A DNA stretch of 64,000 nucleotides from Thozetella sp. PMI_491 (taxonomy: Eukaryota; Ascomycota; Sordariomycetes; Chaetosphaeriales; Chaetosphaeriaceae), in assembly GCA_021432635.1 (NCBI GenBank), contig MU270137.1:1-64000 (forward strand). Direction: 5' to 3'. Below the pieces are notes generated by a model, which saw nothing but the letters and a program-made list of their open reading frames with translations, was not told the origin of the DNA and ran no database searches. This document shows positions 1 to 64,000 of this stretch, piece after piece; within the stretch, counting starts at the first letter, position 1; every line of letters starts with the position of its first letter. The translations under genes were made by a program, and so were the position numbers.

Positions 1-653
1 CATTTGTTGTCTCACCACGCGGTGTCCGCACAAAGAGGCCCAAGAGACTTGGACGGCACAGAGTTAGAGACACAATCGCGAGGGAGGATAGATGTGCCCA
101 TTCGTCGCTCGCTGTTCGCGCTTTCCCCAGACCCGCCAATGGGGAAAAGGGAGGAGGTTTCTGCGTGGGTCTTGTCGTGGGGTGCTCGCAGCATCGTGGT
201 AGATCGCCCCCTTCCTCGAGCCTGTCAAGACCCTTCTTGCTTCTTTCCCCACGCGCCCCCTGTCTTGATATCGTCTCAGGGCTCTGGGACAGGCGCATTC
301 ACACGCTGCTCTTGGCCGAGTCGCCTATCTAGACACTGAATTCCGGTCTCCTTTGGCCACACCGCCAGTCCTCATTGTGGGCAGGTGAACCCTTCCCCTC
401 CAGGGCCGCCGCGCCCCGTTTTCGGCTCTATGGTTTGGAACATTCGTATACGTAGCATGTTTATCGGGCCGCCATAGATTCAATACGTATATACATGTAC
501 CGCGCAGGAGCCCCCGCGCGGTCCGGACCATTCGTCTCTTGCTCGGCACCTCAGTTGGCTGGTGGCACCACTTCTGGCCATCTCCTCCCGGGCATCCTGC
601 CTTCGCAGACTGCGAGGAGCTCAACGGATGCTTGCCAGTGGGCCAAAGTCATT
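1..653. other. Intergenic/upstream region, no gene seen
   Basis: GC-rich sequence upstream of the receptor gene. The open frames here are short, overlap on both strands and match no family I recognise. It probably holds the promoter and 5' leader of the downstream gene. Confidence 0.6.
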
Positions 654-2143
654 ATGGACTCGTACCCGTCGTCGACGGGCACACCCGTTGCCTCGTACCA
701 GGACCCTGCGCCACCTCTCGTCGCCATTACAGCGACCGACCAGACGGGAATCGTGTTTATCGTCACCGCCCTCGCCCTCATCTTCTCCATGGTATCCATG
801 TTCATCCGGCTCTACATCCGCCTGCAATTCCGCCAGGAATTCTTCCGAGACGACGTTACCTCCATCGTGGCCGTGGTGAGTGGGTTGGGCAGCGCCGAGG
901 GGTAGAGGAGGGGAGTAGCACTAACACCAACCAGGCCGTCTCGGTCGTACAATCTAGTTTCGTCTTCGCCCAAGCGTTGAACAGCTTCGGCCAGACGCTA
1001 AAGAACGTGTCGGAGCCTCGGTTGGAGAACCTCCAGAAGGTACGGTTGCAAGGCTGAAGCGACGCGGTTGTGTGACCATGCTAACCGGCACTTTTGGATA
1101 GTTCGGCTACATAGCGGATATGTTCTATATAATCACGCTTTGGTTGACGAAATGCTCTGCAGCCTTTCTCTTCATACGTCTCTCTCCGTATAAGAGGCAC
1201 ATCTTCTCTTCACAGGGATGCATCCTCCTCGCGACCCTTTTTGCTATCGCCTCCCTCCTTATGTCCGGCATTCGATGCGACTTGAGCGAGCCATGGATCT
1301 TCATTAATAATAGTTGCACAGGCCTGGTAAGCTCGTAAGCCGCAGCTGCGATCCTAGTTCGCCATACTAACCCATCCTAGTTCTGGCGTTGGCAGACAAT
1401 CACCGGCTTCGACGTGACTACCGAGCTCTTTCTATTGGCGGTTGCCGTATACATGGCTGTTGGTCTGCAGCTACCCTTGAAGAAGAAGCTGGTCGTGGTG
1501 ACTGCATTCTCGCTTCGGGCACTGTAAGTACCGGTACCTGGGATGGGCGACCTCGTGAGCTAGTCCCGAACCAGCCGCCTTCATACTGACGGCTTCATTT
1601 AGGGTCATCATACCTGCCGTCATGCGTCTCCAATTCTTATCAAAAGAGTTCAGTGGCGACGACCCAACTCTCGACGGGGTGCTTGCCACCGTCTGCGCCC
1701 AGATCCAGCTTAGCTATGCGATTATTGCAACAACGACGCCTTGTCTTCGCCCTTTCATGTCTGCACTGAACACGCACTACGGTGGACCAACCGAGACGCG
1801 GACCCCGACTGGCAGCAAGCACAGCAAGACAGCAAGGTCCGACAGGGACTTCTCGATGGGAACTCTTGCCAGCCCGACCCCAAGCAACATCGACAGGATA
1901 GAGGCGAAGATGGAGGAAGGCATCGCGACAGTGCGGGATAACAGGGCCGGCATTTCGACACCCCAGAGCCAACGTACGCTGTTGGTAGGCACACCCGGCG
2001 ATGTCACAGGTGATGAGAGGAGTCTGCAGAGCCGTGGGAGTCAGCACACGATGGTGTCCAAGAAGATACGCAAGAAGATCGAGCTGAATATCGAGATTCA
2101 CCAACTGCAAAAGGCGGAGCGAAAGGGCTCGGCTTCCACATGA
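654..2143 (+). CDS. PTH11-type / fungal rhodopsin-domain integral membrane protein
   Basis: Five exons: 654-875, 935-1039, 1102-1326, 1381-1523 and 1603-2143, giving 411 aa with all junctions in frame. Hydrophobic segments spread over residues 25-270 suggest a seven-helix membrane core. Landmarks of the fungal rhodopsin-like domain are visible: the RLYIRLQFR loop after the first helix, an FRDD acidic turn, and the late motif ATTTPCLRPFMSALNT that closes the helical bundle. A hydrophilic Ser/Thr-rich cytoplasmic tail of about 130 residues follows. In this family such proteins sit in the plasma membrane and some (PTH11 of Magnaporthe) sense surfaces or nutrients. The ligand here cannot be read from sequence. 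No CFEM domain precedes the core, so it is the short subtype. The start was chosen as the first in-frame ATG before helix 1 that leaves a short polar N-terminus. An earlier in-frame ATG at 495 would add 53 unlikely residues. Confidence 0.85.
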
Positions 2144-2476
2144 GACATTACACGATACGGAACTACGATGGCGCTTATGGCACCCGGGAAGGGCATACGG
2201 GGATTGGTTTGATACCTCTAGAGGGTTGGTTTGGGCACACAACACCGGCGAACGGCTTGCATAGAAATACACGGCGGGGCCGAAAACATGCCCCGGGGCG
2301 CATATGGGAAAAGACTTGGCTGAGCAAACATTGGGATGCTTCGATTCGCAAATCCTGTTTTAGAATATCCATTTTTACTGTACGCTATACGATGTTTTAA
2401 TAGATAATCCTGAATCTATTCTGTATACTAGGTAAACATTATACATTAATCCCCTCGACTTTGTGTCACAATACTC
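2144..2476. other. Convergent 3' intergenic gap
   Basis: About 330 bases between two convergent genes. The distal part, from 2340, is AT-rich and likely holds the 3' ends and poly(A) signals of both. No gene seen. Confidence 0.6.
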
Positions 2477-5045
2477 CTACAGTGGCGGTGCGTTCGGGTC
2501 CATCATGCACTGATCGACCCTCATCAGCTGCTTACCCGTGGCCTTGGCAATCTGGATGAACTGTCGTAGATATCCCACGGTGCTCGGGTACAGGTAGTGC
2601 ATGACCACCAGACTGCCTCCGTTGTTCACATCTCGATTGAACGCGTCCAGCTGCTTCTGGGGCGTCGAGCTCTGCGCCCATAGCCAGTCCTCCACGTCGA
2701 CGTTCCACATGACGAGATACGGGTTGTCGGTGCCCAGCGTCTGCGCGAGGCGCTGGCGCATGCGCGCTCCTTCGTTTCCAAACGGCGGCCGGAAGTAGGG
2801 AGTGAAGAAGCCCTCGCCGAAGGTCTGCTTCATTGCCGTGATGTCGTTGTTGTACTCCCAGTCGATGCTGGCGTAGTCTGGCAGGCCCTCCATCTTGGGG
2901 TGGGTGAAGCTGTGCAGTGCGATCTGGTGGCCCTGCGCCTTCATGTTCTTGTACACGCTGCTGAGGTTCGTGGTCGGGTCCTCAAGAGGAGCCCCAACTG
3001 TGAAGAAGGTGACGTTGATCCCCTCGGCCTTGACGATGTCCACCACCTGCTGCGCGAGGGTCGGGTCGCCGTCGTCGATGGCGAACGCGAACGAGTTGGG
3101 GCGCTTGCAGCCGAAGACCAGGTTCCCTGAGGGGAGCTTGTTGGGGATGGTCACGCTACCAGGGATGCTAGGCACCAGCTCAATCTTGGTCAGCACAGTG
3201 GGGTTGGATGTGTAGAAGCCCTTGAAGGCCAACCCAACGGCCCGCGCGAGGTCGATGTTGAAGTGCGACATGGGTATGTAAATGTCGGTCCCAGCGGCGT
3301 TGGTATACCGGGCGGCCTCAAGCGAGTCCCACGTCTCTGGGAAGGGGCTGACGGTGTCCGAGCAAGACGGGTTGTGCTGCTGTAGGGCGATAGTGAACTT
3401 GTTGCTTCCAGTGAAGGCAACGTGGAGATAAGAGCCAGCGTACTTGCTCACCAGATTGCTGCAGCCGCCGCCGACGAACTGGGTGTAGAAGGAGAGATCC
3501 GAGTCTTTGGAGACGATCGTCAGCTTCTTGTTGCCCCAGGTGAGGGTCATCCCGTCGTCGGCGCCGTGCCAGAATCCGAGAGCATTAGAGTCCTTGCCGG
3601 CGAACTGGTCAACCAGCAGGGTCGGGGAAGGACCGGCCGGGGCCGGTACCGTATAGCTGGGGCCAGCCGGGACCGAGGTGGGTGGTACTGTGTACTCGGC
3701 CCCACTGTTACCGCAGTACGCCTCCATCGGACCGAAGGTCACGGCCTTGTTGAAGCTGCCAAAGTAGACCGTGTTGAGCTTCGTCAGGTCGATGCCGTTG
3801 AACTGGGAGAACGGGATCGTATACAGCTGGGATGTACCGTCAAACTTCCAGCCGAGCGTGGTAGAGGAGACGGACACCAAGTTCGAGTCAGCCTTGCCAC
3901 AAGCCGTCGTCGACTGCAGCTGGACAATGAAGGTGGTCCCGGCCGCCGCCTTGATGCGGAGGGAGACGCCGCCGTACAGGTTTTTGGCGTTGATGCAGCC
4001 GAGCTGAGAATAGAAGTACGAGTTGGTGTTCAGCGGCGTAAGTGTGACAGTGTTCTGGCTCACTACCACCGACTTCATGCTCCCGTCATCGCTGGAGGGC
4101 TGGAGAAGGGCGTTGTAGCCAAGGAATGTGAGTCGGGACTGAGAGACCCAGTCATCGATCAGAAGACTAGAGCAGCCGGTGCTGGCAGCGGGGCTCGAGC
4201 TCGTAGACGAACTCGTCGGCCCCTTCACATTGCCAGAGGTCGCTATTGCTGGCGAGCTGGTAGCGGCCGGGTTGGAGGTGGAGGTAGTGGAGGAAGACTG
4301 GACCGCAGCGACTGTGGATGAGCTGGATGGGGTAGACGAGCTGGACGAGCTAGACGAGCTGGTAGTGGCTGGGGAAGTGGCAGTAGCAGCTGTCGGGGCT
4401 TTCGAAGATGTCGCTACAGAAGTGGCGGATGAGGAAGCCTGCGCTGCCGAAGAGGCCGGTTGCGAAGTAGAGCCGCAAACAAGCTGGACGTTGCTCAGCT
4501 TCCAAGCGACACCCGTCTTGGAGAAGCCCGACCACGTGAAAGCCGTGAGTGCATCTAGGTTAGCGCCTGTAAACGACGACAAAGGCACTACAATCGTCTG
4601 CGGGGTGCCAGAGAGACCGCTGAGGGTGTAGTAGTAGTCCGTATACTTTGTTGTGCTACAGCTCTTGCACGCCTGGATGCCGAAGGTGATGGAGCTGCCG
4701 GCTGGTCCTTGGAGCGAGAAAGATACAGCGTTGTAGCCGCTTGTCTTGGCAGTCTGACATGGTAAGTTCTCGTAGAGGTACGAGTTGGCCTTCGGCGTGA
4801 AAGTGAGCGTCCCGCTGGCGGCAGAGATGGAGCTCATCGTATTATCATCTACCCGATATTGTCAGTTTTCTCTCTCAGCCTGTGCGTGCGAATACCAGGG
4901 GCTCACCGCTCGTGTAAACGCCGAGCGAGTTGGCGTGGGTCGACCATGACGAAAAGTTGTCGACGAGCAGATTGGACGCGCAGGTAGCGGCGCGTACAGG
5001 AATGGCGAGGCCTAACAAGGCCGCGAGCGCATCTAGCACGAGCAT
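2477..5045 (-). CDS. Secreted polysaccharide (chitin-type) deacetylase with three N-terminal repeat modules
   Basis: Two exons on the minus strand, 4907-5045 and 2477-4848, give 836 aa. The intron is 4849-4906. A signal peptide (MLVLDALAALLGLAIPVRA) supports the start. Residues 21-171, 271-425 and 456-606 are three copies of one module. Each opens with a [LI]L[VI]D[DNQ] stretch, then a DD-G/N-x-M turn and a Y-F/Y-Y strand, and ends near the next linker. They resemble galactose-binding-like beta-sandwich modules. A Ser/Thr-rich linker of about 100 residues separates copies 1 and 2. Residues 635-835 form the NodB carbohydrate esterase 4 domain: FAIDDGD (metal Asp 638/639), HSFTHP (His 692/696), RPPFG, DVEDW and LVVMHY. 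The family deacetylates N-acetylglucosamine polymers using a bound divalent metal, here probably in the cell wall or medium. The first motif has AI in place of the usual TF, but the catalytic and metal residues remain. Substrate is inferred. Confidence 0.88.
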
Positions 5046-5865
5046 AATGTTCTTCAACAGCCACGAAGATGCCGTGCCCAGACGGGAAATTGAAACGAAT
5101 GTATTGCTGCAAAGACAGCGATAAAAAGAAAAAGATTCACGATCTCCTGAAGTTTTCATTTCCTGCGGTCAGCAGCAGACGCGCTGGTTATTAAACGTAG
5201 TTCCAGCCATACAAACAACCGCCAAGGGTGGCGTCCACCCAGCAAGTGTGTGATGGTTCTGGTGCAGGGGCACCTCGTATACGCCGTCGCCATGGGCGCC
5301 GAACTAACATCTCGGCTCTGGCCGGTCGCGGTGCTGAATCTCCGCCAGAAGCAGAGAAGCCCGAATGAAAATGTGCCGTAGGCGGCTTCCCCACAGCCTT
5401 AGTGCCTCCCCGTCCTGATCTATTTTAGATGCCGAGCCCCATGCGCGGCGGGTTACCGCTCTAGATCCCTCCTTAAATCCTTTAGATCGTCCTTCTCTAA
5501 TTTCAAAACAAGCTAACCGATTGCCGGGTTGACTAGCTCCGAAGATCACAGTTGCGAGGACAAGCCCGGCAAAGATTTTGCGGGCGAAACCCAAAGTCTT
5601 GGGACTCGTATTCAAGGCTGGGCGGCCAGACCAAAACAACTGAGCATCTCCAAAGCAGGCCGGTCTCGATAAACAAGGCTCCGGAAGTCTAGGCAGGGGT
5701 AAAGCTAATGTCAACCGCATCGGAAGATGTGGAGGCGAAGGGTCAGAATAAAGCTATGTACTGTGCCTGCTTAGTGCAGTCAACTCTACGGGGTTAGCGC
5801 GGATGAAGGGAAGTGGCCCGGTTACGCAGGAGCGAATGCTGGAAGTAATGTTATTACTAAATACA
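5046..5865. other. Intergenic region
   Basis: Upstream region of the deacetylase and downstream of the dioxygenase. The frame at 5304-5720 on the minus strand is open but shows no family signature, low-bias codon use and no start context. No gene supported. Confidence 0.5.
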
Positions 5866-7167
5866 TCACAGCGCACCCTGCTCTTTCTCCTTGGCCAGCC
5901 CCTCTCGCCGGGAGGTGCTGTTGGCATCGAAATACGGACGCTCGCCGAGTCCCACGGCGCGGTTGCCGAACCGGTCGCCATAGCCATCATAATCAAAAGT
6001 AGCCGTGTGGAAGACGCTACGGTTGTCCCAGATAGCTGCAACAAAAATTCAAACGTCAACGAGGAATTCATGGCAAAAGCGGGAGGCTAAGATGAAAGGC
6101 ATGCTTACCGATGTCGTTGGGGCTCTGCCACTTCAGACGCACTTGGATGTCGTGGTTGCGGTACACCAGGTCGACGAACCACGTGAGCAGCTTCTGGCTC
6201 TCCTCATCAGTAAGCCCGTTGATGTGCTTAACGTGCCCGCCGACGGGGAAGATGCTCTTCCATCCGGTGACGGGGTTCGTCCGCACGACGGGGTGGACAG
6301 CCTTGAGCTCCCTGCCGACATTCTCAGGCGCTCCACGGGGCTTGTCGTATAGCTCAAAGCCAACACGGTCGGCGATCTTTCCGAAAGCCGGCTGCTCAAA
6401 GGTTGCCGTCAAGCTCTCGAGGAACTTCTGGTACGGCTCGGAGAGACGATCGTAGATCTCATAGCCCGATGCCCAAAGCGTGTCTGTTGTCCAAATCAGC
6501 CCCCGTGCTTTTCAAGATAGAAGGAGCCGATGCGAGTGTATACAACTTACCGCCACCAGTCTCTGGGAGCTCTACGAGACGCAGTGAAGTGTAGTCAGCA
6601 GGAACCGGCTCGAAGGCGATGTCCGAATGCCACGACGCAGTGCTTTGCTTCTTGGGGCTCAGGCCGTCAATACTACCCCTGGTGTAGTACTGGCTGTACT
6701 GCTTGGAGCTAATAGTGCTGATCTCCAGGTCGCTGCCGCCCAAGTCGCGCTCTGAGTTGAGGATGGGATGAATGTGCAAGCCGGAGGTCGCTGGGCGTTT
6801 GCCAGTGGCCTCTCCGAGACGAAGAATCAGCTTCTTCTGCAATTCGTTGGTGAGGTCATCCTGTGCCCGGAAAAAGACCACGCCTCGGCGCGAGACTGTA
6901 GCGAGGTGTTAGGGAATCCTTCTTGTGCCACTATTGCCTAGGAAGTCTTGTCTCACTCGTGATGGCAAGGTCCCGGAGCAACTCGTCGGAGTTTGGCGCG
7001 TCGAGCCACTCGACGAGGCGAGCCTTGGGGAACTCCTTCCCGATGATCGGGGTAACGTCAAAGGACTCGAAGCTGTCAAGGGCACCAGACAGCTTCAGGG
7101 GCTCCGTAGGTGGAGCTGCCTTCGTCTGGATGGGAATTTCTTGCGTCTCGACCGCGGAGGGGGCCAT
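5866..7167 (-). CDS. TauD/TfdA-family alpha-ketoglutarate-dependent dioxygenase
   Basis: Four exons on the minus strand: 6957-7167, 6551-6895, 6109-6483 and 5866-6035, giving 366 aa. The protein shows the TauD fold signature. ISRRGVVFFRAQ precedes the barrel, the iron-binding HxD lies in ASWHSDIAFEP, DTLWASGYEIYD follows, and the distal iron His is in AIWDNRSVFHTATFDY, which also carries the ketoglutarate-binding Arg region further on. Members use Fe(II), oxygen and 2-oxoglutarate to hydroxylate sulfonates such as taurine, releasing sulfite. Yeast JLP1 is the closest well-known eukaryotic relative. A role in using organosulfur compounds as sulfur source is inferred, since other substrates occur in the family. 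The product should be cytosolic, as no signal peptide is visible. Length agrees with fungal homologs. Confidence 0.9.
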
Positions 7168-9352
7168 GATGCTCAGAGTAGTTCAGTTTGGTTGACCTAG
7201 TTTCTAAAAGTATATTGTGTCGTTGCTAGGACACGGGAGGTCTGAATCTGCCCAAGAACATCTTTCTCATCGTTATATCTATGGTTTTATACAAGCGCAT
7301 CATGAGTCACGTCGGCATAGTACGAATGTTTGATAGTACAAGAAGCAGCAGTCCTAGTGCATCTAGCTTCGATCCAACCTGTAAGAAGTCGTCCGCGTTG
7401 CGTGATCCCAGTGGACGGGTTTTCGGCACCGCATCTTCGCGGGGAACGCCACACTATCGAATGAGACGACGCCAAAATAGATGACGAGATCCAGGGAGTA
7501 TATGCTGCGATCACTAACGCGGGGAGGATGTCTGTTTCAGCAACGCCATGGGGCGGATCCCGCACTCGCGCGCGTGGGGGGCGCGAGCAGAAAATAGACA
7601 AAATGGGATCGTGCCAGACAGCCCTTCGACATATTTAATGATCAAATCGCAGCCATGGGTATTGGTCAGAAGACCCATATGGATGCGCATCGCATGCAGG
7701 TCCGCGAGATAGATGCCCCGAGAAGCCCCGAGCTTTCCCAGAGCTAGGTGCATTAGAAGCATCGTATTTCAATTGGTCCATGCCGTCACATCAACAAGAA
7801 TATCGAAATTGGCCCGAACTGCGTCTAGACCTTAGTTGCTGCACGCTCCTAGCTAGCAGCGTGTGGGCAAAACAACAGGTGCGATGGCTACATCCCGGCC
7901 GGCCGAAACAAGCCAGCGTAACAAGCGCTGGAGGAGCAAACATATACTGAGCTCTATCTCTTTCTCGACAATTGCACACGCTTGCTGAAGAGATGGCGTC
8001 GTTGGCAGCGATATGACCAATCCTCGCTGCCCATCTTATCAGTTCTTGGCCCTGCTAGATTCGCGTCAGAAGCCCCTTGGATGGCGCACTCATCACGCCA
8101 TACGCAGGTAAGTAGCTTGGTAGGTGAATACATCTAACGCCAAGGAAAATCGAAGCTGGGGCCCCTGTGCATTTTTAGCAATTAATATGCAAATGTTTGC
8201 GTTCCTCGCGGCCGGAATGCCGCATTTGCAGCTGATTCTGCGGTACATCGGCCAGTTCGAGGCAATCGGTATTTCACCGGCGACTTGGCGATTTCGTCGG
8301 CAGCCCCGACTGCCGTACACTTTTGTGCATGCTATAGGTCCTGGGGCCGACCGAGATATACGGACGACATGGTTCGTGTATATAGGAGAGACTCTGGGTT
8401 GCTGAGATCAGGCAAAACGCGACAGAGGCTAGGCTTGATATCCCAAATAGTTGTCCTCATTATTTCGAGTGTTAGCTTGTCGATTTCACACCTTGATGAA
8501 TGAGACTATGAGATAGTACCATGGGAGCGTAGGAAGTATCAAGCTTTCTGAGAACGGTCAACTGGTCCGACATCCGAGCAGACGGAGGTCTAGATTGCCG
8601 TCTCCCGACAATTCGGGAACCAGCCCGCGCGGCCCGTGGGGGGAAAGGGGGGGTGGGGTGGGGGGGGGGACTTCTCGCCTTTTCCGGGTCTTGTAGACGG
8701 TCTAGATGGAATCATCCTGGTTATAGGTGTGCGGGCTTGCTCGAGCCACCTGAAGGTAGCTAGCACCTTGGCTTCCCGTACGCACCCCAGCCGCCGTCTT
8801 CCCGGCCCATATCGTCGCCGACAGCCTGTGATACTGACTGCACTATAACCGCGAGGGATGTCAGCTGATGGCTGGGGGTCATGCATATCGATGAAGGGCA
8901 CGTTCTGAGCTGGACGGAAGTTCTGGATCCCGCCAGTCCCAGCGGAGGGCAACCACGCGGGAAGCTGTCCGCGTCCGTACCAGTGCCAAGGCCTCGGGAC
9001 CAATGAGCTGTAAATTGTGGCGTATCACACGTTCCTAGGTTCTCTAGTATCACTTATGTTTGCTTCGCGCCCTGGTGGTTAGGTGCCGGCATCTGTAGGC
9101 TGGGCGGCTGCACTGCGGAGTCCGCGTGCGTGACGTGATTCCCCTGAGCTTGTTCATCATCACCGTGTAGCGAGTCGTGCGGAGAGGGGGGAGAACACCC
9201 TGGCTAGATGTGCATACATGAAGGATCCAACCAAAAATTCTTAATAAACCCGGGCCAAGTTCAAGCGATACGACACGGCGAGGCTGCATCGATCCCTTGG
9301 TCTTTGACGATTCACAACCCGAGAGTAGTCGCACTGCGAGACTTCATCCATC
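7168..9352. other. Long intergenic region, no gene seen
   Basis: About 2.2 kb between the divergently transcribed dioxygenase and the transporter. Short open frames occur on both strands but none has a recognisable motif. A G-rich tract lies at 8637-8670. This stretch should contain the promoters of both neighbours. Confidence 0.5.
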
Positions 9353-11653
9353 ATGTCGACGGTTCTTACCAAAATCAAAGGTCTCGACGAGAAGGTCGGG
9401 ACGGCCTCTACGTCCACTACGTCCCTTAGTAGCATTCCTCCCCTTGGTGTGCCGGTTGAGGAGAAGCGCTTCTGGTGGCAGCGGGCTCTGTCCTATGATC
9501 CCGATGCCGTTGCCACGCTGGTAAGCCCCTTGGCCTCCATCTTGGCATTCTTAGCATAGGCTGACTGTGCGGTTGCAAAAAGCCCAGCGTTTTCGACGAT
9601 CCAGAAACTGCCAGGAACTATCAACCGCCCTCAGACTGGTAGGTCCACGTTGGACACTTCCTGCACACTACCAGAAACATATTGACACCTGGTAGGGAAA
9701 ATCTCAAGCGTTTCGACCCAATAGAGCGATGGACGTGGGGAGAGGAACATAAGATTGTTCGCAAGATTGATATCCGCATTATGATATGGGCGTGCATCAT
9801 GTTCATGTCTCTGGAGCTAGACCGCGCCAACCTTTCGCAAGCTCTTACTGACAACTTCCTTCCGGACCTGAACATGACAACGGATGGTGGGCCTATCTCT
9901 CCTCGCTAAACGCTTGCTGGTGCGTGCGGAGTTTCTGACACTTTTTGCAGACTATAACATGGGAAACACTGTCTTCAAGCTCTCGTTCCTCATTGCCGAG
10001 CTTCCCTCCCAGCTTGTGAGCAAGTGGATGGGTCCGGACCGGTGGATGTAAGAGCCCCTTCCCTTGGTAGTCGTCTCAAAAGCCGAGATTAACAGAAACC
10101 TCAAAGTCCTTCGCAGATGGTTCTATGGAGCATTGTGGCGTGCTCGCAGTTCTGGCTCAACAGCCGTACCACGTTCTTACTGACGCGCTCGTTGCTCGGG
10201 ATACTTCAGGGAGGGTTTATCCCTGATGTGAGCGCTCTCCCTGCTCGCATGTTGGTTCTATAACTGAAATCGCTGACTCCATCTATTCTTAGGTCATCCT
10301 ATACCTTTCGTACTTCTACAAACATCATGGTAAGTGCAAGGCTAGAGTGAGGATAGCGAATACATCATCCATTAACTAACTTTTTCCATAGAACTCACGC
10401 TGCGTCTTGGATTCTTCTGGACTGCCATGAGCATTGCCGACATTCTGAGCTCTCTTTTTGCATATGGACTTCTTCACATGCGCGGTGTTCATAACGCTGC
10501 CGGGTGGAAATGGCTCTTCATGGTTGAAGTGCGTACCGAAACAAAGCGGGAGCCAAACTGTAAAAATGCTAATAGGATAATACAGGGTCTCCTAACGCTC
10601 GTTACTGGCATTTTTTCCTTCTTCTTGATGCCAGCCGGGCCGTGCCAAACCGCCGGGGTTCTGAGAGGCAAGAAAGGCTGGTTTACTGAGCGGTAAGCGC
10701 TTCCAGTGCTAGGAAGCGTAAAATTGAAGGCTGACAATAGAGGCGCAGAGAGGAGAAGATCATTGTCAACCGTGTGCTGCGTGAAGATCCATCAAAGAGT
10801 TCAATGCATAACCGGCAGCCCATTACTCCCAAGCTTCTTTGGCAGAGTCTCAAGGACTATGATCTCTGGTAAGTGTGGAGAGATGTCTATCTCTCAAGAG
10901 CCGACGTAGTGACTAATAACAATTACGACAGGCCGCTATATATTCTGGGACTGACATTCCAGATTCCTATGACAACGCCATCACAGTATCTTACCCTCTC
11001 TCTCAAGGCACTAGGTTTCGATACGTTCCAGACAAACTTGCTCACGATACCTTATACCGTTTTTCACAGTATGTTCCCCTTAAATTACACGGTTACCCAA
11101 ATCAGGAAGCTAACATCCAATGTCTGCAGTTGTTACTATGCTTAGCCTTGTTTACGTGGCCGAGATTATTGGAGAGCTCACCTTCACCTCGTTGTCGGGC
11201 CAGATATGGGCTCTGCCCTTCATCATATATTTGAATGTGGTCAACGCAAACGCCGCCAATAAGTGGGTCGTGTGGACGATTATGACTTTGCTCCTAAGCT
11301 ACCCAAACCCGCATCCTATCCAGGTGGCGTGGAATTCTCGAAATTCTAACACGGTTCGGTCGCGCACGGTGTCGGCGGCATGCTACAACATGTTCGTGCA
11401 GGCCAGCGGCATTATAGCGTCCAATATCTACCGCGACGACGACAAGCCCGTCTATGCGAGAGGAAATCGTGCCTTGCTCGGGATCACTTGCATGAACGTC
11501 GTTCTGTACTTCCTCGTCAAGGCGTATTATGTATTCCGCAACAAGCAGCGGGACAAGAAGTGGAATTCTATGACAGAGGCCGAGCGTCTGGACTATCTTG
11601 CCAACACTAAGGACGAAGGAAACAAAAGGTTGGACTTCCGCTTTGCTCACTAG
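9353..11653 (+). CDS. MFS transporter, Dal5/anion:cation symporter type
   Basis: Eleven exons: 9353-9520, 9583-9638, 9696-9886, 9951-10047, 10107-10227, 10293-10329, 10392-10528, 10586-10692, 10749-10868, 10932-11068 and 11130-11653. Every junction is in frame, giving 564 aa. The polar N-terminus leads to helix 1 ([22 protein letters not shown]). Further landmarks are [47 protein letters not shown] and the late AIQ-type motif [14 protein letters not shown] with ARGN/NRALLG near the C-terminus. These are hallmarks of the allantoate/nicotinate/vitamin permease (ACS) family, which imports organic anions at the plasma membrane. The neighbouring TauD-type gene makes a sulfonate or other organic acid a possible cargo, but that is inference from adjacency only. 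The exon at 10107 uses a CAAAG acceptor, chosen because it alone restores the family sequence. Confidence 0.9.
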
Positions 11654-12221
11654 AAGGATTGGTGGCTAGTGCTGGTAGACAGGAGTAGTGGGTGATGACA
11701 AGAGCGCTGTGTGATCCGTGATCTTTGCTATTTTGCTATCTTCCTTGGAGGGGAAGGTTTCGTGCACAGAGACGATATATTAATCTTCGAACCCGTGCTG
11801 CTCATAAGATACGATCTGAACATTCGAATATAAATTTCTTCGTAACAGTTTTAGCCGACTATGACGCACCGACGTAAAGCCCTCTGAAGTTATGCAACTC
11901 CACAGGGGATCTGCTGGATGATTTTAGTCAAAAGTAACTCCGAACCCAGGACTTGGTATTCTCTAACAGATCGTCCGGTATGTAGCCGCATGAGTGAACA
12001 TCACACAGTTTCCCGCAATCACAAGACGAGTCCGGGCTAGATGGCAGACAGCCGATTGTTTGTGGCGACTGCAGGTATCATAAAGCAAGGTCACAAACGC
12101 CTTCCTGAGTCTTTTGCAGACCAGCCTACCTCTGGGGGTTTTGCACATTCCGGCACCCCCGGGCGCATCCAAGGCTAGACACTATGTTCTCCAAAGTACC
12201 GCCCCGCACCAGCCCGCTAGA
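11654..12221. other. Convergent intergenic gap
   Basis: 3' flanks of the transporter and of FIP1. The 11760-11960 part is AT-rich and probably holds polyadenylation signals. No gene or repeat seen. Confidence 0.6.
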
Positions 12222-13506
12222 TCACCAGTTCCGGCGGTTGCCACGGCCACGTCCGCCAAAGTTCCCGCGGTTGCCACCGCCGGCGTTTCCGCCCGCCATC
12301 TGCTGATCAAAGCCATAGACCTGGTTCTGGTTGCCCGCGAAGCCGCCCGGAAAGGCCTGGCCCTGGCCACCCTGGCCAGCGTTGCCACCTGCGCCGCCGC
12401 CATTTTGCATACCGGCGAACATGGCCGCCATGGCGTTGGGGTCCATCTGGCCGTCCATACCGCCGCCTGACATCATCATCTGCTGAAGCATGCCCTGCAT
12501 CTCGGGGGGCATGCCGTCCATGGCAGGCATCTGGGTGGCTCCGCCTCCATTGCCGCCGGCGCCGGGCATGCCGGGCATCATGCTACCTCCGCCCATCATC
12601 ATCATCATGTCCTCCATCATCTTCTTTTGGCCCTGGGCGATGGCATCTTGGCTGAACTCACCCCGCAGGCGCTCCTGTTTGTCGGCGTAGAGGGCCCACG
12701 TGAACTCGTCAAAGCCATAGTTGAAATAGTCAGAGAGATCTGTCCCTGGCTGCCGCCACGGCTTGTCGCTATCCTTGAGGTCTATGCGATGCGGTCAGAA
12801 TTGAGCTCTCCATGAGAGGAGCGAGTCTAACGGAATGGGTGAGTAGGACGCCGATCACTACCGACATACCTTCATCAATGTTAACCTGCGTAATGGGCTT
12901 TCCTGTCCCCTTGTGAATCGGGATGCCGTCAACATCGATCTTGGAGGCCGATATGGGGGGATGATCTCCCCCCGAGCCTCCGAATTTCTTGTCGTCTCTC
13001 ACGGGTGCTGTTTTGACGGAGTCGTCATTTACTGTGGAGCGCTGGGGGATGTTACGAATCTCGGAATATTTGGAGTGGCTTGGCCAGTGTTAGCAAAATC
13101 TCCCCGCGCGATGAATGAGACAGGATGAAGTGCGCAGAGAAAGTCGGATATCCTTGCTGCTCCTCATGGTCGCTGCTGCTCATGGCCCCTACCTCACGAT
13201 GAGAGGGGCAATGGAGGGTGCCACTCACGACTGTGGTGCAGGCTGCGAGCCATCTTTTCTCTCAACAATGATGTCAACGTCCTTACTCTGAGTTAGAAAG
13301 TGGTACGGCATCACATAATCCACCGAAGCACTCACAGAGTCGTCATCCTCATCCATCTCGCCTCCCTCATCCTCTTCTTCGCCTTCTTCAAGGTCATCAT
13401 CCTGCGCGTCCGCCTTTGGTTGCTCCGCTGGTGCGGGAGCTGCATCGGCGGTGGGGACATCAGGCTCCTCTGGAGCGTAGAAATCGTCGTCCTCATCAAT
13501 ATCCAT
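12222..13506 (-). CDS. FIP1: Pre-mRNA polyadenylation factor Fip1
   Basis: Four exons on the minus strand: 13336-13506, 13229-13287, 12870-13078 and 12222-12781, giving 332 aa. The N-terminus is strongly acidic ([15 protein letters not shown], then [21 protein letters not shown]). The diagnostic Fip1 motif spans an exon junction: the IDVDG...[12 protein letters not shown] part is followed by [23 protein letters not shown]. In yeast this segment binds the zinc-finger protein Yth1, and the acidic N-terminal region tethers poly(A) polymerase within the cleavage and polyadenylation factor. The C-terminal 150 residues are rich in Met and Gly ([12 protein letters not shown]) and end in an RGG-like [10 protein letters not shown] tail, suggesting RNA contact. 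The gene diverges from the NUP49-type gene across about 300 bases. Nuclear. Confidence 0.93.
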
Positions 13507-13803
13507 GGTGCGCTGCCGGGTCTGCTGGGGGCAATGTGAATGTGTCTCTGCTGAGTGGCTGGTTGAGTTTGACGTTGAGCAGGTTATGTAAGGCTGGACG
13601 CGACCCCGAAGCAGGCAGGCGGTGAGGTCGCAAACCGTGCACGGACGTCAGTCGCGTGGCTCCCGTGGAGCTGCCTGGGCGCGCCCAAAGACGGAGAACG
13701 GCAGAAAAACAACGTCGATGCAAAACAGCTTGTTGATCTCTAACCTCACAATTCCTTCTCCAGCCCGCCCGACACCCCAGCGCCATCTAGGGAGACATTC
13801 GCA
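13507..13803. promoter_or_regulatory. Shared divergent promoter of FIP1 and the nucleoporin gene
   Basis: The start codons of the two divergent housekeeping genes are 297 bases apart, so this stretch must carry both promoters and 5' leaders. I see no TATA box or other named element in it. Confidence 0.55.
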
Positions 13804-15549
13804 ATGGCTCTGGCGCGCTCGGCTAGCGGCCCTGGAGGGCTGAGCATCAATACCGGTACCGCTAATCTATTGTGAGTAATGCTTTCTTTGTTTGTAACCG
13901 TTGGTCTCAGCTGCGATGCCAGCAGGGATGCCACTAGTCGGACCTTGACTGACTCTGTCTCTCCAGTGGATCCGGCACTCCCCAGGCGCCCGCCGGAGGT
14001 GGATTGTTTGGCAATTCCACAACCGCGACATCTCAGCCTGCGCAACAGCCCAGCAGTCTGTTCGGAGCGACGACTACCTCTCAATCCGCAGGAACCTTGT
14101 TTGGAACGACAGCTGCCGCGCAGCCCGCAGCCAGTGGAGGACTTTTTGGAACGGCAGCCAATACCACACAGACGGCCCAGGCCGCGAAGCCCTCTCTCTT
14201 TGGAGCAGCAGCACCAGCCGCGACTCAGGCACAACCGAGTGGCGGCCTATTCGGTGCCGCGGCCCCAGCTGCTCAGGCCCAGCCCAGCGGTGGCCTATTC
14301 GGCTCAACGGCGCAGACACAGCAACAGCCGAGACTGCAGACCGGAGGCATGTTTGGAGCGGCGACGAACACACAACCACAGCAGCCCGGTGGCATGTTTG
14401 GAGCGGCGACGAACACACAACCACAGCAGCCCGGTGGCCTCTTCGGGGCGTCAACGGCAGCTAATCCGACACAACCCCAGCAGACTGGTGGCCTGTTTGG
14501 AAACCCTGCCGCAGCACAGCCTGCCCAGACCGGTGGATTTTTCGGGTCTTCTATGGCTGCGACACAGCCACAAGCAGCTGGAGGAAGCTTTGGAGCGTCG
14601 ACAAACGCTGCTGCAGCTGGCAATACTGGCGGACTTTTTGGCAACATGAACCAACCTGTGGCCGCTCAGTCGACTGGCATGTTTGGCCAGTCCCAGCCCG
14701 CCGGTGGTGCTTTGTATGCTTTCCCCATGCCCTTCTCACTCATCTGAACCCGAATCCTGGCTAACTCCCTGCAGCGGCGGTTCTATTGCGCAGCCAGCAA
14801 CGCAAACAGCCGTGCCTGGCGTTCGCATTGATTTGAGCAACATCCGCTCGACAACGAGATTTAATGACCTGCAGGAGGATCTCCAGAAACAGATCACTGC
14901 TCTCGACCAGTCCATCCAAAAGTGCATGAAGGACTGCGATGCGGTGAACGCCTTCATCCCGTCTCACGAGCAGCAGCTCGAGGCCATCCCGCGGGATGTG
15001 ACCTTCGTCGCACGGAAGTCGGAAGGCATGCAGAGCGCCTTGGCTAGCGATGTCGTTGCTATCAACCAGCTTAGGGAGCTCGTGAACGAGGACTGCGACA
15101 CCGCCCGCCTCAGCTTCCGAGCAATCGATAACCAGAAGCTGCCAACCCAGTACCACCAGGCCGGGCTGTGGTCGACTAGGGGCCAGCAAACGGCTGCCGG
15201 CGGAGGCGATCCGGACGCCGAGGGCAACTCGGACCTCATTGGCTTCTTCTCGAAGACGGCTGACGAGATGGACGACATGATGAGGCGGTTCAGCAGCAAC
15301 GTCAACGAGATCGAGCTGCACATCCGCGGCCTGCAGGAGAACATGCTGGAGGAGATCATGAGGCTGTCCGCGCTCTCGAGGCAAGGCGGCCAGGGAACAG
15401 ATGATAGGGTGGCTGAACTGGCTGTCGTGCTTCGGGATTTTGAGGAGAGCATTCTCAAGGTCGCTAGCGACGTTGGCGGCGTGCGGGAAGGGGTGACGGA
15501 GTTGCAGCTTGGGGATTTCATTGGCAATGGGACTAATGGAATGCGGTAG
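13804..15549 (+). CDS. NUP49: GLFG nucleoporin of the Nup49 / p58 type
   Basis: Three exons, 13804-13871, 13967-14713 and 14775-15549, give 529 aa. Residues 20-275 are a low-complexity Gln/Ala/Thr region with about 15 FG dipeptides, mostly GGLFG or GGMFG. This is the disordered mesh that binds transport receptors in the pore channel. From VPGVRIDLSNIRSTTRFNDL onward the protein is a predicted helical, coiled-coil region of about 250 residues, matching the structured part of Nup49, which in yeast packs with Nsp1 and Nup57 in the central channel. A perfect 45-base tandem duplication lies inside the FG region (14346-14435). Nup57/Nup54 also has GLFG repeats, but the C-terminal IDLSNIRSTT and RDVTFVARKSEG segments fit Nup49 better. 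Confidence 0.85.
14346..14435 (+). repeat. Perfect 45-bp tandem duplication in the GLFG region
   Basis: Units 14346-14390 and 14391-14435 are identical. They encode two copies of GMFGAATNTQPQQPG, so the reading frame is kept. The identity at synonymous sites suggests a recent duplication. Confidence 0.95.
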
Positions 15550-16049
15550 AGGATTGGCCTTTCCCGCTGTAACAAATACCTAGATGTAGAATTTACATGA
15601 CGACTGCCCTGGGTGCTCCCTCTATTTATATGCTTGGCTTACGAAAGGCACCACAACCGACATTTATAATGATTTGACAGCCACCTATGTGATGGAGACA
15701 AGGTGTCTGCTTGCGGATCAACAAGCATTTAGGGATCACGCATCTCGCAGCCTCGGACGCCGGCTTGGAACGCATATATAGCGGAGAAGAAGCAGCCATG
15801 TGTTTGACTATTCTCAAGGAGTTATGCACGAGTCTTCTGATGAGGCTTGTGAGGCTAAAGCGCAGTTCATATGGACAAAGAGAGCTCCTTCAGGGCAAAC
15901 TCAAACCGAGATTGCGACGGAAATTGGTATCTATTCCCTCCCGCCTGTCCAACCCGAGGGCCATGGAGACAGGATATGACCAGAACGCCGGCGGGACATA
16001 AGAAAAGTACAGAGCAAAGGGAGAAAGCCGCGGACCGCGGGGACCCGGC
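15550..16049. other. Convergent intergenic gap
   Basis: 3' flanks of the nucleoporin and RPC31 genes. No coding frame or repeat supported. Confidence 0.6.
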
Positions 16050-16971
16050 TTAATATGTCCCAATATCGTCATCGCCACCGTCGTCGTCGTCATCTCCGGC
16101 GCCGTCATCGAAGTACTGCTCGGCGTTGTAGTCATTGTCGTCCTCGTCTTCGTACTGATCTTCGGCCTCCATCTCGCCGTCGTCGTCGTCGCGCACCCAG
16201 TCGTCATCGTCCTCACCCGAGAGGAAGCCGGCCTCTCCCTCGCCATCGCCTGTGTCCTTCTCCAGCTTGGTCATCATGTCCATCATCTTGTCGTAGCCGA
16301 CCCCCTCGTCGTCGCCGTCCTCGTCCTCCTTGGACTTGTCGCCGAGGAAAACCTCCTCGGCCGTCCGCAGCGACGTGATCTTGGAGAGCGTGAACATCTT
16401 GGCTGTCTTACGACGCTTGCTGGCGGGGCCTTCATCGCCGTCCAGCGTCTTGTGCAGCTCCTTGGGGAAGAATTGCTTGGCGAAGGGCTGTGAGGCGAGA
16501 TTGGGTAGCGCGCGCTCGCTGCGGTGGAAGCGTTGCGAGTAGGTTGGGACGGCGAGGAAGGGGTCGACGTTGGCCTTATTAGTGGTGCCATACCGGCTGT
16601 TCATTTGGTCCCGGCCGTATACGCGCGCTGGCTCATCCGCCCCGTGCTTGCGGGTTCTCGCGTGGGTATAGAGCGGCCCGTCGTGGAGCTGCTCGCGGAA
16701 GAGGAGGAAGAGATTTACTTGCTTCTCCTCCTTAGCTTTGAGTGTCGAAGGCTGAGAGATATTGTATTCCTGAGAGAAAGGAGTCAGCATGATTGCGGCC
16801 ACATCGCGGGTAGCCGTCTCTTCGGCGAGAACAACTGACCGGAAATACTTTGGAGGGATTCGGGTCAAATTCGATGCTTGGATCCATACTCCAAGGCGCT
16901 TTAGACACGATCCGCGTGCCGCCGAGGCCGCCGCCACCTTTTCCCCATCCTCCCTTGCCTTTGGGTGGCAT
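16050..16971 (-). CDS. RPC31: RNA polymerase III subunit Rpc31 (C31/RPC7)
   Basis: Two exons on the minus strand, 16840-16971 and 16050-16769, give 283 aa. The intron (16770-16839) starts with GTCAGT. The N-terminus is a Gly-rich basic stretch (KGKGGWGKGGGGLGG) as in fungal C31. A conserved EYNISQPSTLKAKEEKQV...REQLHDGPLYT block follows, then a Lys-rich middle (ASKRRKTAKMF). The last 70 residues are an extreme Asp/Glu tail ending DDDDDGGDDDIGTY. C31 belongs to the C31-C34-C82 heterotrimer that helps Pol III open promoters of tRNA and 5S rRNA genes. Nuclear. The start is the ATG before PPKGKGGWGKGG, as in relatives. The gene diverges from the HSM3-like gene across about 380 bases. Confidence 0.9.
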
Positions 16972-17349
16972 CGCTGACTCTCGTGGTATGGATTGCAGTC
17001 GGCACGAAAGCCGGAGGGTTGGTGCGAGATGCGCTCTCGTTGGCGTCACTTGGGGGGGGGGAAAAAAGTGACTCGAATGGCGTCGCTCCGACGAAAAAGC
17101 TTTGGCGGGGCAGAACGGCCAGCAAAAAGTTGGGGGACAGGCGCGAAGTGGGGTAGAGGAAGCGGGCCGGATAGGCCACGACAACCGCCTGCCGCCTGCA
17201 GGGTCGAGATCTACAGTACATGCGGTACTTCAACCCCACATCCGCCCGACGGCGAGCTCCCCTGCTCTCTCATCTTGTCTAATAGCTTCCTCCCTTTCAA
17301 CCACCCGAGTCTTCCAAATAACCTCTTCAATACATAACTTTCAATAGAC
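16972..17349. promoter_or_regulatory. Divergent promoter region of RPC31 and the HSM3-like gene
   Basis: 378 bases between divergent start codons. A G9/A6 run sits near 17050-17066. No named element identified. Confidence 0.5.
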
Positions 17350-18551
17350 ATGGAAAACGCACCTATCACAGGTCTCGACGAGCTCAGAGGCCACTTGGAC
17401 CAGCTTGGCGAGGACCCGACCCTCCCACTGAATGCCAAGCTCTTCGATGATGTCGAGCTCCAGCTCAGAGGTATGCCTCCCTCGAAGGCGTGGACCCGCT
17501 CCTGAACATCGTATCTAACTCCAGCTAACTCTACGAAACAGAGAGCAACATAATCCCCCTGATCCCCGAGCTCCTGCCCAAGATCACCACAATTCTCAAG
17601 CAGTACACCCTCGACCCCGCCCCGATCGTGAGCTTGGCCATCAAGCTCCTCGGTCCAGTCTCCTTCAAGGATGTGCTATCCCTCGCTTCCCCCGAGTCTC
17701 TCATACAAGCACTCGAGTCGCCCGTCGCATCGGCAAATATCCTTGCCATGACCATCATCCACAAAGCGGCGTCCACCCCCGCGGATGCCGCGATCCTCTC
17801 TGCGATGCCCGACCTCTTCGCCACCTTCCTCCGCCGCTGGCTTGTCGCGCCCCAGGTGGAGGTGGGGCAAAAGGGTGGCAAGGTGCTGGGCGACCTCCTC
17901 GACGTGGACTGCGAGCTTCCGCCCCCGCCGAGGGATAACCCCCAGTCACAGATGCAGGTCGTGCTGCGCAGGTCGCCGGGCCACGGGAAGCTCTGGCAGC
18001 GGCTGCTCCGGGACAAGGGCACATACGGCCTTCTAATCGAGCTCGTTGCCGGAAAGCACACAGACACTCGTGGAGACGAGAAGCAGCTCTCACTTGCGCA
18101 GGGCCGGTTGCTGCGCATACTCCCGCGGCTGGCGAGCCTCAACTTTGCCGCCGTGACACAGTCGCCGTTTCCCGCATTGCGGCCGCTCCATGCTACAAAC
18201 GGCCACACTCCCGACTCGGCCGCGTCAGACCCTACTGCGCGAACAAACAATGGCCTGCTGCAGTTTGCCGCGCTGCACATGATTGACACGCGCGACTACC
18301 TGATGCAGTTGAGCCTGGTGGACTTCTTCGAGGCGCTTGTAAGCCTGATGCGGGTCACTGAGTACAGCAGCTACAAGGTTGAGACATTACGGTCCCTGAT
18401 CAGGGAAGCTGCGTCTAGCGACCCAACATTGAAGCCTTCTTTGCTAAGCTTGCCAGAGAAGACAGTACCTGAGGAAGCTGAAGAGTTGAAGGCGTGGCTG
18501 CAGGAGCTTATACCAGATGAGTCGGTCAGGGTACAGGGTCATTGGCTGTGA
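17350..18551 (+). CDS. HEAT-repeat protein, HSM3 / proteasome chaperone S5b (PSMD5)-like
   Basis: Two exons, 17350-17470 and 17542-18551, give 376 aa. The protein is nearly all helical with repeated Leu-rich helix pairs (IIPLIPELLPKITTILKQY, PIVSLAIKLLGPVSFKDVL and so on), as in ARM/HEAT solenoids. Its start and repeat spacing resemble fungal proteins annotated as DNA mismatch repair protein HSM3. Yeast Hsm3 and animal S5b are chaperones that bind the C-terminus of Rpt1 while the 19S proteasome base assembles. That role is taken from the family, and I place this protein there only by overall resemblance. It lacks an obvious signal peptide or membrane segment. Another HEAT-type helical protein cannot be excluded. 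Confidence 0.6.
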
Positions 18552-18994
18552 GGGACGCGGAACGAACAAAAGAGACAGAAAAGAGTTTTGCTACGTACGA
18601 CGGTGCCCGAGCTGAGGCAGGCCCGTCTGTTATTCCAATCAAATGTTGATACCCCACGGGAAAGCCCGAGAAGTTCGTCCTTGCAGTCTTTTTTTGGTGC
18701 TTTGACGCATGCTATTTCATCAGTGTTGAGGAAAGGACAAGCTCACAACATATGGAGTGTATTAACACATCAGTTCTAGTGAAGCGCTATCCGCCTAAAC
18801 TCCTCTCCGCCCTCGCCGCCTCCGTGTTCGTGAGGTAGCAGGACAGACTGCATCGTCAGCTAGCAGGCCAGCTCCGTTTTGGATATAAAATCAGGCACCA
18901 GGTACACATGCGCGCTACCCTAAAATAATACAATTATGGCCCCCGTCTATGTCTCATTGTCCCAATCGGCTGTGCCTCGCATGCTCTCCCGTTT
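18552..18994. other. Convergent intergenic gap
   Basis: 3' flanks of the HSM3-like gene and the SEC7 gene, no gene seen. Confidence 0.6.
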
Positions 18995-21900
18995 TTACGA
19001 TCTTCCCATGACTCGGCTCGACGGATCGTCGCTGCTGTCGAGGCCTGTTTCCGTCAGACCTTGCTCAGTGGAGAGCACCGAGAGCGACCTCTCCCTCTTA
19101 TCACCGCCATTCGCCTTGGCCCCGTTGGTCATGCCTTCGATTCCGAGCCCGACCTCGCCTACGCGGCGGAGCACCAGCAGCAGGGCGCCCCGCAGCTCGC
19201 CGGAAAGCTCCCTCCCTAGAAGTTCAACGACCAAGGGGTAGAACTTCTTGATATTGGCGGCGAAGGCCTCCTGAGGGAAGCTGGCATAGCCCTCGAGCAC
19301 GTCCACGACGACCGGCCGCCACGCGACAATGTTGCGGTGCTGGCTCTCCTCTTCCAACGAGACATATCCCAAGATGATGTCCTGGCACAGTGGTACGAGC
19401 GCATTCTCAACGTCAGGCTTGCTTCCTTGGCGTTCCGGAGCAGTGTCACCGAACATGCGGAAGAGGATAGCGACGTAGGTGGCGGCGCTGCCCGATTCCT
19501 GTTTAAGGAGGTTCGGCGGCTGCCTCATAAAGCCTTCACGCCACAGACGCATGCGTAGGTCTTTGTCGGCGTTGAACCGGCGCGCAAACAGGAAGGACTT
19601 CTTCAGAAGCGCCATGAGGCGGAGAAGCTCGGATGACGGGATCTGCGCGTACACAGCATCATTGCTGAAAAGTTCATTAACCGTCTCGATCATCAGCAGC
19701 TGGAGCACGCAGCGGCTGATGATGCGATTGAAGAAGCGCCTGCGGGCAGCTGTCACTACAACAGGCTGCTGCTGGAGCGGGTTGCTGGGCTTGAATTCCT
19801 CTAGCTGGGGTGAAGGCAGTGGCTGAGGTGGCGGAGTTGCTGCCGTGGGCGGCGTAGACGCGCCTGTGTTCTCTTCGTCGGCGGATTGGGCGCTCTCCGA
19901 GTCAGTACCGTTCTTCTCGGCGCCATTGATCTTGAGGGACTTCTCGTCGACAGTCATGACTTCCGCCGTCGGACTGAGCGGCCCGGTGAAACCCAAGCCA
20001 TTGGGCGGGGGTGAGAGCGATGCAGTCGAGTTAATTGTGGTAGCAGAGAACAGTTGATAGGCTGTAGTCCGCTCGAAGAGCTCACAGAACGCACCGACGA
20101 TCTTGGACCAGTGCTCCGTGGTGAACTTGGTCACGTTCTGAAGGATAAGCTGCTGCAGGCAATTGCTGCCTATCCTTGCGATGGTGTCGTTCTCTTGACA
20201 GATGCAGAGCGCAAGGAGCTCCAAAAACCTGTCGAGCATGTACTCGAGGGCCTCGAAGTAATGTGTGAAAAGAGTGATCATGTTCCGGAGAGCCTGAATC
20301 ATGGTCGTCGAGAGCCACACCGAAAGCTCCTCGTGGTTCAGGACGTTTGTCATCTCGGGCTTTGACCGCAGCACTAAGAAGATGGGATACAGCTGCTGTC
20401 TCCAGAGGATGTCCCAGAAGTCGGGCGGGAAGTCACCACCATAACGCAGAAGAGCCTCGAAGAAATAGTTGAGAGCGTTCGACCGCACCTCGAGGTCCTC
20501 TCCGGTCATGAGCACGTCGTGGAAGGCGAAGAGCACGGGGAACCAGAACCCTTCTTCGACCGAGGTCTTGGTCTGCTGGCCTGGCGACCTGAGGCTGATG
20601 TCGGCCGCATTGGGATTTAAGTTGAACCTCTGAGAGAGCGGACATTCCGGGGTCTTGAGCATCTTGGGGATGATGGACTTGAGCGTCTCCATGGCCTGCA
20701 GGCTCTTCTTTTGGAACTTCATGTTCTTGGAGAACTCGGTGAGGCACACGATGAGATCCGTGAATGCGCCCTGCGAGATTACGACGCCGAACCTTGTCTT
20801 GTACACGTGCGAGACGTTCTCGTAGGCTAGGCCAACAATGCTCTCGTAGGGCTCCCTCGCGGCGACGGTGAAGACGCCGAACATCGTCCTCCAGCCTGAT
20901 CGAATGTTCTCTCCTCTAGCTTGGATCATCTGAATGAGGCAGCGGAGAATCATGTCCTTCACGGTGACGTTGTTGGAGTTGGACATGACATGCTCGAAAG
21001 GCTTAAGAAAGTCCTTCTGGAACTTGAAACCGGGAAGCTCCTCCAGCTCCATGAAGCGCATCGACAGCTGGCGGAGCGAGTCCAGCGCGAAGAAAACGAT
21101 TGCCGTATTCACGTGGCAGCCGACGCGGTTGAAATGCTCCCCGAGAACGTCCCATATGTTCGTCCACTCGAAACGAACACGCGTCATGTTGTAGTAGCTG
21201 ATCTCAACGATCTTCTGCAGGCTGTAGGTGCGCGGTGAGTCGTTGGACCCGGACACCTTAATCTCGTCCCAGCTGACGTCGGTCAGGGCCCGGGCGAAGT
21301 GGACGATGGCTTCACCGTTCAAGTTGGCCGTGTTGGTGAAGATCCTATCCACACTCTTGACCACCTCGTCGGACCTGCTTTCAAGCGCGATTTCCATCGA
21401 GACCCCCTGCGGTCCAGTGCTAGAACGCTGGCGTGGTTTCCGTGCTGAAGCGGCCGACCTCCGGGAATCGCCAGTGTCCGTTCGAGAGGGCGGCACGAAG
21501 CGCGCCTTGGAGACGTCCGGAACGGCACTCTCGTCGACACCACCAGATATAAGCTGCAGGCGGTCCAGCTGGCTGATGCACATGAGCACATCCTTCCACG
21601 ACTCCTTGAGGGTGTTTCCCTCGGTCTGGCCCAGCTCAAGAATGACCTTCAGCGCCTCGACGTTCTTCGCCTGCATTTCCTGGGGGTTGTTCAGGTTGGC
21701 CGTATTCTTGAGCGCCGAGATGAAGGCTTCTCGTGGGGTGCCGAGGTCGAAGACGCAGGCAATCTTGGTAGCCAGCTTCATGCCCTCGAGGCAGAGCTTA
21801 TTGGCCTCCAGGTTGTGGGTCTTCTGCATCTGGCTGGAGAGAGCGGAGAAGAATGACATCCAAGTCACGTCGAACATAGGCCCAACGTGCTTGAACGAGG

Positions 21901-24610
21901 TTGCAGGGATGAACTTGGTTCCCGCCTTCGCCGCATTCCGGCGCTGGGTCCGAAAGAGGTTCTTGAAGAGCTGCTCCGATCGAAGCGAAATCTCCTCAGA
22001 TTGCTGAACATAGGCTTCCCTTTGGAGATCTCGGCCGACGTTGGAGAACGCCTGGCCAAGACCAGCGGCGAGGCCGGTGGCCTGGTGCGGAACATTCCCG
22101 GCAACCGCGGCAGCCTCCCGCTCGCTCTTCAGCACAATTTCGTTCCCGGCGATATCGTCGTAGATGCCGAGGAGATACTCCTCCGGCAGGTCGGCGTTGT
22201 CATTGATGCCACGGTTGTTCTTGATGAAATCCTCCTTGCTCATTCGCTTCGCGATCTTGGTGCTGTGCAGATCCGTGTTCAGGAGGATGACAGAGTAGGC
22301 AAGCACATACGGAGTGTCAGCATTGGCGAAGGCGTTCGGATTACCCATCATGTAGCGATTGGCAAACTTGAGCATGAATCGATCGATCTTCTGGGCCTCG
22401 CCAGGCAGCCGGAAGGACTGAAGAAACTGTCGCAAGGCCTCGACAAAGCGCTTCTTGGTGAAGTCCATCGTGTCAACGAAGGCGTGCATAATATCGATGT
22501 TCTTCTGATCACCGTCTCCCAGGTACTCGCCGATCTGGGCCTTATCGAGCCTCTCTTCACTCAGCAAGAATTTGGCAATGTCCTCGGGCTTGTCGCTGGC
22601 GATGAAACCATCTTTGATTAGCAACTTGACACCGTTCTTCGGCTTGAAGTTGAACACTTTGATCGCATTTGTCATCGCCGTTTTCCTCGCCTTCTCCTTC
22701 TCGAGCTGGTCCGGGTCGTCGTCCACGATGGGTGTCGAGGGCAAGACCGGAGTATCCATCCGCGAGACGCTATCACTAGCGGTTGGATCGATTGACTGCC
22801 TAACATCGTCGCTAGACCCCCTCCTCTCTGCGTCCTGCGTGCCATTACTTTCTACGCCGCTGGGCTGGGACCAGTTCACTAGGGACCTCAAGGCCTCTAC
22901 TAGTGACTCGAGGGCAACACGTTTCATGCTGTATTCCTTGGGTATGTCGGTTTCAAGCTCGTTGTTTGGCACGATGTGGGCAACAGACAGCGGGGGAGGC
23001 AGCACCCCTTTGCCTTGCCACTCGCCATAGGACTTGGCCTGCTTCTCCTCATAGAGCAGCTCCTGCGCAGCCGTGATGGGCACTGATGCGGTCGCGAACT
23101 TGGAGAGGTCCTCGACAATGATCTGGAAGATGTTGTCGACGTTCCTATCGCAGTCGTAGTTCAGATAAGTCTCCACCAAGGCGCGTGGGTCCTCGCTGAA
23201 CCTCTTGAGAACGCCAACAAAGTACAGCTTCTGCGACAGTGGCGCATTCTTTCTGGCTAGAAGTGCTAGGTAGATCTCGTTCAAGAAGACCTCAATCTCT
23301 TTCTAAGGAATGCATTAGACCCGCAGGATGCGGTACAGGACGGGCAAACTCACCTTGAACGGTGCCCGCATATACTTGAGCATCAACCAAAAGATCTCAC
23401 AAGAAACGTCGAATACGCGATCCACCGAGCTGGCACCATTTCGTGTAATGCTCAGGCAGAGGTAGAATTTGATGGCTTGGAGGAAGCTCGTGGGCTCGTT
23501 GTTTTTCGTGTTGGTGATAGTACAATAGGGCGAGGTAAAGATGTTGATGTTGTTATTCAGGACGGTGTGGATTAAGTGGAGGGAGATGAGTTTCGACCGC
23601 ATGGCCTGTCCGCGGAGGTCATAGAGCTGATCCTGCGTGAGCACCTTGGTCGAGAGGTTACAGAAAGACCGAAAGACCAGGTACGCGTCCCGGATGTAGA
23701 CTTCGTCCTCTGCGTCGAGTGACTCTGGCGTGTCTTCTTGAGAGGGCTCTCCACCGCTCTGATCTGACACAGATCTTGTCACCTTCTTCATCGGCTTGAT
23801 CTGCGACACCATGGTCGGCCCGTCGCCCATGTTCGAGTCGTCGAAGCTCTTGCGGTTTTCGAGGTCCTTCAGTGTGAGCTTCGGACCTACGCCGTTCTGG
23901 CCTTCGGAGGGGTTCACATCGGAAGCGCCGTCGTTAATATCGTCGAAGTCACCGGCCCCCAGGTGGCTGGCTCCATCGTCGATGTCGGGCCGGTCGACGG
24001 CCAGGCTGCTCGCGCTCGCCTTCAACTTCCCCAAACTGGACCGAGATTCCTTCATGTGCAGGCGTGTCTTAACCCTCTCGAAGACAGTGCCGACCATCTG
24101 CGTCAGCGTCCCTTGCGCCACCTGCTGGTTCGCAGTGCTGCGCGATAGAAGGAACACATTGTAGACTTGGCGCACTGCTTTCAAAAGGCCGGCACCGTGC
24201 ACGACAATCTTGTCATTCAGGACGGCAGCCAACAACGACTTGACTATTTGGAGTTGTATCTCCACCGGAGTGGTCTCGCCTTGGAAGCAGTCGCAGATGG
24301 TGTCGATAGCTCGCTCGATCAGAGGGGCCTGCTCGGCGCCATCCTCGTCCGAGGTCCCGGGCTCGACGGTGAAGTAGGAATAGGATATGAGCTTGCCGAT
24401 GCAGTCGAGGGCGGTCGTCGCGAGGGGTATCGTGCCCGATTTCGTAGCCAGTTGGAGAGGCGCAAAGACGACCTCGGGGTCTGGGAGCTGCTGGTCGTTC
24501 TTGTCGATAGCCCCAAGGGCCTTCTGGACCAGCTCGGTAAGCTGCTTATTCTTGCCGGCATTGGCGGCGATGATGTCCAGAGAGGACACCACGAATTTGA
24601 GGGAACTCAT
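18995..24610 (-). CDS. SEC7: Sec7-domain ARF guanine-nucleotide exchange factor (large BIG/Sec7 type)
   Basis: Two exons on the minus strand, 23354-24610 and 18995-23302, give 1854 aa, the usual size for this family. An N-terminal DCB region (residues 1-200) and a HUS-like region (PLSQKLYFVGVLKRFSEDP...FLNYDCD type) precede the Sec7 domain at about residues 620-810. The catalytic glutamate finger is in FRLPGEAQKIDRF (Glu 721). The second conserved motif is PYVLAYSVILLNTDLH...MSKEDFIKNNRGIN. Long HDS helical regions fill the rest. The C-terminus has a charged Ser-rich end. Yeast Sec7 and mammalian BIG1/2 load GTP onto Arf1 at the trans-Golgi to start vesicle budding. The GPTMVSQ...KKVTRSVSD and linker segments are acidic and likely disordered. 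The single intron joins KAPFK to KEIEVFLNEIY. The gene is convergent with the HSM3-like gene. Confidence 0.95.
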
Positions 24611-26182
24611 GGTAGTCCAGGTTCCGCGCGGATGGCCATTCGCAGCGGGAAGGACTCAGCGCATGGAAGGGGGGGTTCAGCAGCACGGCGCGTTGGGTGC
24701 GATGGCCAGAGACACGCTGGCAAACGCAAGGGGCGAAGGATTGCCCAAAGGGGCGTGGTGACCTAACCCGCAACGAAACAGCTGTGATCGAACTGGGTGG
24801 GCTGATGAATATGAGGTCGCCGGTGCAGACTGTACAATGGAATCGTCGTTTCTGGGGCAGCCTAGATGCGCTCTGGTGCTTGTTTGCCGGGGCTCCTTTT
24901 TGAGTGATGCTTTTAAGTTGACAGCATGGAACCTTCAACTCGAACCTCCCCAAGTGGAGCACCTTACGAATGGAAACCCACTCAGCCCGGAAAATCTGCT
25001 TGGTCCGTGCACGAACATGGGTTCCCTGCGGCTCAAACCGCAGGCCTGGCTGTTGTATGGGGAGCACTTTAAGCATGCTATCTATGTACCTACTGTACCT
25101 ATGAATTTACTCGTCCTCATATTTGCTTCTACTGTACCAAAGAGTGGAGAAGACTTGAGCGATTTGGACGCTCGTCTACACATCAATAAAAGCGGCGTCA
25201 TCTGTCGCAGGCAGAAGCGATGGAGGTCGTCGCCAAAATAAAAGCAGCAACGCGCCTGCCTGCTGCGCCTATTGGGACAGCGTTCCAGTGCTGTGTCGAA
25301 TTTGCAGCGGGAGCTCGCACTTTGTCTGACAGAGATCGCGCGCCCTCGACTTGGCTGGTTAAGGGGGCGGCGCGCCTTATGTGAGCAATGAGGGAGAGCG
25401 TGGAAATGAGGACTTGATTGAGCCTGGACCCTTGCACAAAATGGACGACCTCTGTGCCGGTCGCAATTCGTCGCTGCAATCCTCGCCCAAGCGTCGTTTA
25501 TTTGATGACAGGAGCCCGGCGCGAGTACTACTTGTTCTGTCTTGGTTGGGGGACCTCTGAGCTGCGGAGTCCGGATCAGAGATAGGAGCGGCCATAAAAA
25601 GACGCAAGGGTCAGTTCGGCGCACTCGGGCAGAGAGGTCCGGAATGTCCGGAAGGCGTCCAAACCACAGCCCGAGGGCCACAACTCAGGGCCCGTGAGGG
25701 CAGCAGCAGGCAAACGTAGAATCGAAGGAAACAGCGAGCCTAAGTCGTGAACAAAGTCAAACGTCTAGGCTGGCGCCGTGGGCGCGAGTCAACGCGATAG
25801 CTCATGATCGTTTTAAAACGGGACAGTCGCCGTGCTGCTCCGACGAGGTGGGTTCCTAGACCGGTGGCTCCACCCGCTCCCAATGGGTCCCAGCTAGGGT
25901 GGCCCAAGCTTCCTGTCCCCAACAACTGTGGTTGGCAGGCTTTTTGGTGGTGGCCGTGGGATGAAGTCCGGCTCAAAAAAAAATCCATCATCCTCTTCCC
26001 GGCATCGCACCGCGACACCTTTTCTCTTCTCACCCAATTCACTCATCCCCAACCCGGTCTCTGGTCGCTCTGAACGGCCAATTCATCTCTCTTGAGACGC
26101 GAATTGGGCACCTTCGTTCTATTTCGCCCGGTCCTCGAAGTTCGTCAATTGTCTCGAGCTGTTTTTCCCCTCGTCGCTCAAG
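24611..26182. promoter_or_regulatory. Divergent promoter region of SEC7 and LAT1
   Basis: 1.57 kb between two divergent housekeeping genes. Open frames here (for example 25082-25681, minus) have no family signal. The last 200 bases before 26183 are pyrimidine-rich, as is usual upstream of highly expressed fungal genes. No further gene seen. Confidence 0.5.
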
Positions 26183-27639
26183 ATGCTCGTTCCGGCCCTC
26201 CGAAGGCAAGCCCTTCAAGCTTCCCGGACCGTCCGAGTCGCCCTCCCGTACTCGCTGGCAAGATGGTACGCCTCATACCCGCCGCACACCATCGTGAAGA
26301 TGCCCGCGCTCTCGCCAACGATGACGGCCGGCAACATTGGCGCGTGGCAGAAGAAGCCCGGCGATGCTATCGCCCCGGGCGACGTGCTCGTCGAGATTGA
26401 GACCGACAAGGCCCAGATGGACTTTGAGTTCCAGGACGAGGGTGTGGTCGCCAAGATTCTCAAGCAGACTGGCGAAAAGGACGTCGGTGTCGGCAGCGTA
26501 CGTCCCTTATCGTCCCCTTCCGCGCTGCCCTGAGCAGCAGCTGGCGCCCGTTCCTTTGCTTTGGGAGCTAACCGAGTCGTTCGCAGCCAATTGCCGTTCT
26601 CGTCGACGAGGGCACCGACGTCGGCGCCTTCGAGGGCTTCACCCTCCAGGACGCCGGCGGCGACGCTGCTCCTGCTGCCGAGAAGTCCGAGCCCTCCAAG
26701 TCGCCTGAGCCCACCGCAGCCCCGACCCCGGCCCCCGAGCCCGAGAGCACCGGGTTCAGCGGCAAGCTCGAGAGTGCCCTCGATCGCGAGCCTAACATCA
26801 CCCCCGCCGCCAAGAGGTTAGCCATCGAGACCGGCGTCCTTATCTCCAGCATCAAGGGTTCCGGCCCTGGCGGCAAGATCGTCGAGGAGGATGTCAAGAA
26901 GGCCACTAGCGGCGGTGTTGCTGCGGCACCCGGCGCCCAGTACGAGGACATCCCCCTCAGCGGCATGCGCAAGACCATTGCCAACCGCCTGAAGGAGTCG
27001 GTTGCCGAGAACCCCCACTACTTCGTCTCCTCCAGCCTCAGCGTGGGCAAGCTCCTCAAGCTCCGCGCGGCCCTCAATGCCCAGTCGGAGGGCAAGTACA
27101 AGCTTTCGGTCAACGACTTCCTCATCAAGGCTATTGGCGTCGCTTCCAAGAAGGTACCCACCGTCAACAGCTCGTGGCGCGAGGGTGTCATCCGCCAGTT
27201 CAACACGGTCGACGTCTCAGTCGCCGTTGCCACGCCCAACGGCCTCATCACCCCCATCGTCAAGGGTGTCGAGGGCAAGGGCCTCGAGGGCATCTCTGCT
27301 TCCGTCAAGGAGCTTGCCAAGAAGGCCCGCGATAACAAGCTGAAGCCTGAGGAGTACCAGGGCGGCAGCATCAGCATCTCCAATATGGGCATGAACCCGG
27401 CTGTCGAGCGCTTTACCGCCATCATCAACCCGCCCCAGGCTGCTATCCTCGCCGTTGGCAGCACCCAGAAGGTCGCCGTTCCTGTGGAGAATGAGGACGG
27501 CACGGAGGGCGTCGCGTTCGAGGACCAGATTGTCGTCACGGCCAGCTTCGATCACAAGGTTGTGGATGGCGCCGTCGGTGCCGAGTGGATGCGGGAGCTA
27601 AAGAAGGTGGTTGAGAACCCTCTTCAGCTCCTGTTGTAA
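26183..27639 (+). CDS. LAT1: Dihydrolipoyllysine acetyltransferase, E2 of pyruvate dehydrogenase
   Basis: Two exons, 26183-26497 and 26587-27639, give 455 aa. The first 30 residues are basic and Ser-rich with no acids, a mitochondrial targeting peptide. Residues 35-110 are one lipoyl domain with the lipoylated lysine in [11 protein letters not shown] (Lys 76). An Ala/Pro/Glu-rich hinge follows. A peripheral-subunit binding domain ([14 protein letters not shown]...[13 protein letters not shown]) holds E1/E3. The C-terminal 230 residues are the catalytic core with the family active-site motif [10 protein letters not shown] (His 428, Asp 432). The enzyme passes acetyl from lipoamide to CoA in the mitochondrial matrix, giving acetyl-CoA for the TCA cycle. 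One lipoyl domain is the normal fungal state. Closely related 2-oxoglutarate E2 lacks the binding-domain sequence seen here. Confidence 0.96.
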
Positions 27640-28201
27640 GAGCCTCTGCGGCTTTTGTTGGCTCGACGCGGAGCAAATCAATTGGCCCTCGACGGACAAA
27701 ACAAGGGGGGAGCCCGTGGCAAAGAACCCATAGAGACTAGGGGAGGAGGCATGTCGAGGCGGAGAGATGATTGTTCTGGTGGAGAAGCTTAGACCTGAGG
27801 GGGTTCGAGGGCATCCCCATGGCCGGCGAGAGCGTCTCTCTCGCCCGAGATGGGCGTCCAAGGCCTCCAGCTTAGATCCCTGGAACACCGTGTACAATGA
27901 TCCTCAAGGCAATTTTGCGTTGCGTTGCGGACGGAAGGCTCCTTTGTTACCTGTATATTGGTCTTGTCTCCCGTAGTCACCCTAATTGACGATGGAGGTT
28001 GCCTAGCCTTGCAAAGACTATTGTACACGATCTGCCCGGCCTTAGCCGTCTAAGGCTCGTAACGGCCCGTAGAAATGGAGACTATGAAGCGACCCCCACG
28101 GTAATAGTCATCTATGGGAATATATGCACAGTCCAGCATTCGCCAACAAAATATCTATGAAGCCCTGCGCTGTCCCTTGATGTAGCCAAGTTCGTGGCCC
28201 G
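27640..28201. other. Convergent intergenic gap
   Basis: 3' flank of LAT1 and of the dehydrogenase gene. No gene seen. Confidence 0.6.
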
Positions 28202-29153
28202 TTATGCCTTTTGGAAACTCGACCCCTGCGCCGTCTTGATGAATTTATCCTAAACATTGTATTAGCTCCCCGAATCAACTTTGTGTCACGGATCAACTGG
28301 ACTCACCTGCAAAAATTGAGGAAAGAACGAGGTGAGAACCCAAACGAAGGTTGCCATCTTCCCTCGGAAGACCCTTCCTGTTGCTCCGCGGACGACGTCG
28401 CCCACAACCTTGTCAGCGAACAAAGAGATATCCATTCCCCCGTGGGACATCTCGCCCGCAGCCTGCCGCGCAATCTCCTTTTCCGATGCTTTGTAGAACA
28501 AGCCTTCGCGGACTTCAAAGTGAGGGACGTTGGCTGCCATATTAGTCGCGACCGCCCCCGCTATGATAGAGAGGACTTTGATTTCGAACGGTTCGAGCTC
28601 GAGACGTAGAGATTCGCTGAATTTTTCCTGGGCAGCCTTTGACGCTGCGTACATGGCTGTGGTTTGATTAGCCCGGCCCAGTGGCCTCGTTCTTGGTCAA
28701 CAGGAAGGCTCGCTTACTTGACCAAAGGCCGTCAACGTGTGCAGCTGTCGAGCAGATATTCACGATGGTTCCCTTCGAGGCGATGAGGAGAGGGGCAAAC
28801 AGCTGCGTCGTCTCCACCACTCCGAAGAAGTTGACATCGAACACATCCCGGGCCATCTTCAGATTGGCATCGAGCGCGGGCACGCTATAGCCCAGGCCGG
28901 AGTTGTTGACGAGTACGTCCAGGGTCCCGTTCGTATGTTTTGTCACGGCAGCCACCGCGCCTTCAATACTCTCGCGCGACGTCACGTCCAAGGTTAGCAG
29001 CGTGACATTAGGGAGCTCAGCGAGGTGTTTCATTTTCGCGAGGCTGCGTGCCGTCGCGAAGACATGGAAGCCGCGTTTCTGGAAACTTTCGGCAAGGGCA
29101 CCGCCGATTCCACCCTCGCTGCAGCCGGTGATTAGGACGGTCTTTGGAGACAT
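28202..29153 (-). CDS. Short-chain dehydrogenase/reductase, AYR1-like
   Basis: Three exons on the minus strand, 28718-29153, 28307-28656 and a 15-residue last exon at 28202-28249, give 277 aa. The classical SDR signatures are all visible: the nucleotide loop TGCSEGGIGGALA near residues 9-21, the structural NNSG motif, and the catalytic Ser (NICSTAA) with Tyr-x-x-x-Lys in YAASK. The specific pattern (TGCSEGGIG, FATARS after strand 2, LDVTS) is that of the 1-acyl-dihydroxyacetone-phosphate reductase group (yeast Ayr1), which uses NADPH in lipid metabolism at the endoplasmic reticulum and lipid droplet. A near-hydrophobic C-terminal stretch (FVWVLTSFFPQFLQ) may anchor it to a membrane. Substrate specificity in this group is not predictable from sequence. 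The last tiny exon is my inference from the good donor GTGAGT. Without it the frame reads a few residues into the intron and stops. Confidence 0.85.
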
Positions 29154-30418
29154 GCTTGCGTGTTGGAGCTTGCTGGATTCCAAGAGAGAGATAGTTAAGT
29201 GGTAAAGCAGACGGCTTTTCAAAGCGAAAGGTGCGAGTCGGCAAGATGTTTCTTTGTTTCTTGGAATCAGAGAAAGATGTCGATACACAACAATAGGAGC
29301 AGTTCATGGGGATGCATGATGAAAGAGATATATAGTCTTGAAGAACTGCAATACGAACGCCTTGATTTACAAGCATTTGCCCTTGGACTCGGCCCCTTTT
29401 TTGCTCGTGGCGGAGGGATGGATGGAGGGTGCCTGTGCGAATTCACCAAAGACAAATTTCCCAGCGTCACAGATAGCCTTGTTGCCTGCACTGACTTAGT
29501 TAGTCTAGCATATCATATACAAAAAGTCGCCGAGTGCGGTGTCAGGAGTATACGGGCCTAGTGTTCACGATGTCGTTGTACAGCTGAATAATCGTGGTGC
29601 CAGGTCGTATAAATGGCCGTGTCCAATGAGCATCGTGGAATGGAGAGTTTTGAATCCCGTTTGAGCAAAGAACCGCCCGATTGCCCACCGGGTTTCGGGG
29701 CGACCGCGGCAAACCTCCAACATGGGAGTGATTACAATACTTTGAGCGGTCGGGGCAGCATTTTTGTGCTCACTGCTAGTTCATCAAATATGAGCGAGGT
29801 GGGGTTGCACAGCAGGCGATGGCTGATGCATTTCCATTTCTCTGCCATCAGCTCCTCCTGATGCTGAAGGGTCTATTGACCACAGCCAGCTCTCATGGCT
29901 AGACGTGCGACCTCTGTTCGCCTTATATCCGAGGTATGCACGCCCCCCCGGAGCTTAGCGCTGCTTTGCGCCTGTAACATGAGTCGACGCTCAGCGCAGG
30001 TGGCTATTATCAGCCCAAATCGTAGGTATTTGAAGGCAAGCAGCATCTTTATGGAGGGACGCGCATTCTGTGCCGTCTCCCGCGTGCTTCCAGGATGCGG
30101 CAGCCTACTGTTAGGGGGCTGTCTTGGCTGTTGGCTGATTCTCTCGGAGCAAATATCTCCGACTGTCATAAATGCACAGTCACAAAGAAATCCTGGACGG
30201 TGATTGGTGCAGCGCCATTTTCTTACGCCATTTCAGCACTTGTCGCTCCTGCTGACGCAAGCTCCCCGGTCGGATTTACTCGGGGATTGGCCGCTCAGCT
30301 TCCCATTCCCCCGCCGCGCCCCGAGAAAATCCGTCAAGCGCGCGTCCCTAGGCACTCGCTCGCGGTAGAAAGTGACCACGAACAACCGTAACGAGCCCTG
30401 CCAAAGAGTACATCCGCC
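29154..30418. promoter_or_regulatory. Intergenic region between the dehydrogenase and the Zn2Cys6 gene
   Basis: 1.26 kb between divergent genes. Only short open frames without family features occur. It should carry both promoters. No repeat seen. Confidence 0.5.
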
Positions 30419-33106
30419 ATGGAGCAAGCAATGGCGGCTGTGTCACATCCTCCCACAGCGCCAGCTCCGGCGGCAGCCATGCGACTCTCTCCTGCTTCGG
30501 ACGCAGGCCCGGTGGATCCGTCCAGTCCCGAGCCAATGGACACATCCCCAGCCGAGCCAGATGCTGTCGACGCAGAACAGGCGGCCCCTGATGCCGGAGC
30601 TGTGACCACAGCCCAGGCGGCTCCTGTACGGCGCCGGAACCGGCCGGCACTGTCCTGCATCCAATGTCGGTCCCGCAAGGTCCGATGCGACCGGAACGAG
30701 CCATGCAATTCATGCCTCAAGTCCAAGATCCTCAACTGCACCTACGAGGAGGCCAGGCGGCCCAAGGCCAAATATTGGAAGCTGCCGGCGACCAAGGCAG
30801 ACCCCTGGCATGGTACCGCAGCCGTTGCCGGCCCGGACTACCTGGAGGTCCGTGACGACCGGGAGAGCCATGCCCACCGCAGCCCGGCCCTCATGCCGGG
30901 TCCCTCGCGGGCCGCCGATGCTCCAGTCAGCTCTGGCTCTGCCGGCCGCCCCTTGATAGATGGCGCTGCCTCAGCTGCTTCCGCTACATCCATTTCTCCT
31001 TCCGACTCGAGCGCCTTGGCGTTAAAGGTAAAGGAGCTTGAGGAGAAGTTGGCCGATGCCCTCAAGCGACAGGGTGGCCCGCAACCTCCCCCGAACCCGC
31101 CGGTTCCTGCCGTCCTATCCAAGACGAGATACTTCGGCGCCAGCCATTGGATGACCAACTCGATGCTCGTAAGTAACCTTTCCAACTATGTTTGCTCTTT
31201 TCCCCTTTGGCCTTTAGTCTCTCCGCCTTTGTAGGCCCAGCTCCGTCTGACGTGGCGGCAGTTTCCTTTGATCATGAGCATGCATGACCGTGTCAAGGCC
31301 GACACAAACTCAGAGGTCTCCATTGCGCTCGATAAGTGCAAAAAGATGGGCCGAATCATCAAGGCGCACAGAAATCCGGACTCAAAATACTTCGAGATTG
31401 GCAAGTTTCTGCCAGCGGAATCCGTCGCCCTCCGCCTAGTAGAGGCGTATTTTCGGACATTTGAATCTGTCTATCGAATACTGCACGTCCCATCATTCTG
31501 GGCCGACTATCAAAAATTCTGGAGCAATCCAGCAGGTGCAGACCCAGCTTTCCTCATACAGCTTCAACTCTGCATGGCTATAGGCACCTGCTTCCAAGAC
31601 GATGTCGCTGTTCTACGTTCCTCGGCGACCAAATGGGTGTTCGAGGCCCAGCGCTGGCTGGCGTCGCCAGTTGAGAAGTCGCGCATGACCCTCACTGGCT
31701 TGCAGTGCAGGTGTCTTCTGCATCTGGCTCGTGAGACGTGCGGCGTCGGTGGCGATCTGACGTGGATCTCGGTGGGAGCAACCCTGAGAACGGCCATGTA
31801 CATGGGCTTGCATCGTGATCCCGAACATCTGCCTACTATGTCTCTCCTAGCTTCCGAACTGAGAAGAAGGTTATGGGCCACCATCCTGGAGTTGCTCCTG
31901 CAATCAAGCCTTACGTCGGGCGGTCCGCCTTTACTGTCTCTCAGCGACTTCGACACCCGCCCGCCCTCCAACTATGACGACGACCAGTTAGTAGAAGGCT
32001 CACGGTTTACCTCCGGGCCCCGCCCGCCAGGAACCTTTACCCAGACTTCTGTCCAAATTGCCCTGCTCAAGTCCTTCGCTATACGATTGTCCATTGTTCA
32101 ACACGTCAACGATTTCCATGGGACTCCCTCATATGACGAGACCTTGCGCCGGAACTCAGAGCTCAGCGTGGCCTGCCGGACCCTCGCCGCCACGCTTCAG
32201 GCCTCCTACGACCCAGCCGGCGTGATACCCAATCGCGTCTCTCTATTCCAACTGCAGATGACGGAATTGATGCTGCACTACTTCTTTCTTGCCCTGAACA
32301 TGTCCTGGATGACCGCGGCGCACAATAACCCGGCCTACTACTTCGCCAGAAAGATGGCCATCGAGACGTCGCTCAAGCTTTTCCGCTCCTACTCCAAGGA
32401 CGCTTCAGCGGGTGACCCCCAAGCGAACACCCATGCTTCGGATTTTACGAAACTCATCATGACAGGAGCCGGTGTTTTCCGTGCCGTCGCTTTGCAGGTA
32501 CTATTTGCCCTGGTCGTCGAGCTTCTCTGGCAGACTACGGAAGATCGAACGTTCCGGCAGAGCATGGGCCTTGACCTTCCGGGCCTTGTCGCCGAACCAG
32601 ATGCCGGCGCATCAGCATTGACGGGCAATGGTGTCGCCTCGCGAGCCGAGCTCATGGAGGCCCTGAACTTTGCCGAAGTCTGGGCAGAAACTCGCGTGCG
32701 TCGGGGAGAGACCAACGTGAAGGGATATATCTTCCACGGTGCGCTCGTGGCACAGATAGAAGGCATTCAACGCGGGTTGAGCGAATCCGAGATAGAACGA
32801 AATGTCTTTGTTAAGCTTCGTGAGCGTGCCGAGCACTCACTAATGCTTCTGAAAGACATCGCAGGAGGGGGAAGCAGCACCCCGTCCGACGTAACCGACG
32901 CAACCGAGTTTTCGAGCTCGGAGGGAGTCTCCAGATTCGATGGCGATCGACTCGATGATTTTGGGTTTGGAATTAACGCGGGCAATGATTGGAACTGGGT
33001 TTGGGACGATTTGGTCAGTATGGTAGCCCTGTTAGTTCCCGAGACACCGTGCTGACGAACCTTTACGGACATATAGGGCTTTAATATGCCCAATTTCAAC
33101 TACTGA
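30419..33106 (+). CDS. Zn(II)2Cys6 fungal transcription factor with Fungal_trans domain
   Basis: Three exons, 30419-31168, 31235-33013 and 33077-33106, give 852 aa. A disordered Pro/Ala-rich N-terminus is followed by the zinc cluster at residues 80-107 (Cys 80, 83, 90, 96, 99, 107; spacing C-x2-C-x6-C-x5-C-x2-C-x7-C), in LSCIQCRSRKVRCDRNEPC. A short heptad-like helix (ALALKVKELEEKLADALKRQ) near residue 210 is a likely dimerisation coil. Residues about 290-560 match the fungal transcription factor middle region (LVEAYFRTFESVYRILHVPSF, TGLQCRCLLHLAR and MGLHRDP motifs). A third short exon (33077-33106) gives the end DDLGFNMPNFNY. This is preferred over reading on into the intron because the donor, a CTGAC branch site and the acceptor are all present. 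Targets are unknown. The gene lies 0.65 kb upstream of the three secreted-protein genes, so it could regulate them, but this is only adjacency. Confidence 0.92.
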
Positions 33107-33757
33107 GATAGGGCTACCTCGATTGGGGGTCCTTCAACGGCGCTTTTGTGGGAAGGGCATATATATCCATGGTTGGTATCTCACTCACAATTTAGCGTCG
33201 AGGGTAGCGATATGTGCTTATAGATTTGTTTGTTTCAAGCGGATATCTCGACTTATTACCGGTTCTTGTGTCTACGGATACTAAGATATAACCGGGTTTT
33301 GCATTTTAGCCACTCGAGTATTCCGCGGCTCGTGACAGTCTACATTTGACAGATCTCTGATTTGTTCCAACAAGCTCTGCTCTGACCCAAAGCCTCTAAA
33401 GGCTTGAATGTTAATTGAAGATATGTATCTACGCACCTCTCTGTTCTATGCCGGTTCCTCCTGCTTTGGTGTAACCGCAAACAACTTTGCGCATAATTCA
33501 GAGTTTGCATGGATCATGTCACCCCATCATTCTCTATGCTAAAGTTCTCAACCCATTCTATCTCCGTTGGGGTTGGAAAGACCAACGCGATTGCCGAGCG
33601 CTTGCTAAAATGTTTTATCTACAAGGCACCTTGGGCATTTTGTCCTCGGTGCTCTTTTCCCAGTTCTCTCACCGATGCTGGGGCTCTATTGGCATCGACC
33701 ACTTCCACTCTCGTTGGCTCTCTGGGAGAACATCTGCCCAACGCTTTCAGTTCTGCC
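33107..33757. other. Intergenic region with upstream in-frame leader
   Basis: AT-richer gap. The frame of the next gene is open back to an ATG at 33509, but that leader has no signal peptide and would bury the one starting at 33758. Confidence 0.5.
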
Positions 33758-35527
33758 ATGCTGGCGCTAGCAGGTATACTGGTCCTGTCCGTTACTGGGC
33801 AGGCCCTGGCTGCTCCCCGGGCTGTCATTACCCTCGGGGTCAACCCCAAACATGCTTCCTCGCCGCGGCCTTCCCCAATCAGGACCGCGGTGACCGTGGA
33901 TGGGAAGCCGATCGACGTTATTGCACACTCTCCTGAGGACGTGGAAGATCTGGTCAAAAAGATCAATGAGATATGCCATAGCTCCGATAAGCAACATTAC
34001 CCAGAGCTTTGTGGCAACCAGCCTTCAGTGCAGGAAACGAAGATCGGAGAGAGCACCAAAACCTCGCAGAAGGCCGGCAAAAATCCATCCGGCCCGGCCA
34101 AGACCACATACTCGAAGATGCTGCCCAAGCTGAAGACCACCAAGAAGGCTATAGGAATAATGCCAACAACTCAAGCAAAGCAGACTTCGGAGAAGAAGAC
34201 TGTATATCCGCCCAGTTTCAAGCCGTCTTCCCTACCAAACAAAAAGACGCCGCCGGCATCCACAGTAGGAAAGGCGGATTCGACGAAGACTACGAGGACC
34301 ACAAAGATTACTGCTCAGCCTTCCAGAAGCGTCCAGCAGCAACCTAAATCCTCCAAAAAGGGCACACAGTCAACAGGGGGCAAGAGAAAGACCCTGAAGC
34401 CAACCTCGAAGACTCCTCTTTCGTCTTCCGCGTCCCGGAAGCCTACTGCTGTCTCTCCTTCTAGCGGAAAGAAGTCTTCCCTTCCTCCCCGCACAAGCAA
34501 ACCTGGGCCAACTCCTTCCAAGATGAGCTCCACCATAGCCGTTTGGAGCACGATGTCGGCCATATCAGCGGCAAAGTCCGGCGAAGGGCCTGGACCTGCC
34601 ACAATCAGGACGACAGCTACCCCATCAACCGGTCTTGCAGCTGCGGGCACGCGTCTTAGCCACACTGTATCGTCCCACAAACCGCTAGTCAATGGAACGT
34701 ATGTGGGAAAGAAGAACTCGACTTCGGCTTTCGCAAAGGGCAAGTTTTGGCCATTTTGGAACTCGACCAAATTCAGCGGCAAGCCGTCCGCTCCGATGCC
34801 CCTCAAGCAGACTCTTGTGACAGGCGAGATGTCGCTGACCACGACCTTCCAGACCGTGACGGTGCCAATGCCAAAGGTCCACATGGGAAGCAGGGACGGA
34901 ATGATCATTGAAGAATACTGGGATAAGCAAGTCGTTGACGGCAAGACCCAGGGGTACTGGGCTACGAAGACGGTACGCAGCTATGCTGCGCCTACCTTGG
35001 TGGGACAGGCTGAGGACGACGATAGCATGCCTGACTTCCAAATTGAAGATCTCGAGGCGCTTGGGAGTGATGAAATTGAATTTCTCAGCGAAAATGGCTG
35101 GAAGATTATCAAGCGAGATGCAGTCACTCAAGAAGGCATCCAAGCGCCGCACTGGTCTAACGGGACTCTCGCTAAACTAGACGACCAGCGCGGGGAAGAG
35201 GGTGTCGAGAAGGGAGGGGTGACCGAGACGAAGGCGGAGGCGACGCTTTTCGTACCGCAGCCGACCCGTTGCACCGTTAGTGTCCCCGTAGTAGGAGGAT
35301 TGCTCAACTTTGGGAGGATTCTAAAGACGTTCACGAGCACCACCACGGTGACAAGGACGTATGAATGTGGCAGCTGTGGCCCCACGGCTGAGATAGTTAC
35401 GTTCAACGCTGGAGGCAAGGGACCTGTGGTTCTCCCGGCTACGAAGACGGTCACGGCGAAGGACGCGTTCACCGAAGTGGTTCGCGTCTGCTCGACTCTT
35501 GCCACCACTGCGACCACTGCGCCTTGA
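33758..35527 (+). CDS. Secreted Ser/Thr/Lys-rich protein with C-terminal four-cysteine module (family member A)
   Basis: Single exon, 589 aa from the ATG of a clear signal peptide (MLALAGILVLSVTGQALAAP). An alternative ATG at 33509 adds 83 residues and is less likely. Residues about 95-310 are a low-complexity, basic Lys/Ser/Thr/Pro region. A central folded-looking part (EEYWDKQVVDGKTQGYWATK) and an acidic stretch follow. The C-terminal 85 residues contain the CxxC module shared with the genes at 39048 and 42139: a first Cys-Thr, an FTSTTTVTRTYECGSC strand-like segment, GPVVL, TKTVTA, and a last Cys. I recognise no named family. Probably a wall-associated or secreted protein, heavily O-glycosylated. 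Confidence 0.75.
   Translation: MLALAGILVLSVTGQALAAPRAVITLGVNPKHASSPRPSPIRTAVTVDGKPIDVIAHSPEDVEDLVKKINEICHSSDKQHYPELCGNQPSVQETKIGESTKTSQKAGKNPSGPAKTTYSKMLPKLKTTKKAIGIMPTTQAKQTSEKKTVYPPSFKPSSLPNKKTPPASTVGKADSTKTTRTTKITAQPSRSVQQQPKSSKKGTQSTGGKRKTLKPTSKTPLSSSASRKPTAVSPSSGKKSSLPPRTSKPGPTPSKMSSTIAVWSTMSAISAAKSGEGPGPATIRTTATPSTGLAAAGTRLSHTVSSHKPLVNGTYVGKKNSTSAFAKGKFWPFWNSTKFSGKPSAPMPLKQTLVTGEMSLTTTFQTVTVPMPKVHMGSRDGMIIEEYWDKQVVDGKTQGYWATKTVRSYAAPTLVGQAEDDDSMPDFQIEDLEALGSDEIEFLSENGWKIIKRDAVTQEGIQAPHWSNGTLAKLDDQRGEEGVEKGGVTETKAEATLFVPQPTRCTVSVPVVGGLLNFGRILKTFTSTTTVTRTYECGSCGPTAEIVTFNAGGKGPVVLPATKTVTAKDAFTEVVRVCSTLATTATTAP
35270..35503 (+). other. Four-cysteine Thr-rich module, copy A1
   Basis: Runs from the first Cys (TRCTV) through the CGSC pair to the last Cys (VRVCS). 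Same order as the copies in the neighbouring genes, with the Thr-rich strand TSTTTVTRTY just before the pair. Confidence 0.7.
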
Positions 35528-35932
35528 AGGGTCCGTTCCCTCTGTCTCCGCTTCATGTCTCTCATGTCTCTGTAGATCCTGATAGTGAATTATTATAATC
35601 ACCCCTCGGACTGGCATTGTGTCTTCAACTGGGCAGCCCCATTGGCTATAGAGACTTTTCGTGGAACCGCTGTGATCAGTATTCGCTCTTCCTGAACTCC
35701 GCACAAACAGACCTGGTATGGCGGGGTAGTCGGGCAATCATGCTTTCTTTCTTCTTCTCCCTGCCCGCTTGCCTTCTACAGCTGAATGCCTCACGCCACC
35801 GACGTGCTACGTAGCGATCTGAGCAGTCATTTTATAACCGCGCAGACATCGCAACGGTCAAACCTTACAGCGGAGAGACAAGCCCCACCGTATGTTGCAT
35901 GAGTAGACCTGTGCGCCCAGGGAGCGATCATC
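35528..35932. other. Intergenic gap
   Basis: 405 bases between a secreted-protein gene and the next small gene on the same strand. No feature recognised. Confidence 0.6.
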
Positions 35933-36586
35933 ATGCCAAGTGCGCTACAGCTTGGCGAATTCGTCGTGGATTCGACCGAGTCGCCGAAGCTGGACAAGGT
36001 GCTCTACGTAGGAGCATCCGGTGGTACCCATCAAACCTTTGCCCTAAGCGACGTCACGAATGCAGCCTCGGTAAGCGGCAGCAGGACGATGGAGGGCAGC
36101 ACGACTTACGCCGACTCCGGCGACGCGGCCAAAGAAGCCGCAGTGCAACAGGAGCCTCTCCTCCGCATATCGCGCAAGTCACTGATGTCGTCCGTCCTCC
36201 GGGCGGAGGATGCGTCCGGGGCGGCGGTCGCCTGGCTGTCGAAGCCGCTGCTCTCGTTTGGCAAATGGTGCCTTACCTTCCCGGCCCAGTCTCCGCACTC
36301 CAGCCACGCCATCGAGATGAAGCCCACCAGCACGGGGAAGAGGACCTACGGGTTCATCCAGGAGAGCGTGCCGTTCTTCTGGGACATGGAGGACAAAGCC
36401 GGGGCGCGCAAGTGCACGCTGTGGAAGGCCATCAACGGCAGACGGAGGGAGGTGGCCCGCTTCGAGGCCAAGCGGGCCAGAGACCGGGAGGGCATCCTGG
36501 CGGTGGACGAGCAGGGCGTGAGCGCCGTGGTGGCCGGGCTCACCTGCATCGCCCTGTTGAACCGGGTCGATTCGTTTGAGAAGTAA
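35933..36586 (+). CDS. Hypothetical protein, possibly tubby C-terminal-like
   Basis: Single exon, 217 aa. The start LGEFVVDSTESPKLDKVLYV, the phrase FIQESVPFFWDMED, and a beta-strand-rich composition with one hydrophobic strand near the end (GVSAVVAGLTCIALLN) recall fungal proteins with a LURP-one/tubby-like barrel. I cannot confirm that without a profile search. No signal peptide is seen, so it is likely intracellular. It sits between two genes of the secreted CxxC family on the same strand. The relation is unknown. Confidence 0.6.
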   Translation: MPSALQLGEFVVDSTESPKLDKVLYVGASGGTHQTFALSDVTNAASVSGSRTMEGSTTYADSGDAAKEAAVQQEPLLRISRKSLMSSVLRAEDASGAAVAWLSKPLLSFGKWCLTFPAQSPHSSHAIEMKPTSTGKRTYGFIQESVPFFWDMEDKAGARKCTLWKAINGRRREVARFEAKRARDREGILAVDEQGVSAVVAGLTCIALLNRVDSFEK

Positions 36587-39047
36587 TTAACGCTGGGGAG
36601 GTTAGGTGGGGGAGGGGAGTCCATACGTCGGAGGGGGCTGCCGCGACCGCGCGGCCGATGTGACTGCCAGTGGTCTCTAGATCCGGTTTTCTCAGCGGCT
36701 GCGCCGTTGTTTACTTCCAACCGGGATTGAGTGCATTGCCAAGAAGGCTTGGCACGATCCGAATTTGTTTACTTTTGGGGAAAGGGGCTTTTGGCTTTTG
36801 GGGGAAGGCCCACTGGCCTGGATAGGGCAGGGTAGCAGCGGCCGACGACGACGACGGAACCGGTTCCGTGGGCAGATAATTAACCTTTGCGCTACGAAGC
36901 CAGGCCTCTCAATTTGACCAATTCGACGGCGGGACGGTTCCCGAGAGGAAAAGCCCTCCCGGAGCGTCCGCACGAGGCGAGGACCAGCTAGCAAAAGGCC
37001 GGGGCGTAGCGTCCCTGCTGCACGGTCCAATCTTGGATGTGGGCGAGGCTCGTGAACAAAGGCGGCGGGCGGCGGCGCTGAGGCGTGGGCCTGGATGTGG
37101 CTCGTGGGCTGCCCTTGGGGTGCCTTCGGGGGGGGCCTTTGGGGAACTAGACAGGTCCAGAGCCACCGTTGCAACCATAAAAAGGTCTTGGCGGACCTCG
37201 CTTTGGATATTCTTTCATACTTTCTGGGGGAGTATATTCGCCCCTCAATAATGGGCTCGGCGAGGTGTCTCCCGTCCCAAACAAGCTCCGACTAGCCCAG
37301 CGCCCCCAGCCAGGCGCGCTCTCGGCGCCCTTTCGGTACTGGGACCCTTCTGTGCCGACCCGGAGTTGCGCGGCCCTGTGTGCCATCGACGGCCTGGCTA
37401 TTTTTAGCGCCTGTCGCCTGTCGCCCCCGCAATTATGCCGCGTGCAGTGGGCCACGCCTATACCTAGACCGCACCTTCTCGTAAGGCGTCTGGGGCCCGG
37501 CTCCATTGAATGGAAGCTTTGGCACCACCGACTGGGTCCTGTGAGCCTCCCGCCTTCCCTTCTCGGGGCCATTTTTATTTCTTTCGTCCTTTCCTCCCAT
37601 GTTTATTTTTGGCCGCCGAGTCTCTCCTCGCTCGCTTGGCCGAACCGAACCCGGAAACCCCGGGGGTCGATCGGGCTGCGTTGCCGGTGCGACTCGACCC
37701 CGGCCTGCAGACGCGGTTCTTCGCTAGAGAGGGAGGATGAGGGGGACTCTAAAGGGAGGGACTATATGGCAGGCTTGGCAAAAGCTGCTCCTCTTCTTGA
37801 TTCTATGTACCGTACCTCAGATACCGTTGACGACGTCCATGCACCGCGTCGAGGGCATACCCAACCCAAGCGAGGCCCCTCTCCGGGTGCATCATAGCAC
37901 TAATCGTGCACTCGTCGAGGGCAGGACAGGTGTTCGATCCGCCTGAAGCCATGGGTCCGGGCAATAATGGACGCATCTTATGATCTAGATTAATATTGCT
38001 TGATTAAATCTTGGCGGGATTGAGAAGTCATGGAGATTGAGGCATTCGGGGCGGTCGATTTATCCACCCAATCGAACGCCAAGAGCTCCCTCGTCGAATT
38101 CGCCGTCGTCCCCCCCCTTTCCCCCCTCCAACGTTCCTCGCTGCCTCCCTAGGGCCAGTCGAGCCATGGGTCCCAGCTGCGGGCTCGCTTCGATATTTAC
38201 CGTCTTACCCCTTAGACTGTCTCTTTATTCACGTGTGCCCTCCTTAGCGAGCTGCACACCTCGTTCCAGCAACCATCCAAGCAGACCGCCCGCGGGACTG
38301 CCGTTAGGGATCCGCCGGAGGGAGGCACACAGAGAGTCATCGCGCCCCAAGCTCGACCCAGCGTCCAGGGAGCGGCCTGGCCGCGCGAATCCTTTTTTCT
38401 TCTCTGCCCAGCGGACCAGCTCCCCTGGCAGGGTACTAATCGCAATATATGCTCTCGTCGGTCCCGAACCTTTTTCATCTCGTTGCTTCCAAAAATTGCT
38501 ACAAAGTAGCATTCCTCCCCGAGTGGCTCGCCCACGAGCTGAACTGAAACTCTATCCGCCCAATCTCCCTCCACCGCCGAACCTCGTCTTGCGTCTTGCC
38601 CTTGCCGGCTTTTCTTCTCTTATCCTACGTGGTGGCGTTCCGAGGACCCTAACGCGACTAGTCGGTGCAACTGCGGCCTCCTACCCCGTCATCGGCCGGT
38701 CACACGCCGTCCCACGGCATGCTTCGGCCATCCTGGGCGTACCAGCAGACATGACCTTCTCCCGCCGCCGAATTCCTGGCTCCTTGAAATGATATGCCCA
38801 CGCCGCCGCGACCACTCCAGGGTACGATGATCGAGCTGCGCCAGCCCCTGGCCTGATCCCGTCTTGTCGCCTTCCCGCCGATCCCAGGAGCGGCTATCTA
38901 GGCTGGCCAAGTGATCCCATTGCTATAAGAGTGCTGCATCTCGTTGGCAGCCGCTTGGGGGTGAACGACGGAGGCCCCAACCTCTGCCTCGCTAAAGTCT
39001 CCCGACTATTCGCTTGGTCCATCTCAAACTAGCATCGCTTGGCGAGA
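36587..39047. other. Long GC-rich non-coding region upstream of family member B
   Basis: 2.46 kb without a supported gene. Frames such as 37265-37897 and 38037-38792 are open but consist of low-complexity Pro/Ser/Arg and match nothing. C-rich and CT-rich stretches (around 38095-38140 and 37550-37640) suggest a long promoter and leader for the gene at 39048. Confidence 0.5.
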
Positions 39048-40367
39048 ATGGAGCTGTCTCTTTTGCTCGCCATGGCGGCGGCGGCGGCCGTCAGCCCTGC
39101 CTTGGCATCCCCCATCGCTGCCCTTTATGCACCGGCGGATGAGATACAGTCGATCGACCCCGGCGGGCCAATGGGTCCCGCGACGGATACACCCATGGTG
39201 GTGAACCTCGGAGGCCCGATCGAAGTCCCGACCAAAACTGCGACGCCGAGCCGGATGACGGTGAACCCTGGTGGCCCCATGGTCACAGCGTCCCGCTCTT
39301 CTCCTCCGAGTGGCAGCGCTACGCCCTGGACGCCATCTTCCTCGACCAGCCAGGGCATCCCACTGCCTTTTAATCCCGGTGGCCCTATTATTCCCGTATC
39401 ACAGCCTACCTCGAAGCCTGGAGCAAAAGCGGCGGGTCCGGGGGAGCCAACGCTAGCATCGGACGGAAGAGATGCCCCACCGGCGCCGTCGAGCGCCGCG
39501 CCTGCGTGGAACCCCCCGCCCCCGCCGCCACCGGGAGGGTATCCCCCGCCCCCTCCGCCTCCACCGCTTCCCTTTCTGCCCTTCCCATACGGAGGCTTTG
39601 CCCCGAGCTGTAGGCGCAGCACACACCACAGTACGCGCCCTAACCTCCCGATTGAGGAGGCCCAGGCGTCAGCTACGAACCGGCTTAGACGTGGCCTACC
39701 TCCCATCACCAAGGCAGCGAGCCTCAGCTTGCCAGCGGCGACGGCGACGGCGAGAGCGTGCACCACCACGCTCTCCGAATCCGTCTCTAATCCCTGCGAG
39801 TGGCACGGCACACAGACGATATATCCCTCGACCACGACGCTGTATCAGGGGGTAGATTGCCACGGATGCACAGATCTATATGTCCACAAGAACATGTGGT
39901 TTTGCCCCATACAGCGTATTAATGCTACGCAGTCGGTTGCGACCCCTTCGACCCACTGGAGCACGACTTGTCTCCCATCGGCAACCATAAGCGAGGGCCC
40001 GAAAACAAGCAGCAAAGTCAAATTCGCGAGACCCACTAGGACGTTATCGATCGACTACGGCCTATTGCCAGCTGGGTTAGGGCCAAGGGGAGCTGAAGTT
40101 GAAGCTGCCCGTCCAGACTATGAAGCTGACGATGTGGAGGACGCCTGCGCCTGCCCTACCACACTCTTTGTCCGGGCCCCGCAAACTGCCGGTCGAACCT
40201 CGACGTGCTACTCGAAGTGGACAACTAGCACCAAGCAAATCGACTGCGACGGCTGCCCGTTGGTGGTCATGACCGTGCTGCAAGGGTTCGGGCCCCCGGC
40301 GCACTTCACAAAGACAACCACGCTCTCATTGGGCACGACCACGGCCTATGCCTGCATGAGCACCTGA
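39048..40367 (+). CDS. Secreted Pro-rich protein with two four-cysteine modules (family member B)
   Basis: Single exon, 439 aa. The ATG at 39048 starts a signal peptide (MELSLLLAMAAAAAVSPALAS). Residues 30-130 hold four spaced copies of [ND]xGGP[IM] motifs (DPGGPMGP, NLGGPIEVP, NPGGPMV, NPGGPIIP), then a run of Pro and Pro-Gly (PPPPPPPGG and a P8 run). Two CxxC modules follow: the first spans about residues 238-310 with TIYPSTTTLYQGVDCHGC, the second about 365-438 with CYSKWTTSTKQIDCDGC, then GPPAHFTKTTT, TTTAYAC and a free C-terminus. The order Thr-rich strand, [DN]C-x-G-C, then a Thr-rich strand ending AYAC is that of family member C. Family is unnamed to me. Likely cell-wall or secreted. 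Confidence 0.78.
   Translation: MELSLLLAMAAAAAVSPALASPIAALYAPADEIQSIDPGGPMGPATDTPMVVNLGGPIEVPTKTATPSRMTVNPGGPMVTASRSSPPSGSATPWTPSSSTSQGIPLPFNPGGPIIPVSQPTSKPGAKAAGPGEPTLASDGRDAPPAPSSAAPAWNPPPPPPPGGYPPPPPPPPLPFLPFPYGGFAPSCRRSTHHSTRPNLPIEEAQASATNRLRRGLPPITKAASLSLPAATATARACTTTLSESVSNPCEWHGTQTIYPSTTTLYQGVDCHGCTDLYVHKNMWFCPIQRINATQSVATPSTHWSTTCLPSATISEGPKTSSKVKFARPTRTLSIDYGLLPAGLGPRGAEVEAARPDYEADDVEDACACPTTLFVRAPQTAGRTSTCYSKWTTSTKQIDCDGCPLVVMTVLQGFGPPAHFTKTTTLSLGTTTAYACMST
39757..40364 (+). other. Two four-cysteine modules, copies B1 and B2
   Basis: Copy B1 lies at about 39757-39980 with the DCHGC pair, copy B2 at about 40146-40364 with the DCDGC pair and the AYAC end. Boundaries are approximate. 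Confidence 0.7.
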
Positions 40368-42138
40368 GCGCTGCTGAGCTGTATGAATAGGGATATACAG
40401 ACCTCCAAGAGCACTTCATTGGCATCCGAGCTGTTCCCAATACCCCGGGGGAGGAAAGGAGATCTATTGAGCAGCATGGAAAATGGAGCGACGGCTATCA
40501 TTATGCTTTCTTAGTCAATGGAGTCTGGGGCTGGGAGAAAGGCGCAACGTCTGCAAATAGATTTATTCTCGCCTCTTTGTTCCGTTTGTGGTCTAGCGTG
40601 CCGCTGTATGGCTAACGCTAGGCGGACCTTGCTTCCCTTTGACACCTGCGATATGAAATCATGTCCCTCCAGCCTAGTCGGGTGGCATGAGGGTTAGCAG
40701 CTTCGGGAGCCAGCATGCTGACCCGAGATACGAATACACCCCTATGTAGTTCACAAAAAAAGATACGGCGCGGCGATTACCGGCTTGGCAGTCTGTAATC
40801 ACGAGCCCCATTTCGATGACAACCTAATGACAACCTAATGACAACCTAGAGAGTGTCAAGAATGCGTCGATAACAGAGCGCGTCTCTTGACGAATTTGAA
40901 TGTTATACGCGGGTTGATAATAAATCAAGTCCGATAGCCCCGCGGGAATCTAGGGGTGACGGCTCAGTTTCCCCGGGTGCCAGCTGGAGGCTGGGTCCCG
41001 ATGCTCAGGTCCACCCAGCCTCGCTGAGACAGCCGAAGCACCGCACGTTGCCGCGTGGAGACCGTGAAACAAACCCATGGCGAAGCAGTCGAAAAGCTAC
41101 ATCGGACTGAACAAGGCGGCTGTACGTTCATCCTCCGCCTGGCACGACGGTTGCCGACATCCGGTGCCGTGGGAATGGCCTTGGCTACTAGGGGACTAGA
41201 AACGGCCCAGCCGTCTTTGACACGATCCCAAGGCGGAGCCCTAGTCGAATCTTCGTGACTCGGGGTGTTGGCACGCGAGACTGCCACCAGGGAAGTCGCA
41301 GCCGGCACGGCCGTGGCCGCTAGAAGGCAAGGCTGGGCTGTCATTACCTGATTTCGAACTGTGCGTCCCGCCGAGGTAGCACCTCGGCGATGGGGACAAG
41401 TCACATCGCATCATGGATTTTGAACTTTTTGCTCTGTATTCCTCTTTCAGATACTGTTTCGATCGGTCTGTTTATTCCTACCAGGATTCTGGGCTAAATG
41501 ACGTTATGAGGGCAATCTAAGGATATAGCCTATGTGGCGACAGGGTTGCTTCGTGACGCCAGTTAATCGGGCATCATTCGCCCCGGGAGAATGCCCTCAT
41601 CGACGCACCTTAATTTGTCCTCTGTTTTTGTCTCTGTCTATTGCTGCGCTGATCAGTGGGGTGGGTTTATTTTTTTTTTTTACTTCGAGCATCGGGACGG
41701 ACCCTACTGGCTGTACATTCCAGAAGTGAGTGACATCCTCGTTAGGGGTAGCCACGCAGCCACGGAACGAAGATATGGACATCCCGCCGCTGTCTCATTA
41801 GTTGGACGCGACTCCCTCCCTTCTAGGAACAGTCCGGACATGCCAACTCCACCCACTACTGTCCTTTCGCCTTCCGCGCTCTTTCATCTCAATTTAGCTT
41901 CACGGCTAAGTGTGTAGTTCGGTGGCCTAACCTCGTCTCGCTGACCCACTGGGCACAGTGCTAGCTTCGAGTCCGGGCCTTTACTGGATTAAACGGTTCA
42001 CCTTGAACTCAGTTGGCCAGACCTGTCCGCCACCGCCCGTGGGAGGGTATATGTCTATATATTCTCCTTAGTTGCCCACCTAACCCGGGAATTCGAGAAA
42101 CTGATCTTCAGCACCAGAACAAATATCAAACGCAGAAT
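40368..42138. other. Intergenic region between family members B and C
   Basis: 1.77 kb. It contains a triple 11-bp direct repeat at 40816-40848 and no supported gene. The frames at 40964-41404 (minus) and 41055-41258 have no start context or family signal. Confidence 0.5.
40816..40848. repeat. Three perfect tandem copies of an 11-bp unit
   Basis: Three perfect copies of ATGACAACCTA run head to tail at 40816-40826, 40827-40837 and 40838-40848. A short tandem repeat with no known role. Confidence 0.9.
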
Positions 42139-43395
42139 ATGGGTTCTCGCAGAAATTCTCTCGGCCTCGCGCTTCTCGCCAACGCCATTCCCGCCATCGG
42201 GCATGTCATCCCCACGCCTCCTCCGGCCCCCAACGCAACCAGCACGGCGTGTACAACCGTCTTGACCTCCACACTTAGCGGCTTCCGAGGGGACTGGCAA
42301 CCGGAGATCGCACACACAGTTTACCCAAGTACAGTGACAGAATCCCACCGGGTCCCTTGTGGAGACTGCGTGCTCTCTATTTCGTACGTTCTGGCACGTC
42401 CCTGGGGCGGACTCGGCCCCGAGGAGCGCGTCACCGGCACAGTCACGGCGACGGCGCCTTTCACCACTACCACCACTGTCTGCGAGGCCACAGCCACAGG
42501 ACATCGTGGCCCTCCGCCGCCTCAAGAAGAGCCCCCGGTTGCGGATAACCCGGCAAAGAAAACCACAGTCGAGGAACCCTCAGCCAAGACGCACACAACC
42601 GTAGAAGCCCCGGCTGAGGAAACAAAAACCGTGGAGAGCCTGTCTAAGACAACAACATCTGAGGAAAAACCGGCCACGAAAACGGCGCCCGTGGAACCCC
42701 GTGGGGACGCCCCGGCGGCGCCTGCCACCACCTCCTGCTCGAAAACGACAACAGAGTCAACAAATAGCCCGCGGGCCGCACCTCCTCCTTCCAATTGCAC
42801 GTACACCACCGTGACTCCAGTGACGCCAGTCCGCGGGGGTACCAAGACGGTCTACAGGTCGACCGTGACCTACACCAGCTCCGTAAACTGCGGAGGGTGC
42901 TCAACAATGACCGTATCGGCATTTAACCCTTTTCACCCAGGGCCGGTCATCTTCTTCAACGCTACAACCACCCTGCCGGCCACAACCACTACCGCATACG
43001 CGTGCCAGAAGTCGTCGAGTTCCACCTCAGCGATGGCCACTGCGAGCCGCCACCCGAGGGATGAGGTGGAAGGACAGGCGGCCGGTGCTGCACACACTGG
43101 CCCGGATGTCTCCACTATGACGCTCACCAAGACGAAATATCAGCACACCACCACCTCCGTGCGAGGCTCGGACTGCGAGGCGCACCCCACGAAAGGACCA
43201 GGCGTAGTACCCAGGAAGTTCGAGGCCATCAGCAACCACGAGGCACCACAGCAACCAAGCCTGGGGCCCGTGCTGGCTGTCACCTACGCCAAAACAGAGA
43301 CGGTGGTGTCACCTGGAACACAGACAGTCTACTCGAACTCATGCACTCGCACTACTACGCGGGCTATCCCTCACCCGACCGCCGGTGCCCACTAG
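42139..43395 (+). CDS. Secreted Thr-rich protein with three CxxC modules (family member C)
   Basis: Single exon, 418 aa. The signal peptide begins at the ATG at 42139 (MGSRRNSLGLALLANAIPAIGH). Three modules are visible. C1 begins STACTTV and has TVYPSTVTESHRVPCGDC. C2 begins SNCTYTT and has TVYRSTVTYTSSVNCGGC, GPVIFFNATTT and TTTAYAC. C3 is decayed: only the Thr-rich strand before a lone Cys (TTTSVRGSDC), LGPVLAVTYAKTETVVSPG, TQTVYSNSC. Between C1 and C2 runs a Glu/Lys/Thr-rich linker with repeated T-V-E phrases, predicted disordered. C1 and C2 match B1, B2 and A1 in order and spacing, so these three genes derive from one ancestor. Confidence 0.8.
   Translation: MGSRRNSLGLALLANAIPAIGHVIPTPPPAPNATSTACTTVLTSTLSGFRGDWQPEIAHTVYPSTVTESHRVPCGDCVLSISYVLARPWGGLGPEERVTGTVTATAPFTTTTTVCEATATGHRGPPPPQEEPPVADNPAKKTTVEEPSAKTHTTVEAPAEETKTVESLSKTTTSEEKPATKTAPVEPRGDAPAAPATTSCSKTTTESTNSPRAAPPPSNCTYTTVTPVTPVRGGTKTVYRSTVTYTSSVNCGGCSTMTVSAFNPFHPGPVIFFNATTTLPATTTTAYACQKSSSSTSAMATASRHPRDEVEGQAAGAAHTGPDVSTMTLTKTKYQHTTTSVRGSDCEAHPTKGPGVVPRKFEAISNHEAPQQPSLGPVLAVTYAKTETVVSPGTQTVYSNSCTRTTTRAIPHPTAGAH
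42247..43016 (+). other. Two four-cysteine modules, copies C1 and C2
   Basis: Copy C1 lies at about 42247-42483 with the PCGDC pair and copy C2 at about 42795-43016 with the NCGGC pair and AYAC end. They are separated by the Glu/Lys/Thr linker. A degenerate third copy lies at about 43110-43365. Confidence 0.7.
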
Positions 43396-44384
43396 TGATC
43401 GTTTCCCATGTCTGGACATGGTGATTAGTTCATTTGAAAGCTTTATACACAACTCTCCGCATCTTTCCCGGCGAAAGATGAGGTGAGAGAGTTTATCAGA
43501 CGAGTTTTATGATTTAAAAGATACCGAACAAGCTGCCTACGCCCAATGTATTTATCGACATGGTACCGCACTGTTTCCAGGGGGTAGATTGTAACATTTG
43601 GGGCAAGTATTGGACTAATGGAGCTCTGATGCCCGGCAAATGAAGTCGGAACAATATTGACTGCCAGGAAGAGAGTTGTGAAAAGGGGTTTTATCATTGG
43701 AGTCTTGGTGTTTGGAGTCGGAAACTAGAAGGTTACCTTGACTACAAGGCGGTTGATAGTACAAGCTCTATGACGTTGAGCTGCAATTATGAAAACAAAA
43801 TTTGCAGTGACCATTGAAGTACCTAAAATGCCTCTTGAGTGATCTGAAATACAACCCTTCTTGGTTTCTGAGCATGGAATGCAGATAATTGATGAAACTC
43901 AGAGTTAGAATCTGTTTTGTGACAGGCGATCTATTTAATTGTTGGCTCAAGTGAGGGTTTTGTGCTTGGCCTAATAATAAGTTAATCTAAATACAAAGAT
44001 TAAACCTGTGTCAACTGATTTCTTTGCTACCACCGATGGCCTGAAAAAAAACAAGTAATGTGAAGAGCGCTTCTCAATAAGATGCAAATAGCACTAGGGC
44101 TTTGTTTGGGCAGTATTTGAGTCTGCAGGCCAGTCCACTCGGTCCATGATTTGTTGCGTTTCGTGAACCCTTTTTCACTAGATGGCCCAGCTGCATAACT
44201 GGTGTAAACAAACGAGCCCACCATATATTTCCTCTCTTCACTCGCTCTCCTCTCAAAACCCACGAGTCAACTCACAACTCCCATCCGCTCCCTTCTGACC
44301 ACATCAGATTGAGCCTCTCTATCTCATCACCTTCCATCTCAAGCCCCCTTGAAATTCGATTTTCACCTTCTCACCATCTATTTC
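43396..44384. other. AT-rich intergenic region
   Basis: AT-rich stretch of about 1 kb. Holds one weak small secreted-protein candidate (43443-43697, minus), listed separately. The last 200 bases are pyrimidine-rich promoter or leader sequence for the SET gene. Confidence 0.6.
43443..43697 (-). CDS. Small secreted protein candidate, uncertain
   Basis: Single open frame of 84 codons. The first 21 residues (MIKPLFTTLFLAVNIVPTSFA) form a good signal peptide. The rest is short with a single Cys near the end and no family signal. Its place in an AT-rich gap resembles effector-type genes. No splice sites are needed. Chance open frames of this size also occur in AT-rich DNA. Confidence 0.3.
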   Translation of the reverse strand: MIKPLFTTLFLAVNIVPTSFAGHQSSISPILAPNVTIYPLETVRYHVDKYIGRRQLVRYLLNHKTRLINSLTSSFAGKDAESCV

Positions 44385-46244
44385 ATGATGAGCGAGACTA
44401 ACCCGGCCGACCTGGAGGCCATGATGGCCGAGGTAACCCTCCAAGATGACCCTGCTGGCACAGTGCCGGCCCGTGACTTCTTCTACCAGGACAAGGAAGC
44501 CTGCGAGTTCATCATCAAGAGCCGCACTATCTCAATGGTGCCAGTTGAGATTCGAGTTTCTCGAGTGGCGAGTCCTCGATCCGGATTGTTCTACACGGGC
44601 GAGAAGACTATTGACTTGGGAACTCAAATTTACCAATCTCAGCCACTAATGGTGCTGATCGATCCCACGAAGAAGACAGTCTGCCACTACTGCTATGTTG
44701 ATACCGACGACCCGGGTCATGTCGGACGTGTGCTCATCGAGGGGCTGGACATGGTAGTCAAGGCGTGCACTGGCTGCCGGGCCGTTCGATTCTGCTCCAG
44801 GGTCAGTCTATGGCCCGCGGAGGGGTCCTTCAATGTGCATTCCTAGCTGACATGCTACCACAGTTCTGCCAGAAGCGAGGGTGGAAGCTCTTCCACCGGG
44901 ATGAATGTGGGATTCTGAAGAATTCCCCAGACCTCTCCACCAAGAATCTCGCGACCCATCGACTGCTCCTTTGGCAGGAGCGTGGCCTTCTTGGCAATGA
45001 CTTGACCCGGGCTATCCTTCTGCTGGAAACCCACTTTCGGGAAATCGTGGATGGCGAGGACAAGGATCGGGCCACTCAGCTCATTGTCGGAGGAGATGGC
45101 ATCCGCAAAGCCACCAATTCCAAAATGTCAACTGGAGCCGTCTGGAAACTGTTCGGTGCCGTGCGTCCCATTACCGTTCACTCCTCCTGCGACTTTTCCG
45201 AGATCCGCTAACAGGTGTGCAGATGCTGACCAACAGCACCTTCGTCCGCCAGGCCCACCACAGCGAGCCATTTGGGACCGCCTTTGATTTGTTGACTTCG
45301 ATGATCAATCACTCTTGCGCTCCCAATGCTTTTGTCTTCCTCGAGGGCCGTGCGCTGCGTGTTCGGGCCCTTGCTCCGATCCGTCCCGGTGACGAGATCA
45401 CCATATGCTACCTTGACCCCACCATCCACGTCAGCAAGCGCATGGAGCTGCTCAAGAAGGATCATTTTTTCGATTGCTGCTGTAAGTGTATCTTGTACTG
45501 CAATATGGCCACCATCCAGGGCCCCATGCTGACAGAGCCCAAGGCAAACGCTGCAAAGCCGAGATCAAGGAAGAGATGGACCGCCTTGGCAGCGATCTCG
45601 AAAAGGCAGTGGTGTTGCACGATGCGCAACAGCGCATGGTCGACCTCATGCGGGCCGCCATGCGCACACTCAATCACCCAGGAATGCAGCCGGACTTCGA
45701 AAACCCCGACGCAGTCCACCGCAGCCTCTTGCACCTGGCAAAGAGTGCCTTCGGCGACGAGGAGTGGTACCCTGATCACATGGACCCCATGCCCATGGCC
45801 AATATGTGCCTGGGCCAGCTGTATTTGCGCCAGAAGAAGTTACCCATCGCGCTGCGTCTGATTCTCAAGAGTAAGCTCTGCAGTCGCCGCCGAAATGGCC
45901 CCGAGTTCGTCAACGAGATGTTCGAAGTGATGCGTGTGCTGGTGATGGTGGGTGACCTGCCAGACGACGCTCCGGAGTACTCCAACTTTGTCTTCCCACA
46001 GAAGAGCGAGATCCGAACTATCGCACGTGGATATGTGTACGAGATGTACACCGCTGCGGGTCAAGTGTACGGCGGCGACTCTATCCTCACTGGTGTCGTC
46101 GGCGAGATATACGAGAACCTGACCAAGAACATGGGCTGGCGCCCTGGATCCAAGGAATTTCGGGACGAGTTCGTGCCAGCTCAGCAGAAGCTGCTGGCTT
46201 GGGCTGGCATTGACGTCGCGCATGGCCTCGTGCTTTCGGACTGA
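44385..46244 (+). CDS. SET and MYND-domain protein, SMYD-type lysine methyltransferase-like
   Basis: Four exons, 44385-44801, 44864-45160, 45223-45481 and 45544-46244, give 557 aa. An N-terminal SET start (RSGLFYTGEKTIDLGTQI) is interrupted by a MYND zinc finger from residue 100: CHYCYVD...CTGCRAVRFCSRFCQKRGWKLFHRDEC. The SET core follows with INHSCAPNAFVF (Asn 267-His 268) and DEITICYLD. A post-SET-like cysteine group FDCCCKRC crosses the junction between exons 3 and 4. The C-terminal 220 residues are helical. SMYD family enzymes methylate lysine in histones and other proteins using S-adenosylmethionine. Nuclear and cytosolic roles both occur. The third exon starts at an ATG codon, which makes GTGCGT/ACAG...GCAG the chosen intron ends. 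The acceptor is the least certain of the set. Confidence 0.85.
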
Positions 46245-46545
46245 GCATTGAGACATCTCTCTAGGCCGTCGTACTACCAAGCTGGAGAGAGATTGAAGGA
46301 AACGGCGAGATGCTTGCCAGGATTAGTCGTGCATTCGATGCCCTGTGCTGGCTAGCTTAGCGGAGGAGAGACACCAATTTGCTGACATGTGGCGGCGAAC
46401 TGCCGAGAACTTGCTTTAGGAGATCGGATGGGGTATGTGAGTCGATGACGCGACTCCGCAGGGAACGTCTCAGGGTGACACGGAGGTAATGAGAGGCGAG
46501 AAAAGCTAGATGGCTCTATGATGGTGCTGGCATTGATGCCTATAT
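46245..46545. other. Convergent 3' intergenic gap
   Basis: 301 bases between two convergent genes. Nothing recognised. Confidence 0.6.
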
Positions 46546-47502
46546 CTAATCACCTGCCTTTGGCACCCCGAACTCCGATAGTAAAAATCGTGGACCCTTT
46601 GCCACCCAAGCGTCTACTTCTGCCTGCTTAGAAACCGGCATGACCCCTAACATCCCAATGGCGTTCGCGCCCGCGTCCCCCACTACGCCTCTCCGCCGGG
46701 GAAGAACTAACATCCATCGCTTGGTGAAGACTAGGTTGTGGGGACAGCAAGCGTCAGGTGGCGAATCCTTATACTTACCCGGATAGTATTCGGCTGCCAT
46801 GGTGCTTTTGTCAAGAAGATCATCGTAGATTGCTAATATATCCTCCGTTGCAGCTTTGTTCAGATCGAAATCGAAACGGCTATAGAACCACACAAAGGGC
46901 ACATCGGGCTCCTCTCCGCCAGGGCGGTCGAGGAATGCTGCAAAGTTGTCCTCCGGGTAGGGCATAATCTGAATGTGCTTGTGTAGGCGGCTGCAGCCGC
47001 CAGGGATGCCGCAGTTGAAGAAGACAACGTAGTCTTTGTCTTCGCCCAAGGCCAGGAGCGCGGTCCGGGTGGCGTCGAGGTCGTTCCAGCTCAAGCGCTC
47101 GTGCTGGCGGCGGAAGCCATCCTTGGTCATGACGAGCATGTGCGGCCGCACAAAGCAGAACTTGTTCATAGCCAAGAAATGCGCTTCGCCGACGTCGCCA
47201 AGCTCGAAGCCCGTGGTGTCAATGTCGCTCCCGGGCTGAAGGTGCTTCTGCGGCTGGCTCTCGGGCGTCTGTCCATTGCTCTGCTGCGCCGTCGGCTTTT
47301 TGGCGAAGGCAGGGGTGAGAATAATTTTGACCTGCGAAGCGAATTAGGAGACTGCGAAGGTGTTGTGAAGCTTTGTGCACGAGCTTGCGCTTGCCTTGAG
47401 GTCGCCATCGCTGACCGTAGTCGTTTGTTGCTCCTCGCTGTACAAAACAATCCCAGCATCCACCAGCTGGTCAAATCTGTCGAGAAGGCTAGCCTCATCC
47501 AT
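46546..47502 (-). CDS. APA2: Ap4A phosphorylase / ATP adenylyltransferase (APA2-like)
   Basis: Two exons on the minus strand, 47395-47502 and 46546-47331, give 297 aa. The intron (47332-47394) begins with GC, not GT (AAG then GCAAGC), and ends CAG. It is a GC-AG intron. Joined, the protein reads LK-VKIILTPAFAKKP as in relatives. HIT-like active-site HxHxQ is in GGCSRLHKHIQIMP (His 153, His 155, Gln 157). Further landmarks are FCFVRPHMLVMTK, WNDLDATRTAL, YVVFFNCG and PHNLVFTKRWMLVLPRR. The enzyme splits Ap4A with phosphate into ATP and ADP and makes the reverse adenylyl transfer. Length is slightly below the usual 320. The start MDEASLLDRFDQLV matches the family start. Cytosolic or nuclear. 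Confidence 0.92.
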
Positions 47503-49230
47503 TTTCGGCAATATGGGTCGGAAGCCTTGTATCGCTTCGTCCTCCCATCGGCTGCTGTGTTGCAATGGGGACAACGCCACCCGGAGCAAATGGCGGTCAA
47601 CGGTAGGTCTCCTCGCGGTGCGGAGCCTCTCGGCCTCCGACAAGTGGGGCCGTCCCGGACCTTCAACAGCCGCTCGCTGTGCTCTCGCTCGCCCACGCAA
47701 AGCCAACTGCGGAATGCTCGTCCTATGGATGCCATCGAGAGACCAATAGACCGCCTCCTCACACAAATAGCTGGAGTTTTCGTCTCTTGGGGCTAATGAA
47801 TTGCCCTTCAGCAAGGTGTCAATACCGATCCCCCAATGGTCAACGCCGCCCTCCGCACTCTCTTCATTGGAGGTGCTAATCGTCCAAATTTCTAGGCTCA
47901 AGGGAGTGGTATAATCGGGCGCGCGAGATCCGGGCTTAGTGACTAGGTAGCCATCCTTCTAAACACCTCCACGTTCAGCCAGATGTTGGAGCGAGGAGCT
48001 TTAAATCGTCTCCGCGATGAGCATGCTCAGCCGCAATTTCAGTTCATCTATAATGTTCAGGGGGTATAGTGCCAATGGTAACTTATAACATCAACATGGT
48101 ACCGCCGAGGGCATTGATATACCGCACTGTAAGCGTAAGAGAATAGATTCTCATTCTGTATCAAATGGACTAGCAAAATAGAGCGGCATGTCGCCGCCCA
48201 TTCTAATAGAATAGCCGCTTGACGCCGCCCCCATATGTCAACAAGTTCGTTTGTACCGCCAGCCACTTCTTCCTTCGTGACATGTTATCAATTTAACACT
48301 CTTTAACACGCAATCAGGGTGGTCTGCCAGCTACCTACGTTGTGTGATTACGTTGCAAATGTTGTGATCTAGGAACTTTATATTCGACTAAGGCCCTGCG
48401 GAGATTGTGCTTTGATGAATTAATTGATTAATCCGATAGAAATTCTACCGAGCGTATTCTATCATGCGAACTGTATTTTGGTACCGCGCTGTTCACAGAG
48501 CAGACTATTTTAATAAAAGCGTTGCATTGCCCAGAGAGCTACGGCTCGCTAGGCGCGAGTATTCATCCGAGATGACAAGCCGTGGTAAGTCTAACAACCT
48601 CCGTTTGCAGTATTTACCGGTAGGAAAAGTCAGCAATTTATTTTATCTCCGCTTCGCGACCGACAGAAGCGCCAGCTAATCTGTAATAACCACTATCGTA
48701 ACAACACAATCAACTTTACGCGGGTAGACGAACCCTGAGAATAAGTGAAAGATCATCGCTGGGCGGAACTAGAGCACATGAGTGGTACTTCTGACAGACC
48801 TTATGCTATATTTTAAGCCCATGGATCGATTTTCAAGTGCAGAATCTGGACTCTAATTGCCCCGGGCTTACTCGCGGGCACCTCGTTGCTGTAGAGTTCG
48901 TGATTACGCGCAGCATCGGGGCTTGACCAAGCCAATGTTCGCATATTTCGCGTTGAAACCAAGAGCCGGTAGATCTCGTTCCTGTAAAGAGATCGTATCT
49001 CAGTATAAAAGGCAGACAGCAATCCTCCTTCCGTCATTCGTTTCCCAAACTCGTTCTCTTCAAGCCAACCAAGAGTCTTTTGAGACAGCTAGAAGCTATT
49101 CCATATCAACCCGGTCAATACTCATCTCGTAAGTTGACTCCTTGGCCATTGAGAATCGACCACTAGAGGCACAAAATGAACATGGCTAACAATCCTTTCA
49201 CAGACACGCACACTCTAAACATCATTAAAA
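47503..49230. other. Long AT-rich intergenic region
   Basis: 1.7 kb. From 48050 the composition turns AT-rich with many stops in all frames. Frames at 47101-47796 and 47344-47901 are mostly antisense or upstream shadows of the APA2 gene. A region that looks decayed, but I name no element in it. The last 250 bases hold the promoter of the small gene at 49231. Confidence 0.55.
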
Positions 49231-49580
49231 ATGCGCTTCATTGCTATCTCCCTCCTTACTATGCTTCCTGGAGCAATTCTTGCCGCCCCAGCCGAAGATT
49301 CCACCCAGGTATCTTGCCAAATTGGAGGGGATGCAGCCTGCAAACTTTCGGTTCGTTCACCCTATGAGAACCACCAGCTCCCTTCCTATTTGGAGTATTC
49401 CATTGAAACACATGACAGACGCTGACATAGTATTCTCGGGATATTTAGTGCTTCAATAGAAACGCTCTGTGCGAATGGAGCACCCAATATAACCCCGCGA
49501 GATAGTAAGTTTAGGACCACTGCGGCGTAGTTGAGCATTGAGGCTTACGTCACGATAGCATTTGCGTCTGCCATCCCTGA
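49231..49580 (+). CDS. Cysteine-rich secreted peptide, defensin-like (CS-alpha-beta pattern), three exons
   Basis: Exons 49231-49350, 49449-49504 and 49559-49580 join in frame to 65 aa. Introns are 98 and 54 bases; the first starts GTTCGT (weak), the second GTAAGT (strong). Residues 1-19 (MRFIAISLLTMLPGAILAA) are a signal peptide, followed by a short acidic spacer. The mature part has six Cys at 29, 37, 41, 48, 61 and 63: C-x7-C-x3-C-x6-C-x12-C-x-C. The C-x3-C and C-x-C pairs are the core of the cysteine-stabilised alpha/beta fold of defensins such as plectasin, where disulfides link C1-C4, C2-C5 and C3-C6. Loop lengths differ from plectasin: shorter before C4 and longer after it, and the Gly-x-Cys element before C4 is absent. 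An antimicrobial or competition role is possible but not shown. Without the splicing, the frame just runs on to a stop at residue 64. Confidence 0.6.
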
Positions 49581-50339
49581 GTGATCGAGAATCGAGCGAC
49601 ATATGGCAGTCTGGTTCGTTAGCAGTAAATCTTTGAGAATGCAGCGGTTCTTACAGATCGCCTTGTCCTTGAAACACTCTTTCAAGGCACTGGAGTAAAA
49701 AAAGAAGGAACCTATACGGTCTAGAAAATAATCTGTGCGGTAGTTTTCTAGAGGAAAAGGCTAAAAGAAAACAAAAGCCAAAAAGGGGAGAAGGGGGGAG
49801 GGGGGGGGGGGAAGGGGGGAAAAGCTCTTAACCCTCGGATCCAACCATGCTACGCTATTGTGAATTTGGGAGGTTGAATATTGCAAGAAAAGTTGCATCT
49901 ACTCCCCCTTCCCCCAACTAGGCAAACTTTGTATTTACTTTTCAACATCATCTCCATTAAGCCGCCTTCTCAGTCATCTCATGCCTCAACCCTTGCTCAG
50001 ACTAGTCCCGCCGATTAGCTCAATTCATATCATGATGCTCATTTAAAGTACAAGACTTCTCAGACGCGTACTATGTGCATCTAGTCGTTGTCGAAACCAT
50101 GTGTCGATTCCGTGAGTGTCTACTGTGAGAGAGCATACTAATCATGTTTCATAAATGACGAAATGCCTGTGGAATCTCTTCCTTCGCTGAAGGAAGGTGG
50201 CAACATGAGTGCACCATCATGCTTGTTTGACCACATGATGAAGGCAAGAATGACACGAGTTCAAATTTCAGATTTTAGGGACCGCAACCATAATCCGCGT
50301 GGAAGCCAAATTCTTCATCATGTTACTCTCCACACTAAT
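49581..50339. other. AT-rich gap with a G-rich tract
   Basis: Includes a G-rich run at about 49784-49820 with a G-stretch of more than ten. The remainder is AT-rich. No gene seen. Confidence 0.55.
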
Positions 50340-51732
50340 CTATGATGAAATGTCCTCCATGACAACATCGCCTTCCTCGTCCTCCTTTATCTGGAGGTTC
50401 TCCATGCCGAGGTTCTGCACCTGAGCTCTATCGGCCGCCTCGGCCACATCCTCCACCTCTTCAGTCGTTTCCATCCCGACCGGCGGGGCGGGCTCCGCGG
50501 TGTCGGATTGTGTCCGCAGGTTCTCCTCCCAGTCTTTGTCAGCTTCATCGTTCTCGTAACAACACGGAGTCCAGCGGCGGTTCATCCCGATGAATTCCAT
50601 GTCCTTGTCTGTCCAGTCAACAAACTCCCAAGTGTAGCTATTTTTAATCATCAGGGCGTCGACTGCCTGGGCAAGCATTCCCGACTGGGAGACTTGGTAC
50701 TGCGTGTGCCGACTGTTGAGAGACGCGATAAAGTCGAGCCGAGCCTTGGTGACAGTGTTTACCAAATCAACGAAGACGTGGCGGTACATGCGGCGGCCGA
50801 GAGCGGTGCCACCCTGGTTCTCCATGAGGAAGCTCGCAATGTCATGGCACGCGTCGATACCCTTGAGTTCGTCGTCCAAGAAAAACGCGAGGCAGTCGAA
50901 GATCTAGTTGGTATAGAGTCATCAGGGGTGCCATGATCATGTTATTGTAGACAATATGGCTCTTACCTCGGCCAACATTGGTTCGGCACAGCGTCGGTTG
51001 AACTGGGTAAATTTGGGATGCGCCATGATGGCATTTCTGACGTCTTGATCGTGTCTCTGGTGGGCGAGAATCCGGGGAGCTCCTTCGTTCTCCTTCCAGA
51101 TGAATCCAGGCTTGGGGATGATGTGAACGAGGAGAACGGCCAGCGGGGTCTCCATTTTCTTCAAGCGAGTTAGCATGAAAAACTGATGATTACTAGGGAC
51201 TATGTTACCTACGATGATGATTGCGCCGAGGCCGAAGTTGTAGAGTGAGAGAAGGGAGATGGAAGGGATGATCTTACAAAAATCCGAAGTGGGAGAAGAG
51301 GTCAAGATTCGTTCTCTGGCGGCTAGGGATGGATGAAGATTGATGGAGGGGTACCTCAAGATCTCAAATTGAAGAGATAGCTTCAGGCTGGAGTCGTTTG
51401 ACGGACGGTGATAAATTAATACAGTTCTTAAAATCTGTAATCGATTTAGACTTCTCTGGTTGATGAATAGTAAGTGTGAGAAAGAGAACAGAGAGCATGA
51501 GGTAGAGGTAAATGAGGCACTGGTCTAGGAATCAACAAAGGCTCACGGAATAGCAACCGAAACCCGGGGTTCCCCAGGTTGAGGGAAGGAACAGTAAGCC
51601 AAAGGAGTCAACCTTGGGGACACGTACTTGGGGAGAGGCAGTTGGGGATATGGTAATTGGGGTAGCGAGGGGGGAATCAACATGGACTTCTGAGATTGGG
51701 GGGGAAGGGAGGACGGCTGTAGGCAAGTTCAT
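50340..51732 (-). CDS. Orphan four-exon protein, 355 aa, function unknown
   Basis: Four exons on the minus strand, 51628-51732, 51278-51434, 50967-51208 and 50340-50903, join in frame. Donors are GTACGT, GTAAGA and GTAAGA. The start peptide is Pro/Ser-rich (MNLPTAVLPSPPISEVHVDS). The middle carries VPSNHQFFMLTRLKKMETP and a hydrophobic LAVLLVHIIP stretch, and the rest is helical with HPKFTQFNRRCAEPMLAE and MYRHVFVDLVNTVTKARLDFI. The tail is acidic (EEVEDVAEAADRAQVQ and MENLQIKEDEEGDVVMED), typical of a nuclear protein. I recognise no domain. The first two exons are the least certain, because they rest on frame and splice consensus only. The minimal form would start at the ATG at 51155 or 51176. 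Confidence 0.55.
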
Positions 51733-51775
51733 ATTTTCTGACAAGAACAGTTTATTTCAACACCAACGGGAGGCT

Positions 51776-51848
51776 AGCGCAATGGGATACAGTTGCAAGA
51801 CTTATTCACATAGCCAACTAGCTGTGGGTTCGATCCCCACCGGCGCTA
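51776..51848 (+). other. tRNA-like fragment (degenerate)
   Basis: The 3' end looks like a tRNA: GTGGG-TTCGATC-CCCAC is a perfect T-arm with a B-box-like GGTTCGATCCC, followed by CGGCGCTA. The 5' end AGCGC pairs with GCGCT of the 3' strand. AGTTG...CAACT forms a five-pair stem in the middle, but its 19-base loop is too long for a plain anticodon loop, and the space for a D-arm is only about eight bases. So it is a broken or derived tRNA, not a working gene. Which amino acid it served cannot be read. Confidence 0.5.
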
Positions 51849-53060
51849 CCCAGGTTTATATCTGGGCTGTGTCGCTACATACAATCGCCTGCTACACAGG
51901 GATAGTCACTTCGGAGGCTAATTAGTTGTGTCTAAATGATTGTCAGCTTGACTTCGGGACCTGGAGGATGCCTCCCGAATTATATATATCTCAATATATA
52001 ATTTTTTGTCTCCTTTTTTTTAGTCTTTGTAAACTGCGACCCTCCGTCGTCCGCTCTGGTCCCTTCAATGTACTCTTTATTTCTTCCTCCTCCTCCTCCC
52101 CCTCCCTCTTCCCCTCCTATCTTTTTTATCTTTTTCTTTTTCGTCTTGCCTCCCTTGCTTTGCGCGACGTGGCTGCGGCCTCGTGCGCCACATCTAGATA
52201 TAGATCAGATAGGCCGCGCCTCTGGCTCGGCCCAAGCCAGCCAGCGATCCAGCCAGCGTAGGCAGTATAGCAAAAATGTCGAGCGAATGAGTGCACACGG
52301 CTCTTTGGTGTTGCGACATGACCGCGGTGTTTTGTAAGCTTGTGGCGTCGGACCGGGGGGAGCTTACCAAGAGACTTAAACGGGTTTCGCCAGAAAGACA
52401 GTAAATCGTGGCTCGGCGTACAAGTAGAAAATTTGAAGACACTACCGAAAGCATAAGCCCCCTATGAAAAAACCGCTTGATTAATGTAGCGTATGGATTT
52501 AGGGGCTCAGATCGTAATCCTCTTGATAGGTCTGGCTTGATGCAGCAGCAGACATGTTATCGAGGGCAATTCTCATCACAGCGCCTAGGTCCTTTTGCTG
52601 CTCGGACAAAGCCACCGGGGAATTCAGACCCTAACTGGTTCGAAACCTTTAGCTTGCACTGGCAGGCACTGTTTTGCAGCTGCGCCGGGCATGATTCCGT
52701 AGTCAGGACGTTCATCATGGTTCCCGCTGTTCCCCCATCGGCCTGCGCCTTCCCGCGTTGATCTAGAATCCCGTCAGTAAGTTGCAGGACACCTCCCTAA
52801 GCTGTGTTTTGGGCAGGCCCGAGGCTCTCGGCCGGCCTCCCCTTGGCAGCAACCCATATTCACGGAAGCATCGTCCGCTCCCCGAGGGCATGGGCCCGGC
52901 TCCCTAGGACAGAGGATTGAGGTTTAAATGGGAGAAAGAATGGTGAAGCACTCACTTGAAATGATGACTCGATACGACTTCCCGAGACTTCAGTCTATGA
53001 AGAAAACTAACAGATATCTGCTTTGGCAGATGAGGGTGTCAGCGATGGCACTCATTTTTG

Positions 53061-53083
53061 CCCCCCCCCCCCCCCCCCCCCCC
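53061..53083. repeat. C23 homopolymer run
   Basis: A run of 23 C. The length of such a run is often wrong in assemblies. Confidence 0.8.
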
Positions 53084-53997
53084 TTTCTTTGGTAATCTTT
53101 TTGACGGTTTTCCCTGTTTTCAAGTCGCAACACGCGGAGGAGATGCTTTACTTACTTGTCTTGTTGTCCTTCCCTCCTCCGAGGCATGGAGAATGGTGCA
53201 GTAGAAGGGCATTTATAGCATGTCGATGCAGCGGGTGGCGACTTAGATTTTTTTTGTTAGTGCAGGGCTGCCTCTCGAAGTACCTCGAGGTACCCTTCTT
53301 GGTAGAATGGCCCATTTGGTTTCTGTGTCATTGAATGTGAAGAGATGGTCTCGTCGAGGCTTGGTACCTCCAAAATTTGCCGATTCCATGGTTGACATAG
53401 AAATCTAAGCACGGATCCGTTGCCATGACCCCCTTTCCGATCAATTTACTAAACAACTCTTCGACTTTTCACACGCTGCTAAAGAGAGATCGAAGCGGTA
53501 CAGAGCGGAATCGAATATGATTCCATATTTCGTCTTCGGCAGGTTGTTCTTGTTGTCGAATAGCAGGGAAAGTGTAGCTTGTTTATGAGATTGAAATGAG
53601 GAAGTCGGAATAGGGGTCGGGAGGTGGTAGCACTCGGGTTGTTAGCCAGACGGAGCTAGTCCTAAAATGGCCTAGCTTGTTTACTTTGGGCAGAGACTTC
53701 CCTGCCGAACCTCTAAGGAGCCACGGCTGAGGGATTCACCTATCCTTAGATGCACCGAGGACATCCAAAGCTTTTCCTTATGCAACTAGGTTCCCTGCCG
53801 TCACTTTAGCATGGACAAGGGTGGGAAAGGATGTACCCCATCAATAATGGTCTAATCGGGTCTTGGTTAAAAGGTACAGTACAACCGCGGAATGCATCCT
53901 CCTAGATCAACATACTATTAATAATGCCACCACGGGTCGCTCACGCGTGGCTGATTAGCTGGCTGCCTACCAAAATATCGTGTCCCATGTTCCACGG

Positions 53998-54765
53998 TCA
54001 GCACTCTTGCATCGCCCAAACAACTAGTGGGTCAGTGTCCATTGGCGATGGACAGTTGATCTGCGACCGAGTTAAACCATGGTTCAGGACGATTTTACAG
54101 CAGATAGGAAACATCGCGGTAGATGCACGAACGGCTTCGTGCCAACATCTACGTGCTGTCGCAGCCAACCTGGCGGCAGCGAGTTGAGGTCTCTTCCGCA
54201 TCCACTGTTCGTGTCTTTTTTTAGAGAGACCCAGCTGATCCTGGAGATGGGTTGTTAGGGGGTATGGTTTTCCGTTAAATCCAGGCTTTTCGCTGCGTAG
54301 GTAGAATTGATGGCAGCAGAAGCGGAATATTTTGGGGGGCGTCTGCTCTAACGCTAGGATGCTGTAGAGCTGGCAGTCGAGATCGCCTTCGTGGCGTTGC
54401 AGCAAGTTCTTGCCTTTGACGATGAAGTGCGCTAGACTCTCAATCCATTCTTCGAGCTCCCTAGGTTCGCCCTGGTCGATCCTCGTGGTGTCGCCCTTAT
54501 GGAGAAGTGGGCGCGGGGTCTTTGGCGTCACGTATTTCCGGGCTGTGACAAATGGGGCCGACGAATCCCACCGCAAAGAGGTCAAAAAGTTTTCCAAAGC
54601 CATGTTGCCATCTTCGGATGCCAAATCGCCGCGCTGCAGAAGCTGCGCGACCGCGATTCGACTGTGTTCTGAGCCTATCGTGGGAGAATCCTTGGTGCGG
54701 TAAGGATGGTCTGTGTCACGGAAGCGCGCAAGCTCCGTGTGGCTTGCCTGCTGTGTCTTCCAAGC
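53998..54765 (-). pseudogene. Orphan open frame, about 255 codons, probable gene fragment
   Basis: The minus-strand frame is open from about 54765 to the stop at 53998. The part from the ATG at 54603 is 201 codons. It reads like protein in composition (LAHFIVKGKNLLQRHEGD, KIFRFCCHQFYLRSEKPG), with no domain that I recognise. Upstream of 54765 the frame closes with no good start or splice site seen, so this may be a truncated host gene or one exon of a larger gene. Confidence 0.35.
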
Positions 54766-55194
54766 GAGACGACAGTAGATTTACTTTTTGGGGGCTACCA
54801 CCACCTCCACCAGCGAAAACGCGTTTTTACCAGCAAAACACATACGTGGTAGAAATCGTCGTTTCCAGCGTTTTGGCTACAAAAGCTCGTTTACAGTGTG
54901 TTTTCGGTCCCTCGATCGTATATAGCCCCATCTAGATCCATTCTGAAGCGTTCAATTAGTCCCACACCGAGCTGCTCGCCGAGATCTTGTCACCGCCAGA
55001 CTGTACGCTTCGTGATGCCTCGTGGAAAGCGTATAGCTACCACAGCTACAGATACCGAGCCTGATAAGCCAGTTAATGGCTATCGGCATAGCTCGCAACC
55101 TAAAAAGCCACGGATTCCAGACAATAGGGGGAGGGGTGGACCGAAATGACTGGTAGTGAATAACCACGCTCCTTGATTCTGAGAAGAGCTCTAT

Positions 55195-56910
55195 TCAGAC
55201 CCCCCTTACAGGAATTAAATGCACATTCAAAACTGGCTTCTGCCAGAGGAAATACGACTTCGCTCGATCAAACCAGTCGAGGCTGCCAGGGCCGGGCTGC
55301 AGGTCAAAATTGTAGAGAAGACGAGCTAGGACCAACCGCATCTCGGCGTAGGCAAGGCTGGTCGCGAGATTAGCTGAGATTCTGGACAAGCGGTGAACGC
55401 ACTTACTTCCTCCCAATGCAGTTTCGGGGGCCATATGAGAACGACTGCATCACCTCGGTCCTGTCTCCGGCAAAATCCAGGTTGCCTAGGAACCGTTCCG
55501 GATGAAAGCACTCGGGGTCTTTCCAGAAAGCCTCCGAGTGATTGATGGCATAATGGGGCACGTTGACGATAGTCTGTAGGACAAAATCAGAAAATGATGC
55601 CACCACAGCAAAGGTCTAGGTAACCACTTACGTTAGCTGGGACGAAACGGCCCGCGATATCGGCCCCTCCCTTGGGCACGGTGCGCGGCAGGCCGGCCGC
55701 CACAGGAGGGAAGAGTCGAAGTGTCTCGTTCAGGCACGCAAGCATATAGTCAAGTTTCTGGATGCGGAGAAACGTGATCTCATCTTCCGAATTGAACGAC
55801 GAACGGACTTCCTGGACGACTTTGGCGAGAACTTCCGGATACTTGAGCAAGAAGTAGGTCACTGCGGTGAGAGCAGTCGCCGTGGTCTCTGTTCGAGCGA
55901 CGAGTCAGAGACGAAGTAGAAAGTGGGCGGGGGTGCCTAGGGCAGAACCTACCAGACCCGGCAAGCAGCAGGCCGGATGCCGTCATATGGATCTCACCAA
56001 ACCCATAGTCTACCCCGTTTCTTCTCAATAAGCCATCGATCAAGTCAGGCCGCTCCGTCTTGCTCTCTATGCGTTGCAGAAGCAGCTCCTTGGTGAGCGC
56101 ATTATGCTGGACGCGAGTCTTCAAGATGTTGCGCATGACAAACATGGAGAGCGAGGTCAGCCCGAGGGCGCTGATGGCGATGCGGATGCCAGAGCTCCTT
56201 GGCGTCTTCTCTATGAGCTTGACCCAGGGGTGGTAGTCGGAGTTTTGCAGGCAGTTGAACGAGTTCCCCACCGTCAGCTCGCCAATGACGTCAAAGGTGG
56301 TGAAGTTGTACCACTTCGAAATATTGATGGCCTCGCCGTTGGCGGTCTGCTCGCGCAGACGCGACATGAGCAGGGTGACAAAGTTGCCGATGATGCTTTC
56401 CTGCTCCCGCAGGCTCTTCTCGGAGAAGCCATGAGCGAGGCCACGGCGGAGAATCGCGTGGAGCTCTCGCGGAGCGTTGATGATGGAGTACGGGTTCGCC
56501 TTGACGGGCTTGTAGAATTCCGGGGACTTGGGGATCTCGGGAAGGTTCACAGCAGCGCCCACCCGGTGGCCGTAAATGTCTTTCCATGCCTCTGGGTCGA
56601 TGAACGACACTTCGTCTGGCGCTGTACGTACGACGGGGCCGTAGCGCTGGTGCAGTTCGTGGATCTTGAAGGCATGGTCGCCCTTCAGCGTCCAGTAGAC
56701 CCACGGCATGCGAGAGGCGCGAGTCGCCAGAGGACCTGGGAACTTGCGGCAAGGGTGGAGGAAAACGTTGTAGAACAGTGTGATGACGACATATGAAGCG
56801 AACTATACGATCGAGGATTAGATCGGTCCTACGCTTAAAGAGAAGATGACCTGCTTGCTTACCAGGACGATGGCCCAGCCGATCAGCGCGAAGAAACCAT
56901 GAAGCGACAT
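55195..56910 (-). CDS. Cytochrome P450 monooxygenase, CYP65/TRI11-like
   Basis: Five exons on the minus strand, 56863-56910, 55953-56802, 55632-55888, 55407-55573 and 55195-55357, give 494 aa. The N-terminus is a membrane anchor (LHGFFALIGWAIVL then FASYVVITLFYNVF), followed by the Pro hinge HPCRKFPGPLATRASRMPW. The I-helix oxygen-binding motif is AGSETTATAL, the K-helix ExxR lies in NETLRLFPP, PERF in FHPERFLG, and the heme loop is FSYGPRNCIGRN with Cys 437. The start phase FSEKSLREQESI is typical of fungal P450s related to isotrichodermin 15-hydroxylase. The enzyme is probably on the endoplasmic reticulum with NADPH-P450 reductase. The substrate is unknown. No PKS, NRPS or terpene synthase lies in the window, so a secondary-metabolite cluster is not shown. 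Confidence 0.92.
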
Positions 56911-57510
56911 GGCCACAATTCTCCTGAAACTCGAGTAGTGACGTAGCCAGGCTAGTGCTGCAAGACTTTAACAAGCAGCCAGTCGCTGATATATAGAAAC
57001 AAGACGGGTTGAAGACAACGGTCCTATGTCCCCTTGGGCCCTCGGCTCTTATAGAAGAAGAAACATCATGTGCATATCGTGACCGGGATAGAATCGCTTC
57101 GACCTTGGAAATTATAGGAGGAGCTAGGGCCGCGCGCCATAGGATGGATGGATCCTGCATATCGACTAATAAGGACGATCCGTTCAGCTGAGTCCTGATT
57201 GGCTGCTAGCGGAAACGTCGGTGGAGGAGAATCCCGACACCCCGGCCAATGGCCCCTTTTCGAACGTATCCCGATACATACCCGTCGGCGTTCAACCGCC
57301 GAGCACGGCGTTACGGGAAACATATTGTCCATTCTGTTATAAAATACTCTCAGCCCAGCTAATGACATGTTGTCTTGCGCGACATTTCCTTCAAGCCCTA
57401 CCCACTCTTCTCTATACCAGGCCAAAAATATGTCTACTATGGATTATTTTTGTCCTCTGATTAAAAACCCTGATTACTTCCGTGTTTCCCTTGGTACGGT
57501 ACCCGAAACG
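56911..57510. other. Intergenic region between the P450 and the cupredoxin gene
   Basis: 600 bases. The open frame at 56291-57160 (minus) is a shadow of the P450. Nothing else recognised. Confidence 0.55.
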
Positions 57511-58285
57511 TCAAACCATCATGGCCGCGAACGCAAAGCCTCCCAGAGCAGCAAGGGCTGCCTGCGGCACGGCGCCTCCCCCGACGATACGCTCCGCCAC
57601 GTTTGTAGCCGTGGGCCCGGCCGCCTCGGATGCAGGGGTAGTGCTGGCGGCCGAAGTAGTCGTAGCCGCCGAAGACGTGCTGCTGCTGGGCGACGATGCC
57701 ATAAACGTCCCACCGAACGCAGTAGCAGGTGAGTCGGCCGAGTCAGCCGTCTGGGCCGCCTCCTTGTACTTGGACAGCGTCGAGTTGTCCGAGTTGATGA
57801 CGCCGACCATGCCGGCCTGGCAGTGTTGATGGCCAGGGACGTCCTGCGAGCAGTAGAATACGAAGGGCTTGGAGTCGTTGACAGTGACGCGGAACACCTG
57901 GTCCTGCAAGACTGTAAGCGGATATCATGGCTATACGAGGAATGGTAAGAAAGGACGCAAGAAATCGTATCATTCGATCGACAACACGTAGAGAGGACAG
58001 AGCAGGAACAAAGTTGCGTACCGCCTCGCCCGACATTAGAGCGAAAAATCCAGAGTAGAACCCACCCGACTTAGCAGCCTTGCAGGGCCGGTCGAAGTCG
58101 CCCATCACCACGCTGTGGTTGTGTGGGAGGAAATGGAACTCAAGAACATCGCCGGGATTGGCTTCGACAAACTCTGGGTCGAAGGCTAAGTCGAGAGCCT
58201 TGATAGGAATGACCTTTGATGCGTCGGCACTGCGAGCGACAGCTGCGAGAAAGGCACAGACGAGGAGTATGAGCTTCTGAGACAT
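57511..58285 (-). CDS. Secreted cupredoxin-like protein with Ser/Thr-rich tail
   Basis: Two exons on the minus strand, 58022-58285 and 57511-57903, give 218 aa. A signal peptide starts at MSQKLILLVCAFLAAVARS. A cupredoxin fold follows: a strand with FVEANPGDVLEFHF, the type-1 copper ligand His in HNHSVVMGDFDRPC, then FYCSQDVPGHQHCQAGMVGVI with Cys, His and Met in the ligand places. The C-terminal 75 residues are Ser/Thr/Ala-rich and end in a hydrophobic stretch (AALAALGGFAFAAMMV) after GGG, a pattern of a GPI-anchor signal. Such proteins are common in fungal secretomes and often called extracellular serine-rich protein. Whether it moves electrons or stores copper is unknown. The intron at 57904-58021 starts GTACGC. 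Confidence 0.88.
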
Positions 58286-59084
58286 CTTGCTAGGGCTTCC
58301 AGTACAGTATCAATGGGTAGAAGCGACCAGGACTCTCGCTGACACTCTAGAGTTGCATGTATCGATGGAGAAGCAGGTCTCCTTGTGATGCTCTTTGGTC
58401 ATCTTTTATGCATGCTGATACCCGTCGCTCCGCGGGCAAATACATCACCCGCTTCCTCACCGTGTCAGCAAGCGCCTGCTATTTAGCCATGCTCCGCCTG
58501 TCGTGAGACGAATACCGTATCTCGGTTTGACTGAGAGCAAGCATGGACGCAGTCATCGTTGGTACTCGCTGCAACACACAGACGCACTGCACTCATCAAC
58601 TGGCTCTTCAAATCCGCCGGAACGGGCGGTGCAGGCTAGCACTAGCCGACATCTCAAGCCGCCGAGATCGACCAGCGTACCGCTTTGGCCTGGGACCATG
58701 GACTAGGAGGCGGCAGCGGTGCAGGGTAGCCCAAATGGGAATGAAGAATAGTGGCTAGTACATCCTAGGTATACAAATACATACAAGATAAGACGGCCAA
58801 ACACTGCGCCTCAAGATGCAGGAGGCGTGGCCAATGAGAGAAGGGGATCTGCGTCAAGTCGGGCGAACAAATTCCACCCGGAGCAATTCATAACACTTCC
58901 GCCCAGACCGGGTTCGCCCGAGACCGACCCCAAAATCCTGGAATCATTTAGTACGCCGTAAACCGTCATCCTTACGCTGGCTAGTCCGCAAAGCGGGCAA
59001 CAATTTCCCAATGCCGCCATATGAATGCCCCTGCTCAATAAATCACGTCCACGCATTGCGCCGGCTCGGCCAAACGAGTCGTCC
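58286..59084. other. Intergenic region
   Basis: 800 bases between two minus-strand genes: promoter of the cupredoxin gene and 3' flank of the ankyrin gene. No gene seen. Confidence 0.55.
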
Positions 59085-62006
59085 CTAAGTAGTACCCTCC
59101 TGAGGTTGGACCGGCGAGACAGCCGAGAACCTGATATCCTTCAAACCTCCTCCAATGTCTACCAGTTGGATGTGCCGAGCAAGGAAGTCTGCTTGGTACG
59201 CGTCCGATGTCGCGGGGTTCAGCAGCTGATGGAGATACTCAGCAGCCGATATACCGACGTTATTCTTGCGGTTGATGTCAACACCGGGGCCGCAGAGCGG
59301 CTTGATGAAGCGGTGGTACCTCCAAGTAAATGCCCTCTCGTTGCAGAGACTCCTCAGCAAGACCGAGAGCGGCGTGTCTCCGTCGTTGTTGAGCTCGGTT
59401 AAACTTGCGCCAGAGTCGATCAAGTCGCCAATGATCTTCTCGCTCGGAACACGGCGCACGCCTCGGATGATAGCAACGGCGTCGTGGAGGTAGCATCCGC
59501 CAACCGCCCCGGGGTCTTCTCGGAGAGGATTCTTCTTGAGCATAGCCGAAACGATGGCGGCCCAGCCCTCTACGATCGCCTTGGTGAGCGGCCTGACATG
59601 TGGCCGCTCGAGATGGATGTTGGCGCCTCGCTCCAGGAGCGCCTGAAGGAATTGTCGAGAGACGCGCGAGAGGTCCGAGGTAGACTCCTCGCTGTCGCGA
59701 ATGAGGAACAGGACCAGCGGTGTGTAGCCGTCAGGGTTGGTAGCGTTGACATTGGCTCCTGCCTCAAGAAGGCTGTAGGCTAGGACGAAGTCTCCCATTT
59801 CGATCGCCCGGCATAAGAGGTTCGTATAGTCGTAAACACCGCGGTATAGCAGGCCGCGGGCCGCGAGCACGCTAGCAGTGACGACTCCCGAGCGGCCACT
59901 TTCCGTGAGGAGTCGTGCGAAGAGCGCCGGGTCCGAAGTCAACGCCTGTTCGATGTCCAAGTCAAGCACTAGGTTCATGCCCCTGTTCCTCGTTACCTCG
60001 TCCGCATCGGCCAGAGCAAATTGGAACATATCAAACAGATCCTGCGGTGCAATGATGCCAGGTGCAGCTCCTCTCCTCAACATTATGTCGCAAGCTTCGT
60101 AGTTGCGTGCCTGGAAGGCAAGTTGAAGCGGGGTGCAGTTCGCCGTGTTGCGGGCATGTAACAAGCGCTGCACGCCTGGCTTACTGAGGAGCTGACGTAG
60201 CATGCACAGCTGGAGATCGCGGCGAACCTGCTCGCTCGTATTTGCGTAGTTTGCGTAGAATATCAGATGAAGAACGTTGTTCCCATCTGTATCCACATCG
60301 TCCACCCGCGCGCCTGCCTGGATAAGAAGCTTCAGAATTTGCGACAGGCCTTCGTCGAAGCGATATACGTCGATGCTCGCTGGGTTGTGGTTGGGCGGTC
60401 CTACAATTGCTTGCATGAGCGCCGTGCGGCCAACGCCGTTCCGCAAGTGGACATCTGCTCCGGCAGCCAGCAGTACCGCGAGGCCAGCTACGGCGTGGTT
60501 TTGACCGGCGTGGACCATGGCTGTGTCTCCCGCGCAGTCAACCGAGTTTAGATCGGCGCCTCGGGCGATGAGGTTGCCGATCGTCTTGGCACGTCGAGCA
60601 CCCCGGTCCTCCTCCTCGAATATTCGGGGTTCAAACGACTTGCCGACGGGCTGGGCCGAAGGCAGGCAGCACATATGGAGCGGCGAGAGACCACGGCCCG
60701 AGCCGGTCGCGATGAAGCCCCTGGTGGCATCTGCGCCGATTTCCAGCAATCGATCTGCAATGTCCCAGGCCCCGAGCTTGCAGCATTCACCAAGGGGCGT
60801 AATCGTTGAGTATGGGAGGAACATCTTGATGTCCACGTCGAGGTTCGCGCCGAGTGAGAGCAGGAATGGCAAGGTCGAATCCCAACGACGGTTGGCATAC
60901 GCGTAATATATGGGCGACAACGTCTTCTCGTCCACGATCTCCACATCAGGCTGGATCCCCTCCGTCACCAAGTACTGTACGACATCCACGAGTCCGTGGC
61001 CGGCGGCGTGGTGGAGAGCGGTGGCATCATACCTAGCTGGGCTGGCGCCCGAGAGGTTGCCAGATACGTCCATCATGTATGAAGACCCGCGCGACAGTAG
61101 GAGTTTTGCTGTCTCTCCGTGCGAGTTGCAGATGGCAACATGCAGCGGTGACCAGCTAGGGGGCGTTGGTTCGTATTCTGGGCACTCAGCGGCGTTCAGA
61201 ACACCATACATGCGACCACAGTCGCAGAAATACTCCGACACCGCGTTGATAGACGCGCCATGGCGCAAGAGAAGGTCCACTGTCTCGGTGTGTCCTCTCC
61301 TCGCCGCGAGGTGAAGAGCGCTGAAGCGACGGAGTGGCGCGGGTTCATCATCGTCGGCTGCGCGTGGCCCAAGGCCGATGTCTTCTGCACCGACGGCACC
61401 AACATGGCTGATCATAGATGCATCGTCTCCGTCGTCAAAGTCGTCCATCATTTCATCGTCGCTGTATTCGGTCCGGAATTCACTCCTGTACTCGCTTTTG
61501 TGTTCACTCCTACGCTCGCTCCGACGCTCGCTCCTCGAGCTCTGGTACGAGTCGATGTACTGACCCGAGCGGCTCGAGTCGCTAGGGTGGTGTGACGTCC
61601 CCGCGCGGTCGCTGTCGGTGGTTTCGGGCGACCAGTCGATGTTGTGGTCCGACTCCGACCCTCGATCTGAGCTCCACCCGGCCAGATCCTCCTTGTCTAT
61701 CCAATAAGGTTTGGGATCTGTGGTGGCTTTCCTCCAGGCTTCCTTGGAACGCGAGTCGAAGAAGGTGTGGTTAGGGTCCACGCCGGCCCGGAGCAGCTTG
61801 GAGAGCGTCCCGGTCACGCCCGAGTGCGCGGCCCAGGCCAGGGGCCATGGCGCATCCCGCTCTACTGCTAGCTTGTAGAGGAGAGGGTTGACGATGCCGT
61901 GGAAGCGGCGGTCGAGGCGGGCGACTGTGGCGAGGTCGCGCAGGCTGTCGAAGTTGTCGATGACAAATACGACCAACTCGGTCGGGAGGGCGGCGAGGGA
62001 GGCCAT
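59085..62006 (-). CDS. F-box and ankyrin-repeat protein, 973 aa
   Basis: Single exon. The ATG at 62006 is taken as start because an F-box-like motif begins at once: LPTELVVFVIDNFDSLRDLATVARLDRRFHGIVNPLLYKLAVER. The open frame extends farther upstream but the extra residues are Pro-rich and unconvincing. Residues about 150-240 are a Ser/Arg/Glu-rich, disordered stretch with repeated S-E-R/Y phrases, then an acidic patch (DDEMMDDFDDGDD). The rest carries at least ten ankyrin repeats with the usual TPL/ALHxAAxxGH and LLxxGA consensus, such as ALHLAARRGHTETVDLLLRHG. The F-box would link to Skp1 in an SCF ubiquitin ligase, and the ankyrin solenoid would hold the substrate. This is inferred from the domains. 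Fungal genomes have many such proteins, with no named role for this one. Confidence 0.85.
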   Translation of the reverse strand: MASLAALPTELVVFVIDNFDSLRDLATVARLDRRFHGIVNPLLYKLAVERDAPWPLAWAAHSGVTGTLSKLLRAGVDPNHTFFDSRSKEAWRKATTDPKPYWIDKEDLAGWSSDRGSESDHNIDWSPETTDSDRAGTSHHPSDSSRSGQYIDSYQSSRSERRSERRSEHKSEYRSEFRTEYSDDEMMDDFDDGDDASMISHVGAVGAEDIGLGPRAADDDEPAPLRRFSALHLAARRGHTETVDLLLRHGASINAVSEYFCDCGRMYGVLNAAECPEYEPTPPSWSPLHVAICNSHGETAKLLLSRGSSYMMDVSGNLSGASPARYDATALHHAAGHGLVDVVQYLVTEGIQPDVEIVDEKTLSPIYYAYANRRWDSTLPFLLSLGANLDVDIKMFLPYSTITPLGECCKLGAWDIADRLLEIGADATRGFIATGSGRGLSPLHMCCLPSAQPVGKSFEPRIFEEEDRGARRAKTIGNLIARGADLNSVDCAGDTAMVHAGQNHAVAGLAVLLAAGADVHLRNGVGRTALMQAIVGPPNHNPASIDVYRFDEGLSQILKLLIQAGARVDDVDTDGNNVLHLIFYANYANTSEQVRRDLQLCMLRQLLSKPGVQRLLHARNTANCTPLQLAFQARNYEACDIMLRRGAAPGIIAPQDLFDMFQFALADADEVTRNRGMNLVLDLDIEQALTSDPALFARLLTESGRSGVVTASVLAARGLLYRGVYDYTNLLCRAIEMGDFVLAYSLLEAGANVNATNPDGYTPLVLFLIRDSEESTSDLSRVSRQFLQALLERGANIHLERPHVRPLTKAIVEGWAAIVSAMLKKNPLREDPGAVGGCYLHDAVAIIRGVRRVPSEKIIGDLIDSGASLTELNNDGDTPLSVLLRSLCNERAFTWRYHRFIKPLCGPGVDINRKNNVGISAAEYLHQLLNPATSDAYQADFLARHIQLVDIGGGLKDIRFSAVSPVQPQEGTT

Positions 62007-64000
62007 GATCAATTGGGCTGCAGCATCAAGCCGGCGAGCTGTCAATTGGATCGCGGGGCGTGGGAGAGGCCGTGTTTCTGGCGACTCGAGAGCGTCGACG
62101 ACGAGAAGCTGCCGCAGGGGAAGATGTGTATGATGTATGGGGGAAGGATTGGGCGCTGTGTCCGACCTCCTCTGACCGACACCCTTCTTTTCCGCTTCTC
62201 GAAGGAGATCTTCTTCACCGGGGGGCCCACTTGGTGGTGTGCTTTGACTTGGGCCTCGAGCTTTGACACCTCTCCACCCATGGGGGGGGGGGCGCAAGGG
62301 GGGGCAAGGGAGCCACCCAGCCAAGAACCAGCGAGCTGCACCTTCCTCATTTAACCAGCAGGGCCTGTGGTCTAATGCGGAAAGACTGTCGCAGGGCGGT
62401 CAGGAGCGGCAAGGGCCGTGGAATGAGGGTCGGGCCAACGACGACGCCCTCCCGCTGCCAATTCTACGACATAACTACGCCCGATTCGGCGCACGCATGG
62501 CATTCTGGGCGCATAGACTGCCTTCGCACAGCTGCATCGCAAATGCCGGGGGTGGTGTTGGCCATTCACGTGGCGGTTTTCAATCGCACCGCGCCGCCCC
62601 CAACCCCCCTCCTCTCGGCTCCTACTCTGCTAATTACCCTCACCACCACACGCCCGGGGACGACATACCTCGAGCTGTCAAGCTGGGCTGCGCGGTGGGA
62701 AATCCCCGCTGCAAGGGGTCCAGCTCTCCGCTATCCCCAGGGGTCTAGTGCCTACTCTGTCTACCGGCTTGACTGGATTTGTTATCGCGCATGGCGTAGC
62801 TGAGGTGGCCACGCTGGTGGCGCTGTAATAGTCTCTGGTCGCTGACGCTCTGGGAAAGAAATGCCGCGGCTAGAACTGATTGATAACGAAGGGTCAAATC
62901 CTCCTGGCCCGCAGCCCCCCTCACTTAGTCTCTCACCGTCGGAGACATTTGAGCAGAGCATTTCATAATTGTCAGCACTTGCTCCTATCGTGATCTCGGA
63001 CTAGCCCAGAAGTGCCCATCATCTTCCTTCGCTGTGGCCTGCTCACGAGTATGTTTGTCGCTCTTCGCTAAAGCAAATTCGCAGCGATGTCTGCTAGCTA
63101 GCTTGTTGTTCATGCTCCGGCCCGACGAGGTCGGCCCCTTGCCAGCCTGATCGCCGTCGGTCATATCCGCCATCCAAGCGCTGGCAGACTGCCAGGCAGG
63201 CGGTGTGCATCATTGTAGTTGTCGAAGCTGTCCACACAGATCTCATAGCCAAATGGACTCCGGCATGTCTCCGCCCCGAACTGTATACCCGTGGGGTCCG
63301 GTTGCCTATGAGTAAGTCCTCAGTCAGGCCGAGGCTCCATCACGACCCGCCACCCTGGAGCACGTAGATCGTAGGTAGCGTTTCCACAAGGTCAAATCTG
63401 GCATTTGCCCCTTCTTTTCTCGGTCCCCTACTTGCCCTTCCAGGCTTCCTTGTTTGGCACCCTGTCAACTATGGAGACTGCCAACGCCTAGCGTCGCGCG
63501 GAGCTTGCTCCGGCGCGTCCTGGCGTGACCGCCCCACGTGCCTCAAGCCGTTTTCTGTCATCTGAATAATCAGCCTAGCCGCCAACGAGAAGCCATAACG
63601 GCGCTCCTCTGGCCATGAGACGCGACCCGCACAGACGTTGGCTAGTGAGCACCACATTAGGGGCTGAAACCAAGGGCGAGCTAATTAAGGAACCCAACAG
63701 AAGTCCCAGGAATTGGCTCTGTCCTTCCAGCATGCGCGCTGACGACGGAAAACGGTTTGCTCGTTCCAGTCCCGTGGAGCAGACCGTGAAGCATCGCGAT
63801 AAGAGATGGCCGACCGGAGCGCAAGTCCGCCTTTTGCTCCCTCGCTGCGCGGGACAGGGTTCAGGGACAAGGGACCAATCGAGGAATCAGCCAAGTTACC
63901 ATCGCCGATCACCTCCGCAATCTTGTCATACGAAATAACGCAATTGTAGTCACCCTTGGGGGGCCGGGGCGGGGTGCTGTGACAACGGTCCTCGCAGCCA
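62007..64000. other. Terminal region without supported gene
   Basis: 2 kb upstream of the F-box/ankyrin gene. Open frames are short and overlap on both strands. A G-run lies at 62282-62292. The edge may cut a neighbour, but I see no coding signal. Confidence 0.5.

What the first reader, a model, noticed from the sequence alone, without database searches (positions are those of the whole stretch)
49231..49580. A spliced defensin-like peptide that an ORF scan misses
Only after joining three short exons does a 65-residue secreted peptide appear, with six Cys in the order C-x7-C-x3-C-x6-C-x12-C-x-C. The CxxxC plus CxC pairs are the signature of the cysteine-stabilised alpha/beta fold. It has a signal peptide and short spacer and is isolated in an AT-rich gap. 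Loop lengths do not match plectasin-type members, so it could be a new subfamily. Frame and stop agree with the intron ends, but the first donor (GTTCGT) is weak.
Basis: partly seen in the sequence, partly recalled or inferred. Interest (0 to 1): 0.82.

Follow-up and report, generated by a model that had tools for sequence, protein, structure and literature searches.

The report
Spliced fungal defensin-like peptide gene
A small split gene in a fungal genome most likely makes a secreted six-cysteine peptide of the defensin kind, a class of small peptides many organisms use against microbes; it is a probable new member of a known kind, not a new kind of thing.

Summary
It is the window's only such locus; 13,585 dinucleotide-shuffled windows gave 27 chance loci, 1 with a signal-like start, none with this intron layout. 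A looser splice rule gave 2 signal-like chance loci in 60 shuffles.

New evidence: intron 1 is phase 0 inside CxxxC and intron 2 phase 2 in the loop before CxC, the layout reported for micasin, fDEF8 and three fDEF2 fungal defensin genes (PMC4165938). Upstream lie a possible TATA box (49004) and a consensus 5'-leader intron (49129-49203; 0 in 100 shuffles) whose removal deletes both upstream ATGs.

Best reading: a real gene for a secreted CS-alpha/beta defensin-like peptide. Plectasin's lipid II residues and the gamma-core glycine are missing, so plectasin-type killing is unlikely; function is inferred. No relative was found (no fungal genome collection was available); codon usage is weak; fold and splicing are untested. 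A new subfamily cannot be claimed.

The parts
49004..49011 (+). TATAAAAG, possible TATA box of the gene
   Evidence: Only copy in the window, but 48 of 100 shuffles also hold at least one; position 227 nt before the ATG. Weak on its own.
49129..49203 (+). Putative 75-nt intron in the 5' leader (GTAAGT...GCTAAC...CACAG)
   Evidence: Only match of GTAAGT-N35-65-GCTAAC-N5-20-CAG in the window, 0 in 100 shuffles; its removal takes out both upstream ATGs, 49176 and 49182.
49231..49350 (+). Coding exon 1: signal peptide, short spacer, Cys1 and Cys2, ends at the codon before Cys3 (phase 0)
   Evidence: start context AAAAATGC.
49351..49448 (+). Intron 1, 98 nt, phase 0, within the CxxxC helix motif
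   Evidence: GTTCGT...GCTGAC...ATTTAG; an in-frame TAG lies directly before the acceptor, so exon 2 cannot begin earlier in this frame.
49449..49504 (+). Coding exon 2: Cys3, Cys4 and most of the loop before CxC
49505..49558 (+). Intron 2, 54 nt, phase 2, splits the Tyr59 codon in the loop between Cys4 and Cys5
   Evidence: GTAAGT...GCTTAC...CGATAG.
49559..49580 (+). Coding exon 3: Cys5-x-Cys6, His-Pro, stop TGA

Best explanation
This is a real fungal gene for a secreted CS-alpha/beta defensin-like peptide. Transcription starts downstream of the possible TATA box near 49004, and a leader intron is spliced out, leaving a leader free of upstream ATGs. Two coding introns are then removed. The 65-residue precursor enters the secretory path through an N-terminal signal peptide (about residues 1-18 or 1-19), and a short acidic spacer (APAEDSTQ) follows with no dibasic cleavage site. 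The mature peptide of 40-47 residues is oxidised to three disulfides, expected 1-4, 2-5 and 3-6, which tie a short helix (CKLSC) to a beta hairpin (CEWSTQ-YNPA-RYICVC). Outside the cell it most likely acts as an antimicrobial or competition peptide or, as reported for some fungal defensin-like peptides, on fungal growth or stress. It is unlikely to work by plectasin's lipid II capture. Shown here: sequence, open frame, splice signals, cysteine framework, intron phases. Inferred: transcription, splicing, secretion, disulfides, fold and function. The confidence is for the gene plus peptide class; an antimicrobial role given that is about 0.45.
For: Exact framework by joining, and the only GT-AG intron pair that gives it from this ATG. 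Sole such locus in both strands of the window under three splice rules. Shuffles: 27 loci with the framework in 13,585 windows, 1 with a signal-like start, 0 with phase-0-in-CxxxC plus phase-2-in-last-loop. The intron layout equals that stated for micasin-type, fDEF8 and three fDEF2 genes (PMC4165938). The published pattern CX2-18CX3CX2-10[GAPSIDERYW]XCX4-17CXC is met. The consensus leader intron is unique, 0 in 100 shuffles, and its removal frees the leader of ATGs. Hydrophobic N-terminus, best 10-residue mean hydropathy 2.54. Synonymous codons are nearer to window genes than a base-composition null (P 0.0196 in 5,000 simulations).
Against: No match at E up to 10 in Pfam (full precursor), NCBIfam or PDB chains (full and core), although the PDB holds micasin, eurocin and plectasin. 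No relative in genome contigs (130 pattern stretches) or viral contigs (19); these are not fungal collections. The frame coding score is near zero, 0.003 (other two frames -0.04 and -0.21) against 0.18-0.57 for the seven large ORFs that trained it. Donor 1 is GTTCGT; a competing CAG|GTATCT donor at 49309 would give a four-Cys product in the same frame. No Gly-X-Cys at Cys4. The splice rules were set after the model was seen; the laxest gave 2 signal-like loci in 60 shuffles. No RNA and no fold prediction.
Confidence: 0.8

Rival explanations
1. Chance: the ATG frame, two GT-AG introns and the cysteine spacing fall together by accident in non-coding DNA.
For: No detectable relative; near-zero coding score; weak donor 1; with any-GT donors 2 signal-like loci arise in 60 shuffled windows, and a first-stage reader looks for many kinds of feature.
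Against: Under GTNNGT plus CTNAC rules 1 signal-like locus in 13,585 shuffled windows and none with the fungal defensin intron layout; separate consensus leader intron.
Confidence: 0.1
2. A real secreted cysteine-rich peptide gene whose main transcript or fold is not the CS-alpha/beta one, for example use of the donor at 49309 that leaves four cysteines, or an altered fold as modelled for the atypical Zymoseptoria peptides.
For: CAG|GTATCT at 49309 is in frame with the same acceptor; Cys4 sits four residues closer to Cys3 than in plectasin and the last loop is six longer; fold change among fungal defensin-like peptides is reported from models (PMC5234102).
Against: The reported fold changes go with altered CxxxC or CxC motifs; both motifs are intact here. 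GTATCT lacks G at +5. The number of residues between Cys3 and Cys5 (19) is close to plectasin's (17) (loop lengths).
Confidence: 0.1
3. Same peptide, but its role is not antimicrobial: a developmental or stress peptide of the fungus itself, or a secreted effector towards a host.
For: Net charge -1 for the likely mature forms, +1 for the core; no gamma-core glycine; no Phe-Gly before Cys1 and no His before Cys3, lipid II contacts of plectasin; one tested Zymoseptoria peptide lacked activity; anisin1 is tied to fitness and development (as cited).
Against: Anionic AfusinC is antibacterial, and VdAMP3, a CS-alpha/beta defensin, is antifungal; an Arg is present in the last loop (sequence).
Confidence: 0.4

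Closest known systems
Micasin-type, fDEF8 and fDEF2 (lecasin, pochlasin1, perisin) fungal defensin genes
   Same: [quoted passage not shown] six Cys with CxxxC and CxC; signal peptide.
   Different: No sequence match to micasin in the PDB search at E up to 10. Exact intron positions of the known genes are in a figure that is not held, so only region and phase were compared.
Plectasin (ancient invertebrate-type fungal defensin)
   Same: CxxxC...CxC six-Cys framework.
   Different: Loops 10/3/10/6/1 against 7/3/6/12/1; no BLASTP alignment beyond the residues VC; lipid II residues F2, G3 and H18 replaced by V, S and S.
Zymoseptoria fungal defensin-like peptides (Zytrisins)
   Same: Secreted six-Cys peptides with one phase-0 and one phase-2 intron and little similarity to other proteins. 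The text says over 70% are net negative or neutral, though a table note there reads otherwise.
   Different: Their phase-0 intron lies at the end of the signal peptide and the phase-2 intron in the Cys4 codon; here they lie in CxxxC and in the loop after Cys4.
AfusinC / anisin1 / VdAMP3
   Same: Fungal CS-alpha/beta defensins or defensin-like peptides; AfusinC is also anionic.
   Different: AfusinC sits behind a long pro-region, residues 20-108, absent here; sequences were not compared.

Membership tests
CS-alpha/beta (cis-) defensin | C...CX3C...C...CXC framework within published spacing limits | tested here: met
   Published pattern matched at residues 29-63.
CS-alpha/beta (cis-) defensin | Signal peptide / secretion | tested here: inconclusive
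   Hydrophobic segment IAISLLTMLPGAILA after MRF, max 10-residue hydropathy 2.54; no signal-peptide predictor was available.
CS-alpha/beta (cis-) defensin | Helix plus beta-sheet fold with 1-4, 2-5, 3-6 disulfides | not testable with these tools
CS-alpha/beta (cis-) defensin | Gamma-core Gly-X-Cys-X3-9-Cys (described in PMC10040121 passages) | tested here: not met
   Ala-Leu-Cys at Cys4, and 12 residues to Cys5.
Micasin/fDEF2/fDEF8-type fungal defensin genes | Phase-0 intron in the helix region and phase-2 intron in the c-loop | tested here: met
   Introns after coding nt 120 (phase 0, between Cys2 and Cys3) and 176 (phase 2, between Cys4 and Cys5) against the text of PMC4165938.
Micasin/fDEF2/fDEF8-type fungal defensin genes | Sequence similarity and clustering with members | tested here: inconclusive
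   No PDB match, micasin included, at E up to 10; fDEF2 and fDEF8 sequences were not at hand, so no tree was made. Not filed as fDEF2 or fDEF8.
Ancient invertebrate-type defensin (plectasin type) | Lipid II-binding residues F2, G3, H18 by plectasin numbering | tested here: not met
   V and S before Cys1, S before Cys3.
Zymoseptoria-type fungal defensin-like peptides | Phase-0 intron at the signal-peptide end and phase-2 intron in the Cys4 codon | tested here: not met

The most novel reading that the evidence does not exclude
The founder of an undescribed fungal defensin subfamily: a micasin-type gene layout with a short middle loop (6), a long last hairpin (12) and no gamma-core glycine, acting by something other than lipid II binding, and overlooked because the coding part is split over three short exons.
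Probability: 0.3. Interest if true: 0.5.

Novelty: new member of a known kind. Interest (0 to 1): 0.36.

Why it matters
Fungal defensins are antibiotic leads and tools of microbial competition. A sequence-divergent one recovered only by splice-aware reading suggests that ORF scans and profile searches (no Pfam, NCBIfam or PDB match here) can miss them. The intron phases offer a practical second criterion, besides cysteines, for finding such genes.

Tried and rejected
Homology: Pfam, NCBIfam and PDB sequence searches at E up to 10 found nothing. One genome contigs and one viral-contig scan found no relative. Literature: one search listed 30 of 79 papers, none with the peptide strings, so one search repeated the question with peptide strings alone. 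IGGDAAC, GGDVACK, NRNALC and YICVCHP are in no held text; GGDAAC is in one, a plant phylogeny paper (PMC6646720, listing only, not opened), which I take to be unrelated. Figures are not held. No whole genome is held for the window, so paralogues outside the window were not sought.

Unspliced reading: the 64-aa ORF 49231-49425 has two Cys only. Rejected as the product because splicing gives the complete framework, but it is not excluded as a retained-intron form. Reading with intron 1 removed and intron 2 kept stops after 58 residues, before CxC.

Upstream ORF 49176-49367 (63 aa): rejected as the main product because it starts inside the putative leader intron.

RIP-mutated junk: of nine stretches measured, 48-49 kb has the highest TA/AT (0.91; the seven outside 48-50 kb 0.39-0.88) and the lowest (CA+TG)/(AC+GT) (1.12; those seven 1.15-1.51). 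The locus itself, 49-50 kb, lies inside both ranges at 0.80 and 1.38. So there is no clear sign of RIP at the gene, and at most a hint upstream.

Intron consensus from window genes: an automatic search gave 9 unverified candidates with mixed donors, one of them GTTCGT in an overlapping, lower-scored model; too few and unverified to score donor 1.

Papers opened in passages but not used in the argument: PMC8877149 and PMC13199095. One literature search returned no paper.

Full report
What was checked. The window is from a filamentous fungus by its genes. Twenty of the 52 long stop-to-stop frames were scanned with Pfam at E up to 1e-4 and 11 of the 20 matched: Sec7/BIG2 (two frames), RNA polymerase III Rpc31, a fungal-specific transcription factor domain, an acyltransferase of the 2-oxoacid dehydrogenase kind, HSM3, polysaccharide deacetylase, SET, Ap4A phosphorylase, P450 and ankyrin. 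No whole genome is held for it. Left of the locus are two minus-strand frames, an Ap4A phosphorylase frame at 46546-47343 and an adjoining one without a Pfam match up to 47958. Right of it is a minus-strand frame without a Pfam match, 50340-50903. No frame of 180 residues or more lies between 47958 and 50340, and GC is 46.0% at 48001-50000.

The observation. With the ATG fixed, all pairs of GT-AG introns of 40-200 nt were tried within 49231-49700, and only this pair meets the published CS-alpha/beta pattern of PMC10040121 (passages read; test). Exon 2 cannot start earlier in its frame, since an in-frame TAG lies directly before the acceptor.

Chance. I enumerated every ATG with up to two introns (GTNNGT donor, CTNAC branch, YAG, 45-130 nt) and six cysteines in the framework. 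In the real window, both strands, this gave one locus: this one, with two nested ATGs. In 300 block-shuffled windows there were 2 loci, none with a signal-like start; with the donor limited to GT[AGT]NGT and no branch rule, again 2 and 0; with any GT donor and a CTNA branch, 6 loci, 2 signal-like, in 60 windows. A larger run gave 27 loci and 1 signal-like in 13,585 shuffled windows, and none with a phase-0 intron between Cys2 and Cys3 plus a phase-2 intron between Cys4 and Cys5. The rules were chosen after the model was seen, and the laxest version (about 0.03 signal-like loci per window) is the fair lower bound on surprise.

Gene structure. PMC4165938 (main text read in three parts) states that all fDEF8 genes and three fDEF2 genes share the organisation of micasin-type dermatophyte defensins: a first intron of phase 0 in the alpha-helical region and a second of phase 2 in the c-loop. 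This locus has that layout. The comparison is by region and phase; the figure with exact positions is not held. The Zymoseptoria peptides have another layout (PMC5234102, first two of four parts read). Both introns carry an RCTNAC branch-like motif, 23 and 11 nt from the acceptor end. It is the only match of that pattern in the window and 0 occur in 100 shuffles; the pattern was written after I had seen the site. Its removal takes away both upstream ATGs and leaves 144 nt between the TATA-like site and the ATG without any. TATAAAAG at 49004 fits but is no evidence by itself (48 of 100 shuffles hold one).

Results against. There is no sequence match in Pfam, NCBIfam or the PDB at E up to 10, and none in genome contigs or viral contigs. 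BLASTP with plectasin aligns two residues. The frame coding score is 0.003, the best of the three frames (others -0.04 and -0.21) but far below the 0.18-0.57 of the seven large ORFs used to train it; synonymous choice alone is slightly better than a composition null (P 0.0196 of 5,000 simulations). Donor 1 (GTTCGT) departs from the usual fungal GTRNGT (recalled), and a rival donor at 49309 gives a four-Cys peptide. The gamma-core glycine is missing.

How it may work. Inference from the family: secretion, oxidative folding, action outside the cell. PMC10771296 (passages) lists plectasin's lipid II contacts as Phe2, Gly3, Cys4, His18 and Cys37. At the non-cysteine ones this peptide has Val, Ser and Ser, so lipid II capture of that type is not supported. 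Likely mature forms have net charge -1, the core +1. Anionic fungal defensins can still be antibacterial (AfusinC, PMC6181372, passages). Others lack activity (Zytrisin-1), act in development or fitness (anisin1, as cited in PMC4165938 and in passages of PMC6394349), or are antifungal competition factors (VdAMP3, PMC9438471, passages). I put antimicrobial or competition use first at about 0.45 and self-directed or host-directed use second at about 0.4. The hairpin CEWSTQ-YNPA-RYICVC with an Asn-Pro turn is my reading of the sequence, not a prediction by a tool.

Verdict. Observation confirmed, interpretation partly supported and strengthened by gene structure. It is most likely a new, sequence-divergent member of the fungal CS-alpha/beta defensin-like peptides. 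Filing it in fDEF2 or fDEF8, or calling it a new subfamily, needs fungal relatives that the collections used here did not give.

Noticed in passing
49129-49203: Consensus leader intron, unique in the window, whose removal deletes two upstream ATGs and so the start of a 63-aa upstream ORF (49176-49367) that overlaps the signal-peptide region in another frame; retention would likely hinder translation of the peptide.
   Followed up: partly
49309-49448: Alternative in-frame donor CAG|GTATCT with the same acceptor would skip Cys1 and Cys2 and give a four-Cys secreted peptide.
   Followed up: partly
49783-49821: G-rich purine tract (AAGGGGGG repeats) about 200 nt downstream of the stop, in a gap without long open frames.
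   Followed up: no
2477-4861 (-): 794-residue open frame with a polysaccharide deacetylase domain match only in its C-terminal part (residues 586-707).
   Followed up: no
18995-24655 (-): Sec7/BIG-type ARF exchange factor gene whose HUS domain is split between two adjoining frames (break at about 23302-23318), a likely intron.
   Followed up: no
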